Source: Flavobacteriales bacterium (GTDB taxonomy: Bacteria; Bacteroidota; Bacteroidia; Flavobacteriales_F; PHOS-HE28). Taken from it: a stretch of 64,000 nt of DNA. A program made the position numbers and the translations under genes. Positions 1 through 64,000 of this stretch are shown one piece after another; within the stretch, counting starts at the first letter, position 1; each line of letters begins with the position of its first letter. The DNA lies in assembly GCA_020852835.1 (NCBI GenBank), contig JADZAC010000045.1, positions 62,001-126,000 on the forward strand, in the 5' to 3' direction. The notes below the pieces were generated by a model. That model saw only the letters and a program-made list of their open reading frames with translations, did not search any database and was not told the DNA's origin.

Positions 1-1
1 G

Positions 2-895
2 CTGCGACTGAGCCGCGGCATGACCTACAAAAGCGCGCTGGCCGGCCTGGACCTGGGCGGGGGCAAGGCCGTGATCATCGGCGATCCGCGCAAGGACAAG
101 ACCGAGGCCATGTTCCGCCGCTTCGGCCGTTTTGTGGACAGCCTCAACGGCCGGTACATCACCGCCGAGGATGTGGGCATGACCACCACCGAAATGGTGA
201 ACATCCGCAAGGAGACCGGCAATGTGGTGGGCCTGCCGGTGAACATGGGCGGCAGCGGAGACCCTTCGCCGGTAACGGCCTACGGTGTTTTCTGCGGATT
301 GAAGGCCGCCGCCAAGACCGCCTACGGCAGCGATGAGCTGCACAAGCGCAAAGTAGCCGTGCAAGGTGCGGGCAACGTAGGGCGCAACCTGGTGGGCCAT
401 TTGCTGAAGGAAGGTGCCACGGTGTACCTCACGGACATCCACGACGACAAACTGGCCGCCGTTAAGGCCGCTCATCCGGCGGTGAACCTGGTGAAGCCCG
501 ATGAACTGCTCGACTTGGACATGGACATCTACTCACCCTGCGCCTTGGGCGCCACGGTGAACGACCAAACGATCCCCCGGCTGAAGTGCAGCGTGATCGC
601 CGGTGCGGCCAACAACCAGTTGGCCGAGGAAGCCAAGCATGGCAAGGCCCTGATGGACAAAGGCGTGCTTTACGCCCCCGATTTCCTGATCAACGCAGGC
701 GGCATCATCAACTGCGCCTGGGAACGTATGGGCTATAACAAGGATGCCGCCCTCGCACAGACCGAAGGCATCTATCGTACGGCCTTGGCCATCTTCAAGC
801 GCAGCCAGGAAGAAAACATCCCCACCTACCTGGCCGCCAATGAAGCGGCCGAGCAACGGATCCGCAGCGTGCGCCAGGCGGGCCTTTCATTCTGA
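2..895 (+). CDS. Leucine/glutamate dehydrogenase family, 5' end outside window
   Basis: NAD-dependent amino acid dehydrogenase (Glu/Leu/Phe/Val family), which reversibly deaminates a branched-chain amino acid or glutamate to the 2-oxo acid. The reading frame is open from base 2, so the N-terminus lies outside the window; 297 codons are visible, and the ATG at 20 is internal. The glycine-rich GGGK stretch holding the family's substrate lysine is near the visible start, a Rossmann GAGNVG motif follows, and INAGGIIN lies near the end. The short NAD domain and overall pattern look most like leucine dehydrogenase, but substrate cannot be fixed from sequence alone. nusB follows after 11 bases, so the two are probably co-transcribed. 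Confidence 0.9.
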   Translation: MRLSRGMTYKSALAGLDLGGGKAVIIGDPRKDKTEAMFRRFGRFVDSLNGRYITAEDVGMTTTEMVNIRKETGNVVGLPVNMGGSGDPSPVTAYGVFCGLKAAAKTAYGSDELHKRKVAVQGAGNVGRNLVGHLLKEGATVYLTDIHDDKLAAVKAAHPAVNLVKPDELLDLDMDIYSPCALGATVNDQTIPRLKCSVIAGAANNQLAEEAKHGKALMDKGVLYAPDFLINAGGIINCAWERMGYNKDAALAQTEGIYRTALAIFKRSQEENIPTYLAANEAAEQRIRSVRQAGLSF

Positions 896-906
896 CCGCT
901 CCTTCC

Positions 907-1854
907 ATGCTCAACCGCCGATTTCTCCGCACCAAGGTCTACCAGGCGCTCTACGCCCATGAGCAGAGCGCCGGGGGCAGTGCGGCGAGGAACGAGAAGG
1001 AATTGCTGCTGGGCGTAGCCCGCACGTACGACCTGTATGTGCATCTGCTGATGATCTTCGGCGAATTGCGGCGGGCTGCGGAAAATCGCATTGAGGAGCG
1101 CAAAGCCAAGCGCCTGCCCACCCAGGAAGACCTGGCGCCCGATCGCCGCTTCGCGGACGATCCCTACCTCGTCCTGCTCAGTGAAAGCCGGAGCTTGCTG
1201 GCCGAGGCCGAACAGCGCAAAGTGGGCTGGGTGGGGGAAATGCACCTGATGGCCCAGTTGTACAAACAGGTGGAATCCAGTCCGCAGTACAAGGCGTTCA
1301 TGTCAGCGGACCAGGTGACTGAAGCCATGCAGCGCACCTTGCTGGTGGACCTGTTCGTGGAGCACATCGCCCAATCGGAGCATTTGCATGAGCATGTGGA
1401 AGCACGCTCGATCCATTGGCTGGAGGATCTGGACCTGGCCTGCGCCATGGTCAAACGTTTGTTGGAGCACATGAACCTGCAAGCCATGGACCTCGATCTG
1501 CAGGAGCTGGGCGCCGATGCTGCCGAGGAAAAGGCCTTCGTCACCACGCTCTACCGTGAAACCATCGGGAACAAGGCGCAGGATGAGGCGTTGATCGCCG
1601 AACGTGCGAAAAACTGGGAAGCCGACCGGATCGCATTGAGCGACATGTTGCTCATGCGCATGGCCCTCACCGAAGTGCGCAGCTTCGAACAGATCCCGGT
1701 GAAAGTGACGCTCAACGAATACATCGAGATCGCCAAGGCCTACAGCACCCCCAAGAGCAAAAGCTTCATCAACGGCATCTTGGACAAGCTCTTTGCCGAG
1801 ATGAAGGCAGACGGAACCATCCGCAAGGTGGGTCGGGGCCTGCTCGAAAATTGA
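907..1854 (+). CDS. nusB: Transcription antitermination factor NusB (long Bacteroidota form)
   Basis: NusB binds boxA RNA together with NusE (S10) and supports antitermination on rRNA operons. At 315 residues it is about twice the length of the E. coli protein. The classical NusB fold is in the C-terminal part, where the segment around LSDMLLMRMALTEV and the FINGILDKL block near residue 290 match the family. The N-terminal half, with FLRTKVYQALYAHEQ near residue 5, is the extension usual in Bacteroidota. The ATG at 907 lies 11 bases after the dehydrogenase stop. The next gene starts at or just after the nusB stop, so an operon running to coaE is likely. Confidence 0.93.
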   Translation: MLNRRFLRTKVYQALYAHEQSAGGSAARNEKELLLGVARTYDLYVHLLMIFGELRRAAENRIEERKAKRLPTQEDLAPDRRFADDPYLVLLSESRSLLAEAEQRKVGWVGEMHLMAQLYKQVESSPQYKAFMSADQVTEAMQRTLLVDLFVEHIAQSEHLHEHVEARSIHWLEDLDLACAMVKRLLEHMNLQAMDLDLQELGADAAEEKAFVTTLYRETIGNKAQDEALIAERAKNWEADRIALSDMLLMRMALTEVRSFEQIPVKVTLNEYIEIAKAYSTPKSKSFINGILDKLFAEMKADGTIRKVGRGLLEN

Positions 1855-1859
1855 ACATC

Positions 1860-2372
1860 ATGTGCACTTCACCCAGGACACGCCAAAGCACGGGGGCCAT
1901 GCCGCTCATCACTCCGGTGCTGCTGCTGGCGCTGGTCTCATTGCCGGGCTGCCTGCTTACCGATCACAGTGAAAACACGGACGGGATCTCCACCACCGAT
2001 ATGCAGATACCGGCATCGGGCTACCAAAGCGGAGATGCCTCCCGCCAGCCGGTGATCAGTTTTGACAGCACGGCCTTGGACATGGGCCGAATGGCCGAAG
2101 GCGTTCAAGTGGAAAGAACCTACTCCTTCGTGAACACCGGCAAGATCGATCTGGTGATCACCGATGTGCGCGCCAGCTGCGGATGCACCGTGGCCAAAAA
2201 TTGGCCGCGCATGCCCATTGCGCCCGGCGCGCGCGGCACCATAACCGTGGGCTTCAACAGCCAGGGCCGTCCGGGCAAACAGCACAAGACCATCACCGTG
2301 GTGGCCAACACCACACCTCCCACCACGGTGCTCACCTTGTCCGGTGAGGTGATCTCACCGGACCGTCCTTAG
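1860..2372 (+). CDS. DUF1573 family lipoprotein
   Basis: Predicted lipoprotein of 170 residues. A hydrophobic segment ends in LPGC (Cys31 from the ATG at 1860), a good lipobox. The rest is a DUF1573 domain, an immunoglobulin-like fold of the ASPM/SPD-2/Hydin type, recognised by the FVNTG and SCGC stretches. DUF1573 proteins are abundant in Bacteroidota but have no fixed biochemical role. A TTG at 1851 overlaps the nusB stop and could also be the start; the ATG at 1860 is preferred, and Met14 is a third option. It sits between nusB and yajC in one direction. Confidence 0.85.
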   Translation: MCTSPRTRQSTGAMPLITPVLLLALVSLPGCLLTDHSENTDGISTTDMQIPASGYQSGDASRQPVISFDSTALDMGRMAEGVQVERTYSFVNTGKIDLVITDVRASCGCTVAKNWPRMPIAPGARGTITVGFNSQGRPGKQHKTITVVANTTPPTTVLTLSGEVISPDRP

Positions 2373-2411
2373 CACCTCCGAACCAACAAACCCATTTCCA
2401 TTCCCCATTCC

Positions 2412-2741
2412 ATGAACAACCTCTCCATGTTCCTCCAGGCCGGTGGCCAGGCATCCGGTACCAGCACGATCATTATGATGGTCCTGCTCTTCGCGGTATT
2501 CTATTTCTTCATGATCAGGCCCCAACAGAAAAAGGCCAGGGATGCCCGCAAGTTCCGGGATAGTCTGCAGAAGGGAGCCCGTGTGGTGACCATTGGCGGC
2601 CTGCACGGCAAGGTGGTGGAGGTGAATGAGAAGACCGTATTGCTGGAGGCCGCCGACGGAGTGAAACTGCGCTTTGAAAAGAGCGCGGTGGCCATGGACA
2701 ACAGCATGCAGCTCACGGAAGACACGGCCAAGACGGCCTGA
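2412..2741 (+). CDS. yajC: Preprotein translocase accessory subunit YajC
   Basis: Small single-span inner-membrane protein of 109 residues that associates with SecDF and the SecYEG translocon. After a short glycine-rich start it has one hydrophobic helix (about residues 18-36) ending in FMIRPQQKK, the family signature. A basic cytoplasmic domain follows with the GARVVTIGGLHGKV block. Length and layout are typical. It follows the DUF1573 gene after 39 bases and precedes coaE by 23 bases. Confidence 0.95.
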   Translation: MNNLSMFLQAGGQASGTSTIIMMVLLFAVFYFFMIRPQQKKARDARKFRDSLQKGARVVTIGGLHGKVVEVNEKTVLLEAADGVKLRFEKSAVAMDNSMQLTEDTAKTA

Positions 2742-2764
2742 ACCCTGCTCGTTGATCCTGCGGC

Positions 2765-3355
2765 ATGTTCACGGTAGGGATCACCGGTGGCATTGGCAGC
2801 GGCAAATCCACGGTGTGCCGCGTGTTCGGTGTGCTGGGCGTGCCGGTGTTCAGCTCGGATGAGGCAGGCAAGCGCATCCTGGACACGGATCCCGCCGTGC
2901 GCGAGCAGTTGGTGGAAGCCTTCGGCGCGGCACTCCACCGCCAAGGAACGCTGGACCGCAAGGTCCTTGCAGGCCGGGTGTTCAACGACCCTGCAGCCCT
3001 GGCCCGGCTCAACGCCATCGTGCACCCCGTGGTGCGCGAGGCATTCGCAAGCTGGGCCGCTGCGCAGCACGCGCCCTACGTGCTCAACGAAGCCGCGATC
3101 TTGGTGGAGACCGGTGCATACAAGCAGCTGGACCATTTGATCGTGGTGGAGGCACCGGTCGCCGAGCGCGTGCGGCGGGTGATGCTCCGTGACGGCGTCA
3201 GCAGCGCGGAAGTACAGGCCCGCATGGACAACCAGGCCAATGATGCACAACGGGCGGCCGTGGCCCATACCCTTGTGCGCAACGATGGACACACCATGGT
3301 GATCCCCCAAGTGATCAACGCACACCGGCGTTTGTTGGCCCTGGCGCAACAATGA
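2765..3355 (+). CDS. coaE: Dephospho-CoA kinase
   Basis: Catalyses the last step of coenzyme A synthesis, ATP-dependent phosphorylation of the 3'-hydroxyl of dephospho-CoA. The 196-residue protein starts with a P-loop, GGIGSGKST, at residues 8-16; the FSSDEAGKRIL segment and the HPVVREAF block match the family. Length is normal. Its TGA overlaps the ATG of the next small gene at 3352, suggesting translational coupling. The upstream pathway gene coaBC is also in this window at 32676. Confidence 0.95.
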   Translation: MFTVGITGGIGSGKSTVCRVFGVLGVPVFSSDEAGKRILDTDPAVREQLVEAFGAALHRQGTLDRKVLAGRVFNDPAALARLNAIVHPVVREAFASWAAAQHAPYVLNEAAILVETGAYKQLDHLIVVEAPVAERVRRVMLRDGVSSAEVQARMDNQANDAQRAAVAHTLVRNDGHTMVIPQVINAHRRLLALAQQ

Positions 3356-3627
3356 CCCAAGAACGGAACCTTCCGCTCAGCACGGTCACCCTGGTGTTCG
3401 GTGCCGCAAGCATTCCGTTGGCCTTCGTGCGGCAATTGTGCGTGCCTGCCGTGATCATGGCGGTGTTGGCGGTCCTTTTCCACCTGTGGGGGAAACGCAG
3501 GCAGCGCACCGCAAGCATCACGCCAGCAAGCATCAAAAGGTCCCGGCAAGGCTTTCTCATGGCCATTCCCGGAGGGGCGTGTGCATTGATGATGTGGGTG
3601 CTTTGGGCCACCGGGGCCTTGCTCTGA
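3352..3627 (+). CDS. Small membrane protein, unknown function
   Basis: A 91-residue protein translationally coupled to coaE through a 4-base ATGA overlap. The N-terminal half has two closely spaced hydrophobic stretches (about residues 9-45), a basic loop rich in Arg and Lys follows, and a third hydrophobic segment lies near the C-terminus (about 69-90). The layout resembles small DUF4190-like membrane proteins, but I do not recognise it with certainty. It ends just before a strong bidirectional terminator and closes the operon. Confidence 0.6.
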   Translation: MTQERNLPLSTVTLVFGAASIPLAFVRQLCVPAVIMAVLAVLFHLWGKRRQRTASITPASIKRSRQGFLMAIPGGACALMMWVLWATGALL

Positions 3628-3648
3628 TCCCCTTCTTGGTGTGAATTG

Positions 3649-3675
3649 AAAAGCCCCGCGTTGGGCGGGGCTTTT
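3649..3675. terminator. Bidirectional terminator between coaE operon and dnaA
   Basis: Perfect 11-bp arms, AAAAGCCCCGC (3649-3659) and GCGGGGCTTTT (3665-3675), with a 5-base loop. A-run and T-run flanks let it serve both the rightward coaE operon and the leftward dnaA gene. Confidence 0.9.
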
Positions 3676-3695
3676 CATCAAGGCAACCGTTGCTG

Positions 3696-5126
3696 CTAGT
3701 GGATGCTGAGCTTTTTTTCCAGATCTTCCAAGTAGCCGCGGAACTGTTTGTCGGTTTCCTGCAGGTTGTTCACCGTGCGGCAGGCATGCAGCACCGTGGC
3801 ATGGTCCTTTCCGCCGCAATGTGCACCAATGTTGGCCAAGGAACTTTTGGTCATCTTCTTGGCGAAGTACATCGCGATCTGGCGCGCCTGCACCACCTCG
3901 CGTTTGCGGGTCTTGCTCTTGAGCAGTTCGATCGGCAGGTCAAAGTAGTCGCATACCACCTTCTGGATGTAGTCGATCGACACTTCGCGTGCCGTGTTCT
4001 TCACGAACTTGTCGATCATCTGCTTGGCCAGCTCCAAGGTCACCGCCTTTTTGTTCAGTGAACTTTGGGCGATCAGGCTGATCATGGCACCTTCGAGCTC
4101 GCGGATGTTGGTGGTGATGCTGTAGGCCAAGTACTCCACCACTTCCTTGGGCAGCTCGATGCCCTCGGCATACATCTTCTTCTGCAGGATGGCGATGCGC
4201 GTTTCGAGGCCGGGGGCTTGCAGGTCGGCGCTCAGTCCCCACTTGAAGCGGGAGAGCAGGCGCTGTTCCATGCCGGCCATTTCCACCGGTGCCTTGTCAC
4301 TGGAGATCACCAGCTGCTTGCCGCTTTGGTGCAGGTGGTTGAAGATGTGGAAGAAGACATCCTGCGTTTTTTCCTTGCCCGAGAGGAACTGTACGTCATC
4401 GATGATCAGCACGTCCATCATTTGGTAGAACTGCTGGAAATCCCCGATGGTGTTGTTCTTCACCGCTTCGATGAACTGCTGGGTGAATTTCTCGGCAGGC
4501 ACGTAGAGCACGGTCTTCTCGGGGTGGTTGCGTTTGATCTCCAGCCCGATGGCGTGGACCAGATGGGTTTTGCCCAAGCCCACGCCGCCATACACCAGCA
4601 GCGGATTGAAGGCGGTGCCTCCGGGTTTCTGGGCCACGGCAAAACCGGCGCTGCGCGCCAGGCGGTTGCAATCCCCCTCGATGAAATTCTCGAAGGAATA
4701 GTTCGCGTTCAGGTGGCTTTCGATCTTGATCTTGCGAAGGCCGGGAATGATGAACGGGTTCTTGATGGGGCTGTTGGCCACATCAATGGGCAGGCTGACG
4801 GCGGGGTTCTTCACCTCGCGCACGTTGCTGGTGGGCACGCGCACGGTGTATGGGCTCGAGCTCTTGTAGTTGTTCTCCATGATGATGGAGTACTCCAAGC
4901 GTCCATCGGCCCCGATCTCCTTGCGGATGATCTTTTTCAGCAGGTCGATGTAGTGCTCTTCGAGCCATTCGTAAAAGAACTGGGACGGCACTTGTATGGT
5001 CAGGACATTGCCGGAAAGCTTCACGGGCCGGATCGGTTCGAACCAGGTCTTGAAACTTTGTTGGCTTACGTTGTCCTTGATCACTTCAAGGCACCGGCCC
5101 CAGATCGTCTCAGGGTCTTTCTTCAT
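3696..5126 (-). CDS. dnaA: Chromosomal replication initiator DnaA
   Basis: Replication initiator that binds DnaA boxes and opens the origin. The 476-residue protein from the ATG at 5126 has the N-terminal helicase-loading domain (IWGRCLEVIKDNV near residue 8, then TWFEP), an AAA+ domain with Walker A GGVGLGKTH (180-188) and Walker B IIDDVQFL (241-248), and a C-terminal helix-turn-helix ending in the DnaA signature GGKDHATVLHACR. A TTG at 5168 would add 14 residues, but the ATG gives the usual N-terminus. A -7-like element and a palindrome lie upstream. It ends against a bidirectional terminator. Confidence 0.97.
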   Translation of the reverse strand: MKKDPETIWGRCLEVIKDNVSQQSFKTWFEPIRPVKLSGNVLTIQVPSQFFYEWLEEHYIDLLKKIIRKEIGADGRLEYSIIMENNYKSSSPYTVRVPTSNVREVKNPAVSLPIDVANSPIKNPFIIPGLRKIKIESHLNANYSFENFIEGDCNRLARSAGFAVAQKPGGTAFNPLLVYGGVGLGKTHLVHAIGLEIKRNHPEKTVLYVPAEKFTQQFIEAVKNNTIGDFQQFYQMMDVLIIDDVQFLSGKEKTQDVFFHIFNHLHQSGKQLVISSDKAPVEMAGMEQRLLSRFKWGLSADLQAPGLETRIAILQKKMYAEGIELPKEVVEYLAYSITTNIRELEGAMISLIAQSSLNKKAVTLELAKQMIDKFVKNTAREVSIDYIQKVVCDYFDLPIELLKSKTRKREVVQARQIAMYFAKKMTKSSLANIGAHCGGKDHATVLHACRTVNNLQETDKQFRGYLEDLEKKLSIH

Positions 5127-5207
5127 AACTGGGAGCGGCGGATCGGAAGGTGAGTAGGGTGGGTTCAATGGCTAACGCACAACTGTTGGACGTGCTGCGG
5201 AGGGAGG

Positions 5208-5215
5208 CAAATATG
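5208..5215 (-). promoter_or_regulatory. Putative -7 element of the dnaA promoter
   Basis: On the minus strand the sequence reads CATATTTG, one mismatch from the Bacteroidota -7 consensus TAnnTTTG, about 80 bases before the dnaA ATG. The expected -33 position falls in a poly-T tract that abuts the palindrome at 5237-5252. Confidence 0.5.
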
Positions 5216-5236
5216 AGCACCTCGAAGTGAAAAAAA

Positions 5237-5252
5237 AAGTGTGCGCACACTT
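5237..5252. repeat. Perfect 16-bp palindrome upstream of dnaA
   Basis: AAGTGTGCGCACACTT is fully self-complementary. It overlaps or abuts the expected -33 region of the leftward dnaA promoter, so it is well placed to be an operator for a dimeric regulator. A run of nine A bases precedes it on the plus strand. Confidence 0.6.
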
Positions 5253-5538
5253 GCGCCGATCAAATTTATTTCGATGGAGCGGCCGAACTCCGCTTGTGCT
5301 GAAACCCGCGCCCGCCAAGGGTTTGCGGATGAGGGCTTTACGGCGGGGCCGGTGGTCCAACTGTTGGCGGCCAGCTTGATCCACGATCCACTGCGCACTG
5401 TTCCGGCAGTTGTTCCGGAAAGCTGTCCATGGTGATCACCGCAGATGGATTTCCGGAATTGCATGGCCGTGAAGGTAGTGCTTTCCTTTCTGCTTGTCGA
5501 GTCCTGCCTGGCCCGCCGCCGTGCCTATATTCCGCACC

Positions 5539-5946
5539 ATGTTCAGCCATGTGATCCACCTCCGCGTCCGCTATGCGGAGACTGATAAAATGGGCTATGT
5601 GTACTACGGCGCCTATGCCCAATATTTCGAGGTTGGCCGCGTGGAGGCCTTGCGCAGCCTGGGAATTTCGTACCGCAGCCTGGAGGAGCAAGGGGTAATG
5701 CTGCCCGTGCACGACCTCACTGTGAAGTACCACAGGCCAGCGCACTATGATGACCTGCTCCGTGTGCGCACCACCATCCTTCAGGTTCCGGGCGTGCGGA
5801 TCCAGTTCTCGTACGTGGTGCACAACGAAGCTGGTGAGTTGATCTCCGAGGCCACTACCACGCTGGTGTTCGTGGATGCCGCCACCATGCGCCCGCGCCG
5901 GGCGCCGCAGGTGCTGGTCGATCTGCTTGCGCCGTTCTACCCCTGA
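5539..5946 (+). CDS. Acyl-CoA thioesterase, YbgC/FadM family
   Basis: Hot-dog fold thioesterase of 135 residues that hydrolyses acyl-CoA. The N-terminal block VRYAETDKMGYVYYGAYAQ carries the conserved aspartate of the 4-hydroxybenzoyl-CoA thioesterase-like group, followed by YFEVGRVEALR. The ATG at 5539 gives the usual short N-terminus; an upstream in-frame TTG at 5494 would add 15 unconserved residues. TATATTCC at 5526-5533 lies just before the ATG and may be a -7 element with a very short leader. The gene stands alone, ending 23 bases before the end of the convergent YigZ gene. Confidence 0.9.
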   Translation: MFSHVIHLRVRYAETDKMGYVYYGAYAQYFEVGRVEALRSLGISYRSLEEQGVMLPVHDLTVKYHRPAHYDDLLRVRTTILQVPGVRIQFSYVVHNEAGELISEATTTLVFVDAATMRPRRAPQVLVDLLAPFYP

Positions 5947-5969
5947 TCTACCGGCACGCGCTTGGGGAG

Positions 5970-6569
5970 TCAGCCGGGTACTGCGGTGATGCCACGGGTG
6001 GTCCACTGGTTGATCAATGCCTCCGCTGCGCTGACCGGTATGGCCAATTGCAGCCGGCACTGATGGGTGTATGCGGCGTTCAATACCTGGCCTCCGATCT
6101 GGCCGGTATCACGGCGCACCGCTTGTTCATCCGCGTAGCTGCACCGTACGATGACCGTGGTGAGCAGGCGCCGCCCGACGATGTGGTTGTTGTGCAAGGC
6201 GGCCTTGGCGGCATCCGAAAAGGCATGCGACAAACCGGCCTTGCCGAGCAGCGTGCCGCCGAAGTAGCGCACCACCACGATCGCGCTGAACGTAAGGCCG
6301 GCCCCTTGCAATTGCCGCAAGATCGGTTTGCCCGCGGTGCCCGCCGGTTCGCCGGCATCGAAGGCGCGGTACCGCTCTCCGGCAACGCCCAGAACCCATG
6401 CATAGCAGATATGGCGTGCGCTGTGGTGCTCCTTGGCGATCGCCGCCAAGCGCACCTTGAATGCGGTTTCATCCGCAACGGGAAAAGCGTAGGCCAAGAA
6501 TCGGCTTGCTTTTTCACGGACCTCACCGGCACTTTCGGCGGAGAGCGTGTTGTACTGGTCCGGGCTCAT
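5970..6569 (-). CDS. YigZ/IMPACT family protein
   Basis: Protein of 199 residues with the UPF0029 (IMPACT) N-terminal domain, recognised by EHHSARHICYAW, the DAGEPAGTAGKPIL block and VVRYFGGTLLGKAGL, followed by the YigZ C-terminal domain. Family members bind nucleic acid or ribosome-related factors; the bacterial function is unclear. The ATG at 6569 overlaps the stop of the EamA gene (ATGA), so the two are translationally coupled. It is the last gene of a ribD-EamA-yigZ unit. Confidence 0.9.
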   Translation of the reverse strand: MSPDQYNTLSAESAGEVREKASRFLAYAFPVADETAFKVRLAAIAKEHHSARHICYAWVLGVAGERYRAFDAGEPAGTAGKPILRQLQGAGLTFSAIVVVRYFGGTLLGKAGLSHAFSDAAKAALHNNHIVGRRLLTTVIVRCSYADEQAVRRDTGQIGGQVLNAAYTHQCRLQLAIPVSAAEALINQWTTRGITAVPG

Positions 6570-7414
6570 GTTGCAGCACCGATGAGCAGGGCCAATGCAG
6601 CCACTGATACCAGGATCCCGGCCCAGTGCACGGGGCGCAACCGTTCGCGGAACAGCAGCACGGACGTTGCCGCGCCAAAAAGGATCACTGCCACATTGGC
6701 CAAGGGAAACACGGTGCTGGCGGCCAGCCCGCTGCGTGAGAGGCCCAGCACCAGGCAATGGATGGAGCCGTAGTTCAGCACGCCCAGCAGCCCCCCGGCG
6801 ATCCAGGTGCGCGGTTCACGCAAGGCTGCACGTTCGGGCCGGAAGGCCAGCCAGCAACTGCCGAAGATCGCGGCAAAGCCGAAGATCAACGGCGCGAACG
6901 CCGCTTCGGTGAGCGGGGTGAGCCGGATGCGCTGCACCACGGCCAGTAAAAGGTCTGTGATGGCACTGGCGAAGAAGATCACGGGCAGGGCCCAGCGCTG
7001 CCGGCCAGCTACGGGATTGTCGCCCCAACTGCCCAGCATCACGCCGAGCAGGGCGAGCACCATGCCGGCCCAGGCCGGTGCCTCGGGTTGCTCACCGAAC
7101 AGCACCACCGTGCCGAGCACGGTGAGCGCCAGGCTCATCTTGGCGGCGATCGTGGTCGGTGCAATGCCGTTCCACTGCGTGGAGAGGCCCATCAAGCGGA
7201 ACAGGGCGATGAACAGTGCGCCTTCGATCAGTGCGGGGAGCCAGAGCAGGCTGAGGTCGGCGGCCCATGGTCCGGTCCAGGCCATGCCGAACAGGAAAGC
7301 CACCAGGTAGTTCACCACAATGGCGGGCAGCAGGGCAACGCGCCGCTTGCCGAAGATCTTGAACAAGGCGTAGATCGCAGCGTTGAACAGCGAGGAGAGG
7401 ATCACCAACGCCAT
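6566..7414 (-). CDS. EamA/DMT family transporter
   Basis: Integral membrane transporter of 282 residues with about ten hydrophobic helices arranged as two EamA repeats, typical of drug/metabolite transporters. Examples are the helices around LPAIVVNYLVAFLFG and, near the end, FPLANVAVILFGAA. The substrate is unknown. The ATG at 7414 overlaps the ribD end by 13 bases and the gene's own stop overlaps yigZ. Sitting after ribD, export or uptake of a flavin-pathway compound is possible but unproven. Confidence 0.85.
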   Translation of the reverse strand: MALVILSSLFNAAIYALFKIFGKRRVALLPAIVVNYLVAFLFGMAWTGPWAADLSLLWLPALIEGALFIALFRLMGLSTQWNGIAPTTIAAKMSLALTVLGTVVLFGEQPEAPAWAGMVLALLGVMLGSWGDNPVAGRQRWALPVIFFASAITDLLLAVVQRIRLTPLTEAAFAPLIFGFAAIFGSCWLAFRPERAALREPRTWIAGGLLGVLNYGSIHCLVLGLSRSGLAASTVFPLANVAVILFGAATSVLLFRERLRPVHWAGILVSVAALALLIGAAT

Positions 7415-8460
7415 GCGGGGTCCGGTTGCAATTGGCGCAGGTACAAGTGGACCCGGTCCGGGCTGGTATGGAAGGAGCGCAGCGGTTGTTGCAACATGCG
7501 CGGCGCTGGTGTTCCGTGCAGGAAGAGCGGTTTGCCGACGATCTCGCGGGCCTCGTCCCAAAACCCGGCAGCGATGAAATGGCCGAGCAGCTCACCTCCG
7601 CCTTCCACCAACAAGGAGCGGATCTTTCTGCGGTGCAATTCCGCCAACAGGCATTCCAACGGAGCTTTGTCCGGGGGAAGGACCACTTCCTCAACCCCGT
7701 TCAGGCCACGTGCTTTTCCGGTGAACAGCAGGGTAGGGAAGCTGCCGTCGTAAACGTTGGAAGCTTCCGGGGTGATGCCTTGGCGATCCAGCACCACGCG
7801 CAGCGGTGGACGGCCTGCCACGTGGCGGACGGACAGGTGCGGGTTGTCGTTCAGCACGGTGCGGCTGCCAACAAGAATGGCGTGTTCCTCACTTCGCCAG
7901 CGGTGGGCCAGCACGTCCGTGGCCATACCGCTGATGCGTTGCACCCCGCGGCCATCGCGCGGATGCCGGTCGAGAAAACCATCGGAGGTGCGCGCCCATT
8001 TGAGGATGATGTAAGGCCGCTGTTCTTCCATGGCCGTGATGAAGCGCCGGTTCACCCAACGGCAGGCATCGCGCAGCACATCGGTGACCACCGTGATCCC
8101 GGCCTCCCGCAAGCGCGCGATGCCGCTCCCGGCCACCCGTGCATCGGGATCTTCGCAGCCTACCACCACCGTGCGCAGGCCGCGTGCGATCAGCAGCTCG
8201 GAGCAGGGTGGCGTGAGGCCGGTGTGTGAACAGGGCTCGAGCGAGACATGCATCACCGCATCATGCGGTACGGGGCCATCACCGAAGGCATGCAGGCACT
8301 GCACTTCGGCATGCGGGCCGCCGTGGGCGCGGTGCCAGCCTTCGGCCAGGATGCGCTCTCCTTGTACAAGCACGGCGCCCACCAAGGGATTGGGCGCCAC
8401 CAGTCCGGCACCGTTCCGTGCCAGTTGCATGCAGCGCTCCATCCACCGGGCATGTTCCAT
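7402..8460 (-). CDS. ribD: Bifunctional riboflavin deaminase/reductase RibD
   Basis: Carries out the second and third steps of riboflavin synthesis, deamination then reduction of the pyrimidine intermediate. The 352-residue protein has an N-terminal zinc deaminase domain with H50-A-E52, Cys77 and Cys86 in PCSHTGLTPPC. The C-terminal reductase domain has ILKWARTSDG, the LVGSRTVLNDNP block and LVEGGGELL. The ATG at 8460 gives the usual N-terminus; a TTG at 8541 would add 27 unlikely residues. It heads the ribD-EamA-yigZ unit. Confidence 0.95.
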   Translation of the reverse strand: MEHARWMERCMQLARNGAGLVAPNPLVGAVLVQGERILAEGWHRAHGGPHAEVQCLHAFGDGPVPHDAVMHVSLEPCSHTGLTPPCSELLIARGLRTVVVGCEDPDARVAGSGIARLREAGITVVTDVLRDACRWVNRRFITAMEEQRPYIILKWARTSDGFLDRHPRDGRGVQRISGMATDVLAHRWRSEEHAILVGSRTVLNDNPHLSVRHVAGRPPLRVVLDRQGITPEASNVYDGSFPTLLFTGKARGLNGVEEVVLPPDKAPLECLLAELHRRKIRSLLVEGGGELLGHFIAAGFWDEAREIVGKPLFLHGTPAPRMLQQPLRSFHTSPDRVHLYLRQLQPDPAWRW

Positions 8461-8568
8461 GGCGCGAAGGTCGGGCAATGGGAGGCATTTCAGGCTGGCA
8501 CTGCATTTCTGCTCCGGCACACGGCTCGGCGGATCTAGCAAGACCTACGGCCTGCCGGCCGCCCTTGC

Positions 8569-9465
8569 TTACCTGCTTTCCAACAAGCGCTTGATCCGTT
8601 CCAGATCGTCGTCGTTGCGGAAGGAGATCTCGATCCGTCCCTTTCCCGCATCGGCTTGTTTCACGGTGACCCGGCTGCCGAACATGCCCGATAGTTGTTT
8701 GCCCAGGTCTTTGTGCCGGGTGCTGCTGAGCTTGGTGCCACCATTGCTGCGCGCTGCCGGTCGTTTATCCTCGCGGGCCAGCTCTTCCACATGGCGCACG
8801 GAAAGTTGGCTTTCCACGATGCGGTGGTAGAGCTCGGCTTGTTTGGCCGGATCGGCAATGGTGATCAAGGCCCGGGCATGGCCCATGCTGATCTGCCGTT
8901 GGCGCAGGCCCAGCTGGATCTCGGGCGGCAGCTTCAGCAACCGCAGGTAGTTGGCCACGGTGGCGCGGTCCTTGCCCACGCGTTCGCTCAGGGCTTCCTG
9001 TGTGAGGTTCACTTCTTCGAGCAGGCGCTGGAAACTGATGGCCACCTCGATGGCGTCGAGCTCTTCGCGCTGGATGTTCTCCACCAAGGCCATTTCCAGC
9101 ATGGCCTCGTCGTTGGCAATGCGGATGTAGGCGGGCACTTCGGTCAACCCGGCCACTTGGCTGGCGCGGAAGCGGCGCTCCCCGCTGATGAGCTGGTAGC
9201 GGTCATAGCCCAGCTTGCGCACGGTGACCGGCTGGATGATGCCGAGTTCCTTGATGCTTTGGGCGAGCTCCAAGAGGGCTTCAGGCGCAAAGGTGGTGCG
9301 CGGCTGGAACGGGTTGGGCTCGATCTGGGCCACCGGTATGGCTGCCACATTGCCCGCGGTGCGTTGGGCCGCGGGTTCGGCCGGCGGGTGGTGTGCGGTG
9401 ATGTCCGTTCCGGGATCCTCCAGCAGGGCGCTCAGGCCGCGCCCCAATCCTCTTTTTTTGGTCAT
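8569..9465 (-). CDS. parB: Chromosome partitioning protein ParB
   Basis: CTP-dependent DNA clamp that loads at parS and drives origin segregation with ParA. The 298-residue protein starts with KKRGLGRGLSALLED, the usual ParB N-terminus. It contains the ParB/Srx domain with LISGERRFRAS, a KorB-like helix-turn-helix (LTQEALSERVGKDRATVANYL region) and a C-terminal dimerisation domain ending in FRNDDDLERIKRLLE. Its ATG overlaps the parA stop by 4 bases. No canonical parS site was seen in the window. Confidence 0.96.
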   Translation of the reverse strand: MTKKRGLGRGLSALLEDPGTDITAHHPPAEPAAQRTAGNVAAIPVAQIEPNPFQPRTTFAPEALLELAQSIKELGIIQPVTVRKLGYDRYQLISGERRFRASQVAGLTEVPAYIRIANDEAMLEMALVENIQREELDAIEVAISFQRLLEEVNLTQEALSERVGKDRATVANYLRLLKLPPEIQLGLRQRQISMGHARALITIADPAKQAELYHRIVESQLSVRHVEELAREDKRPAARSNGGTKLSSTRHKDLGKQLSGMFGSRVTVKQADAGKGRIEISFRNDDDLERIKRLLESR

Positions 9466-10277
9466 TGGGGTTCCGTGATCGCGATGGTCCGCTCGTTCTC
9501 CTTGATGCGGGTCAGGTCGTTCTTCTGCAGGATCTCGCGCGCCAGGTTCAGGTAGTTGGTGGCGCCTTTGCTGCTGGCGTCGTGCATGATGATGGTCTGC
9601 CCGTGGCTGGGCGCCTCGCCCAAGGCCACGTTGCGGTGGATCACCGTGTCGAACACCAGTTGCTGGAAGTGCGTCTTTACTTCCTCCACCACCTGGTTGG
9701 CCAAGCGCAGCCGGCTATCGTACATGGTAAGCAGCATGCCCTCGATCACCAGTTCGGGGTTGAGGCGCTGCTGGATGATCTTGATGGTGTTGAGCAGCTT
9801 GCCCAAGCCCTCGAGCGCGAAGTATTCGCATTGCACCGGGATCACCACGCTGTCCGCCGCCACCAAGGCGTTCACGGTGACCAGGCCCAACGAGGGCGAG
9901 CAATCGATGATGATGAAGTCGTATTGATCCCGCAAGGGGTCCAGCACCTTTTTCATCTGCCGCTCGCGTTCGGGCATGTCGATCATTTCGATCTCCGCGC
10001 CCACTAGGTCGATGGTGCCGGGCAGCAGGTCCAGGTTGGGGTTGTCCGTGGAGTGGATCACCTCTTGCGCCGCCGTTCCGTTGACGATGCAATCGTAGAT
10101 GCTCGCCTTGGCCTCGCGCGGGTCGAGCCCGGTGCCGCTGGTGGCATTGGCCTGCGGGTCGGCGTCCACCACCAAGGTGCGGCGCTCCAGAATGCCCAAA
10201 CAGGCCGCCAGGTTGATGGCGGTGGTGGTTTTGCCCACGCCGCCTTTTTGGTTGACTATGGCAATGATCTTGGCCAT
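9462..10277 (-). CDS. parA: Chromosome partitioning ATPase ParA
   Basis: Deviant Walker ATPase that segregates the origin with ParB. The 271-residue protein has the P-loop KGGVGKTT (residues 11-18), the DADPQANAT block and DFIIIDCSPSLG. It starts at the ATG at 10277, 22 bases after the end of the UPF0173 hydrolase gene, and overlaps parB by 4 bases. Its proximity to dnaA fits an origin-proximal location. Confidence 0.97.
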   Translation of the reverse strand: MAKIIAIVNQKGGVGKTTTAINLAACLGILERRTLVVDADPQANATSGTGLDPREAKASIYDCIVNGTAAQEVIHSTDNPNLDLLPGTIDLVGAEIEMIDMPERERQMKKVLDPLRDQYDFIIIDCSPSLGLVTVNALVAADSVVIPVQCEYFALEGLGKLLNTIKIIQQRLNPELVIEGMLLTMYDSRLRLANQVVEEVKTHFQQLVFDTVIHRNVALGEAPSHGQTIIMHDASSKGATNYLNLAREILQKNDLTRIKENERTIAITEPQ

Positions 10278-10299
10278 GTGTACTGTGGTTGTTTCTTGC

Positions 10300-10977
10300 T
10301 CAAATGTTGATGGTGGTGCCGATGGCGGGCAGCAGCAGCTTGATGCCCGCCTTGGCGAAGGCGTCCACGGCTTTCGGTTTGTCGATGGCGATGGGAGGGA
10401 AGGTGTCGTAGTGCATGCCTACCACTGTTTCCACACCCATGTATCGGGCGGCTTCCACGGCGTCGTCAATGCCCATGGTATAGTTGTCGCCAATGGGCAG
10501 GCAGGCGAAACGCAGGTTGTGGCGCTTCAAAAGCTGCATGTCCAACATCAGCGCGGTATCGCCGGCATGGTGGAAATTGCCTTCCGGGGTGAATACCACA
10601 AAAGCGCCAGGAGAACCGCCCGAGGAGCCGTCGGGCATGGTGCTGCTGTGCAGGGCAACGGTGCTCTTCACCCGGAAACCGCCCAAGTCGGCCTGGCCGC
10701 CGAGGTTCATCGCATGCAGCCGCTTGATGCCCTTGGCTTCGTACCAATTGCAGATCTCGAAGTTGCTGATCAGTACCGCACCGGTGCGTTTAAGCACGGC
10801 CTCGGCATCGGCCACATGGTCGCCATGCCCGTGGGTGAGCAGCACGTGACTGGCCGGGATGTCCTCCACTCGGAAGTGCTTGGCCAATGGGTTGCCCGAG
10901 ATGAACGGGTCGAAGAGCAGGAAGGCGCCACCGGTTTCCACGCCCAGGCAGCTTTGGCCGTAGTAGGTCACTTTCAT
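10300..10977 (-). CDS. UPF0173 metal-dependent hydrolase (metallo-beta-lactamase fold)
   Basis: Protein of 225 residues with the metallo-beta-lactamase fold. It starts MKVTYYGQSC, carries THGHGDHVADA as the metal motif HxHxDH, and has a later metal-site HAGDTA. The family (UPF0173, related to L-ascorbate 6-phosphate lactonase) has no assigned substrate. The ATG at 10977 is chosen over an upstream start at 11037. A clear TACCTTCG -7 element lies about 75 bases upstream. It precedes parA by 22 bases and may share its transcript. Confidence 0.9.
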   Translation of the reverse strand: MKVTYYGQSCLGVETGGAFLLFDPFISGNPLAKHFRVEDIPASHVLLTHGHGDHVADAEAVLKRTGAVLISNFEICNWYEAKGIKRLHAMNLGGQADLGGFRVKSTVALHSSTMPDGSSGGSPGAFVVFTPEGNFHHAGDTALMLDMQLLKRHNLRFACLPIGDNYTMGIDDAVEAARYMGVETVVGMHYDTFPPIAIDKPKAVDAFAKAGIKLLLPAIGTTINI

Positions 10978-11051
10978 GGTTTTTTCCCGGGGAGCGTTCG
11001 GCCCGGGGTGAAGTACCGGGTGTAGTCGTTGGGTCAACGGTTCGACGGCAG

Positions 11052-11059
11052 CGAAGGTA
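11052..11059 (-). promoter_or_regulatory. -7 element upstream of the UPF0173/parAB unit
   Basis: The minus strand reads TACCTTCG, one mismatch from TAnnTTTG. This puts the transcription start about 70 bases before the ATG at 10977. The same element may drive parA and parB, which follow closely. Confidence 0.6.
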
Positions 11060-11127
11060 GGGAAGGCGGCAGGGTGGTACCCCGGGGCACCATTGGCTAC
11101 TTGTTAACGATCCCGTGTCCGGCATTT

Positions 11128-11136
11128 TGTGGATAA
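11128..11136 (-). promoter_or_regulatory. Consensus DnaA box
   Basis: The plus strand reads TGTGGATAA, the exact complement of TTATCCACA. It is the only perfect match I found in the intergenic regions. It lies just upstream of parAB, in a divergent gap. Confidence 0.6.
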
Positions 11137-11157
11137 CACGCCTGTTGGCGGGGAACT

Positions 11158-11188
11158 CCCTTGGCCACATGGGCCTTATGGCCAAGGG
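11158..11188. repeat. 10-bp inverted repeat next to the DnaA box
   Basis: CCCTTGGCCA (11158-11167) pairs perfectly with TGGCCAAGGG (11179-11188) across an 11-base loop. No T-run follows, so it is unlikely to be a terminator. Confidence 0.6.
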
Positions 11189-11283
11189 CCGTCCATCGGC
11201 GATCGTTGATGGAATCCCGAACGGTTGCGGTTATGGCATTGATCTTGCTCGTCCGGTGCCCATCATTTCAAAAAACCTGCACC

Positions 11284-11721
11284 ATGATCGAACAACTGCT
11301 TTCCGCCTTGCAACAAGAAGCCGGCCCCGCCCTGAAGTCCAAGTTCGGGTTGAATGACGGGCAAGTGTCCGGTTCACTGAATGCCGCCAAAGACAGCTTG
11401 GCCCAAGTGATCGGCGGCGGTGATGGCTTCGGCCTGGATGATGTGCTGAGCCTCTTCAGCAGCAACACCAACACCAGTGGCGCCGAGGGCATTCTGGCCA
11501 AGTTGGGCCCGGTGTTGCAGGGCAAGCTTACCGGCGAGGTGGGCTTGGACGCCACCCAGGCCGGAGGCATCAAGGATATGCTGCTGCCCATGGTCACCAA
11601 CCTGATCAGCAAGCATGTGGAGGGCGACAGCAACAAGCTCGGCGGCTTGCTGCAGGGCCTGGGCAGTGGCGGCGACCTGGGCAACGTGGCCAAAGGCATG
11701 TTGGGCAAACTGTTCCGCTAG
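11284..11721 (+). CDS. DUF937-like protein
   Basis: A 145-residue protein, rich in Gly, Leu and Ala, without signal peptide or membrane span. The N-terminus (MIEQLLSALQQEAGPAL) and repeated amphipathic helices with glycine-rich turns resemble DUF937 (YidB-like) proteins, which have no established activity. The ATG at 11284 is preferred to an in-frame start at 11161, because the residues before it look non-coding. A terminator follows directly, so it appears to be a single-gene unit. Confidence 0.75.
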   Translation: MIEQLLSALQQEAGPALKSKFGLNDGQVSGSLNAAKDSLAQVIGGGDGFGLDDVLSLFSSNTNTSGAEGILAKLGPVLQGKLTGEVGLDATQAGGIKDMLLPMVTNLISKHVEGDSNKLGGLLQGLGSGGDLGNVAKGMLGKLFR

Positions 11722-11749
11722 CCCAATGCCATTTGTTGCAACCTCGGGG

Positions 11750-11770
11750 AAAGGGGCTTCGGCCCCTTTT
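11750..11770 (+). terminator. Terminator after the DUF937 gene
   Basis: AAAGGGGC, a TTCG loop and GCCCCTTTT form an 8-bp stem with a tetraloop and T-rich tail, 28 bases after the stop. Confidence 0.85.
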
Positions 11771-11807
11771 CACATTTTCGTTTCTTCGCTCCGCAGATCC
11801 AGTGATC

Positions 11808-13337
11808 ATGGGCAACATCAACAACTTCACCCAAGCCATGCAGGCCGGGTACGCCTTCCAAGGCGAAACATTCGATCTGGGCGGTGCCCTGTACAACGGG
11901 GAATGCCCGCCGGGCGCCACGGTGAGGGTGCCCCTGCGCATGATGAACCGCCATGGCCTCATTGCCGGGGCCACGGGCACTGGCAAGACCAAGACCTTGC
12001 AGGTGATCGCCGAGCAGCTCTCGCTCAAAGGCGTGCCCGCCCTGTTGATGGACATCAAGGGCGACCTCAGCGGCATTGCCGCCCCGGCCGTGCCCCACGC
12101 GAAGATCGACGCTCGCCAACAGAAGATGGGCGTAGCTTGGGAGCCGCTCCGGCTGCCGGTGGAGCTGCTGAGCCTGAGCGATGAGCCTGGCGCACGCCTG
12201 CGCTCCACGGTGAGCGAGTTCGGCCCGGTACTGCTCAGCCGCATCTTGGAGCTCAACGACACCCAAGGCAGCATCCTGTCATTGATCTTCAAGTTTTGCG
12301 ACGACAAAGGATGGCCCTTGCTCGACCTGGAGGACCTGCGTGCCGTGCTGCGCTATGCCGGCGACGAGGGCAAGGCGGAAGTGGAGAAACAATACGGCCG
12401 CGTAAGCGGGGCATCCGTGAGCACCATCATGCGCAAGCTGGTGGAATTGGAGCAGCAAGGGGCGGCCTCCTTCTTCGGCGAGCGCAGCTTCGACCCTGCG
12501 GACATGCTGCAACTGCGCGACGGCAAGGGCGTGATCCACATTGTGCGCCTGACGGACATCCAGGACAAGCCGCGCCTGTTCAGCACCTTCATGCTATGCC
12601 TGTTGGCCGAAGTGTATGCCACCTTCCCGGAGGTCGGCGATGCGGAAAAGCCCAAGCTGGTGATCTTCATCGATGAGGCCCACCTGATCTTCGACAATGC
12701 CACCAAACCGCTGCTGGACCAGATCGAGAGCATCATCAAGCTGATCCGCTCCAAAGGCGTGGGCATCTATTTCTGTACGCAGGATCCCAGCGATGTGCCC
12801 GAGAGCGTGCTGGGCCAGCTGGGCATGAAGGTGCAGCATGCGCTTCGGGCATTTACCGCCAAGGACCGGCAAACCATCAAACGCACGGCGCAGAACTATC
12901 CGGTCACGGAGTTCTATGAAACCGAGGCGTTGCTCACGTCCATGGGCATCGGTGAGGCCATGGTGACCGTATTGGGCGAGAAGGGCATGCCGACACCCTT
13001 GGCCCACACCTTGGTGAAAGCACCCGGCACGCGCATGGACATCCTTGCTCCCGCGGAACTGCAAGCCTTGGTGGCCATCAGCCAGCTGGGCCCGAAATAC
13101 GATCAGGTGCTCAACCGCGAAAGCGCCAGTGAACTGCTGGCCAAACGACTGAAGGAACACCAAGATGCGGAGGAGGAGCCGCGAAAGCGCGAGCCGTCCA
13201 AGCCGGCCAAGGAGGAACCGGGCTGGGTGGAACAAGCCTCCAAAAACACCATGGTGCGCCAGTTGGGGCGAACGGCGCTCCGGGAGATCACGCGCGGGCT
13301 GTTGGGCGTGATCGGCATCCGCACCCGCCGGCGTTGA
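11808..13337 (+). CDS. HerA-like ATPase, DUF853/YjgR family
   Basis: Cytoplasmic ATPase of 509 residues in the HerA-FtsK superfamily. The Walker A motif GATGTGKT is at residues 54-61 and the Walker B LVIFIDEAH near residue 285. The LLMDIKGDLSGI block and the VLGQLGMKVQHALRAF stretch are typical of the YjgR/DUF853 group. The charged Lys/Glu-rich segment near residues 450-475 may be a linker. No NurA or SIR2-type nuclease partner lies next to it, so this does not look like a HerA defence pair. The ATG at 11808 is chosen over an upstream start at 11733 that would overlap the terminator. Confidence 0.9.
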   Translation: MGNINNFTQAMQAGYAFQGETFDLGGALYNGECPPGATVRVPLRMMNRHGLIAGATGTGKTKTLQVIAEQLSLKGVPALLMDIKGDLSGIAAPAVPHAKIDARQQKMGVAWEPLRLPVELLSLSDEPGARLRSTVSEFGPVLLSRILELNDTQGSILSLIFKFCDDKGWPLLDLEDLRAVLRYAGDEGKAEVEKQYGRVSGASVSTIMRKLVELEQQGAASFFGERSFDPADMLQLRDGKGVIHIVRLTDIQDKPRLFSTFMLCLLAEVYATFPEVGDAEKPKLVIFIDEAHLIFDNATKPLLDQIESIIKLIRSKGVGIYFCTQDPSDVPESVLGQLGMKVQHALRAFTAKDRQTIKRTAQNYPVTEFYETEALLTSMGIGEAMVTVLGEKGMPTPLAHTLVKAPGTRMDILAPAELQALVAISQLGPKYDQVLNRESASELLAKRLKEHQDAEEEPRKREPSKPAKEEPGWVEQASKNTMVRQLGRTALREITRGLLGVIGIRTRRR

Positions 13338-13463
13338 TCCTGTTGCTCGGTAGCCGGTTCAGGGCACCAGTTGGGCATCCACGCACCGGGTATCACCGGC
13401 AAGCCCGTGGTGGAATGACCCCTTGCGTCCAATGGCCCTCCCGCGATCGCTGTGGGTCCGGGC

Positions 13464-14030
13464 CTACTCCTCTTCCAGGTCCGCTTTGCGGATCTCCTCA
13501 TCCAAGATCTCGTCGATCTTCTTGCGGGCGGCCTCGCTGATCTTTTCGTCGGTCTTGGCCTGCTTCTTCATGTAGCGGAACATGGCGTTCTTCTTGATCT
13601 CGAACGCCACGTATTGTGTGTACTCCTTGGTGGTTTCGTTGTAGCGCGTCTCCTCACCGATCTTCCGCAGGTCGGCCAGTTCGGTGTTCATTACCTCCCG
13701 GACCAAGCTCTGGAACTTGTCTGCCACTTCAGCGGCTTCGGCATTTTCCGTTTGCCCCAGGTATTGGTCGGCAACGGCACGGATGTTCGTGCCGGCTTGG
13801 GCGGCCAGTTGGTTCTTCGCGTCAAGATCGGCCTTGCTGCGGGCAATGTTCTGCTTCACGCTCACTCCCGTGCCCGTGCCCCGGAAGAACCGGTTGGTGC
13901 TTTCGTACTTGCTGCCGCTGAAAGGCATGTTCACTTTTTCACCGGCCGGGTTGCTGCTCTTGCAGGCGGCCAGCATGCATACCGCTGTGGCAATGATCGC
14001 CAGTGGGATGCGGGGATGGGTCATGGACAT
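13464..14030 (-). CDS. LPP20-like lipoprotein
   Basis: Predicted lipoprotein of 188 residues: a short basic start, a hydrophobic segment and the lipobox LAAC (Cys23). The mature part is charged and mostly helical. The stretch GTGTGVSVKQNIARSKAD followed by alternating alanines resembles the LPP20/FlgT N-terminal-like family. The last 30 residues are strongly charged (Lys/Glu). Function is unknown. The convergent gap to the HerA-like gene (126 bases) has no obvious terminator. Start could also be the Met two codons later. Confidence 0.75.
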   Translation of the reverse strand: MSMTHPRIPLAIIATAVCMLAACKSSNPAGEKVNMPFSGSKYESTNRFFRGTGTGVSVKQNIARSKADLDAKNQLAAQAGTNIRAVADQYLGQTENAEAAEVADKFQSLVREVMNTELADLRKIGEETRYNETTKEYTQYVAFEIKKNAMFRYMKKQAKTDEKISEAARKKIDEILDEEIRKADLEEE

Positions 14031-14135
14031 GGAGTTGAATTTATGGTGAACAAAGAAAAATCATGCCGGAAAATAATAAGCAGGCCGCTTCAGGAACCGG
14101 TGGGGAAAACCGACATTTGAGGAAACAACGCACCC

Positions 14136-15176
14136 ATGAGAGCACTGAAAACCATCCTCATCATCCTGCTGTCCTTGGCCGCCTTGGTGGTGGTGCTAGG
14201 GTTGGTGGGACCGAAGCACTCGCGCATTTCCCGGTCCACAATGATCGCCGCACCGCCCGGGCTGGTGTGGGAACATATGAGCACCTTGGCCAAGCAGAAC
14301 GAATGGAGCCCGTTCCTGGCCATGGATCCGGGGGCGAAGGTGACCTATGAGGGCACCGATGGCGAAGTGGGGGCCAAGAGCGCCTGGCAAGGGGAGCAGA
14401 CCGGTACCGGGGAACAAGTGATCACGCGAGTGGAGCCGGGCAAACAAATGGACGTGGACCTGCATTTTATCGCTCCCTTCGAAGGCCAGGCCAAGGGTTC
14501 CATGGTGTTGGATGCGGCCAGCGACAGCACTCGGGTAACCTGGAGCTATGATGGCGAGAACAACTTCATCGCGCGCATCATGTGCGTGTTCAAGGATATG
14601 GATGCCATGATGGGGCCGGTGTTCGCAAGTGGTCTGGAACAGCTGAAAAAGAGGTGCGAAGCAGATGCGGCCGAGCAAGCAAATGCGGCCAAGGCAAAGA
14701 CATTCCGGGGGTACACGGTAGAAACCGTGGACCGGCCTGCCGTGAGCTATTTGGGCAAGCGGCAGAAGGTGAAGTGGGAAAAGCTTTCCGAGTTCTTCGG
14801 CAGTACCTTCCCGATGGTGGCCCAAGCCGCGTCGAAGGCGGGCTTAACGCTCTCCGGTGCCCCAACGGGGCTGTATTTTGATTGGGATACCACGGCCAAG
14901 CAAGCGGATGTGTTCGCTGGAATTCCGGTGCAAGCCGCGCCGGGCACTTCAGTGGCGGGGCTTCAAGTCCAAGACGTGCCAGCAGGTAAAGCCGTGATGG
15001 TGGCCTATACTGGCGCGTACGAAAAAAGCGGGGAGGCCAATGGAGCTTGTGAGGACATGATGAAGGCCAACGGCCTTGAGCTGAACGGTGCAGTGATCGA
15101 AGAGTACATAACGGACCCCGGCCAGGAGCCGGACACCGCGAAGTGGCTCATGAACATTTACTATCCCCTCAAGTAA
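14136..15176 (+). CDS. Membrane-anchored SRPBCC domain fused to a GyrI-like domain
   Basis: A 346-residue protein with an N-terminal hydrophobic helix (about residues 5-25). A SRPBCC/polyketide-cyclase-like domain follows (about 30-170; motif VWEHMSTLAKQNEWSPF). The C-terminal half (about 185-346) is a GyrI-like effector-binding domain beginning FRGYTVETVDRPAVSYLGKR. Both domains bind hydrophobic small molecules in other proteins. The combination is known in Bacteroidota but has no assigned function. It stands alone, with its own terminator after the stop. Confidence 0.8.
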   Translation: MRALKTILIILLSLAALVVVLGLVGPKHSRISRSTMIAAPPGLVWEHMSTLAKQNEWSPFLAMDPGAKVTYEGTDGEVGAKSAWQGEQTGTGEQVITRVEPGKQMDVDLHFIAPFEGQAKGSMVLDAASDSTRVTWSYDGENNFIARIMCVFKDMDAMMGPVFASGLEQLKKRCEADAAEQANAAKAKTFRGYTVETVDRPAVSYLGKRQKVKWEKLSEFFGSTFPMVAQAASKAGLTLSGAPTGLYFDWDTTAKQADVFAGIPVQAAPGTSVAGLQVQDVPAGKAVMVAYTGAYEKSGEANGACEDMMKANGLELNGAVIEEYITDPGQEPDTAKWLMNIYYPLK

Positions 15177-15197
15177 GGAACTGAACGCACGTTGACC

Positions 15198-15227
15198 AAA
15201 GGGCCATGTGGAAGCATGGCCCTTTGT
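15198..15227 (+). terminator. Terminator after the SRPBCC/GyrI-like gene
   Basis: AAAGGGCCATG and CATGGCCCTTT form a perfect 11-bp stem with a 6-base loop, 22 bases after the stop. Confidence 0.9.
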
Positions 15228-15334
15228 TGCTTCCTGCCCCACAAGGTCTCGCGAAGCTGACCCTGAGGTTCAGGAGATGGTCAACGCTACAGGACTCTGC
15301 GTTTTCGGGTCAAGATTGCGCGAGGCGCGTTTTC

Positions 15335-15480
15335 CCCGAAGGGGGGATGCTTCAACGCGGAAATCCGCTTCGCGGTCTTTGGATCCTTTGGCCCATCCCG
15401 CTGTTGTGAGCAAGCTCGCCAGCGGCTTGGACCGAAGGATCGCCCGCTTTGCGGGCCGCGTTGGCGGAGAGGGAGGGATT
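15335..15480. repeat. Direct repeat copy A, ending in a tRNA-Ser 3' fragment
   Basis: This stretch matches 15551-15696 at an offset of 216 bases. From the common CTTCAACGCGG (15350) to the end I count only two mismatches in about 130 bases. Its last 19 bases correspond, on the minus strand, to the 3' end of tRNA-Ser including the encoded CCA. The match stops inside the T-arm region, so only a tRNA remnant is present. Confidence 0.85.
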
Positions 15481-15550
15481 GCGCGTGCTTCGGCTCCTCA
15501 GCCGTACCGGCTTGCGGAGCGCCACTTCATTTATGCTCAGCATCGCGCCA

Positions 15551-15696
15551 TCCCCAAGGGGGAGGCTTCAACGCGGAAATCCGCTTCGCGGTCTTTGGAT
15601 CCTTCGGCCCATCCCGCTGTTGCGAGCAAGCTCGCCAGCGGCTTGGACCGAAGGATCGCCCGCTTTGCGGGCCGCGTTGGCGGAGAGGGAGGGATT
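15551..15696. repeat. Direct repeat copy B, running into the tRNA-Ser gene
   Basis: Second copy of the repeat. It includes the true 3' end of the tRNA-Ser gene and the region downstream of it on the minus strand. It contains short inverted repeats such as the CCCGCTTTGCGGG stretch. No protein-coding gene is supported here; long open frames across it follow the repeat and the tRNA. Confidence 0.85.
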
Positions 15697-15767
15697 CGAA
15701 CCCCCGTTGCCCTTGCGGGCAAAGCGGTTTTCAAGACCGCCGCATTCAACCGCTCTGCCACCTCTCC
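15678..15767 (-). tRNA. tRNA-Ser(UGA)
   Basis: The minus strand folds as a class II tRNA. The acceptor arm GGAGAGG pairs with CCTCTCC, the anticodon loop CTTGAAA gives anticodon TGA, and a long variable arm (GCCCGCAAGGGC region) fits serine. The T-loop reads GTTCGAATC. A genome-encoded CCA follows the discriminator G (15678-15680). Confidence 0.95.
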
Positions 15768-15816
15768 TTGGTGTGCCGGGCCAATGGGCCGCGAAAGTAC
15801 CTGACGGAAGCCAAAG

Positions 15817-15843
15817 AAAAAGCCCCGCAACAGCAGGGCTTTT
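15817..15843 (-). terminator. Terminator after tRNA-Ala
   Basis: On the minus strand AAAAGCCCTGC and GCGGGGCTTTT form a stem followed by T-rich sequence. It sits immediately after the tRNA-Ala 3' end, between the two tRNA genes. Confidence 0.8.
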
Positions 15844-15845
15844 CG

Positions 15846-15919
15846 TGGAGCAAAAGAGATTCGAACTCTCGACCTCCGCATTGCGAACGCGGCGCTCTAG
15901 CCAGCTGAGCTACTGCCCC
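15846..15919 (-). tRNA. tRNA-Ala(CGC)
   Basis: The minus strand folds as a normal 74-base cloverleaf. The acceptor arm contains the G3-U70 wobble pair, the identity element of alanine tRNAs. D-stem GCTC/GAGC, anticodon loop TTCGCAA (anticodon CGC) and T-loop TTCGAAT are clear. CCA is not encoded. Confidence 0.92.
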
Positions 15920-15925
15920 AGGCCG

Positions 15926-15959
15926 CAAATATCGCAAAGATCCGTGCTTCGTCGGTCAA
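15926..15959 (-). promoter_or_regulatory. Promoter of the tRNA-Ala gene
   Basis: The minus strand has TTG (15957-15959), a 23-base spacer and GATATTTG (15926-15933), one mismatch from the -7 consensus TAnnTTTG, just upstream of the tRNA 5' end. Confidence 0.6.
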
Positions 15960-16079
15960 TTGCTGACCCGGACGCAACCCGAAACCAGCAACGCGTCACG
16001 TAACTCGTATGCCGTTACTCTCCACACGCTCCTCAATGACCGATCTCCTAAATTGCATCCACCCCAATTCCCCCTGTCC

Positions 16080-18830
16080 ATGAAACGTGAATTCACTCTG
16101 CTGTTCGTATCGGTCTTATGGCAGGCAATGGTGTGGGCCCAAACCCCCATGCTGTTGAGCGTGGCGTTCGACACCTTGGACACCCAGGCGGAAACCTTCG
16201 ATGGGCAATGGACCCACACTGTGAATGCCAACCTGGCCACGCAGGACGCGCTCACCACCTATGCCGGGGTGCAGTACGCGTCTTGGTTCAGCACGGACAA
16301 CCGGCTGTACTTGGCCAGGAAAGCGGAGGGGCAGTCCACTTGGGAGACCATTGTCTTTATGGACTACCTGAAAACTTCTGCCGACAGCCACAATGGCATC
16401 GCCATCGGCATCTGCCCCAACGACGGCAGCCTGCACCTATCCTTCGACAACCACAACGACCTGATGAACTATCGCGGCTCCCAACCCGGCCTGATCACCG
16501 GCGCAGTGCCCTGGTCCGCCAGTTCCTTCCTGCCCGTGCAGCATACACTATATCCGGTGAGCACCTTCACCGATCACTTCACCTACCCCAGGTTCCTCAC
16601 CACGCCCGAAGGCAACCTCCTTCTTCAATACCGTTCTTGGGTCACGGAGGTGAACAATCGCGTTGCATTCTACGACGGCAGCACCAGCGCCTGGACAGAC
16701 GAATGGAAGATGGTCAGCGGCTCGGGACCATACACCGATCCCATTGCCGGCACCTGCACCTCCCGGCGCATGTACGACAACAACCTCACCTATGACCATT
16801 ACGGCACGTTGACAACCACCTTCACCTGGCGTGAAAACGACGTGCCTGCATACAACCACGATTTCGCCTATATGTACTCGGAGGATGATGGGCGGAGCTG
16901 GAAGAACAATGCCCATACCGTGGTGAGCGATGCCAACACCGGCTTGGCTGCCAGCTACGCCACGCCCGGCATGAACGTGGTCAGCGTACCCCCCGCATAC
17001 GCCATGATCAACGACCAAGGGCACGCAGTGGACCCGCGCGGCGGTATCCACATCGTGGCCAATCAGGCGGATGTGCCCGTGGCCGTCTACGGTTTCACCG
17101 GTACCGGCTATTACAGGCATCATTGGGGGAAGGCCGACGGTACGTGGCACACGCGTGTGCTGGACCTGCGCGGTGATCGCCCCCGCCTGGTCTGCGATGC
17201 GTACGGCAACCTCTTCCTGATGTACACCTATGCCAACATCTTCAAGATCGCCACTGCCTCACCTGTGGACGACTATGCAAGTTGGGAGGTGCTCTATTCC
17301 GTGAACCTGAACATCGGCAACTTCTTCTCCGTGGACCATGTGCGGTTCCGCGAAACCGGCGACCTGAACCTGATGGCCCAGACCAGCCCGGCCGTCCGCG
17401 GTGATCCCACGCCGCTGTTCGTCCTGCGTGCTCACTTGGACTATGCCCCGGATCCCTGCGGCGCCATGGATGAAGGATGCCCCGCCATCGTTGCGGAACT
17501 ACAGCCGGAGGATGATGCTTTTACACGCGGCGGCGCGCAGGACGATGTGGTCTTCGGCGTTTCACAAGAACGTATCCTGCAGGCCAAGGATGTAGCCGGC
17601 GAGGTGGACAAGGATACACGCACCTACTTGCGTTTTTTATTGGATGACTACGTGAACGCCGGCAAACTGACCCGGGCCACCTTGCGTCTGTACGTGAAGA
17701 ACATGCCCGCCGGCACCGGGCCGGACGATGGCTACCTATTGCGCCTGGGCGCGCACAACTTCTGGACCGAGGAGAGCATCACCCATAATTCCATCCTCAA
17801 GCCCGGGCTTACCGATACGCTGGGCACGGCCTACGCCAATTCCGATTTCCTGGAGTACGACATCACGGCGGTCATGCGGCAGGAACTTGCCGGGGATGCT
17901 TGGGTGACCTTCGCCGTGGAAGGTGCCGGGGGATCTGGTAAACTGGTGTTCTTCAGCAAGGAGGTACCCAACGCCGCCAAATGGCCAGTGCTCACCCTGG
18001 AGTTCGCCTCCAACGTCATTGCTCCGGAGGCCGACGCCCAAGTGCGCGCCGGTACCTATGCCAACGACAACTTCGGCGCCGACCAGGAAATGGTGATCAA
18101 GGAAAACGCCGGGGAGAACTACGACCGCATCGCCTACCTGCGGTTCCCGGTGGGGCACTTTGCCGGCTCGCAACCTGCACGCGTGTACCTGCGCATGGAC
18201 AAGAAGGCTTGGAGCGGCCAAGCCGTCACCACGCCCTATGCCGCCTACCCGGTGCAGGACGACACGTGGCAGGAACCGGCGATCACCTTCAACAACAGGC
18301 CCGTCTTGGGCGATTCCCTGCTCGATGCACACTACGGCCGCGAGGCCATGCGCTGGGACGTGACCCGGGCCTTCAACGAAGCCACGGCCGGTGACGGCCT
18401 GCTGTCCTTGGCCGTAAAAAGCCTGGTTGAAGGCGATGCCCGCAATGTGAACGTGTACAGCCGGGAGTTTCCCGATTCCACGTTGAGGCCACGGCTGGTG
18501 GTGCTCTTCGACCAGGCGCTGCCCGCCACCATGCCCGCCCTGTACCAGGAACCCGTTGCGCAGCAGGAGGGAGCCCAAGAAGCGCCATGGTCCGGCCAAG
18601 CCCACGCAATGGCGATCTACCCCAACCCGGCAACGGACCGGGCGCTAGTGCTGATCCCGGGGGCGGCACGCACAGGAGTGGACCTGTTCGCACCAACCGG
18701 GGCTTTGCTGCGGCAGTACACCACGGATCAACAAGGGCGCGCGGATATCGCCGTGATGGACCTCGCACCCGGGCTGTACCTGCTACGGGTGCGCGATGGT
18801 TCCGCCATGGCGCGGCTGGTGGTGCAATAG
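16080..18830 (+). CDS. Secreted BNR_4/DNRLRE protein with T9SS sorting domain, possible polysaccharide lyase
   Basis: Large extracellular protein of 916 residues. The ATG at 16080 begins a signal peptide (to about residue 20, ending VWAQ). The N-terminal domain to about residue 450 is BNR_4-like: the block HNGIAIGICPNDGSLHLSFD near residue 105 is typical of this family, which includes ulvan lyases of the PL24/PL40 type. Two DNRLRE/CBM96-like beta-sandwich domains follow (about 475-640 and 650-800), a layout used in carbohydrate-binding proteins. The C-terminus (from YPNPATDR near residue 846) is a type A T9SS sorting domain. No SusC/SusD pair is adjacent, so a polysaccharide role is inferred from domains only. 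Confidence 0.85.
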   Translation: MKREFTLLFVSVLWQAMVWAQTPMLLSVAFDTLDTQAETFDGQWTHTVNANLATQDALTTYAGVQYASWFSTDNRLYLARKAEGQSTWETIVFMDYLKTSADSHNGIAIGICPNDGSLHLSFDNHNDLMNYRGSQPGLITGAVPWSASSFLPVQHTLYPVSTFTDHFTYPRFLTTPEGNLLLQYRSWVTEVNNRVAFYDGSTSAWTDEWKMVSGSGPYTDPIAGTCTSRRMYDNNLTYDHYGTLTTTFTWRENDVPAYNHDFAYMYSEDDGRSWKNNAHTVVSDANTGLAASYATPGMNVVSVPPAYAMINDQGHAVDPRGGIHIVANQADVPVAVYGFTGTGYYRHHWGKADGTWHTRVLDLRGDRPRLVCDAYGNLFLMYTYANIFKIATASPVDDYASWEVLYSVNLNIGNFFSVDHVRFRETGDLNLMAQTSPAVRGDPTPLFVLRAHLDYAPDPCGAMDEGCPAIVAELQPEDDAFTRGGAQDDVVFGVSQERILQAKDVAGEVDKDTRTYLRFLLDDYVNAGKLTRATLRLYVKNMPAGTGPDDGYLLRLGAHNFWTEESITHNSILKPGLTDTLGTAYANSDFLEYDITAVMRQELAGDAWVTFAVEGAGGSGKLVFFSKEVPNAAKWPVLTLEFASNVIAPEADAQVRAGTYANDNFGADQEMVIKENAGENYDRIAYLRFPVGHFAGSQPARVYLRMDKKAWSGQAVTTPYAAYPVQDDTWQEPAITFNNRPVLGDSLLDAHYGREAMRWDVTRAFNEATAGDGLLSLAVKSLVEGDARNVNVYSREFPDSTLRPRLVVLFDQALPATMPALYQEPVAQQEGAQEAPWSGQAHAMAIYPNPATDRALVLIPGAARTGVDLFAPTGALLRQYTTDQQGRADIAVMDLAPGLYLLRVRDGSAMARLVVQ

Positions 18831-18953
18831 GCAGGGTTCACCTACCGGGTGGACGGTCCCGCGCGAATGCGCGTCCGCTCTGCGCGCTGATGGTCATGGA
18901 CCGGAACCGGATGGTGGTTCTCCGGTGGGCGGCATAGTGCCCAACTTTGTGCC

Positions 18954-22428
<3,475 letters not shown>

Positions 22429-22449
22429 CCCCCCGAACCGGACAACCCC

Positions 22450-23343
22450 ATGGACAACCGTTTTCAAGGCCTCGGCGTAGCCTTGGTCACCCCCTTTCTT
22501 CCCGATGGCACCATCGATCAGGCGGCCTTGTCGCGCGTGATCGATCACCAGATCAGCCGGGGCATCGACTATTTGGTGGTCATGGGCACCACCGGCGAAA
22601 GCGTTACGCTCAATGGCCCGGAAAAGAAGCAACTGCTGGACCTGGTGCGCGCAGGGGTGAACGGCCGCGTTCCCCTGGTGCTGGGCGTGGGCGGCAACAA
22701 CACCATGGCCGTGCTCGAGGCCTTGAAGGGTTTCAACATGGACGGTGTGGCCGCCATCCTCAGTGTGAGCCCCTACTACAATAAACCCACGCAGGAAGGC
22801 ATCTACCAGCATTACAAGGCCATTGCCGGGGCCAGCACCCGGCCCATCATCCTGTACAACGTGCCTGGCCGCACCATGAGCAACATGGCAGCAGAGACTA
22901 CTTTGCGCCTGGCCCGCGATTGCAAGAATATCATCGGCATCAAGGAGGCCAGCGGCAACCTGGACCAGATCGGGCTGATCCTCAAGCACCGCCCCAAGGA
23001 CTTTTTGGTGATCAGCGGGGATGATGCGCTGACCTTGCCCATCCTGGCCATGGGCGGCGACGGCGTGATCAGCGTGGTGGGAAACGCCCTGCCGGAGGAA
23101 TTCGCGCGGCTCGTGCACGCTGCCATGAAGGGCGACATGAAAACCGCGCGTGAGGAACATCTGCGCCTGATCGAACTGATCTCGCTGCTGTTCGTCGAGG
23201 GCAACCCCGGGGGTATCAAAGAGGTGATGAAATACCTTGGCCTGTGCGAAAACCACATGCGCTTGCCCTTGGTGCCCGTGGGTGAAGCAACGCGGAATAA
23301 GCTCCACCGGGCCCTTGCAGACGCGGAGCTGGTGAAGCGGTGA
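22450..23343 (+). CDS. dapA: 4-hydroxy-tetrahydrodipicolinate synthase
   Basis: Condenses pyruvate with aspartate semialdehyde, the first committed step of lysine and diaminopimelate synthesis. The 297-residue TIM-barrel has GTTGES (47-51 region), YYNKPTQEG with Tyr110, the catalytic Tyr136 in ILYNVPGRT and the Schiff-base Lys165 in GIKEASG. Length is typical. The next pathway enzyme, dapB, is elsewhere in the window (42267). It is in the ligA-DUF6913-dapA unit. Confidence 0.96.
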   Translation: MDNRFQGLGVALVTPFLPDGTIDQAALSRVIDHQISRGIDYLVVMGTTGESVTLNGPEKKQLLDLVRAGVNGRVPLVLGVGGNNTMAVLEALKGFNMDGVAAILSVSPYYNKPTQEGIYQHYKAIAGASTRPIILYNVPGRTMSNMAAETTLRLARDCKNIIGIKEASGNLDQIGLILKHRPKDFLVISGDDALTLPILAMGGDGVISVVGNALPEEFARLVHAAMKGDMKTAREEHLRLIELISLLFVEGNPGGIKEVMKYLGLCENHMRLPLVPVGEATRNKLHRALADAELVKR

Positions 23344-23460
23344 AGGGGGGGCAGGTTGTTCGTTGCCAGGTGCCAGGCGTGGCCACGACCACATGCAGCC
23401 CCGCTAATTCCACGAACAACCACCGGCCACCAACGCACAGCGGCTTCCCGCTCCACCCCC

Positions 23461-24066
23461 ATGGATTTCCTCGCGCTCGACTTCGAGACGGCCACCAACG
23501 ATGCGGACAGCCCGTGCGAAATGGGCTTGGCCATTGTACGCGGCGGAGCGGTGCGCGAGGTGCGCAACTGGTTGATCAAGCCGCGGCAATGGCCATATTT
23601 CTCGCCGTTCACCATCGCCGTTCACGGCATCCGGCCGGAGCACGTGGCCGATGCACCACGTTTTGCCGAAGTATGGGAAGAAGCTTTGCCGCTGATGCAG
23701 GGCGCCACGGTGGTGGCCCATAACGCCGCGTTTGACATGAACGTGTTGCGCAGCACACTGCTCAGCCATCGGCTGCCGTTGCCCACCTTCAGTTATTTCT
23801 GTTCGGTGAGCCTGTGCCGCCGCGTGTGGCCCGGCCATCGCAGTTACGGCCTGGGGCCGATGTGCAGCACGCACGGCATCGGCCTGAAGCACCACCGCGC
23901 CGGAAATGATGCAGAGGCGGCGGCGGAACTGGTGTTGCGCGCCGGCCAAGCCGCTGGCGTAAGTACCACTGATGATCTGTTGAGGTGCACCCACGTGAAG
24001 CAGGGCAGCCTCAGCCCGCAGGCCCACCGCACACCCGGTGGGAAGGTGACGGTGTTGGGGGGATAG
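23461..24066 (+). CDS. 3'-5' exonuclease, DnaQ/RNase T superfamily
   Basis: A 201-residue DEDDh exonuclease. The first motif is LALDFETAT, the second AHNAAFDMNVL (about residue 85), and the third HRAGNDAEAAAELV (about residue 145). These carry the metal-binding acidic residues. Similar stand-alone proteins are annotated as DNA polymerase III epsilon-like exonucleases. The ATG at 23461 is chosen because an open frame before it (from 23356) is unlikely to be coding. The gene follows dapA after 117 bases. Confidence 0.88.
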   Translation: MDFLALDFETATNDADSPCEMGLAIVRGGAVREVRNWLIKPRQWPYFSPFTIAVHGIRPEHVADAPRFAEVWEEALPLMQGATVVAHNAAFDMNVLRSTLLSHRLPLPTFSYFCSVSLCRRVWPGHRSYGLGPMCSTHGIGLKHHRAGNDAEAAAELVLRAGQAAGVSTTDDLLRCTHVKQGSLSPQAHRTPGGKVTVLGG

Positions 24067-24149
24067 TTCGCAGTTCATAGCGCAAAGGACGCAGGGAGGA
24101 GTCCCCTGCCTTATGCCCTACGAACTGCGCCCTACGAACTCTCCCCAAC

Positions 24150-24180
24150 AAAAAAGCCACCCCTTTGCGGAATGGCTTTT
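24150..24180 (-). terminator. Terminator of the thrS-infC-rpmI-rplT operon
   Basis: On the minus strand AGCCATTCC and GGGGTGGCT form a 9-bp stem (with wobble pairs) around GCAAA, followed by six T bases. It lies about 20 bases after the rplT stop. Confidence 0.85.
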
Positions 24181-24200
24181 CGGTCCCGAACTTGGATGGG

Positions 24201-24545
24201 TTACTTCACCTTGTCCACGATGGCGGTGAAGGCAGCCGCATCGCTATAGGCGATCTCGGCCAAGGCCTTGCGGTCAAGGGTGATGTTGGCGGCCTTCAGC
24301 TTGTTCATGAACACGCTGTAGCTCATGCCGTTCATGCGGGTGGCGGCATTGATGCGCTGGATCCAGAGCGCGCGGAAATCGCGCTTCTTCACCTTGCGGC
24401 CGATATAGGCGTGGGTATATCCTTTTTCAACGGTGTTCACCGCTACGGTAAACACGTTCTTGCGGCGGCCGAAGTTGCCCTTGGCCTTCTTGAGGATCTT
24501 CTTGCGCCGGGCAATGCTGGCGACTTTGTTCTTGGAGCGTGGCAT
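24201..24545 (-). CDS. rplT: 50S ribosomal protein L20
   Basis: Early-binding 23S rRNA protein and, in many bacteria, the autorepressor of its own operon. The 114-residue sequence begins [20 protein letters not shown] and has the [14 protein letters not shown] block. The length is normal. It is the last gene of the thrS-infC-rpmI-rplT operon, 100 bases after rpmI. That gap contains short hairpins (24563-24576 and 24617-24637). Confidence 0.97.
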
Positions 24546-24645
24546 GGTGCTCTTTGGTTTTCGGGCGGGAGCGCCCCGTGGGTCCGGGATCTTTTGTGCT
24601 GCACGCCCTGGTTAACCCCGCCTGTGTACCCGGCGGGAAACGGTC

Positions 24646-24837
24646 TTACTTCAGAAGGGCCAAGATGGCTTTTTCGTCAACGCTGGCGACCATGGCGGTC
24701 TTTTGCAGGTTGCGCTTGCGCTTCTTGTGCTTCTTGGTAAGGATGTGGTTGTGGAACGCGTGCTTGCGCTTCACTTTGCCCGTGCCCGTGAGCGCAAAAC
24801 GCTTTTTGGCACCGGCTTTCGTCTTCATCTTGGGCAT
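24646..24837 (-). CDS. rpmI: 50S ribosomal protein L35
   Basis: Small basic ribosomal protein of 63 residues; [14 protein letters not shown] is the standard start, and [16 protein letters not shown] follows. It is preceded by a 94-base gap after infC that carries a nested hairpin (24862-24894). In E. coli the matching position is the L20 translational operator. Confidence 0.97.
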
Positions 24838-24861
24838 GGCCTCGCTGTATTGATCGATACG

Positions 24862-24894
24862 TTCGGGGGCGCGAATTTCGCAATTTTCCCCGAA
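24862..24894 (-). promoter_or_regulatory. Nested hairpin in the rpmI leader, candidate L20 operator
   Basis: TTCGGGG (24862-24868) pairs with CCCCGAA (24888-24894); inside it GCGAA and TTCGC form a second small stem. It ends about 25 bases upstream of the rpmI start. The position matches L20 control in other bacteria, but the structure itself is unproven. Confidence 0.45.
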
Positions 24895-24931
24895 TGTGGG
24901 AGCTTTTTCTTTCGGAACGGTTCCCCGAAGG

Positions 24932-25531
24932 CTATTTCTTCTTCTTGGGGATAAGGTACATCATCATCCGCTTGCCCTCCAGTTTGGGCATGCTCTCCAC
25001 CACGCCGATGTCCTCCAGCTCCTGGGCGAACTTGAGCAGCAGGATCTCTCCGCGCTCCTTGAAGACGATGGTGCGGCCCTTGAAGAACACGAAGGCCTTC
25101 ACCTTGTGGCCTTCCTCCAGGAAGCGGCGGGCGTGCTTGAGCTTGAAGTTGAGGTCATGCTCATCCGTGTTGGGGCCGAAGCGGATCTCCTTCATTTCCA
25201 CCACGGCCTGCTTGGCTTTGATCTCCTTCTGCTTCTTCTTGAGGTCGTAGAGGAACTTCTTGTAATCGATGATCCGGCACACGGGCGGATCGGCCGACGG
25301 GCTGATCTCCACCAGGTCCAGTTGCAGGTCTTGCGCCATGCGCAAGGCTTGTTCAAACGGATAGATGCCCTGCTCAATGTCTTCACCCACCACGCGTACC
25401 TGGGGCACGCCGTAGATACGGTCGTTGATGCGGTGGGGATCTTCGCGTACCACGCGCCCGCGCGGGCGTGGCGGGCCTGAGGGGCGGGGCGGGCGTGGGC
25501 CCATGGGGCGGAAGGGAGGTCGTGTTGCCAA
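24932..25531 (-). CDS. infC: Translation initiation factor IF-3 (TTG start)
   Basis: IF-3 keeps the ribosomal subunits apart and checks start codon choice. The 199-residue protein has a Pro/Arg-rich N-terminal tail, then [17 protein letters not shown], and the C-terminal domain with [16 protein letters not shown]. The only plausible initiator after the thrS stop is TTG at 25531: no ATG or GTG suits, and the next Met is within the proline-rich tail at residue 10. A non-canonical infC start codon is a known autoregulatory device (AUU in E. coli). The gene follows thrS after 30 bases. Confidence 0.93.
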
Positions 25532-25561
25532 ACTTGCTTTCGGTAAGTGTAACTTGGGAGA

Positions 25562-27505
25562 TCAGTGCCCGGCAAGGCCCGCTTGGATGCGTTCCTGTAC
25601 CAAGGCGTGGAATTGTTCAGGGGTCATGGCGCCCAGATCGCCTTGCCCGTGCTCGCGCACAGAGAGCGTGCCCGCCCCGGCTTCCTTTTCGCCAATAATG
25701 AGCATGAACGGCGTTTTGGCCATTTCCGCGTCGCGGATCTTGCGACCGATCTTTTCGTTCCGCTCGTCGATGATGGCGCGAATATCGCGATCTTTCAGCA
25801 ATTCAGCCGCCTGCTTGGCCGCCTCATTGAATTTTTCGCTGATGGGCAGGATCACCGCCTGCTCCGGCGCCAACCACAGGGGGAACCTGCCGGCGGTGTG
25901 CTCGATCAACACGGCGGTGAACCGCTCCAGGGAGCCGAACGGTGCGCGGTGGATCATCACCGGGCGGTGCCGCTGGTTGTCCGCGCCCACGTATTCGAGC
26001 TCAAAGCGCTCCGGAAGGTTGTAGTCCACCTGGATGGTGCCCAACTGCCATTTGCGGCCCAGGGCATCCTTCACCATGAAGTCCAGCTTGGGGCCGTAGA
26101 ACGCGGCCTCGCCGTATTCCACCACGGCCTTCATGCCTTTCTCGGCCACGGCTTCGGTGATGGCCCGTTCGGCTTTCTCCCAGTTTTCCTCGCTCCCGAT
26201 GTACTTGCTGCGGTCTTCCTTGTCCCGCAGGCTGATCTGCACCTCATACTCCTTGAAGTCCAGCGCGCGGAACACCAGCAGCACCAGGTCGATCACCTTT
26301 TTGAACTCCTCCTTCACCTGGTCGGGCATGCAGAAGAGGTGTGCATCGTCCTGCGTGAAGCCGCGCACCCGGGTAAGGCCGTGCAGCTCGCCACTTTGCT
26401 CGTAGCGGTACACGGTGCCGAACTCGGCCAGGCGCAAGGGCAGGTCCTTGTAGCTGCGCGGCCGGCTGGCGAAGATCTCGCAGTGGTGCGGGCAGTTCAT
26501 GGGCTTGAGCATGAACATCTCGCCTTCCTGCGGGGTTTCGATGGGCTGGAAGCTGTCTTTACCGTATTTCTCCCAGTGGCCGCTGGTTTCGTAAAGGGCC
26601 TTGCCACCGATGTGGGGTGTGGCCACTTGCACGTAGCCGGCCTTTTCCTGCGCGGTTTTCAGGAAGTTCACCAACCGCTCGCGCAGTGCGGTGCCCTTGG
26701 GCAGCCACAGCGGCAGCCCGGCGCCCACGCGCTCGCTGAAGGTGAACAGGTCCAACTCCTTGCCCAGTTTGCGGTGGTCTCGCTTCTTGGCTTCCTCCAG
26801 CAGGACCAGGTATTCGTCCAGTTCTTTCTGCTTGGGGAAGGTGATGGCGTAGAGGCGCGTGAGCTGTTTGCGCTTTTCATCGCCGCGCCAGTAGGCCCCG
26901 GCCACGCTCATCACCTTGATGGCCTTGATGGGGCTCGTGTCCGGCAGGTGCGGCCCGCGGCACAGGTCGGTGAAGTTGCCCTGGGTGTAGAAGCTGATGC
27001 TGCCGTCCTCCAGCCCGTCGATCAGTTCCAGCTTGTACTCGTCGCCTTTCCCGGTGAAGTACTTGATCGCCTCGGCCTTGGATACTTCGCGGCGGGCAAA
27101 GGATTCCTTCTTGGCGGCGAGCTCCTTCATCTTGGCCTCGATGGCCGCGAAGTCGCCGTCGCCGATCACCTTGTCGCCGAGGTCGATGTCGTAGTAGAAG
27201 CCGTTCTCGATGGGCGGCCCGATGCCGAACTTGGTGCCGGGGTATAGCGCCTCAATGGCCTCGGCCATCAGGTGGGCGCTGCTGTGCCACAGTGTGGCCT
27301 TCCCTTCGGGGTCGTTCCAGGTGAGCAGTTGCAGGGTGCAGTCGCCGGGCAGGGGGCGGTTGGCATCGCGCACCTCGCCGTTCACTTTTGCGCTAAGCAC
27401 GTTGCGGGCCAGGCCTTCGCTGATGCTGCGGGCCACGTCCATGGGCGTGGCGCCTGGCTCATATTCCCGAATGCTTCCGTCGGGCAGGGTAACGTTGATC
27501 TTCAT
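25562..27505 (-). CDS. thrS: Threonine-tRNA ligase
   Basis: Charges tRNA-Thr. The 647-residue class II synthetase has the N-terminal TGS domain ([15 protein letters not shown]), the editing domain with [17 protein letters not shown], the catalytic core with NCPHHCEIF (zinc cysteine and histidine region) and [11 protein letters not shown], and the C-terminal anticodon-binding domain. Domain order and length are standard. It heads the operon to rplT. The leader is very short and mostly made of a hairpin described separately. Confidence 0.97.
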
Positions 27506-27516
27506 GCAATGCGTTC

Positions 27517-27536
27517 ACCACCTTACGAACGGTGGT
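27517..27536 (-). promoter_or_regulatory. thrS leader hairpin with a tRNA-Thr anticodon-like loop
   Basis: On the minus strand ACCACC, loop GTTCGTAA and GGTGGT form a perfect 6-bp stem ending 11 bases before the thrS ATG. The last seven loop bases, TTCGTAA, read as U33, anticodon CGU and A37-A38 of tRNA-Thr(CGU). In E. coli, ThrRS represses its own mRNA by binding such a mimic. Function here is inferred. Confidence 0.6.
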
Positions 27537-27551
27537 TCTTTTGAAGGGCCG

Positions 27552-27559
27552 CAAAGGTA
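27552..27559 (-). promoter_or_regulatory. -7 element of the thrS promoter
   Basis: TACCTTTG on the minus strand matches TAnnTTTG exactly. It places the start of transcription about 40 bases before the thrS ATG. Confidence 0.7.
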
Positions 27560-27573
27560 CTGGTCCATAGGTG

Positions 27574-27608
27574 AAAAAAAGAAGGTCCCGTATTGCCACG
27601 GGACCTTC
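27574..27608 (-). terminator. Terminator of the outer-membrane protein gene
   Basis: GAAGGTCCCGT (27581-27591) and ACGGGACCTTC (27598-27608) form a perfect 11-bp stem with a 6-base loop, followed on the minus strand by seven T bases. It lies about 20 bases after the stop at 27629. Confidence 0.93.
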
Positions 27609-27628
27609 AGCAGGGGAACGGGACAGGC

Positions 27629-28228
27629 TCAGAACTTGGCAGCCAGGCCCAGTTGCAGCACGGCATAGCCGAAGCCCACTTCTGCAAATGCGCCGATGTT
27701 GTCGGTAAAGTAGTAGCGTGCGCCCAACAGGCCGGAGAAGCTGACGCCGCTGCCCGACCAAGTGTATTTCACGCCGGTCCAATTGTTCGGGTAGTTCGAA
27801 TTGTCCTTGAAGCTGGCACTGCGGTAGGCCAGCATCAGGCCGCCATAGGTGTCGAACTTGTCCGAGCCATGCCACTCATTGTAATGCCAAGTGCCGCGCA
27901 GGCCGATGGTGAGATAGGTCCACTTGTAGTCGGTGGTATAGGCCCAGAACGGGTCGTCCAGCTTGTAGCTGAGCGATTTGTAGCCAATGGCGCCGCCCAA
28001 GCCCCAAGTCCCGGAGCCCAAGTCGCCCATGCAATGATCGAAATGCACGCCCAATGCGGGCGTCTGGGATACGCCAGTACCAGTAAAGCCGATGCCGTAG
28101 CCGCCACCGATGCCCACGCCAAGGCCGAGTACGTTGTCGCCTTCTTCAAATTGGGCAACGGCAGCTGCTGGAATGCTTGCCGCCAAGGCAAGTGCGCCAA
28201 AGAACTTGAGAATAGTATTTGAACCCAT
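27629..28228 (-). CDS. Predicted outer-membrane beta-barrel protein
   Basis: A 199-residue protein with a signal peptide (to about residue 26, ending AAAVAQ). The mature part shows alternating beta strands rich in Gly, Tyr and Trp, such as YKWTYLTIGLRGTWHYNEW and the LLGARYYFTDNIGAF hairpin. This fits a small 8-stranded outer-membrane barrel of the OmpA/OmpX kind common in Bacteroidota. It ends in LGLAAKF, with the aromatic C-terminal residue usual for barrels. No specific function can be named. It has its own promoter (28252) and terminator. Confidence 0.8.
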   Translation of the reverse strand: MGSNTILKFFGALALAASIPAAAVAQFEEGDNVLGLGVGIGGGYGIGFTGTGVSQTPALGVHFDHCMGDLGSGTWGLGGAIGYKSLSYKLDDPFWAYTTDYKWTYLTIGLRGTWHYNEWHGSDKFDTYGGLMLAYRSASFKDNSNYPNNWTGVKYTWSGSGVSFSGLLGARYYFTDNIGAFAEVGFGYAVLQLGLAAKF

Positions 28229-28251
28229 CAGTGGTGTTGTGTTGGTTGGTG

Positions 28252-28259
28252 CAAATATG
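28252..28259 (-). promoter_or_regulatory. Putative -7 element of the outer-membrane protein gene
   Basis: The minus strand reads CATATTTG, the same variant as upstream of dnaA, about 23 bases before the ATG. Confidence 0.45.
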
Positions 28260-28448
28260 AGGCTAAGGTTGGTATCGCACCATACGGTAAACTACGTGTC
28301 AGCACGCTTTTTTTCAGACAGGCCCACACGGGATAACTTATTTCCGTGGGCGCCATGTTGTTCCGCGCAAAGTACTGGTGAAGGCCACCAGCACAGCAGC
28401 GGCGCGGATCGCGCCGCCATTACCTTCGCCCCGAGTTTCGCGATCATC

Positions 28449-28844
28449 ATGCTCAATTCAGACGAAGTTTCCATTGATCTGGGGGCATTGCTCCTTCGCC
28501 TTACCGCCGGTGGTACCATGTTTTGGCACCACGGCTTGGTGAAGCTCATGAAGTTCGGCGACCTGAGCGGCACCTTCTACGATCCCTTCGGTCTGGGGTC
28601 CACGCTGAGCTTGGTGCTCATCTTGCTGGCAGAAGTGGCATGTGCCATCCTGGTGGTGCTCGGGCTGTGGACACGGCTGTCCACGCTGCCGCTCATCATC
28701 GGCATGGCCGTGGCGGCCTTCATGGCCAATGGCGACGGCACCTTTGCCCAGCAGGAGTTGTCCTTCGTGTATATGATGATGTTCATCGTGCTCTTCTTCA
28801 CCGGCAGCGGGAAATACAGCCTGGATCGGCTCAGCTTCCGCTGA
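28449..28844 (+). CDS. DoxX family membrane protein
   Basis: A 131-residue membrane protein with four hydrophobic helices. The motif LLRLTAGGTMFWHHGLVKL, the LILLAEVACAILVVLGLWTRL helix pair and the C-terminal FFTGSGKYSLDRL match the DoxX family. DoxX proteins are linked to redox or sulfur metabolism in some bacteria, but no substrate can be assigned here. TACCTTCG at 28421-28428 lies 20 bases before the ATG and is the likely -7 element. It is convergent with the following gene, 3 bases between stops. Confidence 0.85.
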   Translation: MLNSDEVSIDLGALLLRLTAGGTMFWHHGLVKLMKFGDLSGTFYDPFGLGSTLSLVLILLAEVACAILVVLGLWTRLSTLPLIIGMAVAAFMANGDGTFAQQELSFVYMMMFIVLFFTGSGKYSLDRLSFR

Positions 28845-28847
28845 CGG

Positions 28848-30011
28848 CTACTGCCGGATCCGGTACTGGATCCAGTCCAGCTTCGCCCGTTTGGCAAAAT
28901 TGATCAACCCGCCGTACTGGACGCGGAAGGTGAGCGGATGCCCGCGGAATTCCACCACGTTGTTGGCGGTATGGTCCGTCCAATGGTACTTCACTTGGAA
29001 CCCCAGGTAGCTGTACGGTTTGAAGTAGAAACGGTAGCCCTGGCCCAAGCTCAGGTCCATCGAGCCCGCCGATGCGCTCTGGTCGGGATCTTCGGCCACG
29101 GAACTGAAGGCATCGAATCCGTCATATCCGAAACCGCCCACGGCTTGCAGTTCATGCTTGGCGTGCCGGACCAGGTCGTAGCCGACGTCCAAGCTGATGT
29201 GCGCCCCAAAGAAGTGGGCGGTGGGTTCCAAGGTGTCGGCCGCATGGATCCGGCGGGCCATATAGGTATGTCCGGCCGGCCCTGTGCGAAAGCCCATGGT
29301 CAGGTCGTAGTTCATCCGCGCTTTTTTGTAGCCGATCTGGAAACCGAACTCAGGATGCGGGCCCAGCAAGGACAAGCCACCGAGCGGCACCCATGCGCCG
29401 ACCGAGAAGGCCGCATGCACTTCGGACATGTCCAAAACGGGTTGCACTTCCTTGGCGTAGTTGCGCTGCAAATTGCTACCCGCATAGTCCCCTGCCTGAA
29501 GGGCGGGAAAGAGCTTGTTGGGGTCCGGCCCGTAGAACTCGGCCAGGCCATGTTCCACCATGCCCGGTGAGAAGCCCGCCATGAGCTGCGTTGACCACGC
29601 CGCAGTGAAGGCCAGGTTCTGCGACAGCTCAGGTGCTTCCGCTGCCACCGCTTCCTTGGGCAAGTTGGCAAAGTAGCGGTAAGTGGCCAGGTAGTTGAGC
29701 AGGTTTTCCGGCAGTGCTGTGTCCACCAAGGCCGGTTGGGCGAGCAGCAGCAGGATGCGCGATCGTTGCCAAGCCTCCGAACCGGGGCAAAGCCCGCGCC
29801 AGCGGTCCAGTACGAGCGCGGCAGAATCCAGCTCACCCCGGCCTACATACCCGGCAAACAGGGCCCGCGCATTCACGCCGACCTCATCACAGCGTACCAA
29901 GGGGCGTTGGAGCAAGGAATCCAGGGCATGCTGGCCATAAGCGCGGCCGCCGGCCGTCAAAACGAACAAGGCCGCGACCACCGCAGCCTTGAACGAAATG
30001 GAGCCAGACAT
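28848..30011 (-). CDS. Exported hypothetical protein with a beta-rich C-terminus
   Basis: I do not recognise this 387-residue protein. It has a signal peptide (about residues 1-26, ending GGRAYGQ). The first part (about 30-130) looks helical, with a Leu-rich stretch. From about residue 200 it shows regular amphipathic beta strands with aromatic ends, such as GFQIGYKKARMNYDLTMGF, suggesting an outer-membrane or beta-sandwich domain. It lies 5 bases downstream of the alpha-oxoamine synthase gene in the same direction, so it may share its transcript. Confidence 0.6.
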   Translation of the reverse strand: MSGSISFKAAVVAALFVLTAGGRAYGQHALDSLLQRPLVRCDEVGVNARALFAGYVGRGELDSAALVLDRWRGLCPGSEAWQRSRILLLLAQPALVDTALPENLLNYLATYRYFANLPKEAVAAEAPELSQNLAFTAAWSTQLMAGFSPGMVEHGLAEFYGPDPNKLFPALQAGDYAGSNLQRNYAKEVQPVLDMSEVHAAFSVGAWVPLGGLSLLGPHPEFGFQIGYKKARMNYDLTMGFRTGPAGHTYMARRIHAADTLEPTAHFFGAHISLDVGYDLVRHAKHELQAVGGFGYDGFDAFSSVAEDPDQSASAGSMDLSLGQGYRFYFKPYSYLGFQVKYHWTDHTANNVVEFRGHPLTFRVQYGGLINFAKRAKLDWIQYRIRQ

Positions 30012-30016
30012 GCTGC

Positions 30017-31261
30017 TTACACGTTGGCGATGGTCTCCGCCTTGTATTCCCCGGCTTCCAGCTTCTTCTTCACTTCCTTGAAGCTCGCAATGGTGCGCTT
30101 CACGTCCTCTATGCTGTGCGTGGCCGTTGGGATCAAGCGCAGCAGGATCTCGCCCTTGGGGATCACCGGGTATACCACAATACTGCAGAAGATGCCATGG
30201 TTCTCACGCAGGTCCAACACCACGTTGGTGGCCTCGGGAATGTTGCCCTTCATGTACACGGGCGTTACGCAGCTGTTGGTCTTGCCGATGTCCAGCCCGG
30301 CTTCCTTCAGGCCGCTCTGCAGCGCGTGGGTGATCTCCCACAGTTTGGTGCTGAGCTCCGGCATGGTGCGCATCATTTCCAGGCGCTTCATGGCCCCGAT
30401 CACGATGGGCATGGGCAGGCTCTTGGCGAAGGTTTGGCTGCGCATGTTGTAGCGCAGGTACATGATCACATCCTCCGGCCCGCTGATGAACGCACCGATA
30501 CTGGCCATGCTCTTGGCGAAGGTGCCGAAGTAGATGTCGATCTGGTCCTGCACGCCTTGCTCATCACCGGTGCCGCGGCCGTCACGGCCCATTTGGCCGA
30601 AGCCATGGGCATCGTCCACCAAGAGGCGGAAATTGTACTTGGCCTTGCGCTGTACGATCTCCTTCAGCTTGCCCTGGTCGCCGGCCATGCCGAACACGCC
30701 CTCGGTCATCACCAGGATGCCGCCGCCGGTTTGCTCCACCACCTTGCGGGCGTGCTCCAATTGCTTGTCGAGGCTCTCCATGTCGTTGTGCTGGAAGCGG
30801 AAACGTTTGCCTGCGTGCAGGCGTGCGCCGTCCATCATGCAGGCGTGGCACTCGCTATCGAACACCAGCACATCGTGGCGGGTGAGCAGCGCGTCGATGG
30901 TGCTCATGCAGCCTTGGTAGCCGAAGTTGAGCAGGAAGGTGTCCTCTTTGCCCATGAACTCGCTCAACTGGTCCTCGAGTTGCTCGTGGTACTTGGTCTG
31001 CCCGCTCATCATGCGGGCGCCCATGGGATAGGCCATGCCCCAATCCTTGGCTGCCTGGGCATCCACCTTGCGGACCTCCGGATGGTTGGCCAGGCCCAGG
31101 TAATTGTTCAGGCTCCACACCAGTACTTCCTTGCCGCGGAAGGTCATGTGAGCACCCAGTTCACCCTCCAGCTTGGGAAAGGAGAAATAGCCGTGGGAAG
31201 CTTTGGCGTGGCGGCCGATGGGGCCGGCATCCTTGCGGATCTTGTCGAAGATATCGTTCAT
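30017..31261 (-). CDS. Alpha-oxoamine synthase family PLP enzyme (serine palmitoyltransferase/KBL-like)
   Basis: PLP enzyme of 414 residues that condenses an amino acid with an acyl-CoA with loss of CO2. The family includes serine palmitoyltransferase, KBL, AONS and cysteate acyltransferase. Visible features are NYLGLANHPEVRK, the PLP-contacting DDAHG (216-220), and the Schiff-base Lys250 in FGTFAKSMAS. In Bacteroidota such genes make sphingoid bases or the sulfonolipid capnine; the sequence does not separate these. No biotin genes or threonine dehydrogenase gene are adjacent, which argues against AONS and KBL. A TACCTTCG -7 element lies about 25 bases upstream. Confidence 0.85.
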   Translation of the reverse strand: MNDIFDKIRKDAGPIGRHAKASHGYFSFPKLEGELGAHMTFRGKEVLVWSLNNYLGLANHPEVRKVDAQAAKDWGMAYPMGARMMSGQTKYHEQLEDQLSEFMGKEDTFLLNFGYQGCMSTIDALLTRHDVLVFDSECHACMMDGARLHAGKRFRFQHNDMESLDKQLEHARKVVEQTGGGILVMTEGVFGMAGDQGKLKEIVQRKAKYNFRLLVDDAHGFGQMGRDGRGTGDEQGVQDQIDIYFGTFAKSMASIGAFISGPEDVIMYLRYNMRSQTFAKSLPMPIVIGAMKRLEMMRTMPELSTKLWEITHALQSGLKEAGLDIGKTNSCVTPVYMKGNIPEATNVVLDLRENHGIFCSIVVYPVIPKGEILLRLIPTATHSIEDVKRTIASFKEVKKKLEAGEYKAETIANV

Positions 31262-31282
31262 GTTGGAGGTTGATTCCGGCCG

Positions 31283-31290
31283 CGAAGGTA
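31283..31290 (-). promoter_or_regulatory. -7 element of the alpha-oxoamine synthase gene
   Basis: TACCTTCG on the minus strand, 21 bases before the ATG; one mismatch from TAnnTTTG. It faces away from the bamD promoter in the same gap. Confidence 0.6.
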
Positions 31291-31504
31291 AGCGCGGGCG
31301 GAGGGATGAGTACGGGAGCCGCGGGCGGGGCCTCCAGTTCCCGTTGTCCGTCAGCTGGCCAGCGCCCTTTCAGGTGATGCATCCACTGGTCACCCGGGCG
31401 GGAGGCGCCGGCCCGCCGTGCCCCCGGAACCTTGGCCGTGCGCGCGAATTGAGTAGTGGTTGCGGGGTACTTGAAGGGGGGATATCGGAAGTGGCACCAG
31501 CAGC

Positions 31505-31512
31505 TACCTTTG
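31505..31512 (+). promoter_or_regulatory. -7 element of the bamD-rpoZ-coaBC operon
   Basis: TACCTTTG matches TAnnTTTG exactly and lies nine bases before the bamD ATG, so the leader is very short. Confidence 0.7.
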
Positions 31513-31521
31513 CGCCCCTCC

Positions 31522-32331
31522 ATGCGCAGGCTATTCCCGTTTTTCCTCCTCGCAGCGGCCCTGTTGGCCTCGTGCAGTGAGTACAGCAAAGTGGTGAAAA
31601 GCACGGACGTGCCTTACAAGTACCGCATGGCCGTCCAGTACTTCGAGAAGCCCGATTACGACCGGGCCATGCCCCTGTTCGAGGAATTGCTGAGCCTGAC
31701 CCGCGGGGATACCCTCTTTGAGCGGGTGAGCTACTACCACGCCAAAGGCTACTTCGGCATGAAGGATTACCTGATGGCGAGCTACTATTTGGGCAACTTC
31801 GCCAAAACCTTCCGCAACAGCCCCTTGGCGGAGGAATGCAATTTCCTTTCCGCCTATTGCCACTACAAGGAATCGCCGGAACACGAGCTGGACCAGCAGG
31901 ATACCCGCACCGCCATTGACAAGTTGGAACTGTTCATGGTACGCTATCCGGAAAGCTTGCTCAAGGACTCGTGCCTTACGCTGATCGACGAGCTGCGCTT
32001 GAAGCTGGAGCAGAAGGACTATGCCGGGGCGCAGCAGTACCTGCGGCTGCGGCAATACCGCCCCGCAAGCGAGGCCCTGCGCGATTTCCTGCGGGTTTGG
32101 CCCAATTCCCGCTTCAGGGAAGAGGCGCTTTTCAGCATCCTGCAAGCCGACCATGACCTTGCCGTGAACAGCGTGGAGGCTAAAAAGGCCGAGCGCATGG
32201 AGGCCGGTATCCGTTCATTCAATACCTTCGCGGACGCTTTTCCGAACAGCACCCGGATGCCGCAGGCCAAAGCCATGCTCAAGGACCTGCAACCCGGACA
32301 GAACCCATCGACCAGCCAATCGAACCCATGA
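31522..32331 (+). CDS. bamD: Outer-membrane assembly lipoprotein BamD
   Basis: Essential BAM-complex lipoprotein that helps insert beta-barrel proteins. The 269-residue protein has a lipobox LLASC (Cys18), then SEYSKVVKSTDVPYKYRMA and TPR-like repeats (YYHAKGYFGMKDYLMASYY and the LFMVRYPES region). The ATG at 31522 directly follows the TACCTTTGC promoter element and gives the lipoprotein signal; the longer frame from 31456 is not used. It heads the conserved bamD-rpoZ-coaBC-DUF4835-recN cluster. Confidence 0.93.
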   Translation: MRRLFPFFLLAAALLASCSEYSKVVKSTDVPYKYRMAVQYFEKPDYDRAMPLFEELLSLTRGDTLFERVSYYHAKGYFGMKDYLMASYYLGNFAKTFRNSPLAEECNFLSAYCHYKESPEHELDQQDTRTAIDKLELFMVRYPESLLKDSCLTLIDELRLKLEQKDYAGAQQYLRLRQYRPASEALRDFLRVWPNSRFREEALFSILQADHDLAVNSVEAKKAERMEAGIRSFNTFADAFPNSTRMPQAKAMLKDLQPGQNPSTSQSNP

Positions 32332-32663
32332 ACGCCCACTTCCTGCAAGCAGCCAAGACCACCATCACCCGCGACGTGAACCGCCTGGACGAAGAGACGG
32401 GGAACATTTACGAGAGTGTTGCCATCATGGGCAAAAGGGCCAACCAGATCGCGGTGGAGATCAAGGAGGAGATCAATGGCCGATTGGAAGAGTTCGCCGT
32501 GAGCGGTGAAAACATCGAGGAGGTGTACGAGAACCGCGAACAGATCGAGCTGAGCAAGCAGTATGAGCGCATGCCCAAGCCTTCGGCCATCGCGGTGCAG
32601 GAACTGCAGGAGGGACGCATCGTGTTCCGCCGCCCGGAGCTAGGCGGAAAAGCCGCCCACTAA
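32328..32663 (+). CDS. rpoZ: RNA polymerase omega-like subunit
   Basis: Small RNA polymerase subunit that helps assemble beta'. The 111-residue protein carries the omega signature IYESVAIMGKRANQIAVEIK. The C-terminal half, with the acidic FAVSGENIEEVYENREQIE stretch, is of the Bacteroidota type. Its ATG overlaps the bamD stop (ATGA), and coaBC follows after 12 bases. Confidence 0.9.
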   Translation: MNAHFLQAAKTTITRDVNRLDEETGNIYESVAIMGKRANQIAVEIKEEINGRLEEFAVSGENIEEVYENREQIELSKQYERMPKPSAIAVQELQEGRIVFRRPELGGKAAH

Positions 32664-32675
32664 CCGGCAGCCCCC

Positions 32676-33908
32676 ATGGTGATGGCTGCACCGGGCGTAT
32701 TTCCGCGCAGGGTGTTGCTGGGCGTCACCGGAGGTATTGCAGCCTATAAAACTCCGCACTTGGTACGGGCCTTGGTGAAGGCCGGCGCGGAGGTGCAGGT
32801 GGTGATGACCCCGGCGGCCCACGATTTTGTATCGCCCTTGGTGCTCTCCACCCTGAGCAAGCGGCCTGTGCTCACTGAAATGGTGCAGCAACAGCCCGGA
32901 ACGGCCGTGTGGAATGACCACGTGCACTTGGCCCGCTGGGCGGACCTGCTGCTGATCGCCCCGGCCACCGCGCACACCTTGGCCAAGATGGCCCATGGCC
33001 TTTGCGACAACCTGCTGCTGGCCTGCTGGCTCAGTGCCGAATGCCCGGTATTTGCTGCACCCGCCATGGACCTGGAAATGTACCAAGACCAGGCCGTGCG
33101 TGCCAACCTGGCCTTGTTGCAGGAGCGCGGAGTGCACCTGATCGGGCCGGAAGAAGGCGAGCTGGCCAGCGGCTTGTACGGCTTGGGGCGCATGACCGGG
33201 CCGGAGGCCATAGTAGAACAGCTGATCACCTCCCTTGCAAGCCGGTCGCCCTTGGCCGGCAAGCAGGTGCTTGTTACGGCCGGGCCCACCCGGGAGGCCA
33301 TCGACCCGGTGCGCTACATCGGCAACAGGAGCACGGGCAAAATGGGCTTTGCCCTGGCCGCCGAGGCCGCGGCCCGCGGGGCCAAGGTGGAATTGATCAC
33401 CGGCCCGGTGGCCTTGCGATCGGACCACCCGGCCATTCGCCGCACGGATGTGGAATCGGCCGCTGAAATGGCCCGCTCGGCGAAAGCGCAGTTCCCCCAT
33501 TGCGATGTGGCCATCCTCAGTGCAGCAGTTGCCGATTGGCGGCCGGTGCAAGCTGCAAGCAGTAAAATGAAGAAGGGAGAACAAGCGCCGGCACTGGTGC
33601 TGGAACCCACCGAGGACATACTGGCGTGGATGGGAAGTGAAAAACGGCCAGGGCAGGTGCTCGTAGGCTTCGCGCTGGAAACGGACAACGAACGGGCCCA
33701 CGCCGAAGGCAAGTTGGCCCGCAAGAACCTCGACCTGGTCGTGCTCAATTCGCTCCGCGATGCCGGGGCCGGCTTCGGCCACGATACCAACAAAGTGGCC
33801 TTGATCGATGCCCGCAAGAATTACGCGGAACTGCCGTTGATGACCAAGACGGACGTGGCCCGCGCCATACTGGACCGGATCGAGATATTATTGTCCCATG
33901 CGAAGTAG
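32676..33908 (+). CDS. coaBC: Bifunctional CoaBC (PPC decarboxylase/PPC synthetase)
   Basis: Adds cysteine to 4'-phosphopantothenate and decarboxylates the product in coenzyme A synthesis. The 410-residue protein has the FMN-binding CoaC half (RRVLLGVTGGIAAYKTP, then PAMDLEMY and the cysteine-containing ECPVFAAPAMD region) and the CoaB half starting KQVLVTAGPTREAIDPVRYI with STGKMGFALA. It lies between rpoZ and a DUF4835 gene, as in most Bacteroidota. The final step enzyme coaE is at 2765. Confidence 0.96.
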   Translation: MVMAAPGVFPRRVLLGVTGGIAAYKTPHLVRALVKAGAEVQVVMTPAAHDFVSPLVLSTLSKRPVLTEMVQQQPGTAVWNDHVHLARWADLLLIAPATAHTLAKMAHGLCDNLLLACWLSAECPVFAAPAMDLEMYQDQAVRANLALLQERGVHLIGPEEGELASGLYGLGRMTGPEAIVEQLITSLASRSPLAGKQVLVTAGPTREAIDPVRYIGNRSTGKMGFALAAEAAARGAKVELITGPVALRSDHPAIRRTDVESAAEMARSAKAQFPHCDVAILSAAVADWRPVQAASSKMKKGEQAPALVLEPTEDILAWMGSEKRPGQVLVGFALETDNERAHAEGKLARKNLDLVVLNSLRDAGAGFGHDTNKVALIDARKNYAELPLMTKTDVARAILDRIEILLSHAK

Positions 33909-34803
33909 GTTCATTCTGCCCTTGGTGCTCTTGTGCATGGCCGTGCCGGCGCGGGCGCAAGAGTTCAACTGCAAAGTATCGGTGATCGCGCCACAGGTCC
34001 AGAGCACGCCCAAGCGGGTGTTTCAGAGCATGGAGACCAGCATCGCCCAAATGATGAACACCCGCCGTTGGAGCGCCCTGAACTTCAGCCCGGCCGAGCG
34101 GATCGATTGCAACATGCTGCTCACCATCAATGAACAGCCTTCCACCGACCGCTTCCGGGGCACCCTGCAGGTGATCTATTCCCGGCCGGTGTATGGCACG
34201 GACTATTACAGCCCGGTGGTGGACATCCTGGACAATAACGTCGAGTTCAGCTTCTTGGAAAACACGCAGATCGAGTTCTCCCCGGAGCGGTTCACCAACA
34301 ACCTCTCCTCCGTGATCGCCTTCTATGCCTATTTCATCCTGGGCGTGGATGCGGACACTTACGCTGCCATGGGCGGCGGTGATTTCTATGCCCAGGCGCA
34401 GACCGTGGTGAACAATGCGCAGAACACCAGTGAACCGGGCTGGAAGGCCTTCGAGGACCAGAAGAACCGCTACTGGCTCATCGACAACCAGCAGCAAGCA
34501 GTGTTCAAACCCCTGCGGCAATTCCTGTATGATTATCACCGCGCCGGCTTCGATACCATGTGGGAGAACGTGGCAGCGGGGCGCAAGGCTTGCGGCGCCG
34601 CCATTGAAACGCTCAAGAGCGTGCACCAGGCCAAGCCCAGCAGCTACAACCTGCAGGTGCTCTTCAACGCCAAGTACAACGAGCTGGTGGAACTCTACAA
34701 AGGCGCCGATGCACAGGAACGCGCCAAGGTGTACAACACCCTGCAGATCATCGATCCCGGGCACATCAACCAGTACATGGAGATGATGAAAGGGGGGCGC
34801 TGA
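33898..34803 (+). CDS. DUF4835 family exported protein
   Basis: A 301-residue protein with a signal peptide (about residues 1-20, ending PARAQ). The mature start EFNCKVSVIAPQVQ and the segment VYGTDYYSPVVDI are typical of DUF4835. It overlaps the coaBC end by 11 bases and precedes recN. The family is Bacteroidota-specific with no known role; position in the bamD cluster suggests an envelope function. Confidence 0.88.
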   Translation: MRSRFILPLVLLCMAVPARAQEFNCKVSVIAPQVQSTPKRVFQSMETSIAQMMNTRRWSALNFSPAERIDCNMLLTINEQPSTDRFRGTLQVIYSRPVYGTDYYSPVVDILDNNVEFSFLENTQIEFSPERFTNNLSSVIAFYAYFILGVDADTYAAMGGGDFYAQAQTVVNNAQNTSEPGWKAFEDQKNRYWLIDNQQQAVFKPLRQFLYDYHRAGFDTMWENVAAGRKACGAAIETLKSVHQAKPSSYNLQVLFNAKYNELVELYKGADAQERAKVYNTLQIIDPGHINQYMEMMKGGR

Positions 34804-34860
34804 GCCGCCGCTCCATCCGTTGTGCTTTCAGGGCCATCCACAGCTTTGCCATCCGCAGCC

Positions 34861-36519
34861 ATGCTCCGGCGCCTCTTCATCCGCAACTACCTGCTGATCG
34901 GTGAACTCGACCTGGAGCTGGGAACCGGCCTCACGGTGATCACCGGCGAAACCGGCAGTGGCAAAAGCATCCTGCTGGGCGCCTTGGGGCTGGCCTTGGG
35001 TGAACGCGCCGAAGGGAACCTGCTGCGCAACCCCGGACAGCGGTGTGTGATCGAGCTGGAAGCGGAGCCGGGTGAAGGGAACGGGTCAGTGCAGGAGTGG
35101 TGCGCGCGCCATGGTGTGCCACCGGAAGAGCCGTTGATCCTGCGCAGGCAATTGGAGCCGGGAGGCCGCTCACGCGCATTCGTGAACGACACGCCGGTGC
35201 GCTTGGAGCAACTGCGGGAACTGGGCGAAACCTTGGTCCACATCCACAGCCAGCACCAAACGCTGCTGCTCAATACACCCGCATTCCAGCTGGGCCTGTT
35301 GGACCACTTTGCCGGCCAAGCCCCTGCGGTAAAAGCCTATGCTGGCCGGTACCGCGCATGGCGCAAGCTGCAGGAAGAACTCGAGGCCGTGCAACAGCAG
35401 CAGGGCCAGGCCCAAAGCGAACGCGATTACCTCCAGTTCCAACACGACGAACTGGTTTCCGCCCGCTTGGTGGCGGGGGAGCAGGAAACATTGGAGCGGG
35501 CACTGGCACGGGCCGATCATGCGGAGGAGCTGGCCAAGGCGCTGCAAAGCATGGAGGACGGCATCAATGGTGAAGATGGCCTGGATGCTCGCCTGGCGGC
35601 CATGCGCCAAGCCGCGGCCAAGGCGGCCCGGATCGATACCGGTGTGCATGCCTTGCTGGAGCGCCTGCAGAGCATGGCCATCGAGCTCAAGGACATTGCC
35701 GGCGATGCGGGGCATTTGGCCGGACAGGTGGTGCTGGAGCCCGCTGAGGCGGAACGCCTGCGCGAACGGCACGATCTGCTCACACGCCTGCAACAGAAGC
35801 ACCGGGTGGCCGATGCCGATGGCCTGATGGCCATTCGGGATGACCTGGCCCGGCGGATCGATGCGATCGGTTCGCTGGAAGAACGCGTGCACGAACTGGA
35901 AAAGCAAGTGGGAGAAGGCCGTGCGGAGGTCATCGGCCTGGCCACCGGGATCCGCAGCGGGCGCACCGGGGCCATGGGCCCGGTGGCCGAACAGGTTGTC
36001 CAAGCGCTTCATCAACTGGGCTTGCCCCATGCGGAATTCCGCTTCAGCCACGAGGCCGTGGAACCCGGCCCCACCGGAATGGACAGCATACGTGCGCTGT
36101 TCAGCGCCAATAAGGACCGCCCTGCCGAACGATTGGACAAGGTGGCCAGCGGGGGAGAGCTCAGCCGGGTGATGCTGGCCTTGATCAGCCTTTCCGCGGC
36201 CAGCAAGGAGTTGCCCACGGTGATCTTCGATGAGATCGACAGCGGAGTGAGCGGCGTTACCGCGCACCGCATCGGCGAAGTTCTGGCCGGCATGGGCGAC
36301 CAACGGCAGGTGATCGCGATCAGCCATTTGCCCCAGATCGCCAGCCGCGCCCGTACCCACCTGCTGGTAAGCAAGGATCAGGAGGCCGCAGCGGTGCAAA
36401 GCGCCATCCGCCCCTTGAGCGGGGAGGAGCGTGTAACGGCCTTGGCGCGCATGCTCAGCGGCAGCAAAACCACCAAGGCCGCCATGGACAATGCCAGGGA
36501 GCTTCTCCGCAACCGGTGA
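34861..36519 (+). CDS. recN: DNA repair ATPase RecN
   Basis: SMC-like ATPase in double-strand break repair. The 552-residue protein has Walker A GETGSGKS (29-36), the QHQTLLL motif near residue 140, a long coiled-coil middle (Glu/Gln/Ala-rich), and the C-terminal half with LSRVMLALISL and the Walker B VIFDEIDSGVSG. The ATG at 34861 starts the conserved MLRRLFIRNYLLIGELDL. It follows DUF4835 after 57 bases. Confidence 0.95.
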   Translation: MLRRLFIRNYLLIGELDLELGTGLTVITGETGSGKSILLGALGLALGERAEGNLLRNPGQRCVIELEAEPGEGNGSVQEWCARHGVPPEEPLILRRQLEPGGRSRAFVNDTPVRLEQLRELGETLVHIHSQHQTLLLNTPAFQLGLLDHFAGQAPAVKAYAGRYRAWRKLQEELEAVQQQQGQAQSERDYLQFQHDELVSARLVAGEQETLERALARADHAEELAKALQSMEDGINGEDGLDARLAAMRQAAAKAARIDTGVHALLERLQSMAIELKDIAGDAGHLAGQVVLEPAEAERLRERHDLLTRLQQKHRVADADGLMAIRDDLARRIDAIGSLEERVHELEKQVGEGRAEVIGLATGIRSGRTGAMGPVAEQVVQALHQLGLPHAEFRFSHEAVEPGPTGMDSIRALFSANKDRPAERLDKVASGGELSRVMLALISLSAASKELPTVIFDEIDSGVSGVTAHRIGEVLAGMGDQRQVIAISHLPQIASRARTHLLVSKDQEAAAVQSAIRPLSGEERVTALARMLSGSKTTKAAMDNARELLRNR

Positions 36520-36588
36520 TCGCCCGCCCCATCCACAGGAACAGGCATTGATTGCCGCGCCCACAGGTCGGAAACGCTCCCATCCTTC

Positions 36589-36596
36589 TATATTCG
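36589..36596 (+). promoter_or_regulatory. Putative -7 element of fabI
   Basis: TATATTCG, one mismatch from TAnnTTTG, 19 bases before the fabI ATG. Confidence 0.5.
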
Positions 36597-36615
36597 GCCC
36601 GTAAACACGCACCAC

Positions 36616-37437
36616 ATGGCTTATGGACTGTTGAAAGGAAAGCGCGGCGTGATCAGCGGCGCCTTGAACGAGCAGAGCATTGCATGGAAAGTGGCACGCA
36701 TGGCCCATGCTGAAGGTGCCCGCATTGTGCTTACCAACGCCCCGGTGGCCATGCGCATGGGCGAGATCGATAAGTTGGCCCAGGACACCGGCTCGATCAT
36801 CATCGGTGCCGATGCCACCAAAGATGAGGACCTGGAGAAGCTCTTCAGCGGCGCCAGGGAACACTTGGGCGGACCGGTGGATTTTGTGCTGCACAGCATC
36901 GGCATGAGCCCCAACGTGCGCAAAGGCCGCACCTACGACGACCTGAATTATGACTGGTACCGCCAGACGTTGGACATCAGCGCGATGAGCTTCCACCGCA
37001 TGATCCAAGCTGCGGTAAAAACCAACTCCCTGGCCGATGGCGGCTCCATCGTGGCGCTGAGCTACATCGCGGCCCAACGGACTTTCCCGGGCTACGGCGA
37101 CATGGCCGATGCCAAAGCCCTGTTGGAGAGCATAGGCCGCTCCTGGGGGTATCATTTGGGGATCAAGAAAAAGATCCGCGTGAACACCGTGAGCCAAAGC
37201 CCCAGTGTCACCACGGCCGGCAGCGGCATCAAAGGCTTCCAAGGCTTGTTTGACATGGCCCAGGCCATGAGTCCCTTGGGCAATGCCCCCACGGAGGACT
37301 GTGCGGCCTATGTCATCTCGCTCTTCAGCGACCTTACCCGGTACGTCACCATGCAGAACCTTTACCACGACGGCGGGTTCAGCAGCACGGGCGGCACCCC
37401 CATGGTGGTGGAGAAATTCACTCCCGGCGAGGAGTGA
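36616..37437 (+). CDS. fabI: Enoyl-ACP reductase FabI
   Basis: NADH-dependent reductase of the last step of each fatty acid elongation cycle. The 273-residue SDR protein has the N-terminal cofactor block GVISGALNEQSIAW, VLHSIGMSP, and the FabI-type catalytic pair Tyr160-x6-Lys167 in GYGDMADAKALLE, which differs from the YxxxK of ordinary SDRs. NTVSQSPSVTTAGSGI follows, where the substrate loop lies. It appears to be a single-gene unit with its own promoter. Confidence 0.94.
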   Translation: MAYGLLKGKRGVISGALNEQSIAWKVARMAHAEGARIVLTNAPVAMRMGEIDKLAQDTGSIIIGADATKDEDLEKLFSGAREHLGGPVDFVLHSIGMSPNVRKGRTYDDLNYDWYRQTLDISAMSFHRMIQAAVKTNSLADGGSIVALSYIAAQRTFPGYGDMADAKALLESIGRSWGYHLGIKKKIRVNTVSQSPSVTTAGSGIKGFQGLFDMAQAMSPLGNAPTEDCAAYVISLFSDLTRYVTMQNLYHDGGFSSTGGTPMVVEKFTPGEE

Positions 37438-37620
37438 TCGCCGGGGCGGGCCTCGATCGCCGATGGCAGCTCCGGTGCGGCCGACCTAATGCCGCATGGT
37501 GCGGCTCGGATCCGTGCTCTTGGATCGCCGGAAGTTGGCTTGGTGCGGGCCCGGGTGGTTGCTTGATCGCCTTATAGCAATTGGGCCGATTGTTGTTCCT
37601 GTATCGGGGACCGCACGAAC

Positions 37621-37660
37621 GGCAACGGCCCCATCGGTGGTTTCCGATGGGGCCGTTGCC
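37621..37660. terminator. Long perfect hairpin terminator between fabI and the T9SS protein
   Basis: GGCAACGGCCCCATCGG (37621-37637) and its exact complement (37644-37660) form a 17-bp stem with a 6-base loop. There is no strong T-run, so efficiency is uncertain. It is 18 bases beyond the stop of the leftward gene. Confidence 0.75.
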
Positions 37661-37678
37661 ATGGGCATTGATCGATGC

Positions 37679-38464
37679 TCAGCGAGATACAACGCGCTCG
37701 GTCAACACTTCATCCAGGCCGTGCACGCGCAGCAGGTATACTCCCTTGTCGAAGCGCGAAAGGTCCAGCGGAACCTTCACCTGGCCAACGGCGCCGGGCC
37801 GGGTTTCACTCCACACCACTTGGCTGGCAGCATTGAGCAGTTCAAACCGCAAGTCGCGGGCCTGGTTCATGTCCATGGTGATCATGGTGGCCTTTTCCGC
37901 CGGATTGGGCATCACCCGCAAGCCGCTGTTGACCGTTTCGCCGGGCACAAGGCCGGTGCTCAGATCGCCATAGATGGCTCCTGTTTCATCCGTGCCGGCC
38001 AACGCCAAATAATAGTCGGCATTGTTCGCGGCGGTCCAGGAATCGTTCGCCAAGCTGAACACTGCAGTCCCGCTGACCGGGATGGTCAAAACGGTGTACT
38101 CCTGTCCGGCCACCCAGCTGGCAGGCAGGGCACGCATGGGGGTGATGCCGAAGCCGGTGAATGTTTGGTACCGGCTGCCCCCATGCACCTGTTCACTGCT
38201 GCTGCGGCTGATGGGCAGGAATGTGGAAGCGGGATCGGTTTGGACCGGATCGCCGAGGCGGGCATCCGAGGCGGCATCCCATTTCACGGTGAAGACCAAG
38301 CTGCTCACCACCCCGTCGAAATTGGCGGTCGGGCGCAGCTTCACCTCCAACTGGCCGTTGGAATTGGCATGCAGGGTGATATCGACAGCATCGGCCCATG
38401 CGGAAGGGGCGATCGCCAAGGCGGCAAGTACGGGCAGGCTGTAACGGCAAAAACGTAGGATCAT
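37679..38464 (-). CDS. Secreted protein with T9SS sorting domain
   Basis: A 261-residue secreted protein. It has a signal peptide (about residues 1-24, ending PSAWA) and a beta-sandwich with the stretch VDITLHANSNGQLEVKLRP. From about residue 185 it has a type A T9SS domain (MPNPAEKATMITMDM, ending YLLRVHGLDEVLTERVVS). The central domain is not recognised. The start at 38464 is chosen because the promoter lies just before it; 38476 would leave almost no leader. Confidence 0.75.
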   Translation of the reverse strand: MILRFCRYSLPVLAALAIAPSAWADAVDITLHANSNGQLEVKLRPTANFDGVVSSLVFTVKWDAASDARLGDPVQTDPASTFLPISRSSSEQVHGGSRYQTFTGFGITPMRALPASWVAGQEYTVLTIPVSGTAVFSLANDSWTAANNADYYLALAGTDETGAIYGDLSTGLVPGETVNSGLRVMPNPAEKATMITMDMNQARDLRFELLNAASQVVWSETRPGAVGQVKVPLDLSRFDKGVYLLRVHGLDEVLTERVVSR

Positions 38465-38479
38465 GGTGCGTGTCATGGG

Positions 38480-38509
38480 CGAAATTATTCCAAGCCCATG
38501 GGGCAACAA
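38480..38509 (-). promoter_or_regulatory. Promoter of the T9SS protein at 37679
   Basis: On the minus strand TTG (38507-38509), a 19-base spacer and TAATTTCG (38480-38487) fit the Bacteroidota -33/-7 pattern with one mismatch. This is one of the two clearest -33/-7 pairs in the window. Confidence 0.7.
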
Positions 38510-38527
38510 CAGCACAGGGCGGATTGT

Positions 38528-39187
38528 TCATTCATGGCCCTGCCCCCATGATGGGGAAACGGGGAATCCCAAGACGGAGCGGAGTTCGGCGATCATCAGG
38601 GCGGTGGCTCCCCAAACCACTTGCCCTGCAATATCCCAATAAGCGGCCATGCGCTCGGTGCCGTCCGGGCCCATGGCAATGGGCTTTCTGCGCAGGATGT
38701 CCGCGCGGAGCAGTTCGGCGAGCGGGATGTCCAGCAAGGCATCCACCTCGTGCGGGTCGGGTGCGAGGGGGCCCAATGCCGGCGCCCATGCAACTACTGG
38801 TGTCACCAAAGTACGGCTGGGAGGAATGTGGATGCGCGAAAGCACGCCTACCACCTCGAAAGCTGAAGTTTCCGCCCCGGTTTCTTCCCGGAACTCGCGC
38901 AAGGCTGTTGCATGCAGGGAGGGATCCACGGGTTCGCGCTTGCCGCCCGGGAAGCCGATCTGTCCGCTGTGCACCCCGGAATAGACCGGGCGCCGCATCA
39001 GCAAGGTGTGGTCCTGGCCCCCTCGCGGATAGATCACGATCAACACGGCGCTTTCCCTGGGCGGTGGTTGCAAGGCCAAGGCTGCTTCCACCGAGGGACG
39101 CGGGTAACCATTGAGCGTGGCAAAGTCGGCGTGGCCCGGCAGGGGGGCGCTCAGGGCGGTGCGGAGATCGGTTGCGGTGAGCGCCAA
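38528..39187 (-). CDS. NUDIX hydrolase, CoA pyrophosphatase type
   Basis: A 219-residue NUDIX protein. The block SGQIGFPGGKREPVDPS and then ATALREFREETGAE is the CoA-type NUDIX signature, as in E. coli NudL. These enzymes split CoA into adenosine 3',5'-bisphosphate and phosphopantetheine. No ATG lies near the expected N-terminus. TTG at 39187, four bases after the TPR gene stop, is the most likely start and gives the usual length; ATT at 39190 is also in frame. Confidence 0.82.
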   Translation of the reverse strand: MALTATDLRTALSAPLPGHADFATLNGYPRPSVEAALALQPPPRESAVLIVIYPRGGQDHTLLMRRPVYSGVHSGQIGFPGGKREPVDPSLHATALREFREETGAETSAFEVVGVLSRIHIPPSRTLVTPVVAWAPALGPLAPDPHEVDALLDIPLAELLRADILRRKPIAMGPDGTERMAAYWDIAGQVVWGATALMIAELRSVLGFPVSPSWGQGHE

Positions 39188-39191
39188 AATA

Positions 39192-39674
39192 TTACAGGTC
39201 GTTGAGCGCCTTGGCCAGTTCGGCCGCCTCCTTGCGGTACGTGTGCGGCCGTTCGGCGATACGGAGGGCTTGTTCACGGGCTTGTTCCAGGTTGCCCTCG
39301 CAAAGCCAGCACAGCGCGTTGTACCAGTCTACTTGGTCGCGGTAGTTCCGGTCCCGGTCATTCTCCATAAAGTCCAGGTGCATTTCTGCTTTGTAGGGGT
39401 CACCAACGGCCAAGAGCGCATTGACCAGGTAAAGCCGGGCGGCGATGTTCCTGGGATCGCGTTCCACCTCCTGCTGCAAGCCGGGAATGGCCTGTTGGTA
39501 ATCCCCGGTTGCGTACAAGGCCATGGCATCGAGGAATCGGCCGTTGGCCGCCGTGCGTTGCCGTTGGCTCACCAGGTCGGGGTAGGGGGTGAAAAAGCGG
39601 TTGCAACGTGTGCTGTTTCCCGAGCATGCCCCCAATACCAAGAGCAGGGCCAGCGTGCCGATCGCCGTTCGCAT
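39192..39674 (-). CDS. TPR-like lipoprotein, unknown function
   Basis: A 160-residue predicted lipoprotein: a hydrophobic segment ends in LGAC (Cys17). The mature part shows two or three TPR-like helical pairs (DAMALYATGDYQQAIPGL and the ARLYLVNALLAVGDPYKAEMHL region). It lies downstream of the two signal peptidase genes and just before the NUDIX gene. Function is unknown. Confidence 0.7.
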   Translation of the reverse strand: MRTAIGTLALLLVLGACSGNSTRCNRFFTPYPDLVSQRQRTAANGRFLDAMALYATGDYQQAIPGLQQEVERDPRNIAARLYLVNALLAVGDPYKAEMHLDFMENDRDRNYRDQVDWYNALCWLCEGNLEQAREQALRIAERPHTYRKEAAELAKALNDL

Positions 39675-39693
39675 GGGGCCAAGGTACGGAGCC

Positions 39694-40629
39694 CTATAGT
39701 CCGATGAACCAGTGGCCCTTGCGCGCAGGCGACCCGTTAGCGTGGGCATTGAGCAGCACAAACCCGGCGCGGCCCATCACATGATCGGCCGGCACCAAGC
39801 CCCAGTACCTGGAATCCGAACTGTGGTCACGGCTGTCGCCGAGCACGAAAAAATAATCCTGGCCAATGACATAACGGTCCGTGGCGGCCCCGTTGATCAC
39901 CAGCTCGCGCTTGGCCACGGCCAGTTCATTGCTTTCATACCTGCTGATGATGCGGTCGTAGATGGGCAGCGTATACACATTGACCTGCACCGTGTCTCCG
40001 ACAGCGGGAATGTTCAGCGGCCCGTAGTTGTCGTTGTTCCAGCGAAAACTGGGGCCAAAAGGAAACAGGTAGCCTTTGGTCCGTGAAGTGCTGCCACGTT
40101 GTTCCAAGCCTGCCACCTCCGGCCGTGACTTGAGCAGTTCCGCCAGCTGCGCGTTCAGCGGCAGGTCGAATACAGTGCGGCCGGGCAGGACAAGATCTTC
40201 GGGCAGGCCCACGGCCCGGAGGATCTCCGGCACGTTGGCCTGTGCCTTGACGCGCATGGTCCACCGGGCGGTTTGGCCGGGCGGCGCCGGCACCGGGCGC
40301 CCGTTGATCGACAGCTGGCCATCGCGGATCTGCACTTCGTCGCCGGGCAGGCCGGCGATCCGTTTCACCAGCAGCTGGCGGCGGTACAAGGGACGGTCAT
40401 CCTGCACCGGGTCATGGAACACAATGATGTCCCCGCGGTGAAGTCCGGTCCATGCGGCCCAACGTTCCACGCCCAGCAGGTCGCCGGGCAGCAGGGTGGC
40501 GTACATGCTGGTGCTGCGCACGGTGACCCAGCGCAGCACAAAGAGATGCACCAGCAGCAACAAGGTGAAGGCGAGCAGAAAGGCCTTGCCCCACTCGGGG
40601 ATGCGCTTCCACACGCCTTTCAACTTCAT
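39694..40629 (-). CDS. lepB: Signal peptidase I, second copy
   Basis: Membrane serine protease that removes signal peptides. The 311-residue protein has one N-terminal transmembrane helix (about residues 16-34), the catalytic Ser41 in RSTSMY, Lys89 in LLVKRIAG, and the C-terminal signature VLGDSRDHSSDSRYWG. Its ATG overlaps the stop of the longer lepB paralogue (40626). The insert between the boxes is long, as usual in Bacteroidota. Confidence 0.92.
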   Translation of the reverse strand: MKLKGVWKRIPEWGKAFLLAFTLLLLVHLFVLRWVTVRSTSMYATLLPGDLLGVERWAAWTGLHRGDIIVFHDPVQDDRPLYRRQLLVKRIAGLPGDEVQIRDGQLSINGRPVPAPPGQTARWTMRVKAQANVPEILRAVGLPEDLVLPGRTVFDLPLNAQLAELLKSRPEVAGLEQRGSTSRTKGYLFPFGPSFRWNNDNYGPLNIPAVGDTVQVNVYTLPIYDRIISRYESNELAVAKRELVINGAATDRYVIGQDYFFVLGDSRDHSSDSRYWGLVPADHVMGRAGFVLLNAHANGSPARKGHWFIGL

Positions 40630-42185
40630 CTTACGCGGGTAAAGAGGCGCTTCCAGCGGATGCCGGTGGGGAAGCCGCCCTTTTCGGGGTCGACCGTGAG
40701 CCATACCAGCACGGCCTTGCCCACTACATGGTCGAAGGGCACGAAGCCCCAGAAACGCGAATCCTGTGAGCGGTGGCGGTTATCGCCCATCATCCAGTAG
40801 TAGTCCTGTTTGAACGTGTAGGTATCGGTTTGCACGCCGTTGATCCAGATGCTGCCGTTCTTTACTTCCAACTGGTTCCCTTCGTACACGGCAATGGCTC
40901 GCCGATAGAGCGGCAGGTTCTGCGGGGTCAGTTGGATCGAATCCCCTGCGGCGGGGATCCACAGCGGCCCGAAATTGTCCTCGCTCCAATCAAAGGCCGG
41001 ATCGTTCGGGAAGATGGGCCAGTAGTCCTTGGCCCCGTAAGTGCCCTTGGGCTTGTCCTCCTTGGCCATGCTCACCACATTGCCGAATTTGGCCAAGGCT
41101 TCCGCATTCCGTTGGGTCAAGGGCATGTTGGCCGTGCCGTTGTCCTCGGCCACATCGGTGGTAGTGATGTCGTATTGGTCCTTCAGGATCTTTTTGTTGA
41201 ACTGGTCCTTGATGGTGAAATCATAGGCGTACTGGCCCGTGGCCACCAGCGGCGCTGGTTTGCCGTTGATGTGGACCAGTCCATGGACAACCTCGATGGA
41301 GTCGCCGGCAATGCCCACGCAGCGTTTGATGTAGTTCTCCTGTTTGTCCACCGGGCGCACCAGGATCCCACCGGTGGGCCTGCTGGCCTTGCGCCCATCG
41401 GGCAGGGGGAAGACCACCCGGTTCCGGTCCACCAGGTTGGTGCGGCCGCTCATGCGCGCCAACTGGTAGTAGCTCATGTTCTGGAAATTGGCCACCACGG
41501 TATCGCCTTCGGGGAAGTTGAAGACCACGGCATCCCCGCGTTGCGGCTTGCCGAAGCCCGGCAAGCGCAAGTAGGGGAGTTCGAACCAGTTGGTGAAACT
41601 GGGGGTGCTTGCCGTAAGGGGCAGCGTATGGTGGGTGAAGGGGAAGGTCACCGGTGTCATGGGCAGGCGCGGGCCGTAACTGAGCTTGCTCACGAAGAGG
41701 TAGTCGCCCACCAGCAAGGATTTCTCCATGGATTCGGTGGGGATGGTGAAGGCCTCGAAGGTGAAGGTGCGGAAAGTGGTGGCCACGATCACTGCGAACA
41801 GGATGGCATCGCCCCACTGGCCGAACAGGTTGCGGTGGCGCTGGCCCACGGGAACGGGCCCCGCCCATTTGTACTTGGCGGCGAATGCCAAGGCCGGCAA
41901 TTCCACCCAGGGCGCCAGCACCATGATGATGTGCTCTTTCAGGGAGCGCTTGCCCAAGGTGATGCTGGTGTTCACATTGTAGATGATCAACATCAACAGG
42001 TTCACGCCCGGTGCCAGCAGCAGGATCAACCAGTACCAAGGCTTGCCCAGGATCTTGTTCCACACCACCAGGTTGTACAACGGCACGTAGCCTTTCCAGG
42101 CAGGCACACCGGCCTTGGCGAAGACCTTTGGCAGGCAGATGAACAGGAGCACGACGTAGAGGGCAAGAAGGATCCAAGCGATCAT
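40626..42185 (-). CDS. lepB: Signal peptidase I, long copy
   Basis: A 519-residue signal peptidase I with several N-terminal membrane helices before the catalytic part. The catalytic serine is Ser152 in PTESMEKS and the general base Lys287 in YIKRCVGIAGDS. The signature MMGDNRHRSQDSRFWG is near the C-terminus. It is followed directly by a second, shorter lepB and preceded by dapB. The ATG at 42185 is preferred to 42251, which would add 22 unlikely residues. Confidence 0.93.
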   Translation of the reverse strand: MIAWILLALYVVLLFICLPKVFAKAGVPAWKGYVPLYNLVVWNKILGKPWYWLILLLAPGVNLLMLIIYNVNTSITLGKRSLKEHIIMVLAPWVELPALAFAAKYKWAGPVPVGQRHRNLFGQWGDAILFAVIVATTFRTFTFEAFTIPTESMEKSLLVGDYLFVSKLSYGPRLPMTPVTFPFTHHTLPLTASTPSFTNWFELPYLRLPGFGKPQRGDAVVFNFPEGDTVVANFQNMSYYQLARMSGRTNLVDRNRVVFPLPDGRKASRPTGGILVRPVDKQENYIKRCVGIAGDSIEVVHGLVHINGKPAPLVATGQYAYDFTIKDQFNKKILKDQYDITTTDVAEDNGTANMPLTQRNAEALAKFGNVVSMAKEDKPKGTYGAKDYWPIFPNDPAFDWSEDNFGPLWIPAAGDSIQLTPQNLPLYRRAIAVYEGNQLEVKNGSIWINGVQTDTYTFKQDYYWMMGDNRHRSQDSRFWGFVPFDHVVGKAVLVWLTVDPEKGGFPTGIRWKRLFTRVR

Positions 42186-42266
42186 AGGGGGAGGTTCAAT
42201 GCTGGGTAAATGGTGGGCAAAAGGCGCTGCAAGCGTGTTGGAAGGATGCAAATGTACCCGGCCTGA

Positions 42267-42992
42267 TCAGGCATGGCGGAGCACATCGTCCAAGGTGAAC
42301 AGGCCGGTGCGTCCCTTCAACCATTCGGCCGCAACAACGGCACCGGTTGCGAAGCCTTGCCTGCCGAAGGCCTCGTGCGTAATGGTGATGCGGTCTTCTT
42401 CGCTCCTCCACTGCACCGCATGGGTGCCGGGCACTTCATCGATGCGGTGGCTGGTGATGGGAAGTTGGCCCGGGCCGGCGACCTGGTCGTGCATTTTCTG
42501 CAAGGCCCAACCCGTATAGCGGTTGTTGCAGGCCAGCAGGTCCTTCGCCAAGGTGATGGCCGTGCCGCTTGGCGCATCCAGCTTATGCACATGGTGCGTT
42601 TCCTCCACGCTCGCCGCGTAGTTGGCATGGCCTTTCATCAACCGCGCCAGTTGCTCGTTCAGTTTGAAGAAGAGGTTTACGCCTATGCTGAAGTTGCTGG
42701 CCCACAGCAGCGCGCCGGAGAGTTGCGCCACCATGGTCCTTACGTCGTTCATCCGGTCGTACCACCCCGTGGTGCCCACCACTACCGGAACGTGGTGTTC
42801 CATGCAGAGGCGCATGTTGGCCAAGGTTGTCGTCGGCTTGCTGAACTCAATGGCCACATCCGCTTCGCCGGGCGGCGTACCGGCGTTGTGCTGGTCCACC
42901 CGGAGCACCACTTGATGACCGTGGGCCAAGGCCGCTTCTTCAATGGCCTTGCCCATCTTCCCATAGCCGTAGAGAGCGATCTTCAATGCCAT
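42267..42992 (-). CDS. dapB: 4-hydroxy-tetrahydrodipicolinate reductase
   Basis: NAD(P)H-dependent second step of the diaminopimelate/lysine pathway. The 241-residue protein starts MALKIALYGYGKMGKAIE (Rossmann GxGxMG) and has VVVGTTGW, and the catalytic block ETHHVHKLDAPSGTA with conserved histidines and lysine. The length is normal. It is upstream of the long lepB gene in the same direction. Confidence 0.95.
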   Translation of the reverse strand: MALKIALYGYGKMGKAIEEAALAHGHQVVLRVDQHNAGTPPGEADVAIEFSKPTTTLANMRLCMEHHVPVVVGTTGWYDRMNDVRTMVAQLSGALLWASNFSIGVNLFFKLNEQLARLMKGHANYAASVEETHHVHKLDAPSGTAITLAKDLLACNNRYTGWALQKMHDQVAGPGQLPITSHRIDEVPGTHAVQWRSEEDRITITHEAFGRQGFATGAVVAAEWLKGRTGLFTLDDVLRHA

Positions 42993-43007
42993 GCCGTGGT
43001 GTTGGTA

Positions 43008-43571
43008 TTAGTGCAGTTGCAGCGACAGCGTCAGCCCGGCAGCCCCGTGTGCCGCCAGGTCCAGCGAGGGGCCGGCGCGCAAGGCGAGGTCATTGCCCAC
43101 ATCGAAGCGCACGAAATAGCCGTCCACGGAGGCATCAATGATGTTCAGCGCATAGACCAGCCCGATCGCCACGTAGCTCAAGTCGCGCCATCGCTGGTAG
43201 GTATCGGCCACATTGCGCAACTGATCGGCGGGGTAGCGCCCGTTGAACTCGTCGGGCCGGTTGTTCAGCACATCGAGGTAGGCCGTTTTGTAGCGTTGGA
43301 ACTCGCGGTTGTTGTCCTGGATGAACCAATAGGAAATGCCGAGGCCTGCGAACACAATGGGCACTTTCCAATACTTGCGGTTGTACACCTGGCCTGCGCC
43401 CGGCAGCACCGCCGAATAGATGGCTGCCCGGGCGGGTTGGTGGCGGGCACGCCGATCCAGGCCTTCACGGGTGCTGTCCGGAACGTTACCAGGGCCTGCG
43501 TGCGTGTGTTGTGCGGAAGTGCCAACGGCAAGGCCGAGCAGGCAAGGCAAAAGGAGCAGGCGACGGAGCAT
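43008..43571 (-). CDS. DUF5683 family exported protein
   Basis: A 187-residue protein with a signal peptide (about residues 1-21, ending VGTSAQ) and the DUF5683 core: RAAIYSAVLPGAGQVYNRKYWK, the hydrophobic IVFAGLGISYWFIQ, then YKTAYLDVLNNRPDEFNG. A second hydrophobic segment lies near residue 140. It is found across Bacteroidota next to dapB or parAB, with unknown role. GATCTTTG on the minus strand at 43584-43591, 13 bases upstream of the ATG, is a possible -7 element. Confidence 0.85.
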   Translation of the reverse strand: MLRRLLLLPCLLGLAVGTSAQHTHAGPGNVPDSTREGLDRRARHQPARAAIYSAVLPGAGQVYNRKYWKVPIVFAGLGISYWFIQDNNREFQRYKTAYLDVLNNRPDEFNGRYPADQLRNVADTYQRWRDLSYVAIGLVYALNIIDASVDGYFVRFDVGNDLALRAGPSLDLAAHGAAGLTLSLQLH

Positions 43572-43690
43572 GGCGCGGAGGCGCAAAGATCGTGCTCGCC
43601 CATGATCCATGGCATGGATCGGAAATGTTACCTTGGATCTGCTCCTTAATGAAGGGGCATGCACCATCCACCTCCAACGCAAGTTCCGGC

Positions 43691-45745
43691 ATGTACGGCA
43701 GCATGGGTTTTACCCGGGCCATGATCCGTGCCCCCATGGCACGCGTGGCGGCACCATTCCTCTGCGGCCTGCTTGCGGGGCAGTACGCAAGCCTGCCCTT
43801 GGCCATGTGCTGGGGCGGCCTGTTGGCCGGCTTCGGCGCTTGGTGGTGGCTCTCCGCCCGCAAGCAGCAATACCGGAGGCGTTGGTTGCCCGGCATGGCC
43901 TTCTGGGGCTTCTTTATCTGGCTGGGCTTCAGTTGGCAGGCCATGCACAACCCAGCGGCCCACCAGGACCACATCAGCCGCTTGGGCCCCCAGGCAAAAG
44001 GCTGGCAGGTGGTCGTTTCCGAAGTGGCCTCGAACAAGGAGCGGTCGGTGCGGGCGTGGGCGGAAGTGCGCGCTGCCGTGGTGGATGGTTTGGTTCGGCC
44101 GGCGCGTGGCAGTGTGCTGCTCACGCTGCTCAAGGACAGCACGACGGCCGGCCCGCAGCCGGGCGATCGACTGGTGTTGACCAGCCCCATCGATACCATC
44201 GACAAGCAACCCGATCCGGGCGGGTTTGATGTGCGGGCGTGGGCAGCAAGCAGGGGAGTATACCACGAAGTCTTCGCGCCCCGGGAACAATGGCGCAGCA
44301 TGCAACGGTCCGCCGGGCGGTGGGACCCGTTCGGGCGCATGCGGGACCAGATCAATGCTTGGTTGGGCAACTCGGGTTTGCCCGACCGGGAACGCGCCTT
44401 GACCAAAGCGCTGCTGCTGGGGCAACGCGATGACATGGATCGCGACCAGAACCAGGCTTTTGTGCGCAGCGGGACGATCCACGTGTTGGCGGTGAGCGGC
44501 ACGCACGTGGGCATCATCTATGTGGCCGTGCTGTGGGCGTTGCGCTTCCTGGGCAAGTCACGGAAAGGCCGCGCCGCCAGGGGGCTGGTGGCCCTGCTCG
44601 CCTTATGGACCTATGCCGGACTCACCGGCTTCACGCCGTCGGTGATGCGTGCCACGGTCATGTTCACCTTGTTCACGGTGGCGGAAATGGTGCGTTGGCG
44701 CACGAATTCCCTGAACAGCTTGGCATGTGCGGCGGTGGCCTTGCTGCTCTGGGACCCGCAGCTGCTCGGGCAGCTTGGTTTCCAGCTTTCGTTCCTGGCC
44801 GTGCTGGGCATTGTCGTGCTGTATTCACCGATCCAACGGCTTTGGGCAGCGCCGAACGCGGTGGTCGGTTTTTTCTGGTCGTTGATCGCGGTGAGCGTGG
44901 CGGCCCAAGCGTTTACGGCTCCCCTGTGCCTATATACCTTTCACGCCTTTCCCGTTTGGTTCCTGCCGGCCAACCTGGCGATCGTGGGGTTGGTGGGCAT
45001 CGGCGTATACGGGGGTGCGGTGCTGCTGCTGGTGCATGCCATACCGGTGCTGGGGCCGCTGGTGGCGGTGTTAATGAAGTGGCTGCTGCTGCTGCTGGGC
45101 TTTTTGGCGGGGTACTTCGCGGAACTGCCGGGCGCCTATCCGGCCTTGCGCGTCGGCTTCTGGGGCATGGTAGGGCTATACCTGCTGCTCGCCTTGCTGT
45201 GCCTCTGGCTGTTGAACCGCCGGTCATGGGCCCGTATTGCTTCGTTGGCCACGCTGGCCGCATTGCTCTTCGGCTGGGCATGGACGGCCCGCCAGCACAA
45301 CCGCCAGCGATCCATGGTGGTTTACCAGGATCGCGAAGGCACCGCTTGCGCCTTTGTGCAGGGCCGCACCATGCATGTGTTCAGCCCGGTGCGTTCGCCA
45401 TGGCTGGAACGCAGCATTGAACAGCACCTGCGCGGGTCCGGGGTCTATCGCACCATCCGTGCCGACAGCCTGCCATGGACCGTGGAGCAGGGCGGGTTGA
45501 TGTACCGGTTTCGGCGCGTTGACCAAGAGCTGGACGTGGATCCGACCGTAGCCAGCTCAGTAACCGTGATGTACGGCAAGGGCTGGATGGTTGGGGACCT
45601 GTTGGACACGTTGCCTGCGGCGCAGTGGGTGCTCGGCCCGGACCTGGAAAGCGGAGCACGTGCCCGCCTGCGGCGCTGGGCGGCCGAACATGGGCATGAG
45701 GTGTTTGATGTGCGATCGGACGGCGCCTATGTTCGCACCCCATGA
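43691..45745 (+). CDS. comEC: ComEC/Rec2 family DNA uptake protein
   Basis: Inner-membrane channel for single-stranded DNA uptake in natural transformation. The 684-residue protein has an N-terminal DUF4131-like part and the competence domain with many helices, including the block VRSGTIHVLAVSGTHVGIIY and AGLTGFTPSVMRATVMFTL. The C-terminal 170 residues lack the HxHxDH motif of the metallo-beta-lactamase domain of longer ComEC proteins. The start is uncertain: ATG at 43691 is used, 43703 and 43721 are alternatives. Its TGA overlaps the next ATG. Confidence 0.9.
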   Translation: MYGSMGFTRAMIRAPMARVAAPFLCGLLAGQYASLPLAMCWGGLLAGFGAWWWLSARKQQYRRRWLPGMAFWGFFIWLGFSWQAMHNPAAHQDHISRLGPQAKGWQVVVSEVASNKERSVRAWAEVRAAVVDGLVRPARGSVLLTLLKDSTTAGPQPGDRLVLTSPIDTIDKQPDPGGFDVRAWAASRGVYHEVFAPREQWRSMQRSAGRWDPFGRMRDQINAWLGNSGLPDRERALTKALLLGQRDDMDRDQNQAFVRSGTIHVLAVSGTHVGIIYVAVLWALRFLGKSRKGRAARGLVALLALWTYAGLTGFTPSVMRATVMFTLFTVAEMVRWRTNSLNSLACAAVALLLWDPQLLGQLGFQLSFLAVLGIVVLYSPIQRLWAAPNAVVGFFWSLIAVSVAAQAFTAPLCLYTFHAFPVWFLPANLAIVGLVGIGVYGGAVLLLVHAIPVLGPLVAVLMKWLLLLLGFLAGYFAELPGAYPALRVGFWGMVGLYLLLALLCLWLLNRRSWARIASLATLAALLFGWAWTARQHNRQRSMVVYQDREGTACAFVQGRTMHVFSPVRSPWLERSIEQHLRGSGVYRTIRADSLPWTVEQGGLMYRFRRVDQELDVDPTVASSVTVMYGKGWMVGDLLDTLPAAQWVLGPDLESGARARLRRWAAEHGHEVFDVRSDGAYVRTP

Positions 45746-46104
45746 TGGTGGAAAGCATCCATTGGAAGCGTGTGGAGGACCACCGCGCGCTATCCCTTGC
45801 GGAGCACGGGGTGCTGCGCGTGCAGGCGGGAGGCAGGCCGATCTGCCTGGTGCGCCATGAAGGACGCCTGCATGCCTTGTTGGACCGGTGCCCGCACCAA
45901 GGCAGCAGCTTCGCTGGAGGATGGTGCGAAGACGGTTACCTGGTATGCCCCAGGCACCGCATGGGCTTTGCTCTGCTCACCGGCCGGGCCCGCGCCGGCG
46001 GAACCGATGCGGCGGAGGTCTTTCCGGTGGAGGAGCGCACGGACGGCGTTTACATCGGTTTCGCCTGCACCACCATTAAATTGTTCGGGTTGGAACTCTG
46101 GTAG
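45742..46104 (+). CDS. Rieske [2Fe-2S] ferredoxin-like protein
   Basis: A 120-residue soluble electron carrier or dioxygenase-type ferredoxin. The cluster ligands are CPH (Cys50, His52) and CPRH (Cys69, His72), separated by 16 residues, the normal Rieske spacing. It has no signal peptide or membrane span. The ATG overlaps the comEC stop by 4 bases. The stop is one base from the end of the convergent MBL gene. Its redox partner is not visible in the window. Confidence 0.9.
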   Translation: MMVESIHWKRVEDHRALSLAEHGVLRVQAGGRPICLVRHEGRLHALLDRCPHQGSSFAGGWCEDGYLVCPRHRMGFALLTGRARAGGTDAAEVFPVEERTDGVYIGFACTTIKLFGLELW

Positions 46105-46105
46105 T

Positions 46106-46969
46106 TCACCAATCCGCAAGCGGCATCGTTTCCTTGATGCGCACCCCCTTTTCGGTGCGCTCCACCAAGGCGCATTCCGTTACGCTGTCGTGCTCAAAGT
46201 ACAGGATGGAGTCCTTGTCCGCTGCACCTTCCAGCACCAGAGCCTTCTCCTGCATGCTCAGCAGCGGGCGTGTATCGTAACTGATCACCCAGGGAAGCGG
46301 AAGGTGGTGCGCGCTGGGGATCAGGTCGGCCAGGTAGATCAACGTGCGGCCTTTGTAGGCGATGTGGGGGATCATCATGGCATCGGTGTGGCCGTTCACC
46401 ATCAGCACATCAAACCCGGGGAACAGGTTGGTTACATACGGGGTGCCGGTCTCGTGCCCGCGTTCCGCCTCCACGAACTTCAACCGCCCGCTCAACTCAA
46501 TGGGCAGGATGTTCTCGCTGAGGAAGCTGGCCTTTTCGCGCGGGTTGGGCTTGGTGGCCCACTCCCAATGGAAGCGGTTGCTCCAGTAGTGGGCATTGCG
46601 GAAGGCCGGCACCAGCTTGTCGCCATCCCGCCGGATGCTTCCCCCGCAATGGTCAAAGTGCAGGTGGGTAAGGAACACGTCGGTGATGTCGTCCGGGGTG
46701 AATCCGTGCTTCTTCAGTGAACCGGCCAAGGTGTCGTTGCCGTGCAGCTCATAGTGGCTGAAGAATTTGGCGTCCTGCTTGTCGCCAATGCCGTTGTCAA
46801 TGAGCACCAGGTGGCCTGCGGTCTCCACCAGCAGGCAGCGCATGGCCCAGGTGCAGAGGTTGTTTTCATCGGCCGGATGCCGCTTGCTCCACAGCGTTTT
46901 GGGCACCACGCCGAACATGGCCCCGCCATCCAACTTGAAGAATCCGGTATCAATGGTATAGAGCTGCAT
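46106..46969 (-). CDS. MBL-fold metallo-hydrolase
   Basis: A 287-residue metallo-beta-lactamase fold hydrolase. The metal motif THLHFDHCGG (HxHxDH) is near residue 108, and a later NGHTDAM carries another metal histidine. The N-terminus MQLYTIDTGFFKLDGG and the VETAGHLVLIDNGIG block are typical of hydrolases related to quorum-quenching lactonases and glyoxalase II. No substrate can be assigned. The ATG at 46969 is preferred to one at 47044. Confidence 0.85.
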   Translation of the reverse strand: MQLYTIDTGFFKLDGGAMFGVVPKTLWSKRHPADENNLCTWAMRCLLVETAGHLVLIDNGIGDKQDAKFFSHYELHGNDTLAGSLKKHGFTPDDITDVFLTHLHFDHCGGSIRRDGDKLVPAFRNAHYWSNRFHWEWATKPNPREKASFLSENILPIELSGRLKFVEAERGHETGTPYVTNLFPGFDVLMVNGHTDAMMIPHIAYKGRTLIYLADLIPSAHHLPLPWVISYDTRPLLSMQEKALVLEGAADKDSILYFEHDSVTECALVERTEKGVRIKETMPLADW

Positions 46970-47047
46970 GCGCGATCCGCCACCGGCAACGGGCCACTGG
47001 CTCGGGCAAAGATGTGCATTGCCGGCAGGAACCGCAGGATGCACGGA

Positions 47048-48130
47048 TCACTTGGTGCCCAAGGGCCCCAGCCAATCCTTGACGACCTTGTCCACTGCGC
47101 CGTTCTCCATCATGCGCAGCAGCACCACGTCCATCAGGGGCGTTTGGGCAGCATCGGTCCGGAAGGCGAAGCCGTAGCCCTCGGGCAGGTAGTGTTCGGC
47201 GGAGATCGCCAGGTCGGCGTGCCGCGTTTCCTGTTGGAAATAGAGCAGCTGCGGCCGGTCGAACAGCACGGCATCCACACGGTGCGCCTGCAATGCCGCA
47301 TAGCACGAGTCCAACGCGGGCATGGCCACGGGCGTGCCGCCGTGTTCGGTAACGAACTTGGCGTGGGCCGCCCCTTCCAGCACGGCCACGCGCTTGCCCG
47401 GGAACTGGTCTGCGGTGGCCACCACGGACCGGTCCATGCCGGTAAGGGTGAGCGTGCTGGCAATGCCGGCCACCATGGAGGTGGCAAAAAGCAGCGAGAT
47501 CACCATCCACGCACCGGCGATCACGCGGCCAAGGAAGGTTTTAGGCGCCACATCGCCATAGCCGGTGGTGGTCATGGTAACAATGGCGCACCACATGCCA
47601 TTGGCGATGCCGCGCGCTGGCCTCGGCGGGAACTGCTCATTGCGCTTGCGCTCGGCCAGCCACAACAGGGCCCCCACGCTTGCCAGGATGCACAAGAAGA
47701 CCCCGACGGCGTAGGCCAGCCGCTTGCTGAAAAAGGGCCTGATCCGGGCTTGAACATCCAATTCATCCTTACGGGAAAGAATGGAAAGGCTCGATCGGAA
47801 ATACGGCTGGGTAAGGCTAACGCGGGCGGCATGGTCCGCGGTGATGGCAACCGGCCCGGCCACGGCATCCACTTCACCGGCCTGCAGCGCTTCCAGGGCG
47901 GCAGCCACCGTGGGGTATGTGCGCGTTGTGCATCTCCAGCCCAACACCTCGGTGGCCTCATTCCACAGGTCCATGGATATCCCCGAACCATCGGGGTTGA
48001 TGAACGGGGAGCTACCTGCCACCCCCACCCGCAGGGTATTGGTGGCATGCGCAATACCCTGGGCGGCCTGGGGCCATAGCAGCCCAAGCATCAAGAGGGC
48101 GATCAAGGGTAGCGGGCGAATGTGCAGCAT
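47048..48130 (-). CDS. GluR0-like ligand-gated potassium channel
   Basis: A 360-residue protein built like a prokaryotic ionotropic glutamate receptor. It has a signal peptide (about 1-25), solute-binding lobe S1 (about 31-115), helix M1 (about 138-160), a pore loop with the potassium filter TTTGYGD (187-193), helix M2 (about 203-228) and lobe S2 (about 245-360). This is the GluR0 order of Synechocystis, with the binding protein split by a two-helix potassium channel. Asp291 in DAVLFDRP lines up with the acidic residue that binds the ligand amino group. The arginine that binds the carboxylate appears to be His100 (ITADHAARVSLTQPY), so the ligand may differ. The ATG at 48130 follows AAAGGAG. 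Confidence 0.85.
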   Translation of the reverse strand: MLHIRPLPLIALLMLGLLWPQAAQGIAHATNTLRVGVAGSSPFINPDGSGISMDLWNEATEVLGWRCTTRTYPTVAAALEALQAGEVDAVAGPVAITADHAARVSLTQPYFRSSLSILSRKDELDVQARIRPFFSKRLAYAVGVFLCILASVGALLWLAERKRNEQFPPRPARGIANGMWCAIVTMTTTGYGDVAPKTFLGRVIAGAWMVISLLFATSMVAGIASTLTLTGMDRSVVATADQFPGKRVAVLEGAAHAKFVTEHGGTPVAMPALDSCYAALQAHRVDAVLFDRPQLLYFQQETRHADLAISAEHYLPEGYGFAFRTDAAQTPLMDVVLLRMMENGAVDKVVKDWLGPLGTK

Positions 48131-48374
48131 GCTCCTTTGCGTACGCCCCTGCTGCGGGACAGCGGGGAACACGCGGCCCAAAACTAGTTCCGATGCGCAA
48201 TGGACAAAGGCCAGCACGGCCGATCCCGGGATCACCGCTGCCGCCCAAATGGGCAAAGGGCGTTCCGCTGGTACAACCCGTGTTGTGCGGCCAAGCATGA
48301 TCACCATGGGAAAGGGGCCAGGCCGGCCAGTCACCGGCCATTTGGAGAAATGCCGGATGAAGCTGATCATCACG

Positions 48375-48382
48375 TACCTTTG
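48375..48382 (+). promoter_or_regulatory. -7 element of rpsA
   Basis: TACCTTTG matches TAnnTTTG exactly. It leaves a leader of about 90-95 bases, much longer than at most genes here, in which a hairpin sits. Confidence 0.7.
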
Positions 48383-48409
48383 CGCCCCCAATTCGGGAAA
48401 GTCCATGCA

Positions 48410-48453
48410 GCGGCACCATGGGCCAAACAAAAAAACCTTCCGGGCGGTGCCGC
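48410..48453 (+). promoter_or_regulatory. Hairpin in the rpsA leader, candidate S1 autoregulatory element
   Basis: GCGGCACC (48410-48417) pairs with GGTGCCGC (48446-48453). The 28-base loop contains an A-rich stretch, and flanking CAG and CTG can extend the stem across a bulge. The mRNA then runs 28 bases to the ATG without a Shine-Dalgarno. S1 binds unstructured A/U-rich RNA, so an autoregulatory role is plausible. Confidence 0.45.
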
Positions 48454-48481
48454 CTGGGTCCGGGATACAAAGCGACAGTGC

Positions 48482-50374
48482 ATGTCAGCAGTAGAAAACA
48501 ACCAGGTGAAATTCGCCGAGCCCGCAGCCGATTTTGATTGGGATGCCTTGGAAGGCAACCGGGTGTCCACCTCCGCCCAGCGCGAGCAGATGGAACAGGC
48601 CTACGAGCACACCCTCAGCAGCATTTCCGAGAAGGAGGTGCTCATGGGTACCGTGGTGGGCTTGAACAAGAAGGAAGCCGTGATCAACATCGGGTACAAA
48701 TCCGAGGGCGTAGTGCCCTTGAGCGAGTTCCGGTACAAGCCCGATCTGGCCATCGGCGACAAGGTGGAGGTGTACATCGAGAAGCAGGAGGACAAATCCG
48801 GCCAGATGATCATCTCCCACAAAACGGCACGCGTGCACAATGCTTGGGGCAAGGTGAACACGGCCATGGAGGGCAATGAGATCATCACGGGCTATGTGAA
48901 GTGCCGCACCAAGGGCGGCCTGATCGTGGACGTGTTCGGCCTGGAGGCCTTCCTGCCGGGCAGCCAGATCGATGTGAAGCCCATCCGCGACTATGACCAG
49001 TACGTGGGCAAGAACATGGAGTTCAAGGTGGTGAAGATCAACCAGGAGTTCAAGAACGTGGTGGTCTCGCACAAGGCCTTGATCGAAGCCGAGATCGAAG
49101 CCCAGAAGAAGCAGATCATCAGCGGCCTGGAGAAAGGCCAGGTGCTGGAGGGCACGGTGAAGAACATCACCAGCTACGGCGTGTTCGTGGACTTGGGCGG
49201 TGTGGACGGCCTGATCCACATCACCGACCTGAGCTACGGCCGTGTGAACCACCCCGAGGAACTGGTGAAGCTCGACGAGAAGATCAACGTGGTGATCCTG
49301 GACTTCGACGACGAGAAGCGCCGGATCGCCCTGGGCCTCAAGCAGCTCAGCGCCCACCCATGGGATTCGTTGAGCGAGGGCATGCAGGCCGGCGACAAGG
49401 TGAAGGGCAAGGTGATGGTGATCACCGACTATGGCGCGTTCGTGGAAGTGGCCCCCGGCGTGGAAGGCCTGCTGCACGTGAGCGAAATGAGCTGGAGCCA
49501 GCACCTGCGCAGCCCCAAGGAATTCCTCAAGGAAGGCCAGGAGGTGGATGTACAGATCCTCAACATCGACCGCGAAGAGCGCAAGATGAGCCTGGGCATG
49601 AAACAGCTCTCCGCCGACCCCTGGGAGGATATCGAATTCAAGTACCCGGTGGGTTCACGCCATACGGCCAAGGTGCGCAACTTCACCCACTTCGGCATTT
49701 TCGCCGAGCTGGAGGAAGGCGTGGACGGCCTGGTGCACATCAGCGACCTGAGCTGGACCAAGCGCGTGAAGCACCCCAGCGACTTCTGCAAGATCGGCGA
49801 TGAGATGGAGGTGCAGGTGCTGGAAGTGGACAAGGAGAACCGCCGCCTCAGCCTGGGCCACAAGCAAGTGGAGGAGAACCCCTGGGAGGTATTTGCCGAC
49901 ACCTTCAAGGAAGGCAGCGTGCACGAGGGAACGCTCGTGGCCCGCGCCGGCAACACCTTCACCGTGGCCCTGCCCTACGGTGTGGAAGGCACGGTAGCCC
50001 TGAAGCACCTGCGCAAACAGGACAACAGCAAGGCGGCCCTGGAGGACAAGCTGCCCTTCATGGTACTGGAGTTCAATGCCGAAGCACGCCGGATCGTGCT
50101 CAGCCACACCCGCACCTTCGAAGAAGGGGATGAGACCTTGGAGCACGTGCCCGCCGCAGCCAAGCGCGGCCGCAAGGCCGGTGAGGAACATGGTGGTGGC
50201 CAGAGCCCCAGCATCCGCAGCATCAATGAGAAGGTGGAAAAGTCCACCCTTGGCGATCTCGGAGTACTGAGCGACCTCAAGCACGCCATGGAGCACAAGG
50301 AGCGCCAAGGCAAGCCCAAGAGCAAGGGCCGCCGCATGGAGGACATGGATGACATGGACGACATGGAGGGCTGA
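48482..50374 (+). CDS. rpsA: 30S ribosomal protein S1
   Basis: RNA-binding ribosomal protein needed for translation initiation on many mRNAs. The 630-residue protein has a short N-terminal tail and six S1 (OB-fold) repeats. The repeats carry blocks such as MGTVVGLNKKEAVINIGYKS, LEGTVKNITSYGVFVDLGG and KGKVMVITDYGAFVEVAPG, and the later repeats carry the DGLVHISDLSW type of ending. The C-terminus ends in an unusual acidic Met-Asp run after residue 620. The ATG at 48482 starts MSAVENNQVKF; an upstream open frame is not conserved. Confidence 0.96.
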   Translation: MSAVENNQVKFAEPAADFDWDALEGNRVSTSAQREQMEQAYEHTLSSISEKEVLMGTVVGLNKKEAVINIGYKSEGVVPLSEFRYKPDLAIGDKVEVYIEKQEDKSGQMIISHKTARVHNAWGKVNTAMEGNEIITGYVKCRTKGGLIVDVFGLEAFLPGSQIDVKPIRDYDQYVGKNMEFKVVKINQEFKNVVVSHKALIEAEIEAQKKQIISGLEKGQVLEGTVKNITSYGVFVDLGGVDGLIHITDLSYGRVNHPEELVKLDEKINVVILDFDDEKRRIALGLKQLSAHPWDSLSEGMQAGDKVKGKVMVITDYGAFVEVAPGVEGLLHVSEMSWSQHLRSPKEFLKEGQEVDVQILNIDREERKMSLGMKQLSADPWEDIEFKYPVGSRHTAKVRNFTHFGIFAELEEGVDGLVHISDLSWTKRVKHPSDFCKIGDEMEVQVLEVDKENRRLSLGHKQVEENPWEVFADTFKEGSVHEGTLVARAGNTFTVALPYGVEGTVALKHLRKQDNSKAALEDKLPFMVLEFNAEARRIVLSHTRTFEEGDETLEHVPAAAKRGRKAGEEHGGGQSPSIRSINEKVEKSTLGDLGVLSDLKHAMEHKERQGKPKSKGRRMEDMDDMDDMEG

Positions 50375-50395
50375 GCCCGTTGGACCAGCATGAAA

Positions 50396-50430
50396 GAAAA
50401 GCGGCCGGACCGGCCGCTTTTCTGTTTTTC
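50396..50430 (+). terminator. Terminator of rpsA
   Basis: GAAAAGCGGCCG (50396-50407) and CGGCCGCTTTTC (50411-50422) form a 12-bp stem with a 3-base loop, followed by TGTTTTTC, 22 bases after the stop. Confidence 0.92.
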
Positions 50431-50474
50431 AACGGTTCCCGGCTTGCCCTCCAGTACGCACCGTGATCCCCCAT

Positions 50475-50482
50475 TACATTCG
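50475..50482 (+). promoter_or_regulatory. Putative -7 element of the acyltransferase gene
   Basis: TACATTCG, one mismatch from TAnnTTTG, six bases before the ATG at 50489. Confidence 0.5.
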
Positions 50483-50488
50483 TGGCGC

Positions 50489-51022
50489 ATGTTCTCCAGC
50501 ATCTCGCGGGCACTGCTCCGTTTGTTCGGTTGGCGCGTCATCGACCGGCGGCCCGCCCAATTGGGCAAGGTGATCTACTTGGTGGTGCCGCACACCAGCA
50601 ACTGGGATTTTTTCCTGGGGCTTTTTGTGCGCAGCGCCTTGCGGATCCAGGCGAACTACCTGGCCAAGAAATCCCTGTTCGATTCCCCTCTGGGCTGGTG
50701 GTTCAGGGCGTTGGGCGGCTATCCGGTGGACCGCTCCAAGAACACCAATATCACCGACCAGGTCGTGGCCTATTTCAACACCATTCCCCAGTTTGCCATC
50801 GCCATCACCCCGGAGGGCACCCGCTCCAAGGTGGCCAAATGGAAATCGGGGTTCTGGCACATCGCCCGCCGCGCCCAGGTGCCCTTGGTGCTCACCAGCT
50901 TTGATTACAGCCGAAAAGAAGTGATCCTGAGCGAGCTGTACTGGGTGGGGGACAACAAGGAGCAGGAGGTCGCCAAGCTCACCGAATACTTCAAGCCGTT
51001 CGTAGGCAAGAACCCGCAATGA
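50489..51022 (+). CDS. 1-acyl-glycerol-3-phosphate acyltransferase-like protein
   Basis: A 177-residue membrane-associated acyltransferase of the PlsC superfamily. The catalytic HxxxxD is HTSNWD near residue 37, and the substrate motif EGTRS near residue 110. Although short, it keeps both motifs; many such Bacteroidota proteins are annotated as lysophospholipid acyltransferases. The acceptor cannot be deduced. The next gene begins at the stop (51019 or 51070). Confidence 0.82.
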   Translation: MFSSISRALLRLFGWRVIDRRPAQLGKVIYLVVPHTSNWDFFLGLFVRSALRIQANYLAKKSLFDSPLGWWFRALGGYPVDRSKNTNITDQVVAYFNTIPQFAIAITPEGTRSKVAKWKSGFWHIARRAQVPLVLTSFDYSRKEVILSELYWVGDNKEQEVAKLTEYFKPFVGKNPQ

Positions 51023-51069
51023 TGGTGTCGCCTGCTTCGGCACCTTTCTTGCGGTGGCGCGGGGCGATC

Positions 51070-51603
51070 ATGTCCCCGAAGATGTTGTTTTTACTGCCGG
51101 CATTGCTTTTCTCCATCACCTTGGTACAAGGCCAGGAGGTCTTTCCCCGCATGGTGGGTGAAACCTCCGCAGGAACCACCGTTGCACTGCCTTTGGCCCC
51201 GCACGAAGGCTATACCGTCGTGGCCGTAGCCTTCGGTAAAAAGGCCGAACCCTTGCTGGAAGCATGGTATGCCCCGGCCTATGCCCGCTTCGTGGCCAAG
51301 AGCGGCTTGTTCGCCGGGGACTACCAGGCTGAGCTCTTTCTGGTGCCGTTGTTCACCGGTGCCAACCGTGCCGCATACGGGGCCACCATGAACAAGCTGC
51401 GCAAGGAAGTGGATCCGGACATTGCGCGCAGGGTGCTCTTCGTCAAGGAAGGTGCCGCTGAGCTGATCGCAGCGCTGGGCCTCACGGACAAGGACATACC
51501 CTACTTCTTTGTTCTGGACAGCCAAGGCCGCGTGCTCGAGCGGGTGCAGGGCGCCTACACGGTAGAGCGGCTCGAAGCGCTGGAAGCGCCCATGTTGAAC
51601 TGA
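51070..51603 (+). CDS. Exported thioredoxin-like protein, unknown function
   Basis: A 177-residue protein with a signal peptide (about 1-22, ending LVQGQ). The mature part shows a thioredoxin-like pattern: a hydrophobic YTVVAVAFGKK strand, helix AWYAPAYARFVAKSG, and strand-turn YFFVLDSQGRVLERVQG near the end. It lacks a CxxC motif, so redox catalysis is unlikely. There is some resemblance to ATP10-like proteins, but not enough to name it. The start may also be 51019, coupled to the acyltransferase stop. Confidence 0.6.
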   Translation: MSPKMLFLLPALLFSITLVQGQEVFPRMVGETSAGTTVALPLAPHEGYTVVAVAFGKKAEPLLEAWYAPAYARFVAKSGLFAGDYQAELFLVPLFTGANRAAYGATMNKLRKEVDPDIARRVLFVKEGAAELIAALGLTDKDIPYFFVLDSQGRVLERVQGAYTVERLEALEAPMLN

Positions 51604-51627
51604 TCAAGCACCTTGCACCTACCTTCG
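51595..51627 (+). promoter_or_regulatory. Promoter of the cyclophilin lipoprotein gene
   Basis: TTG (51595-51597), a 22-base spacer and TACCTTCG (51620-51627) fit the Bacteroidota -33/-7 pattern with one mismatch. It overlaps the end of the previous gene and lies 18 bases before the next ATG. Confidence 0.6.
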
Positions 51628-51645
51628 CCAACCTCCAAAAAGACC

Positions 51646-52353
51646 ATGACCAGTATCCAGATCCCCACATTGATGGCCGGCATGGCCATGTTCCTGGCCT
51701 GCGGATCCGCACCCGCCACGGACCTGGCCGCCATAGCTGCCGACGGCCGCAGCGCAACGCAACCCGAAGTTCAAACCCAACACCCCCCAACAGCCGTGCA
51801 TAACACAGAGCCGGGCGAAGGCCTCTTCGCCGAATTCACCACCACCAAAGGCACCATCGTGTGCCAACTGGAATACAAGAAAACCCCGGTAACCGTGGCC
51901 AACTTCGTGGCCTTGGCCAGGGGCGAGCAGCCCAACACGGCCAAAGCCAAGGGCCAGCCCTACTTCGATGGCATCGTCTTCCACCGGGTGATCGCCAACT
52001 TCATGGTCCAGTGCGGCGACCCCACGGGAACCGGCAGGGGAGGCCCGGGCTATGTGTTCCCCGACGAGTTCGATCCCAGCCTCAAGCACGATGTGCCGGG
52101 CATCCTCAGCATGGCCAATGCCGGCCCGGGCACCAACGGCAGCCAATTCTTCATCACCCATGTGCCCACCCCTTGGTTGGACGGCAAGCACAGCGTATTC
52201 GGCCATGTGGTCAGCGGGCAAGACGTGGTGAACGCCATTCAACAGGGCGACAGCATCAACACCCTGCGCATCCTGGCCAAGGGCGCCGATGCCCAAGCCT
52301 TTGATGCCATGAAAGTGCTGGAGGCCAACAAGGCCGCTTTCCGCAGCCGTTAA
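51646..52353 (+). CDS. Cyclophilin-type peptidyl-prolyl isomerase, lipoprotein
   Basis: Envelope folding catalyst of 235 residues. The N-terminus ends in FLAC (Cys19), a lipobox. A low-complexity linker follows. The cyclophilin domain (about residues 70-225) has [37 protein letters not shown] and the substrate-pocket LDGKHSVFG. Its TAA overlaps the stop of the convergent helicase gene. An own promoter lies just upstream. Confidence 0.92.
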
Positions 52354-53612
52354 CGGCGCCTGCCGCCCGCACCGGGCCCTCTTCCATTGTGGCCGCCGCG
52401 TTTCCCGCCCCCGGAACCGCGGCGGCTGCCGTTTGCGCCCTTGCCGCGCACCCCCTCCGGGCGGTACACGGGGCCTTCGCCGAAGCCGGCGGGCAGGGCC
52501 AGCTTCTCCACGGCATACCCGATCAACTGCTCGATGCGGCCGAATTCCCGCATGTCCTTCTCGGCAATGAAGGTCACCGCCTGGCCCTTTTTGGAAGCCC
52601 GTGCCGTGCGCCCCACCCGGTGCACATAATCTTCGGGATCCTGCGGCACGTCGTAGTTGATCACCAGGTCGATGTCGTCGATGTCGATGCCCCGGCTCAC
52701 CACGTTGGTGGCCACCAGGATCCGCAGCTTGCGGTTGCGGAAATCCAGCAGCACCTGTTCGCGCTCGCTTTGCTCCAGGTCGCTGTGCATGGCCTGGGCG
52801 TTGAAGCCTTGCTTCTTGAGGTGGCGCGCCAAGTTGCGCACTTCCACCTTGCGCCCGGCGAAGATGATGATGCTGGAAGCCTCGTTGGTGCGCAGGATGT
52901 GCTCGAGCACCGGGGCCTTTTGCGCTTCATGCACCACAAAAGCCTCCTGTTTCACCCCTTCCGCCGGTTTGCTCAGGGCGATGGAGATCTCCACGGGATC
53001 GTGCAGGATGTTCTTGGCCAATGCGCGGATCGGCGGGGCCATGGTGGCGCTGAACATCAGGGTTTGGCGCTCCTTGGGCAGGAACTGCACAATGCGGTTG
53101 ATGTCGTCGATGAAGCCCATGTCCATCATCCGGTCCGCCTCGTCCAGCACCAGGAATTCCAAGCCCTTCAAGGCCACGTAGCCCAGGTTGAGGTGGCTGA
53201 GCAGCTTGCCGGGCGTGGCGATGATCACTTCCGTGCCGCCGCTCAGCGCCGCTTTCTGCTGATCGAACGAGGCCCCGTCGCTGCCGCCGTACACTGGCAT
53301 GGAAGTGATGGGGGTGAAGTAGGCGATGGCCTGCATCTGCTGATCGATCTGCAGGGCCAGCTCCCGGGTGGGCACCACCACCAACGCCCGCACGGATCCC
53401 TCCACGCGGGGCTTGTAGCCGTGGATCACATCGATCAACGGCAGCAGGAACGCGGCGGTCTTGCCCGTGCCGGTTTGTGCGCAGGCGATCAGGTCGCGGC
53501 CCTCCATCACGGCGGGGATGGCTTGGGCTTGAATGGGAGTGGGCTTGCGGATGCCCATGGCATGCAATCCGTCCAGTAGCCCGGTGTCGAGGCCGAGGGT
53601 GTGAAAATCCAT
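52350..53612 (-). CDS. DEAD-box RNA helicase (RhlE-like)
   Basis: ATP-dependent RNA helicase of 420 residues. It has the Q motif ([11 protein letters not shown]), Walker A AQTGTGKT with Lys51, [14 protein letters not shown] (DEAD box), SATM, and the C-terminal helicase motifs [18 protein letters not shown] and [11 protein letters not shown]. The C-terminal tail is rich in Gly and Arg, as in RhlE and related cold-shock helicases. The ATG at 53612 gives the proper start; a longer frame from 53711 is not used. The stop overlaps the convergent PPIase stop. Confidence 0.95.
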
Positions 53613-53672
53613 GGCCGGTGCGGTAGTTTCCAAAAGACGTGCGGAATTAGTGGCCCATAGGCCGTTGCGGCG

Positions 53673-53680
53673 CGAAGGTA
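53673..53680 (-). promoter_or_regulatory. -7 element of the DEAD-box helicase gene
   Basis: TACCTTCG on the minus strand, one mismatch from TAnnTTTG, about 60 bases before the ATG. The leader is longer than average, as is usual for cold-regulated helicase genes; no structure was assigned. Confidence 0.55.
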
Positions 53681-53833
53681 GCGCATTGGCCACGGCACCT
53701 GTTTTCCGCATGCTTCAGGCCAGGAATGCCAACCTGGCCAACGGCTCGCGGGCCAACGGGTTGATCCTGACGCGTTTGCCCCCGGATCGGCAAACACCGC
53801 TCACCAAGGGCTGGCGCGTATCCCCCGAACGCC

Positions 53834-53841
53834 TATCTTTC
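53834..53841 (+). promoter_or_regulatory. Putative -7 element of the CUB-repeat protein
   Basis: TATCTTTC, one mismatch from TAnnTTTG, 26 bases before the ATG at 53868. Confidence 0.55.
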
Positions 53842-53867
53842 GGACCACAAAGACCAAAAAACCGTCC

Positions 53868-56800
53868 ATGAAACTGAAACTACCCCCAAAAGTTGCCGCC
53901 TTGGCACTGATGGCAGGCTTGGCCGCTTCAACGGCGAGTGCGCAGTGTACCAACACCTCTTCCTATGGCTCGGCCACACCCGATGCCTTCGGTGGTCTCA
54001 CCACGATCTCCACCTGCTCGTACTTGATGGAATACAGCACGGTGTACAGCGTCGTTGCCGGGTCCAACTACGAGTTTACCGTTACCGGCGGGGGCTACAT
54101 CACCGTGCATGAAGGTACCTACAATGGCCCGGTGATCGCCCAGGGCTACTCGCCCTTGGTGGCCACCGCCACGGTGGATGGCACCCTGTATCCGCACTGG
54201 AACACCAACGACCTGTGCGGTACTTCCACGGGATGCCAAACCACCACGGTGCAGCTGTTGCTCAACTGTGTGCCGCCTACTGCCACCATCACCCCGGTGG
54301 ACGATTGCGACAACAACCAGTTCTCCCTGACGGTGAACGTGACCAGCATCGGTGACGGCACCGACGTGGACCTGGTGTACAACGTGAACGGCGGCGCCAA
54401 CGACACCTTGTTCGACCAGCCGGTGGGCAGCTACGTGATCGGGCCCTTCACGGTAGGCGAAACAGTGAACTTGGTACTGGTTCACAGCGGTGACCCCATG
54501 TGCAACCGGAACTATCCGGGGTTGATCTCCGCCAATACCTGCCCCACGATCATTGCCTGCGGTGGTGAGCCTGTCGACGGCACCTACTGCTATGTGAACA
54601 ACGACAACAACCATTGGCACTACCAGAGCGACAACGGCATGCCGTTGATCATCATCTTCTCTTCCGGCGGCATTGAGTCGGCGAACTACGACCACATCCG
54701 GATCTACGACGGGCCCGACAACTCCGGGATCCTGCTCTACGAAAACCCGGTAGGGTCTTCCACCGACCTGGCCGGATTGCAGTTCACCGCCGCCTCCGGG
54801 CACCTGTACATGGAAGTGACCTCGGAGAGTTCCGTGAGCTGCGCCACCAACACCGCATGGACCTGGAACTGGCAAGTGGGCTGCCTGGATTGCAACCCCG
54901 CCGTTGTGGACTACACGGTGAACACCGATTGCGACGCGCAGGAATTCACCATTGACGTGAACGTGACCACCTTGGGCTCCGACCCCACGCTGGACATCAC
55001 CAACAACGCCGGCGCCCCAACGGTTACCGCGGAAGACATCGGAGTGTACACGGTGGGACCCTTCCCCATCACCACCGAAGTGACGCTCACCATGGTGAAC
55101 GACAACAACAGCCTGTGCAACGTGGTTTCGCCCGTGCTCACCAACCCGCTGTGCCCCACCCACGTCACCTGTGGCGAGCCGGCCTTGCAGGAAACCTACT
55201 GCTACACCAACAGCGACATCCACGCCTGGCATTGGCAGAACACGGATCCCGGCGGCACCTTGGCCATGCGCTTCAGCGCGGGAACCGTTGATTGGCCCGG
55301 CCTGTTCGGCGACAACATCCGCATCTACGACGGCGCGGACAACACCGCCCCGCTGCTCTACCAGAACATCACCGAGGTGATCCTGGATGATATGATGTTC
55401 TTCAGCACCGGCGACCACCTGTACATGGAACTGAACACCTCCACCTTCGGTTCCTGCCAAGACGGATTTGAAACGGAATGGCAATGGGAAGTGGGCTGCT
55501 ACGACTGCGCCCCCCCGGAGGCCACCTACACCGTGAACACGGATTGCGACGCGCAGAACTTCACCATTGATGTGGACATCACCAACATGGGCAGCCAGGC
55601 CCTGCTGGACATCACCAACGATGCCGGTGCCCCCGTGGTGCCCGTGACAGCTACCGGTGTGTACACCGTGGGCCCGTTCCCCATCACCACCGAAGTGGTG
55701 ATCACCTTGGAGAACGATACCAACAGCCTCTGCAACGTACACTCCGAAACGCTCACCAACCCGCTGTGCCCTTCGTTCGTTACCTGCGGTGGTGCGCCCT
55801 TGGAATTTACATACTGTTACCCCAACAACGACTTCCACCAGTGGCACTGGCAGTCGGGCACCGATGGCTTGCCCCTGATCATCATCTTCTCGGCCGGCTC
55901 CATTGAGTCCGCCACGTGGGACCATATCCGGATCTACGATGGGCCCGACAACACGGGGACCCTGCTCTACGAAAACCCGGTGGGCAGCACCATTGACCTC
56001 ACGGGCATGCAGTTTGTGGGCGCCTCCGGACACATTTACATGGAGAACACCTCCGAGGGCTCCGTAAGCTGCGGAAGCGGCAGCATGACCGAATGGGCCT
56101 GGCAAGTGGGCTGCTTGGATTGCGTGCCGGCCGTGGCCACCTATAGCGTGGTTACGGATTGCGACGCCATGCAGTTCAACGTGGAAGTGAACATCACCGA
56201 GCTGGGCAGCGATGCCGTGCTGGACATTACCAACAACGGTGGTGCCCTGCCGGTGGCCGCTACGGCAACTGGCGTGTACAGCGTGGGTCCGTTCACGGCC
56301 GGCACGCCGGTGGTGATCACCTTGGTGAACGATCAGAATGCACTGTGCAACGTAAGCTCCAACCCGTTGGTCAACCCGCTTTGCCCCACCATCATTGAGT
56401 GCGGTGGTGCCACCTTGGCCGATACCTACTGCTACGGTTCCAGCGAGAACATGACCTGGCATTGGCAAGCCTCCACGGCCACTCCGTTGGCCATGCATTT
56501 CAATGCGGGCACCATCGAGTCCAACTTCTGGGACAACCTCACCATTTACGACGGGCCTGATGCCTTGGGCACCATCATCTTCGCCAATGGCGACAGCCAG
56601 ACCATCCTGGATGACACCACCTTGATCGCCAGCTCCGGACACATCTACATGACCTTCACCTCAGACTTCTCCGGAAGCTGCGCGGACGGCCTGCAGACGG
56701 CATGGGACTACGAGATCAGCTGCTTGGATTGCACCAACCCCGCCGCCGACTTCAGCCTGGTGGAGGACTGCATCCACCACAACTACACCGTGGCGGTGAA

Positions 56801-57608
56801 CGTGACCGATCTGGGCTCCGGTGCCTTTGCCCGCATCGCGAATTCCATGAGCACCGATACGCTGACCAACATTCCGGCAGGCATCACCATGGTGGGGCCG
56901 TTCCCCATGGACAGCGCGGTGGTGATCACGGTGTTGAGCGAGACGAACAACCTGTGCCGCATCAACAGCCCGGTGCTCAACTCCAACTCGCTGGCCTGCG
57001 TGGACACGGTGTGTGCCGCCGCCGGCTATGAGTACTGCTACGCCAACAACGACACCGCCTGGTTCCCCTACCAAGGGTTGGACGGGGTGCCCTTGACCGT
57101 GGAGTTCCATTCCGGCAGCATGTTGCCCGGCGACTTTGTGCAGATCTACAACGGCTTGGCCCCCGTCCAGGCCAACCAATTGTGGCAGGGCAACCTGAAC
57201 GGCAACTTGGCCGGCTGGGCCGTGAACACCACCAACGGATACAGCACCATGCTGGTACGGGTGGTTTCCAACGCCAGCGGTTCCTGTGCCACCGGTGAAG
57301 CTGCCACCCTGATGACCTGGACCGTGCAGTGCGGCATGGTAGGCGTGGACGAGGCCGGTGCCAAACAGTTCGCCATGTACCCCAACCCCACCACGGGCCA
57401 GTTGGTGCTTCAGCTCCCGGAGAGCGTGCGTGGCTTGGCGGACATGCGCGTTACGGACCTGGCAGGCCGATTGGTGCACCAGGAGGTGTTCTCCAACAAC
57501 GGCAGCAGCCGTACCATCGACCTGAAAGGCCTCCAGAGCGGCAATTACATGGTGACCATCACCACCAACGACTGGGTGAAGGCCCAGCAGTTGCAGATCA
57601 TCCGCTGA
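53868..57608 (+). CDS. Large T9SS-secreted protein with alternating CUB-like modules
   Basis: Secreted protein of 1246 residues. A signal peptide (about 1-25, ending TASAQ) precedes a first module of about 110 residues. Then come five CUB-like modules starting near residues 233, 440, 645, 850 and 1050 at about 205-residue spacing. Four share features such as TYCY, IYDGPDN or IRIYDG and Cys-rich ends (WQVGCLDC). Between them lie Ig-like stretches with the VNTDCDAQ..F.I.V block. The C-terminus has a type A T9SS domain (MYPNPTTGQLVLQLP near residue 1170). Many paired cysteines suggest disulfides. It is probably a cell-surface adhesin or matrix protein; no enzyme motif is seen. Confidence 0.85.
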   Translation: MKLKLPPKVAALALMAGLAASTASAQCTNTSSYGSATPDAFGGLTTISTCSYLMEYSTVYSVVAGSNYEFTVTGGGYITVHEGTYNGPVIAQGYSPLVATATVDGTLYPHWNTNDLCGTSTGCQTTTVQLLLNCVPPTATITPVDDCDNNQFSLTVNVTSIGDGTDVDLVYNVNGGANDTLFDQPVGSYVIGPFTVGETVNLVLVHSGDPMCNRNYPGLISANTCPTIIACGGEPVDGTYCYVNNDNNHWHYQSDNGMPLIIIFSSGGIESANYDHIRIYDGPDNSGILLYENPVGSSTDLAGLQFTAASGHLYMEVTSESSVSCATNTAWTWNWQVGCLDCNPAVVDYTVNTDCDAQEFTIDVNVTTLGSDPTLDITNNAGAPTVTAEDIGVYTVGPFPITTEVTLTMVNDNNSLCNVVSPVLTNPLCPTHVTCGEPALQETYCYTNSDIHAWHWQNTDPGGTLAMRFSAGTVDWPGLFGDNIRIYDGADNTAPLLYQNITEVILDDMMFFSTGDHLYMELNTSTFGSCQDGFETEWQWEVGCYDCAPPEATYTVNTDCDAQNFTIDVDITNMGSQALLDITNDAGAPVVPVTATGVYTVGPFPITTEVVITLENDTNSLCNVHSETLTNPLCPSFVTCGGAPLEFTYCYPNNDFHQWHWQSGTDGLPLIIIFSAGSIESATWDHIRIYDGPDNTGTLLYENPVGSTIDLTGMQFVGASGHIYMENTSEGSVSCGSGSMTEWAWQVGCLDCVPAVATYSVVTDCDAMQFNVEVNITELGSDAVLDITNNGGALPVAATATGVYSVGPFTAGTPVVITLVNDQNALCNVSSNPLVNPLCPTIIECGGATLADTYCYGSSENMTWHWQASTATPLAMHFNAGTIESNFWDNLTIYDGPDALGTIIFANGDSQTILDDTTLIASSGHIYMTFTSDFSGSCADGLQTAWDYEISCLDCTNPAADFSLVEDCIHHNYTVAVNVTDLGSGAFARIANSMSTDTLTNIPAGITMVGPFPMDSAVVITVLSETNNLCRINSPVLNSNSLACVDTVCAAAGYEYCYANNDTAWFPYQGLDGVPLTVEFHSGSMLPGDFVQIYNGLAPVQANQLWQGNLNGNLAGWAVNTTNGYSTMLVRVVSNASGSCATGEAATLMTWTVQCGMVGVDEAGAKQFAMYPNPTTGQLVLQLPESVRGLADMRVTDLAGRLVHQEVFSNNGSSRTIDLKGLQSGNYMVTITTNDWVKAQQLQIIR

Positions 57609-58109
57609 CCTGAGCTCAATTTGCAAAAAGGCCCCCGAGCGATCGGGGGCCTTTTTGTTGTTGGCCATAGGCATTCTTACCCTGCTGGCGGCGCAAGCAG
57701 TTGCAACAAGGGTGTCCCTGCGCGGGGTATACCGGCCAAGGCATGCTATGTGGAGCAGAGCCGCATCTTGGGAACTGATCCAATGCCGGGGCGTACGGGC
57801 CCTATTGCCCTCCTTCAAACTTGGCTGCGCCAGCACAGCTCTGCGGCCGCTGGGTACTCTTGGTGCAAGGGTTCAAATGCCATCAGGCTCAATTCCTCAT
57901 TATCCCATGGGAATTCCCGGGGTTGTTGGGCCACCCCGCCGGAAATGCCAAGCAACTTGTAGATCGTGGCCAAGCAGGGAACGGGAGCGGATGGAATACA
58001 CGATCAGCATCCGGGTGTGCAGGCATCCCCGGGGCGAAACCCGCCATGGGCAATGCCGGAACAGAGCACGCGCCTTGCGTGGGAAGGGCAGGCCCAGCGG
58101 GGGGGATGC
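57609..58109. other. Gap of about 500 bases after the CUB protein, nothing recognised
   Basis: After the terminator (57625-57656), about 450 bases contain no gene I can support. The open frames there have no recognisable product and no promoter. A GTTCAAATGCC stretch near 57869 looks superficially like a T-loop, but no cloverleaf forms. Confidence 0.55.
57625..57656 (+). terminator. Terminator of the CUB-repeat protein
   Basis: AAAAAGGCCCCCGA (57625-57638) and TCGGGGGCCTTTTT (57643-57656) form a 14-bp perfect stem with a 4-base loop, ending in a T-run. It lies 17 bases after the stop. Confidence 0.95.
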
Positions 58110-58544
58110 TTACTGAGCTGCGCGCTGCAGCACAGCTACCTCCTTGCCGGCAAAGAGCACCAGCTTACTGCCATCCACCTGGTACGTGCGTGCCTCGTTC
58201 AGGGCTTGCAGGAACCGGTCCTCCACCTGCTGCGTTTCCTGGCAGTACATGCGGGTGGCCGCCAAGCCCGGGAAGGCGATGCTATCGCCCCAGACCTTCA
58301 TGGTGCCGAACACGCGGTTGCAACCGGCATAGCCGTTGACGTTCACCCCCAGGCTATCGATGGACAAGAAAGGCATTTCCTTGCCCTCGGGCATTTCCAC
58401 TGCGGCCCCGTTCAAGGTGGCCAGCACCCACTTTCCGGGAACCTGGTCCTGGGCGCCGGAGGTGGAGGCGGATTTTTCGGTACAGGTATTTGCACTGAGC
58501 ACAACGCCGAGCGCCAGGGCGGCCAAGGGAAGTTGAAGTTTCAT
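58110..58544 (-). CDS. META-domain exported protein
   Basis: A 144-residue protein with a hydrophobic signal (about 1-18). The mature part is a META/HslJ-type domain: KWVLATLNG, then LGVNVNGYAGCNRVFG and IAFPGLAATRMYC, which match the family core. The cysteine at residue 21 (ANTC) is a poor lipobox, so it may be a periplasmic protein rather than a lipoprotein. Function of META domains is unclear; some relate to stress or novobiocin resistance. It follows dnaN after 30 bases. Confidence 0.82.
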   Translation of the reverse strand: MKLQLPLAALALGVVLSANTCTEKSASTSGAQDQVPGKWVLATLNGAAVEMPEGKEMPFLSIDSLGVNVNGYAGCNRVFGTMKVWGDSIAFPGLAATRMYCQETQQVEDRFLQALNEARTYQVDGSKLVLFAGKEVAVLQRAAQ

Positions 58545-58574
58545 CGGGGTGAAGCTTGTACCGGGCAAGCCCGA

Positions 58575-59696
58575 TCAGTTGTTCAACATAACAGGCATCA
58601 CCAGCATGAGGATGTCCTCGCCATGCTCGGTGCCTTCGCCGGGCAACAGGATGCCAGCGCGGTTGGGGGCGCTCATTTCCATGATCACGTGCTCGCTGTC
58701 CAGGTTGACCAGCATGTCCATGAGGAAGCGCGAATTGAAGCCGATCACCATGTCTTCGCCTTCATAGGAACAGGTGAGCACCTCGTTGGCCTCGTTGGCG
58801 AAATCCAGGTCTTCCGCACTGACGGCCAGTTGGCTGCCGGTGATGTTGAGGCGCACCTGGTGGGTGGTTTTATTGCTGAAGAGGGCCACCCGGCGGATGG
58901 AGTTGAGGAAGCCCTGCCGGTCGATGGTGAGCTTGTTGGGGTTCTGCTTGGGGATCACGGCCTCGTAGTTGGGGTACTTGCCGTCGATCAAGCGGCAAAC
59001 CAGGCGCATGTTGTCGAAGGTGAACGAGGCGTTGTTCTCATTGAACTCCACGCTTACGTCGGCATTGGTGGCCGAGAGGGTGTTTTTCAACAGGTTCAGG
59101 GGCTTCTTGGGCACGATGAAGCTGATGGCCTTGGGTGAGCTGATGTCGTTGCGGGTGTAGCGCACCAGTTTGTGGGCATCGGTGGCCACGAAGCGCATGG
59201 CCTCTTGGGAAAGTTCGAAGAAGATGCCGCTCATCACCGGCCGCAGGTCGTCGTTGCCGGTGGCGAAAATGGTTTTGTTGATGGCCGTGGCCAGGGTGCC
59301 TGCCGGGATGGTGATGCGTGCGGCATCCTCCAGCACGGGGCTCTTGGGGAACTCCGCCCCGGAGAAGCCGGTCATTTTGTATTTGCCCTGGTCGCTGCTG
59401 ATCTCCACCCCAAAGTGTTTGCCATCCACGCTGAAGGTGAGCGGCTGTTCGGGAAAGGCCTTCAGGGTGTCCAACAGCAGGCGTGCGGGCATGGCCACGT
59501 TGCCCTTCTCCTTGGCTTCCACCGCCATTTCCGCCGTGATGGTGGTTTCCAGGTCACTGGCGGTCACCGTAAGCTTCTTGTTGTCGATCTCGAACAGGAA
59601 GTTGTCCAGGATGGCCAAGGTGTTATTGCTGGCAAGCACACCTTGGAGGCTTTGCAATTGCTTGAGCAAGGCGTTGCTGGAAACAATGAATTTCAT
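58575..59696 (-). CDS. dnaN: DNA polymerase III beta sliding clamp
   Basis: Ring-shaped clamp that keeps polymerase on DNA. The 373-residue protein has three similar domains, starting MKFIVSSNALLKQLQSL, with FSVDGKHFGVEISSDQGKYKM and the C-terminal VIMEMSAPNRAGILLPGEG. The length is normal. It lies between the DUF4340 and META genes, with gldFG upstream. It is not next to dnaA, which is common in Bacteroidota. Own promoter and two DnaA-box-like sites are upstream. Confidence 0.97.
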   Translation of the reverse strand: MKFIVSSNALLKQLQSLQGVLASNNTLAILDNFLFEIDNKKLTVTASDLETTITAEMAVEAKEKGNVAMPARLLLDTLKAFPEQPLTFSVDGKHFGVEISSDQGKYKMTGFSGAEFPKSPVLEDAARITIPAGTLATAINKTIFATGNDDLRPVMSGIFFELSQEAMRFVATDAHKLVRYTRNDISSPKAISFIVPKKPLNLLKNTLSATNADVSVEFNENNASFTFDNMRLVCRLIDGKYPNYEAVIPKQNPNKLTIDRQGFLNSIRRVALFSNKTTHQVRLNITGSQLAVSAEDLDFANEANEVLTCSYEGEDMVIGFNSRFLMDMLVNLDSEHVIMEMSAPNRAGILLPGEGTEHGEDILMLVMPVMLNN

Positions 59697-59734
59697 GGAT
59701 GACCGGATCTAAAGGAATGCGTGGTTGGGAATCT

Positions 59735-59754
59735 TGCCAAGGGCTCCCTTGGCA
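59735..59754 (-). promoter_or_regulatory. Leader hairpin of dnaN
   Basis: TGCCAAGGG and CCCTTGGCA form a 9-bp inverted repeat separated by two bases, between the dnaN -7 element and the start codon. It would form a compact hairpin in the 5' end of the mRNA, or act as a palindromic operator. Confidence 0.5.
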
Positions 59755-59762
59755 GGGGGTGG

Positions 59763-59770
59763 CAAAGATA
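59763..59770 (-). promoter_or_regulatory. -7 element of dnaN
   Basis: TATCTTTG on the minus strand is an exact match to TAnnTTTG, placing the transcription start about 60 bases before the ATG. Two DnaA-box-like sites lie 30 and 50 bases upstream of it. Confidence 0.65.
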
Positions 59771-59799
59771 TCCGGGCGTGCTGCTGTATAGACCGCAGG

Positions 59800-59828
59800 T
59801 TATCAACACCAAAGCGCCGTTTTCCACA
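59800..59828 (+). promoter_or_regulatory. Pair of DnaA-box-like sites upstream of dnaN
   Basis: TTATCAACA (59800-59808) and TTTTCCACA (59820-59828) each differ from TTATCCACA at one position. They are in the same orientation, 20 bases apart start to start, just upstream of the dnaN promoter. Confidence 0.5.
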
Positions 59829-59846
59829 GCTTGGGCGGGGCCCTGT

Positions 59847-60872
59847 TCACCGCTGGGAGGCGGGCTGTGCTTCCAAGGAGGACAACGGGCGGGTCACCCT
59901 GTCCCACCAATAGCGTTGCACCACCACCAGGGCGGTGTCGTTGATCAAGGCGTACATCCGGTTCACGTCTTCGGTTACCGGGTTGAAGTCCATGCCCTTT
60001 TCGCCGGCCATGGGCTTTTTGCGCCAGAAGGGGATGCGTTGCACGCCCTTGGTACTGGTGATGCGCAGCACGTACCACGGCTGGGCGTGCAGCACGGAAT
60101 CGCGACCGGCCGGTGGCAGGCTGCGCTCAAACCCTTCGAAACTGCCGTTGCGCAAGGCCAGCATCACATCCTGCACCCGCAGGGTGTCCATGGGCACCAC
60201 CCGGCCCAGGCCATCATGCAGCACCAGGCTGTCGCCGCCCTTGAATGCTATGTTATAGCCTTGGGAGGGGTCGCCGGGGATCTCCACTTCCACGCGGGAT
60301 ATATCGGCCAGGGTGGGGTAGTAGGTCACGCGGCTGCTCCGCCAATCATCAATGATCGTGTGGAAGCGCGTGTTCAGCACGCCGGTAAATCCGGCCATGC
60401 CCATTTCAAAAGGCACCTCGCTGCGGCCGCGCCCTGGGACCTCCAGCACCATGTAGGTACCGTAATGGTCGGCACTGGAACCGCCGACCCACCAGATCTT
60501 GCTGGGCTTGCTGCCGCCTTGGTAGATCTCCACCTTGCGGGCGGTACCAGTCATCACGCGCAGCACATTGCCTTCCATGCTTTTGGGCACCGGTGCGCGC
60601 AGCTCCACCAGCTTGAAGGTCTTCAGCAGCAAGGCCACCTGGAAGTCCTTGGCGGGCATGCCGTTCACGGTCCACCCGGACGAGGTGCGCCGCAGGTCGG
60701 CGGTGCCGCCGGATTTTTCGGCGATGAAGATGCGGTCCACGGAGGCAGTATCGGCCACGGCGAAATCGGTGAGGGCACCGGAGAAGGTGCTGCCGGTGTT
60801 ATGCTTCCAAAGCCACCAGGCCAAGGCGCCCAAGCCGGCCAGGAGAACGAGCAGGAGCGCGCGTTTTTTCAT
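59847..60872 (-). CDS. DUF4340 domain-containing protein
   Basis: A 341-residue protein with an N-terminal membrane anchor (about residues 4-22) and a DUF4340 extracytoplasmic domain. Visible blocks are FAVADTASVDRIFIAEKSGG, GWTVNG and the beta-rich FEGFERSLPPAGRD stretch. DUF4340 proteins often accompany GldG-type ABC transporters. The ATG overlaps the gldG stop by 4 bases, so the two act together in all likelihood. Confidence 0.85.
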   Translation of the reverse strand: MKKRALLLVLLAGLGALAWWLWKHNTGSTFSGALTDFAVADTASVDRIFIAEKSGGTADLRRTSSGWTVNGMPAKDFQVALLLKTFKLVELRAPVPKSMEGNVLRVMTGTARKVEIYQGGSKPSKIWWVGGSSADHYGTYMVLEVPGRGRSEVPFEMGMAGFTGVLNTRFHTIIDDWRSSRVTYYPTLADISRVEVEIPGDPSQGYNIAFKGGDSLVLHDGLGRVVPMDTLRVQDVMLALRNGSFEGFERSLPPAGRDSVLHAQPWYVLRITSTKGVQRIPFWRKKPMAGEKGMDFNPVTEDVNRMYALINDTALVVVQRYWWDRVTRPLSSLEAQPASQR

Positions 60873-62611
60873 GGGATGCGGGAATAGCGCCGCTTGCGCA
60901 GCAGGTAAAAGAGCACGCCGCCCAGCAGCCCGAGCAGGATGGGGGCCACCACATTGGCCACCTGGATGGCCGTGCGCCGGGCTTCGATCCGCTGGGGATC
61001 CAGCTGGTGCAGCCGGATGGAGCGTGAGCGAATGCTGATCAAACTCTTGTCATCGAGCAGGTAGTTCATGGCGTTGACGAAGAATTCGCGGTTCCCGTAC
61101 ACCTTGGCCTGGGCCATGCGTTCGTAGCCCATGGGGTAATAGGCTCCGGTTTGCCGGTTCACGGGGTTGGTGATCGCATCCCCGTCGCTGACGAACACCT
61201 GCGCAGTGGGGCGGCTCCATTCGCGGTAGCCGATGGCATGCAGCACGCTATCCGCCATGCCCAGTTTACCGGCAAAGGCCGAGCGGAACACGCCCTGGGT
61301 CAGCACGGCCACCGGCCGGTAGGGGCTGTTGTTGCGGTCCAACCCCAGGTCCATGTCCACCACGGCCAGGCTCACCCGCACGGGGTTGCGCATCACCCGC
61401 GTATAGCGTGAAGTGGTGAGCAGGATGGTGCTGTGCGCACTGTCCAGCCCGATGGTATCGATGCTGCCGACCAATTTGAGCAGCACGGGATCGATGTTGG
61501 CCGTGATCGGATGGTTGTTGGAATCCACCACCAAGGGGTGGAAAGGGAAAGGGAGCGTTTCGAGCTTGGGCTGGTTGCCGTAGGGTTGGGTATAGAGCTG
61601 GATCGGGCCGCAAAGCTTGTCCAGCAGCAGGTCCTTGTTGAAGCGCACGCCATAGGCGAAGAACAGGTTGTCCAAGCCGAGCTCCAACGGGGTGGCCATG
61701 GAGTACTGGTTGGTGCGCAGGCTGTCCAAGTGCGGGTCCATGGCATCCACGGCCCAAAGCACCCTGCCGCCGTTCATGACGAACTGATCGATGATGAACT
61801 GGTCCTTCTCGCCGAACAGGCTGTCGGGCTTGGCAATGATGGCCGCCTCGTAGTTGTTGATCCGGTAGGTGACCCCGTCGGGCTTGCTGCTCAGCGCATC
61901 GACCTTTCCATCGAGCCGCACGTGGCTCACCTCATACTGTTCACTAAGCGCCGTAGTGAGGTCCTTCAGGGCCAGCTCATCCGGTCCTCCCTTGCCGGCA
62001 ATGACCGCCACGCGGGCCCTGAACGGTTTGGTGATCTTGCGGATGGCGCTGGCCAGTTCATACTCCAGGTTGTTGACGGAGCGGTTCACGGCCTCGGCAT
62101 CGGTGGCCCGCAGCTGCGATCGCAGCAATTGCACGGGCAGCTTTTTGCCCTGGAAACTGATGATGGCACCGGGCCAAACGATCACCTCGCTCTGGGAGCC
62201 TTTTCCGCGGGTGCGGATGCTGGTGTACTGCAATCCGTCGTCCTGCAGTTGTTGGTATACTTTGTTGCGGGTGGCCTCGTCCAGGCTGGCGCTGGGATCG
62301 GTGAATTCGTACTGGATCAGGTCGGGATTGCGCACGCGCATCTCATCGAGCAGGTCGCGCAGGCTGGTGCTGAGCTGTTGCAGGTCGGCCGGCAGTTCAC
62401 CGCTCAGGTACACCTTCACGAACACCACGTCCTTCAGGCTGTCCACGAGCTGTTCGGTGGCCGGGGTAAGGGTAAAACGCTTTTCGGTGGTGAGGTCGGC
62501 GCGCAAGCGGATGAACGAGCCGATGAACAGCACCAGCAGTACGCATGCAGTTCCAATGGCCAGTTCCAGCAGACCGGCTGCTTTGCGCGTGATGTTCCTT
62601 GCCGTGCTCAT
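60869..62611 (-). CDS. gldG: Gliding motility ABC transporter component GldG
   Basis: A 580-residue protein of the GldG/ABC-type uncharacterised transport family. It has an N-terminal helix (about 18-36), a large extracytoplasmic GldG domain with RFTLTPATEQLVDSLKDVVF, and a C-terminal membrane helix (about 550-570) before RKRRYS. With GldF (permease) and GldA (ATPase, not in the window) it forms an ABC transporter required for gliding in Flavobacterium johnsoniae. Start ATG 62611 overlaps the gldF stop (TGATG); a GTG at 62614 is less likely. Confidence 0.9.
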   Translation of the reverse strand: MSTARNITRKAAGLLELAIGTACVLLVLFIGSFIRLRADLTTEKRFTLTPATEQLVDSLKDVVFVKVYLSGELPADLQQLSTSLRDLLDEMRVRNPDLIQYEFTDPSASLDEATRNKVYQQLQDDGLQYTSIRTRGKGSQSEVIVWPGAIISFQGKKLPVQLLRSQLRATDAEAVNRSVNNLEYELASAIRKITKPFRARVAVIAGKGGPDELALKDLTTALSEQYEVSHVRLDGKVDALSSKPDGVTYRINNYEAAIIAKPDSLFGEKDQFIIDQFVMNGGRVLWAVDAMDPHLDSLRTNQYSMATPLELGLDNLFFAYGVRFNKDLLLDKLCGPIQLYTQPYGNQPKLETLPFPFHPLVVDSNNHPITANIDPVLLKLVGSIDTIGLDSAHSTILLTTSRYTRVMRNPVRVSLAVVDMDLGLDRNNSPYRPVAVLTQGVFRSAFAGKLGMADSVLHAIGYREWSRPTAQVFVSDGDAITNPVNRQTGAYYPMGYERMAQAKVYGNREFFVNAMNYLLDDKSLISIRSRSIRLHQLDPQRIEARRTAIQVANVVAPILLGLLGGVLFYLLRKRRYSRIP

Positions 62612-63336
62612 CACCAGGTGCGGCTTTGGAGCACGGTGCGCGTGGCCAACAGGAAGATGGCGTCCAGCCCCAGGAAGTACAGCACGTCGCGCAGGTCGAT
62701 CACCCCGCGCTGCATGCTGCTGTAGTGCTGTTGGATCCCCATGGCCTTGATGGGTCCTTCCATCGCACCGAGCGAGCTGAAGTCCGCCATGAGATCAAAG
62801 CCCAGGTACACGATGAAGCACAGGAACACCGCCACGAGGAAGGCCACGATCTGGCTGTCGGTGAGCGCGCTGGCGAACACGCCGATGGCCGCAAAGGCCG
62901 AGGCCAGGAAGCAGAGCCCGATATAGCTGCCCCGGATGCCGCCATTGTCCAGGTTCCACGCCGGCAGGCCCAAGCTGCCGATGCTGTACCAGTAGATCAT
63001 GGTGGGCAACAGGGCGAGCAGCACCAGCACCATGGCGGCCGTGTATTTGGCCAATACCAGGCGCAATTCCGTTACGGGCTTGGTGAGCAGCAGCTCAATG
63101 GTGCCCGTGCGGCGTTCCTCGCTGAAACTGCGCATGGTGATGGCCGGTACCAGGAAGAGCAGCACCCATGGGGAAACTTGGAAGAGCAGCCCCAGGTCGG
63201 CATATCCCGCATCGAGGAGGTTGTCCGGGAACACCCAAAGGAAGAGGCCGGTGATCAGCAGGAACACCACGATGACCATGTGGCCGATCAGTGAACCGAA
63301 AAACACTCGTACTTCCTTGCGGATCAGCGCTCCCAT
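62611..63336 (-). CDS. gldF: Gliding motility ABC transporter permease GldF
   Basis: A 241-residue ABC-2 permease with about six membrane helices. The block EERRTGTIELLLTKPVTELRLVLAKY is the permease signature of the GldF/NosY group. It is translated into gldG through a TGATG overlap. A TACTTTCG element at 63382-63389 on the minus strand, about 45 bases upstream, is a likely -7 element for this operon. Confidence 0.92.
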   Translation of the reverse strand: MGALIRKEVRVFFGSLIGHMVIVVFLLITGLFLWVFPDNLLDAGYADLGLLFQVSPWVLLFLVPAITMRSFSEERRTGTIELLLTKPVTELRLVLAKYTAAMVLVLLALLPTMIYWYSIGSLGLPAWNLDNGGIRGSYIGLCFLASAFAAIGVFASALTDSQIVAFLVAVFLCFIVYLGFDLMADFSSLGAMEGPIKAMGIQQHYSSMQRGVIDLRDVLYFLGLDAIFLLATRTVLQSRTW

Positions 63337-63381
63337 CTTCTATCGGCACGCCGGCTCATGACCTTCCGGCAGGCAAGCGGG

Positions 63382-63389
63382 CGAAAGTA
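63382..63389 (-). promoter_or_regulatory. Putative -7 element of the gldFG-DUF4340 operon
   Basis: TACTTTCG on the minus strand, one mismatch from TAnnTTTG, 45 bases before the gldF ATG. Confidence 0.45.
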
Positions 63390-63469
63390 AGGGCACATGC
63401 CCGCCAAGGGGCGCCAAATTCCAGGCAATGGCGTGCACCTTTGGAAAAGATGGGCATTCCAGGCGGTCA

Positions 63470-64000
63470 TCAAAACTCGATGGTGGTCCTGCGGCGTTGG
63501 CGCTTGGGCTTCTTGGGGATCTTGGAGGCGTCCGTATCGCAATAGTTGCGCTTGATGAACGCGGCATCACGGTCGCCCAGGCGTACGCTCCGGTTCCAGT
63601 CTTCGCAGGCCGATTCCTTGTTGCCCAGGTTGTAGTGGCAGTCGGCCCGGTAGTAGTAGGCATCGGCCAGTTCGGTGGTATCGCTGGCGATCACTTCGGT
63701 GAACTTGGTGATGGCCTCCTGGTAGCGTTTGCCTTCGTACAACAGCACGGCCATGCTCATCAAGCCGCCCGGAATGCCCGGGTTGAGGCGCAGTGCCTGG
63801 TCGATCTCTTCCACGCCGGCCTCTTCATCATACCGGGCACCCTTGATCACCCCCGACAGGTACAGGGCCTCCGGGAAGCGGGGGTCCACGTCCAAGGCTT
63901 TGCGCACGCTCTTCAGGGCGGCCTCCAGGTCATTGCCCTGGTAGAGGGCCCATGCCCTGTTGTACCATGCATCGGCATCCAGCGGGGCCAGGTCCAGCGC
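63470..64000 (-). CDS. TPR-repeat protein, 5' end outside window
   Basis: The reading frame is open to the last base of the window, so the N-terminus is missing; 176 codons are visible. Repeats are TPR-like, with AWYNRAWALYQGNDLEAAL, FPEALYLSGVIKGARYDEEA and the AYYYRADCHYNLGNKESA helix pair. The C-terminus is basic (PKKPKRQRRRTT). Family and role cannot be set from this part. It precedes gldF after about 130 bases. Confidence 0.75.
   Translation of the reverse strand, partial: ALDLAPLDADAWYNRAWALYQGNDLEAALKSVRKALDVDPRFPEALYLSGVIKGARYDEEAGVEEIDQALRLNPGIPGGLMSMAVLLYEGKRYQEAITKFTEVIASDTTELADAYYYRADCHYNLGNKESACEDWNRSVRLGDRDAAFIKRNYCDTDASKIPKKPKRQRRRTTIEF

Follow-up and report, generated by a model that had tools for sequence, protein, structure and literature searches.

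We analysed a 64,000-nucleotide stretch of a Flavobacteriales genome (the window), which encodes on its reverse strand a threonyl-tRNA synthetase (ThrRS), the product of thrS. The protein carries the Pfam domains TGS, tRNA_SAD, tRNA-synt_2b (the class II core) and HGTP_anticodon (E 5.8e-22), and it aligns with E. coli ThrRS at 43% identity along 640 positions. The residues N575, R583, E600 and R609 (E. coli numbering), which we take to be the anticodon contacts of the E. coli enzyme, are all kept in this alignment. The solved relatives of the window protein include 1kog, presumably the complex of ThrRS with its operator. The next gene downstream, infC, encodes initiation factor IF3 and is probably in the same transcript, as inferred from the gap of only 30 bases behind thrS. 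It appears to start at a codon other than AUG: TTG in the window and in close relatives, GTG elsewhere (15 loci). No ATG lies between the in-frame stop and the TTG or GTG codon in the rows that reach such a stop (loci L083-L105). This is reminiscent of E. coli infC, which has a rare AUU start. The features of the locus are the following.

24932..25531, reverse strand: infC (IF3), next gene downstream of thrS, TTG start (open reading frame; domain)
25562..27505, reverse strand: thrS, threonyl-tRNA synthetase, 647 amino acids (open reading frame with ATG at 27505; Pfam domains)
27517..27536, reverse strand: anticodon-arm-like hairpin, 6-bp stem and 8-nt loop (sequence, fold, conservation, covariation)
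27531-27536, reverse strand: 5' stem, ACCACC (sequence)
27523-27530, reverse strand: loop of 8 nt, GTTCGTAA (RNA GUUCGUAA) (sequence)
27517-27522, reverse strand: 3' stem, GGTGGT (RNA GGUGGU) (sequence)
27523..27529, reverse strand: loop bases UUCGUAA, equal to the tRNA-Thr(CGU) anticodon loop (the genome's own tRNA gene)
27525..27527, reverse strand: CGU, anticodon-like triplet at positions 34-36 (G35 and U36 invariant in 41/41 genus leaders)
27552..27559, reverse strand: -7 promoter element, TACCTTTG (sequence; -7 consensus)
27581..27608, reverse strand: terminator-like hairpin of the upstream gene, 12-bp stem and T tract (pattern match)

A tRNA-like hairpin in the thrS leader

The initial annotation had proposed that the whole thrS leader is about 40 bases long and consists of a -7 element followed by a hairpin, ACCACC/GGTGGT, that ends 11 bases before the start codon. 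Both parts hold. The -7 element, judged by its consensus, places the predicted mRNA start at about 27546 and gives a predicted leader of about 41 nt. The hairpin occupies about -31 to -12 relative to the ATG, with 11 nt between the two. We found no Shine-Dalgarno sequence in GAACGCATTGC before the thrS ATG and, by eye, none conserved in relatives; Bacteroidota rarely use such sequences.

The annotation had further claimed that seven loop bases match the anticodon loop of tRNA-Thr(CGU). We scanned the window genome for tRNA genes (24 of 30 tRNA loci, from 38 tRNA matches) and recovered tRNA-Thr genes with the anticodons TGT, GGT and CGT. The anticodon arm of the last reads GCTCA-TTCGTAA-TGAGC, and its seven loop bases are identical to the last seven of the leader loop, while the stems are unrelated. 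The whole loop has 8 nt, as an additional G precedes these seven bases.

This hairpin is the only structure in the predicted fold of the 41-nt leader, at -10.5 kcal/mol (z -1.95; equalled by 11 of 200 shuffles), and no second anticodon-arm-like domain is present in it. For a 92-nt stretch that includes coding sequence the fold has a z of +0.67. Folding energy alone is unremarkable, and we did not use it as evidence. The case that the hairpin stands above chance is drawn from its conservation in the genus, from covariation and from the choice of loop bases. Searches against Rfam at the gathering threshold returned only two tRNAs and no T-box in the window, and no family for seven other loci that carry the element.

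Conservation and covariation within the genus

We sampled 45 genomes of the genus, which is the sole genus of its family and order in the sample; 44 of them have a ThrRS match. From these we recovered 41 thrS starts (30 loci and 11 further stretches). The pentamer UYGUA occurs exactly once in the last 60 nt of all 41 leaders (48 nt for L109). By our rule, it lies in a loop of 7 or 8 nt with at least four closing pairs in 36 of the 41. The remaining five (L106, L108, L109, L117 and L123) score no stem around a loop of 7 or 8 nt and form 9-nt loops by eye, L106 with an additional bulge and L109 and L123 with a mismatch. Stem and loop, whose retention in relatives had been named beforehand as a test, are thus kept in all 41 leaders (36 by rule, 5 by eye). 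Loops of 8 nt predominate (34 of 41, the window included), followed by 9 nt in the five leaders just named and 7 nt in two. The leader of Bacteroidetes bacterium SZAS LIN-79 (L003, JAFEAI010000198.1) is the same as that of L087.

Within the loop, U33, G35, U36 and A37 are invariant in the genus leaders. Position 34 varies: 33 leaders have the triplet CGU and 8 have UGU, both of them threonine anticodons.

A pattern TAnnTT[T/C]G precedes the hairpin in 40 of the 41 leaders, the contig of L109 being too short to tell. In the 36 leaders scored by rule, 7-15 nt separate the end of this -7 pattern from the stem, and another 10-15 nt separate the stem from the start codon. An mRNA start downstream of the hairpin had been named as a refuting condition; given the position of the -7 pattern, the hairpin should be part of the transcript, which speaks indirectly against such a start.

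Paired stem changes in relatives had also been predicted, and they were found. For alignment A1 we used 31 distinct rows of the 41, leaving out the five 9-nt loops, the two 7-nt loops and three duplicates; rows were selected by loop length and not further by pairing. The covariation score is 0.454, compared with 0.164 for shuffled alignments (0 of 500 reach the observed value) and 0.011-0.137 with the partner strand shifted along. Cells in which both sides have changed number 29, against 9.4 after shuffling (0/500), and two stem positions have 11 and 13 double changes among the 31 leaders. Pairing cells amount to 85.5% as against 71.5% in the shuffles (0/500), with the outermost of the six pairs mostly open. 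Two of the five measures are weak: four pairs show a double change (2.7 expected; 89 of 500 shuffles reach this), and there are 13 further pair types (10.2 expected; 33 of 500 shuffles reach this). Relatedness may explain part of the remaining covariation signal.

One reading of such a hairpin is a plain stem that hides the ribosome-binding sequence, and in the window alone this has some appeal, as the 3' arm AAGGUGGUGA is one mismatch from the Shine-Dalgarno sequence AAGGAGGUGA. The same arm reads GGCGG, GGCAG, GGUCC or GGCCC in relatives. The resemblance is not conserved, whereas the loop is, and a hiding stem needs no fixed loop. We rejected Shine-Dalgarno hiding on this ground and consider it highly improbable.

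Specificity of the loop and its link to thrS

For every triplet, we asked how many leaders form a hairpin within their last 80 nt that has the loop pattern U-N-x-y-R. In the genus, 28 of 39 leaders score with a threonine-type triplet (CGU 23, UGU 5), whereas the 60 non-NGU triplets combined give 1. Among 144 other Bacteroidota leaders, UGU is found in 16 and CGU in 3, against 9 for the 60 non-NGU triplets. With wider criteria the counts are 28/39 in the genus versus 7 in all, and 43/163 in the others versus 16 in all; the 163 include 20 leaders from families already known to show the element, of which 15 score. Such hairpins are found in 8 of 1275 and 18 of 4906 flank windows of 109 nt (0.4-0.6%; stored strand only).

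A second control compared hairpins with GU at positions 35-36 to those with each of the 15 other dinucleotides, under the widest criteria. GU was found in 35 of 40 distinct genus leaders (others: mean 1.07, maximum 5), in 26 of 71 leaders of a survey of the class Bacteroidia (mean 1.13, maximum 6), in 9 of 77 leaders of named Bacteroidota (mean 1.27, maximum 3) and in 1 of 13 further class leaders (mean 0.27, maximum 2). Three of the nine named matches (L022, L054 and L065) may be due to chance. Leaders from other classes of the phylum are at background level, with GU in 1 of 18 (mean 0.67, maximum 3). These 18 come from 26 loci, the rest not being usable, and their start codons are weakly anchored. 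Because of this background level, and with E. coli as the only sample outside the phylum, nothing here indicates that the element and the E. coli operator descend from one ancestor, and the origin of the element is perhaps separate.

The same data bear on a reading at the DNA level, in which the hairpin would be the inverted repeat of a transcription factor beside the promoter, or a chance palindrome. The element does lie just downstream of the -7 element, and comparable hairpins occur in flanks at the frequency given above. Yet the arms vary around a fixed centre, the reverse of what a dyad bound by a protein would show; the stem changes are compensatory; and the loop bases follow threonine anticodons and not other dinucleotides. 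We regard this reading as scarcely credible.

We built a covariance model of the genus hairpin from the 31 leaders and ran it over 44 whole genomes. The 24 best matches of the model are thrS leaders. The model found the thrS leader in 32 of the 44 genomes; it is the top match in 30 of these, and in G024 and G010 another match outranks it. In 12 genomes no thrS leader was reported at E 5. In the window genome thrS scores 29.1 bits and the next match 20.5. As these leaders went into the model, the independent information lies only in how few equal matches occur elsewhere. A regulon beyond thrS was considered and rejected: 8 of the 48 listed non-thrS matches were examined (one in the window genome, seven in related genomes), and as all eight lie inside open frames, on either strand, they were taken as chance. 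By eye, four matches (L230, L232, L233 and L234) apparently represent a single homologous site that lies opposite an open frame of about 170 amino acids, itself conserved; this is probably a coding coincidence.

An anticodon-like loop might be read by proteins other than ThrRS. Enzymes of the t6A37 modification, for example, recognize the anticodon loop of ANN-decoding tRNAs; they need U36-A37 and would not require G35. If such a reader were the ligand, the invariance of U36 and A37 in the genus, and the retention of A37 in most other cases, would be expected. Equal constancy of G35 would not be, nor would the change of A37 to U or G in f19, L245 of f38, L025 and L030, where G35-U36 stay. In addition, the strongest genus matches lie at thrS, and the 8 of 48 others that were examined fall in open frames. 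All this makes a t6A reader very unlikely.

Leaders of two other synthetase genes served as controls. None of 26 hisS leaders of the genus has a hairpin with an NGU loop, and none of the 26 has one with a His anticodon; these are 26 of 28 loci, L310 and L323 having been dropped since they have no open frame of the needed length. In many of the hisS loci (L297-L324) the start lies directly behind a -7 pattern, which suggests a near-leaderless mRNA, unlike thrS. At 24 pheS loci we found no hairpin of either kind; the starts there are poorly placed and the sequence is mostly coding, and these loci serve as a genic control only.

Layouts in other Bacteroidia and a proposed mechanism

Members of the class survey were picked by family and ThrRS score, not by leader, and were drawn from the best-scoring part of a list limited in length. 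Of 72 loci 71 could be used (L180 has no tblastn anchor), as could 13 of the 14 further class loci. Besides the family of the window, 33 families of the class are represented by 1-17 leaders each; 11 have at least one match and 22 have none. No hairpin was scored in 45 of the 71 surveyed Bacteroidia leaders or in 68 of the 77 named ones. The element is therefore absent from many Bacteroidia and not essential for thrS control in general.

Layouts in several other lineages differ from that of the window. In family f38, all 17 leaders have an arm AAUCAU-AGUUGUAG-AUGAUU, or close variants, whose 3' strand contains the AUG. Upstream lies a second arm, scored by the strict rule in 15 leaders and present in L131 and L243 with the loops ACACGUAA and GGCGUAG. 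Position 34 of this upstream arm is U, C, G or A, and G35-U36 are constant; position 37 varies in L245 and others. The triplet is AGU in five f38 leaders; the tRNA scan, which covered 24 tRNA loci of the window genome and not the f38 genomes, contains no tRNA-Thr with an AGU anticodon. In families f35 and f6 the arm is CCUGC-GUUGUAU-GCAGG and variants, with a stem of 5 bp and a loop of 7 nt, just as in a true anticodon arm. L009 (Bacteroidota bacterium) has two tandem arms, the second with the loop UUCGUUU. By eye, L031 and L053 of the Saprospiraceae resemble the tandem arms of L009, CGU is lost from the first arm of L046, the third Saprospiraceae record, and L006/L249, L018 and L190 have looser versions. 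Threonine-loop hairpins with longer arms (up to 9 bp) were seen in L173, L178, L184, L187 and L195; they end 14-31 nt before the start codons used, which are less certain.

The upstream stem of f38 covaries in alignment A2, which comprises 14 of the 17 leaders (L150, L185 and L245 left out) chosen with pairing in view, at 0.291 versus 0.141 (0/500). Alignments A4 and A5 covary as well, but the rows of A2, A4 and A5 were chosen for having the hairpin, and pairing in them is thus partly circular. Alignment A3, in which 7- and 8-nt loops were mixed in one register, was set aside. We regard the genus set and the dinucleotide controls as less biased tests.

The comparison across relatives supports the reading given in the initial annotation, a thrS operator that mimics tRNA-Thr, and we think it very likely that the hairpin is a ThrRS operator for autogenous repression of the E. 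coli kind. Binding, repression and competition by tRNA are proposed here by analogy. Free ThrRS would bind the leader arm through the threonine-anticodon loop. Since the hairpin lies inside the region that the 30S subunit must cover, bound ThrRS would block initiation and so lower its own synthesis and probably that of infC. tRNA-Thr would compete for ThrRS and relieve the repression. Where there is one arm, as in the window, a single subunit of the dimeric enzyme may be engaged, or the dimer may bind two mRNAs; where there are two, as in f38 and L009, each subunit may take one. In f38 the start codon itself would be part of the arm.

ThrRS could also bind the hairpin and alter mRNA stability, by protecting or exposing the 5' end, or early transcription, and leave 30S access unaffected. 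The hairpin begins about 10 nt from the predicted 5' end, a usual place for stability elements, and such a role is compatible with all the conservation data. We consider it unlikely, as the AUG is included in the f38 arm in 17 of 17 leaders, which points to initiation, and the E. coli case, as described, acts on 30S binding (PMC3858243, PMC9976931).

Several known systems invite comparison with the proposed ThrRS operator. T-box elements also lie in leaders of synthetase genes and respond to tRNA status. In a T-box a codon-like specifier pairs with the tRNA, and regulation is mostly by attenuation. Here, the loop carries an anticodon, and the Rfam search of the window gave no T-box.

The closest parallel is the thrS operator of E. 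coli, presented as the established bacterial case of a synthetase that represses its own translation by tRNA mimicry (PMC11088916, PMC9976931). Its domains 2 and 4 are described as anticodon-arm mimics that are bound by ThrRS, which blocks the 30S subunit (PMC11088916, PMC9976931, PMC3858243), and exchange of the triplet for that of Met is reported to have moved control to MetRS (PMC11088916, PMC9976931). An E. coli thrS arm folds as GUGAUCU-UUCGUGU-GGGUCAC. Both systems have, in the 5' leader of thrS, a hairpin loop with a threonine anticodon (..UUCGUAA.. in the window), and both have a ThrRS with a conserved anticodon-binding domain. They differ in that the window has one arm in about 41 nt and E. 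coli a multi-domain operator with two arms, which agrees with the earlier claim that the window element is the smaller; in that no Shine-Dalgarno domain stands between arm and AUG in the window; and in that most of the genus has an 8-nt loop, compared with the 7 nt of tRNA. Even if its mode of action is that of the E. coli operator, the window element is not a strict member of that class, having no second arm and no Shine-Dalgarno domain.

In yeast, HisRS (own mRNA), ThrRS (RPC10) and AspRS (own mRNA) are described as binding anticodon-arm mimics, and a tRNA-mimicry case has been proposed or seen for E. coli HisRS (PMC6542539, PMC9956033). The yeast elements are alike in being mRNA structures that resemble an anticodon stem-loop and are bound by a synthetase; they are unlike in being eukaryotic and not placed against a bacterial start codon.

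In the open-access literature, most subscription papers lying outside the search, we found no description of a Bacteroidota thrS operator or of tRNA mimicry for a synthetase in this phylum. A study of ribosomal leaders with Flavobacteria in its sample mentions neither threonyl nor tRNA synthetase in its main text (PMC7247131).

Taking the class as a whole, we lean towards the view that Bacteroidia have widespread minimal ThrRS operators whose origin is separate from that of E. coli. A single arm of 5-6 bp with a threonine-anticodon loop would suffice, and it would have been remodelled to give tandem arms and also an AUG-containing arm, where the synthetase would clamp the start codon directly. 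G35-U36 would be read, rather than the tRNA copied. If this is true, the logic of E. coli thrS recurs in a distant phylum in a form of about 20 nt. The range of natural layouts, with one arm, with two or with an AUG-containing arm, would separate what the mechanism needs from the particulars of E. coli. The small size makes the element directly testable, and it would give a compact ThrRS-responsive switch.

Some flavobacterial leaders without the hairpin show a different feature. In L067, L072, L075, L292 and L293, and loosely in L071 and L077, we noticed by eye, a few tens of bases ahead of the thrS promoter, AT-rich sequence that is in part palindromic, for example TATATATTGTATGTA. It is possibly a transcription-factor site that replaces control at the RNA level.

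Follow-up and report, generated by a model that had tools for sequence, protein, structure and literature searches.

A GluR0-type potassium channel gene from a Flavobacteriales bacterium with replaced carboxylate-side residues in its ligand pocket

We analyzed a 64,000-nucleotide stretch of DNA (the window) from a Flavobacteriales bacterium. A gene for a GluR0-type channel, related to the glutamate receptors of brains, lies on the minus strand at 47048..48130, stop codon included. It starts with an ATG at 48130, ends with a TGA stop codon at 47050-47048 and encodes a product of 360 amino acids; the assignment is based on the open reading frame, Pfam matches and an AlphaFold model. The gene sits between rpsA and a gene for a metallo-beta-lactamase-fold hydrolase (46106..46969, minus strand) directly downstream. 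The hydrolase is a neighbor only, and its presence in the genus does not depend on the channel: it is present in 42 of 45 genus genomes versus 7 of 45 for the channel, and the two adjoin in 5 of the 7 genomes that have the channel.

The domain order of the product is S1, pore, S2, with all parts encoded on the minus strand. A predicted signal peptide (residues 1-28, MLHIRPLPLIALLMLGLLWPQAAQGIAH; 48047..48130), seen in the sequence and as helix 7-24 of the model and with a putative cleavage site, precedes the S1 half of the ligand-binding domain (residues 31-124; 47759..48040). The pore module (residues 136-231; 47438..47725), recognized by Pfam and in the model, consists of two transmembrane helices and a P-loop. 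It contains the K+ selectivity filter TTTGYGD (residues 187-193; 47552..47572), read from the sequence and conserved across homologues. The S2 half of the ligand-binding domain follows (residues 236-357; 47060..47425). Both halves were delimited by alignment with GluR0 and by fold match, and S1 also by Pfam.

We found that the channel has the layout of an ionotropic glutamate receptor, a solute-binding domain broken by a two-helix pore, as an earlier note on this DNA had claimed. Pfam detected SBP_bac_3 (1.4e-15, residues 33-355) split by the pore, Ion_trans_2 (PF07885; 4.1e-12) and Lig_chan (5e-11). The top sequence matches among solved structures were Synechocystis GluR0 (1e-20) and then Nostoc GluR0. 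An AlphaFold2 model made with 45 aligned sequences as input had a mean pLDDT of 91.3 and a pTM of 0.76. The structure prediction that the earlier note had proposed as a check places this fold nearest to the glutamate-bound GluR0 ligand core (1ii5; Z 27.7, 218 residues, rmsd 2.3 Å), with Nostoc GluR0 (2pyy; Z 27.0) as runner-up. Foldseek with the full chain matched AMPA receptor LBD-TMD structures (E ~1e-23). The split of SBP_bac_3 by two membrane helices and a P-loop, the T-x-GYGD filter and the GluR0-like ligand-core fold are the features of GluR0-type (Group 1) channels. The architecture is that of an intact channel of this type, and its sequence suggests a periplasmic two-lobed ligand-binding domain that would drive a two-helix, K+-selective pore.

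Homologues were sought in 197 relatives, 45 genus genomes, 395 genomes phylum-wide and 395 class-wide, and in one genome-contig scan; these sets overlap, and an order-level search added no genomes beyond the 45 of the genus. Deduplication left 52 homologues for the alignment, chiefly from the phylum of the window together with a few outside sequences. Matches to the channel were present in 32 of the 395 genomes sampled across the phylum. The layout had been described as rare; it is uncommon, but not exceptional. A search of the same genome for a paralogue of the channel found none. Distant GluR0-like homologues (<30% identity) occur in 19 plasmid records. Their open frames (NZ_CP117262.1, NZ_CP123849.1 and others) come from Agrobacterium, Rhizobium, Paracoccus and other genera and are mostly annotated as transporter substrate-binding proteins. 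A remoter homologue, L035 (G556:C207), has an in-frame TGA.

Residue 100 of the channel is His (codon CAT, 47831..47833, minus strand) at the site of the carboxylate-binding arginine (GluR0 R117, GluA2 R485), as had been read from the sequence alone. The motif GPVAITADHAA aligns with GPISVTPERAA of GluR0, and in the model His100 is at the start of helix 98-103, after strand 89-95, which is the place of GluA2 R485. Arg is found at this site in all 52 homologues and in both solved GluR0 proteins. His100 was seen in the window genome only: the searches of relatives, genus, phylum and class and the 52 aligned homologues revealed no clade that has it. The earlier note had allowed that Arg103 might fill the normal site. 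Arg103 is ruled out as a displaced carboxylate arginine, because Arg100 is universal in the 52 homologues whatever the residue at 103, and in 12 of them Arg occupies both sites.

We found that the changes extend beyond residue 100. The earlier reading was right about the family, Asp291 and the replacement of Arg by His, but not in taking a single residue as the full story. Ala95 (GCC, 47846..47848, minus strand) occupies the site of GluA2 Thr480 and a GluR0 Ser, where 51 of 52 homologues have Ser or Thr and one has Asn. Ala254 (GCG, 47369..47371, minus strand) occupies the site of GluA2 Ser654, which is Ser or Thr in 49 of 52. All three alpha-carboxylate side-chain positions are thus altered. 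There is also a new His at 256 (CAC, 47363..47365, minus strand), the site of GluA2 656, where the homologues have A, S, T, G or P and none has His; position 656 is said to affect ligand energy (PMC12226733). The acidic residue for the ligand amino group is kept, as claimed, in the form of Asp291 (47258..47260, minus strand; the site of GluA2 E705), conserved in 50 of 52 homologues. Pro93, Tyr319 and the pore residues are retained as well. GluA2 positions 450, 478, 480, 485, 654 and 705 touch ligand backbone atoms (PMC12226733). Of the mapped positions with an informative side chain (480, 485, 654 and 705; 450 is unmapped because the loop is short), three of four are altered and 705 is kept. 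As an amino-acid-binding site, the pocket therefore has the S2 acid and lacks the S1 arginine and the 480 and 654 hydroxyls. The three altered carboxylate positions together with the second His make a stronger case for a changed pocket than His100 alone.

At the neighboring GluA2 655 site (residue 255 in the window), four homologues have Pro (L003, L004, L005 and L007) and the nearest one, L002, has Asn; none of these has Thr, although all are Arg-bearing. Judging by this site, Bacteroidota channels of this type may lack any tuning to glutamate.

The changes in the window channel are concentrated in the pocket. Six changes fall at columns of the ligand-binding domain that are conserved in six near relatives, and 3 of the 8 pocket columns are among them (hypergeometric P 0.009); the P value ranges from 0.009 to 0.06 by reference set and is indicative, the pocket set having been chosen post hoc after residue 100, albeit from a published list. 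Given a change at 100, the chance that 95 and 254 would both also be hit is ~0.003. When each of the six nearest homologues was left out in turn and class-conserved sites were scored, 0 pocket columns were changed in each, versus 3 in the window. Many of the window changes cluster at residues 91-105 and 254-261, which form the cleft-facing starts of two helices.

The rate of evolution of the ligand domain has also been approximately double that in the sister lineage, and the pore has not evolved faster. Relative-rate counts with three outgroups (window/sister) were 26/14, 21/10 and 25/11 for the ligand domain (P 0.02-0.06) and 2/3, 1/1 and 1/2 for the pore. For dN/dS we fitted a home-made codon model to seven sequences from the genus; its figures are rough, as synonymous sites are almost saturated. 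For the whole gene, dN/dS was 0.096 on the window branch versus 0.052 in the background, a difference that is not significant (2 delta lnL 2.3). The corresponding values were 0.13 versus 0.068 for the ligand domain, a modest difference (LRT ~3.3, P ~0.07), and 0.040 versus 0.033 for the pore. A dN/dS of 1 on the window branch was rejected (2 delta lnL 16.7; 8.3 log units), which rules out neutral decay of the whole gene along this branch.

There are signs that the channel is dispensable in the clade of the window. The nearest homologue, L002 (G028:C43; 72% identity, Arg100), is otherwise intact, but a TAG interrupts its frame at Trp180 in the pore helix (L002:2017-2019). The channel was not found in 38 of 45 genus genomes, including 24 of 30 near-complete ones. 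In one of the 38 (G004), rpsA and the hydrolase gene are ~330 bases apart with no channel between them (L059:2358-2685), and a search of this empty site for channel remnants gave none that were convincing. The site could reflect loss or primitive absence; support in the hydrolase tree is weak on this point. Together, the stop codon in the sister gene, the absence from most genus genomes and the empty site suggest that the clade may have kept the gene under weak selection.

Based on these results, the contacts that grip the carboxylate have been lost in this lineage only, and the channel probably senses something else or no longer needs a ligand. We favor a changed ligand in a channel with a rebuilt pocket and give this reading a probability of roughly 0.5. 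A constrained pore, a faster ligand domain, replaced carboxylate side chains, a kept acid on the amine side and a facing His are together best read in this way. Arg100 has been replaced by His and the flanking hydroxyls at 95 and 254 by Ala in this lineage only, a second His has arisen at 256 on the facing lobe, and Asp291, Pro93 and Tyr319 have stayed. The cleft would now shut on a ligand that lacks a standard alpha-carboxylate, and its closure would open the K+ pore as in GluR0; such a ligand could be amine-type, imidazole-type or metal-coordinated. Like the earlier note, we infer that what the channel senses may not be a standard alpha-amino acid. One specific form of this, an unlikely one, is that His100 (lobe 1) and His256 (lobe 2) form, with Asp291 near, a new cleft-bridging site that would bind either a transition metal or a ligand of anionic or aromatic character, in a geometry predicted from GluA2 numbering. 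If true, a GluR0-type K+ channel would be gated by a class of ligand unknown for bacterial glutamate-receptor homologues.

The main rival to a changed ligand, clearly the less probable of the two, is that the pocket is eroding: ligand sensing would be unneeded, the channel would open constitutively or respond to voltage, tension or ions, or else its gene would be in early loss, and the pocket would drift while the fold and pore stay constrained. The in-frame stop in the sister gene and the absence of the gene from most of the genus speak for this reading. The patchy presence and the empty site fit it too, relaxation specific to the ligand domain would account equally well for the dN/dS and relative-rate data, and there is a precedent in Trichoplax AKDF1, where loss of D705 leads to leak currents (PMC12226733). 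Erosion would, however, scatter changes over conserved columns, and those seen are gathered at pocket columns. The gain of His256 required two base changes from GCN, Asp291, Pro93 and Tyr319 were all retained, and dN/dS is far below 1.

Backbone amides at helix N-termini also help to bind the carboxylate in ionotropic glutamate receptors, and the channel could still be an amino-acid receptor in which these amides and His100, His256 or both hold the carboxylate, with an affinity that is lower or pH-dependent. Asp291 is as expected for such a receptor, and some animal GluE2-alpha receptors without R485 are still predicted to bind glutamate (PMC12226733). We nevertheless consider this rather unlikely, because the pocket has also lost both hydroxyl contacts, 95 and 254, and mutation of the equivalent Arg in insect Ir84a abolished responses (PMC8575457). 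It is very improbable that His100 is a sequencing or assembly error. The assembly is a draft of 96 contigs, and CAT is one transition from the CGT (Arg) codon of the sister gene, but 95, 254 and 256 of the same pocket changed independently and the reading frame is otherwise intact.

Across glutamate receptors, the arginine that binds the carboxylate is taken as the hallmark of amino-acid sensing. Here it is lost with two partner residues while the pore is under strong constraint. The channel, with a 72%-identical, Arg-bearing sister for comparison, is a compact natural test of how such a receptor fold changes or drops its ligand.

The closest known system is GluR0 of Synechocystis PCC 6803 (slr1257; 1ii5, 1iit). 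Both proteins have the order S1-TM-P-TM-S2 and a K+ filter, and neither has an amino-terminal domain or a third membrane helix. In contrast, GluR0 has Arg117 and Ser/Thr where the window channel has His100, Ala95 and Ala254. Synechocystis GluR0 mediates K+ flux and the cell-volume response to KCl (PMC13099474), and by analogy an osmotic or membrane-potential role for the window channel is a reasonable guess. GluR0 of Nostoc punctiforme (2pyy) shares the ligand-core fold and retains the Arg and Ser residues. Group 1 prokaryotic glutamate receptor channels are defined by topology and K+ filter and have an Asp in S2, all of which the window channel has; their S1 Arg, reported to be totally conserved in prokaryotic glutamate receptor channels (PMC2950845), is His in the window channel. 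The same Arg has been lost from the glutamate-receptor fold in insect ionotropic receptors not tuned to acids and in placozoan GluE2-alpha. Those are far-removed animal cation channels, whereas the window protein is a bacterial K+ channel. In animals, loss of this arginine goes with non-acid sensing (PMC8575457), and by analogy both non-acid sensing and leak currents are plausible outcomes for the window channel.
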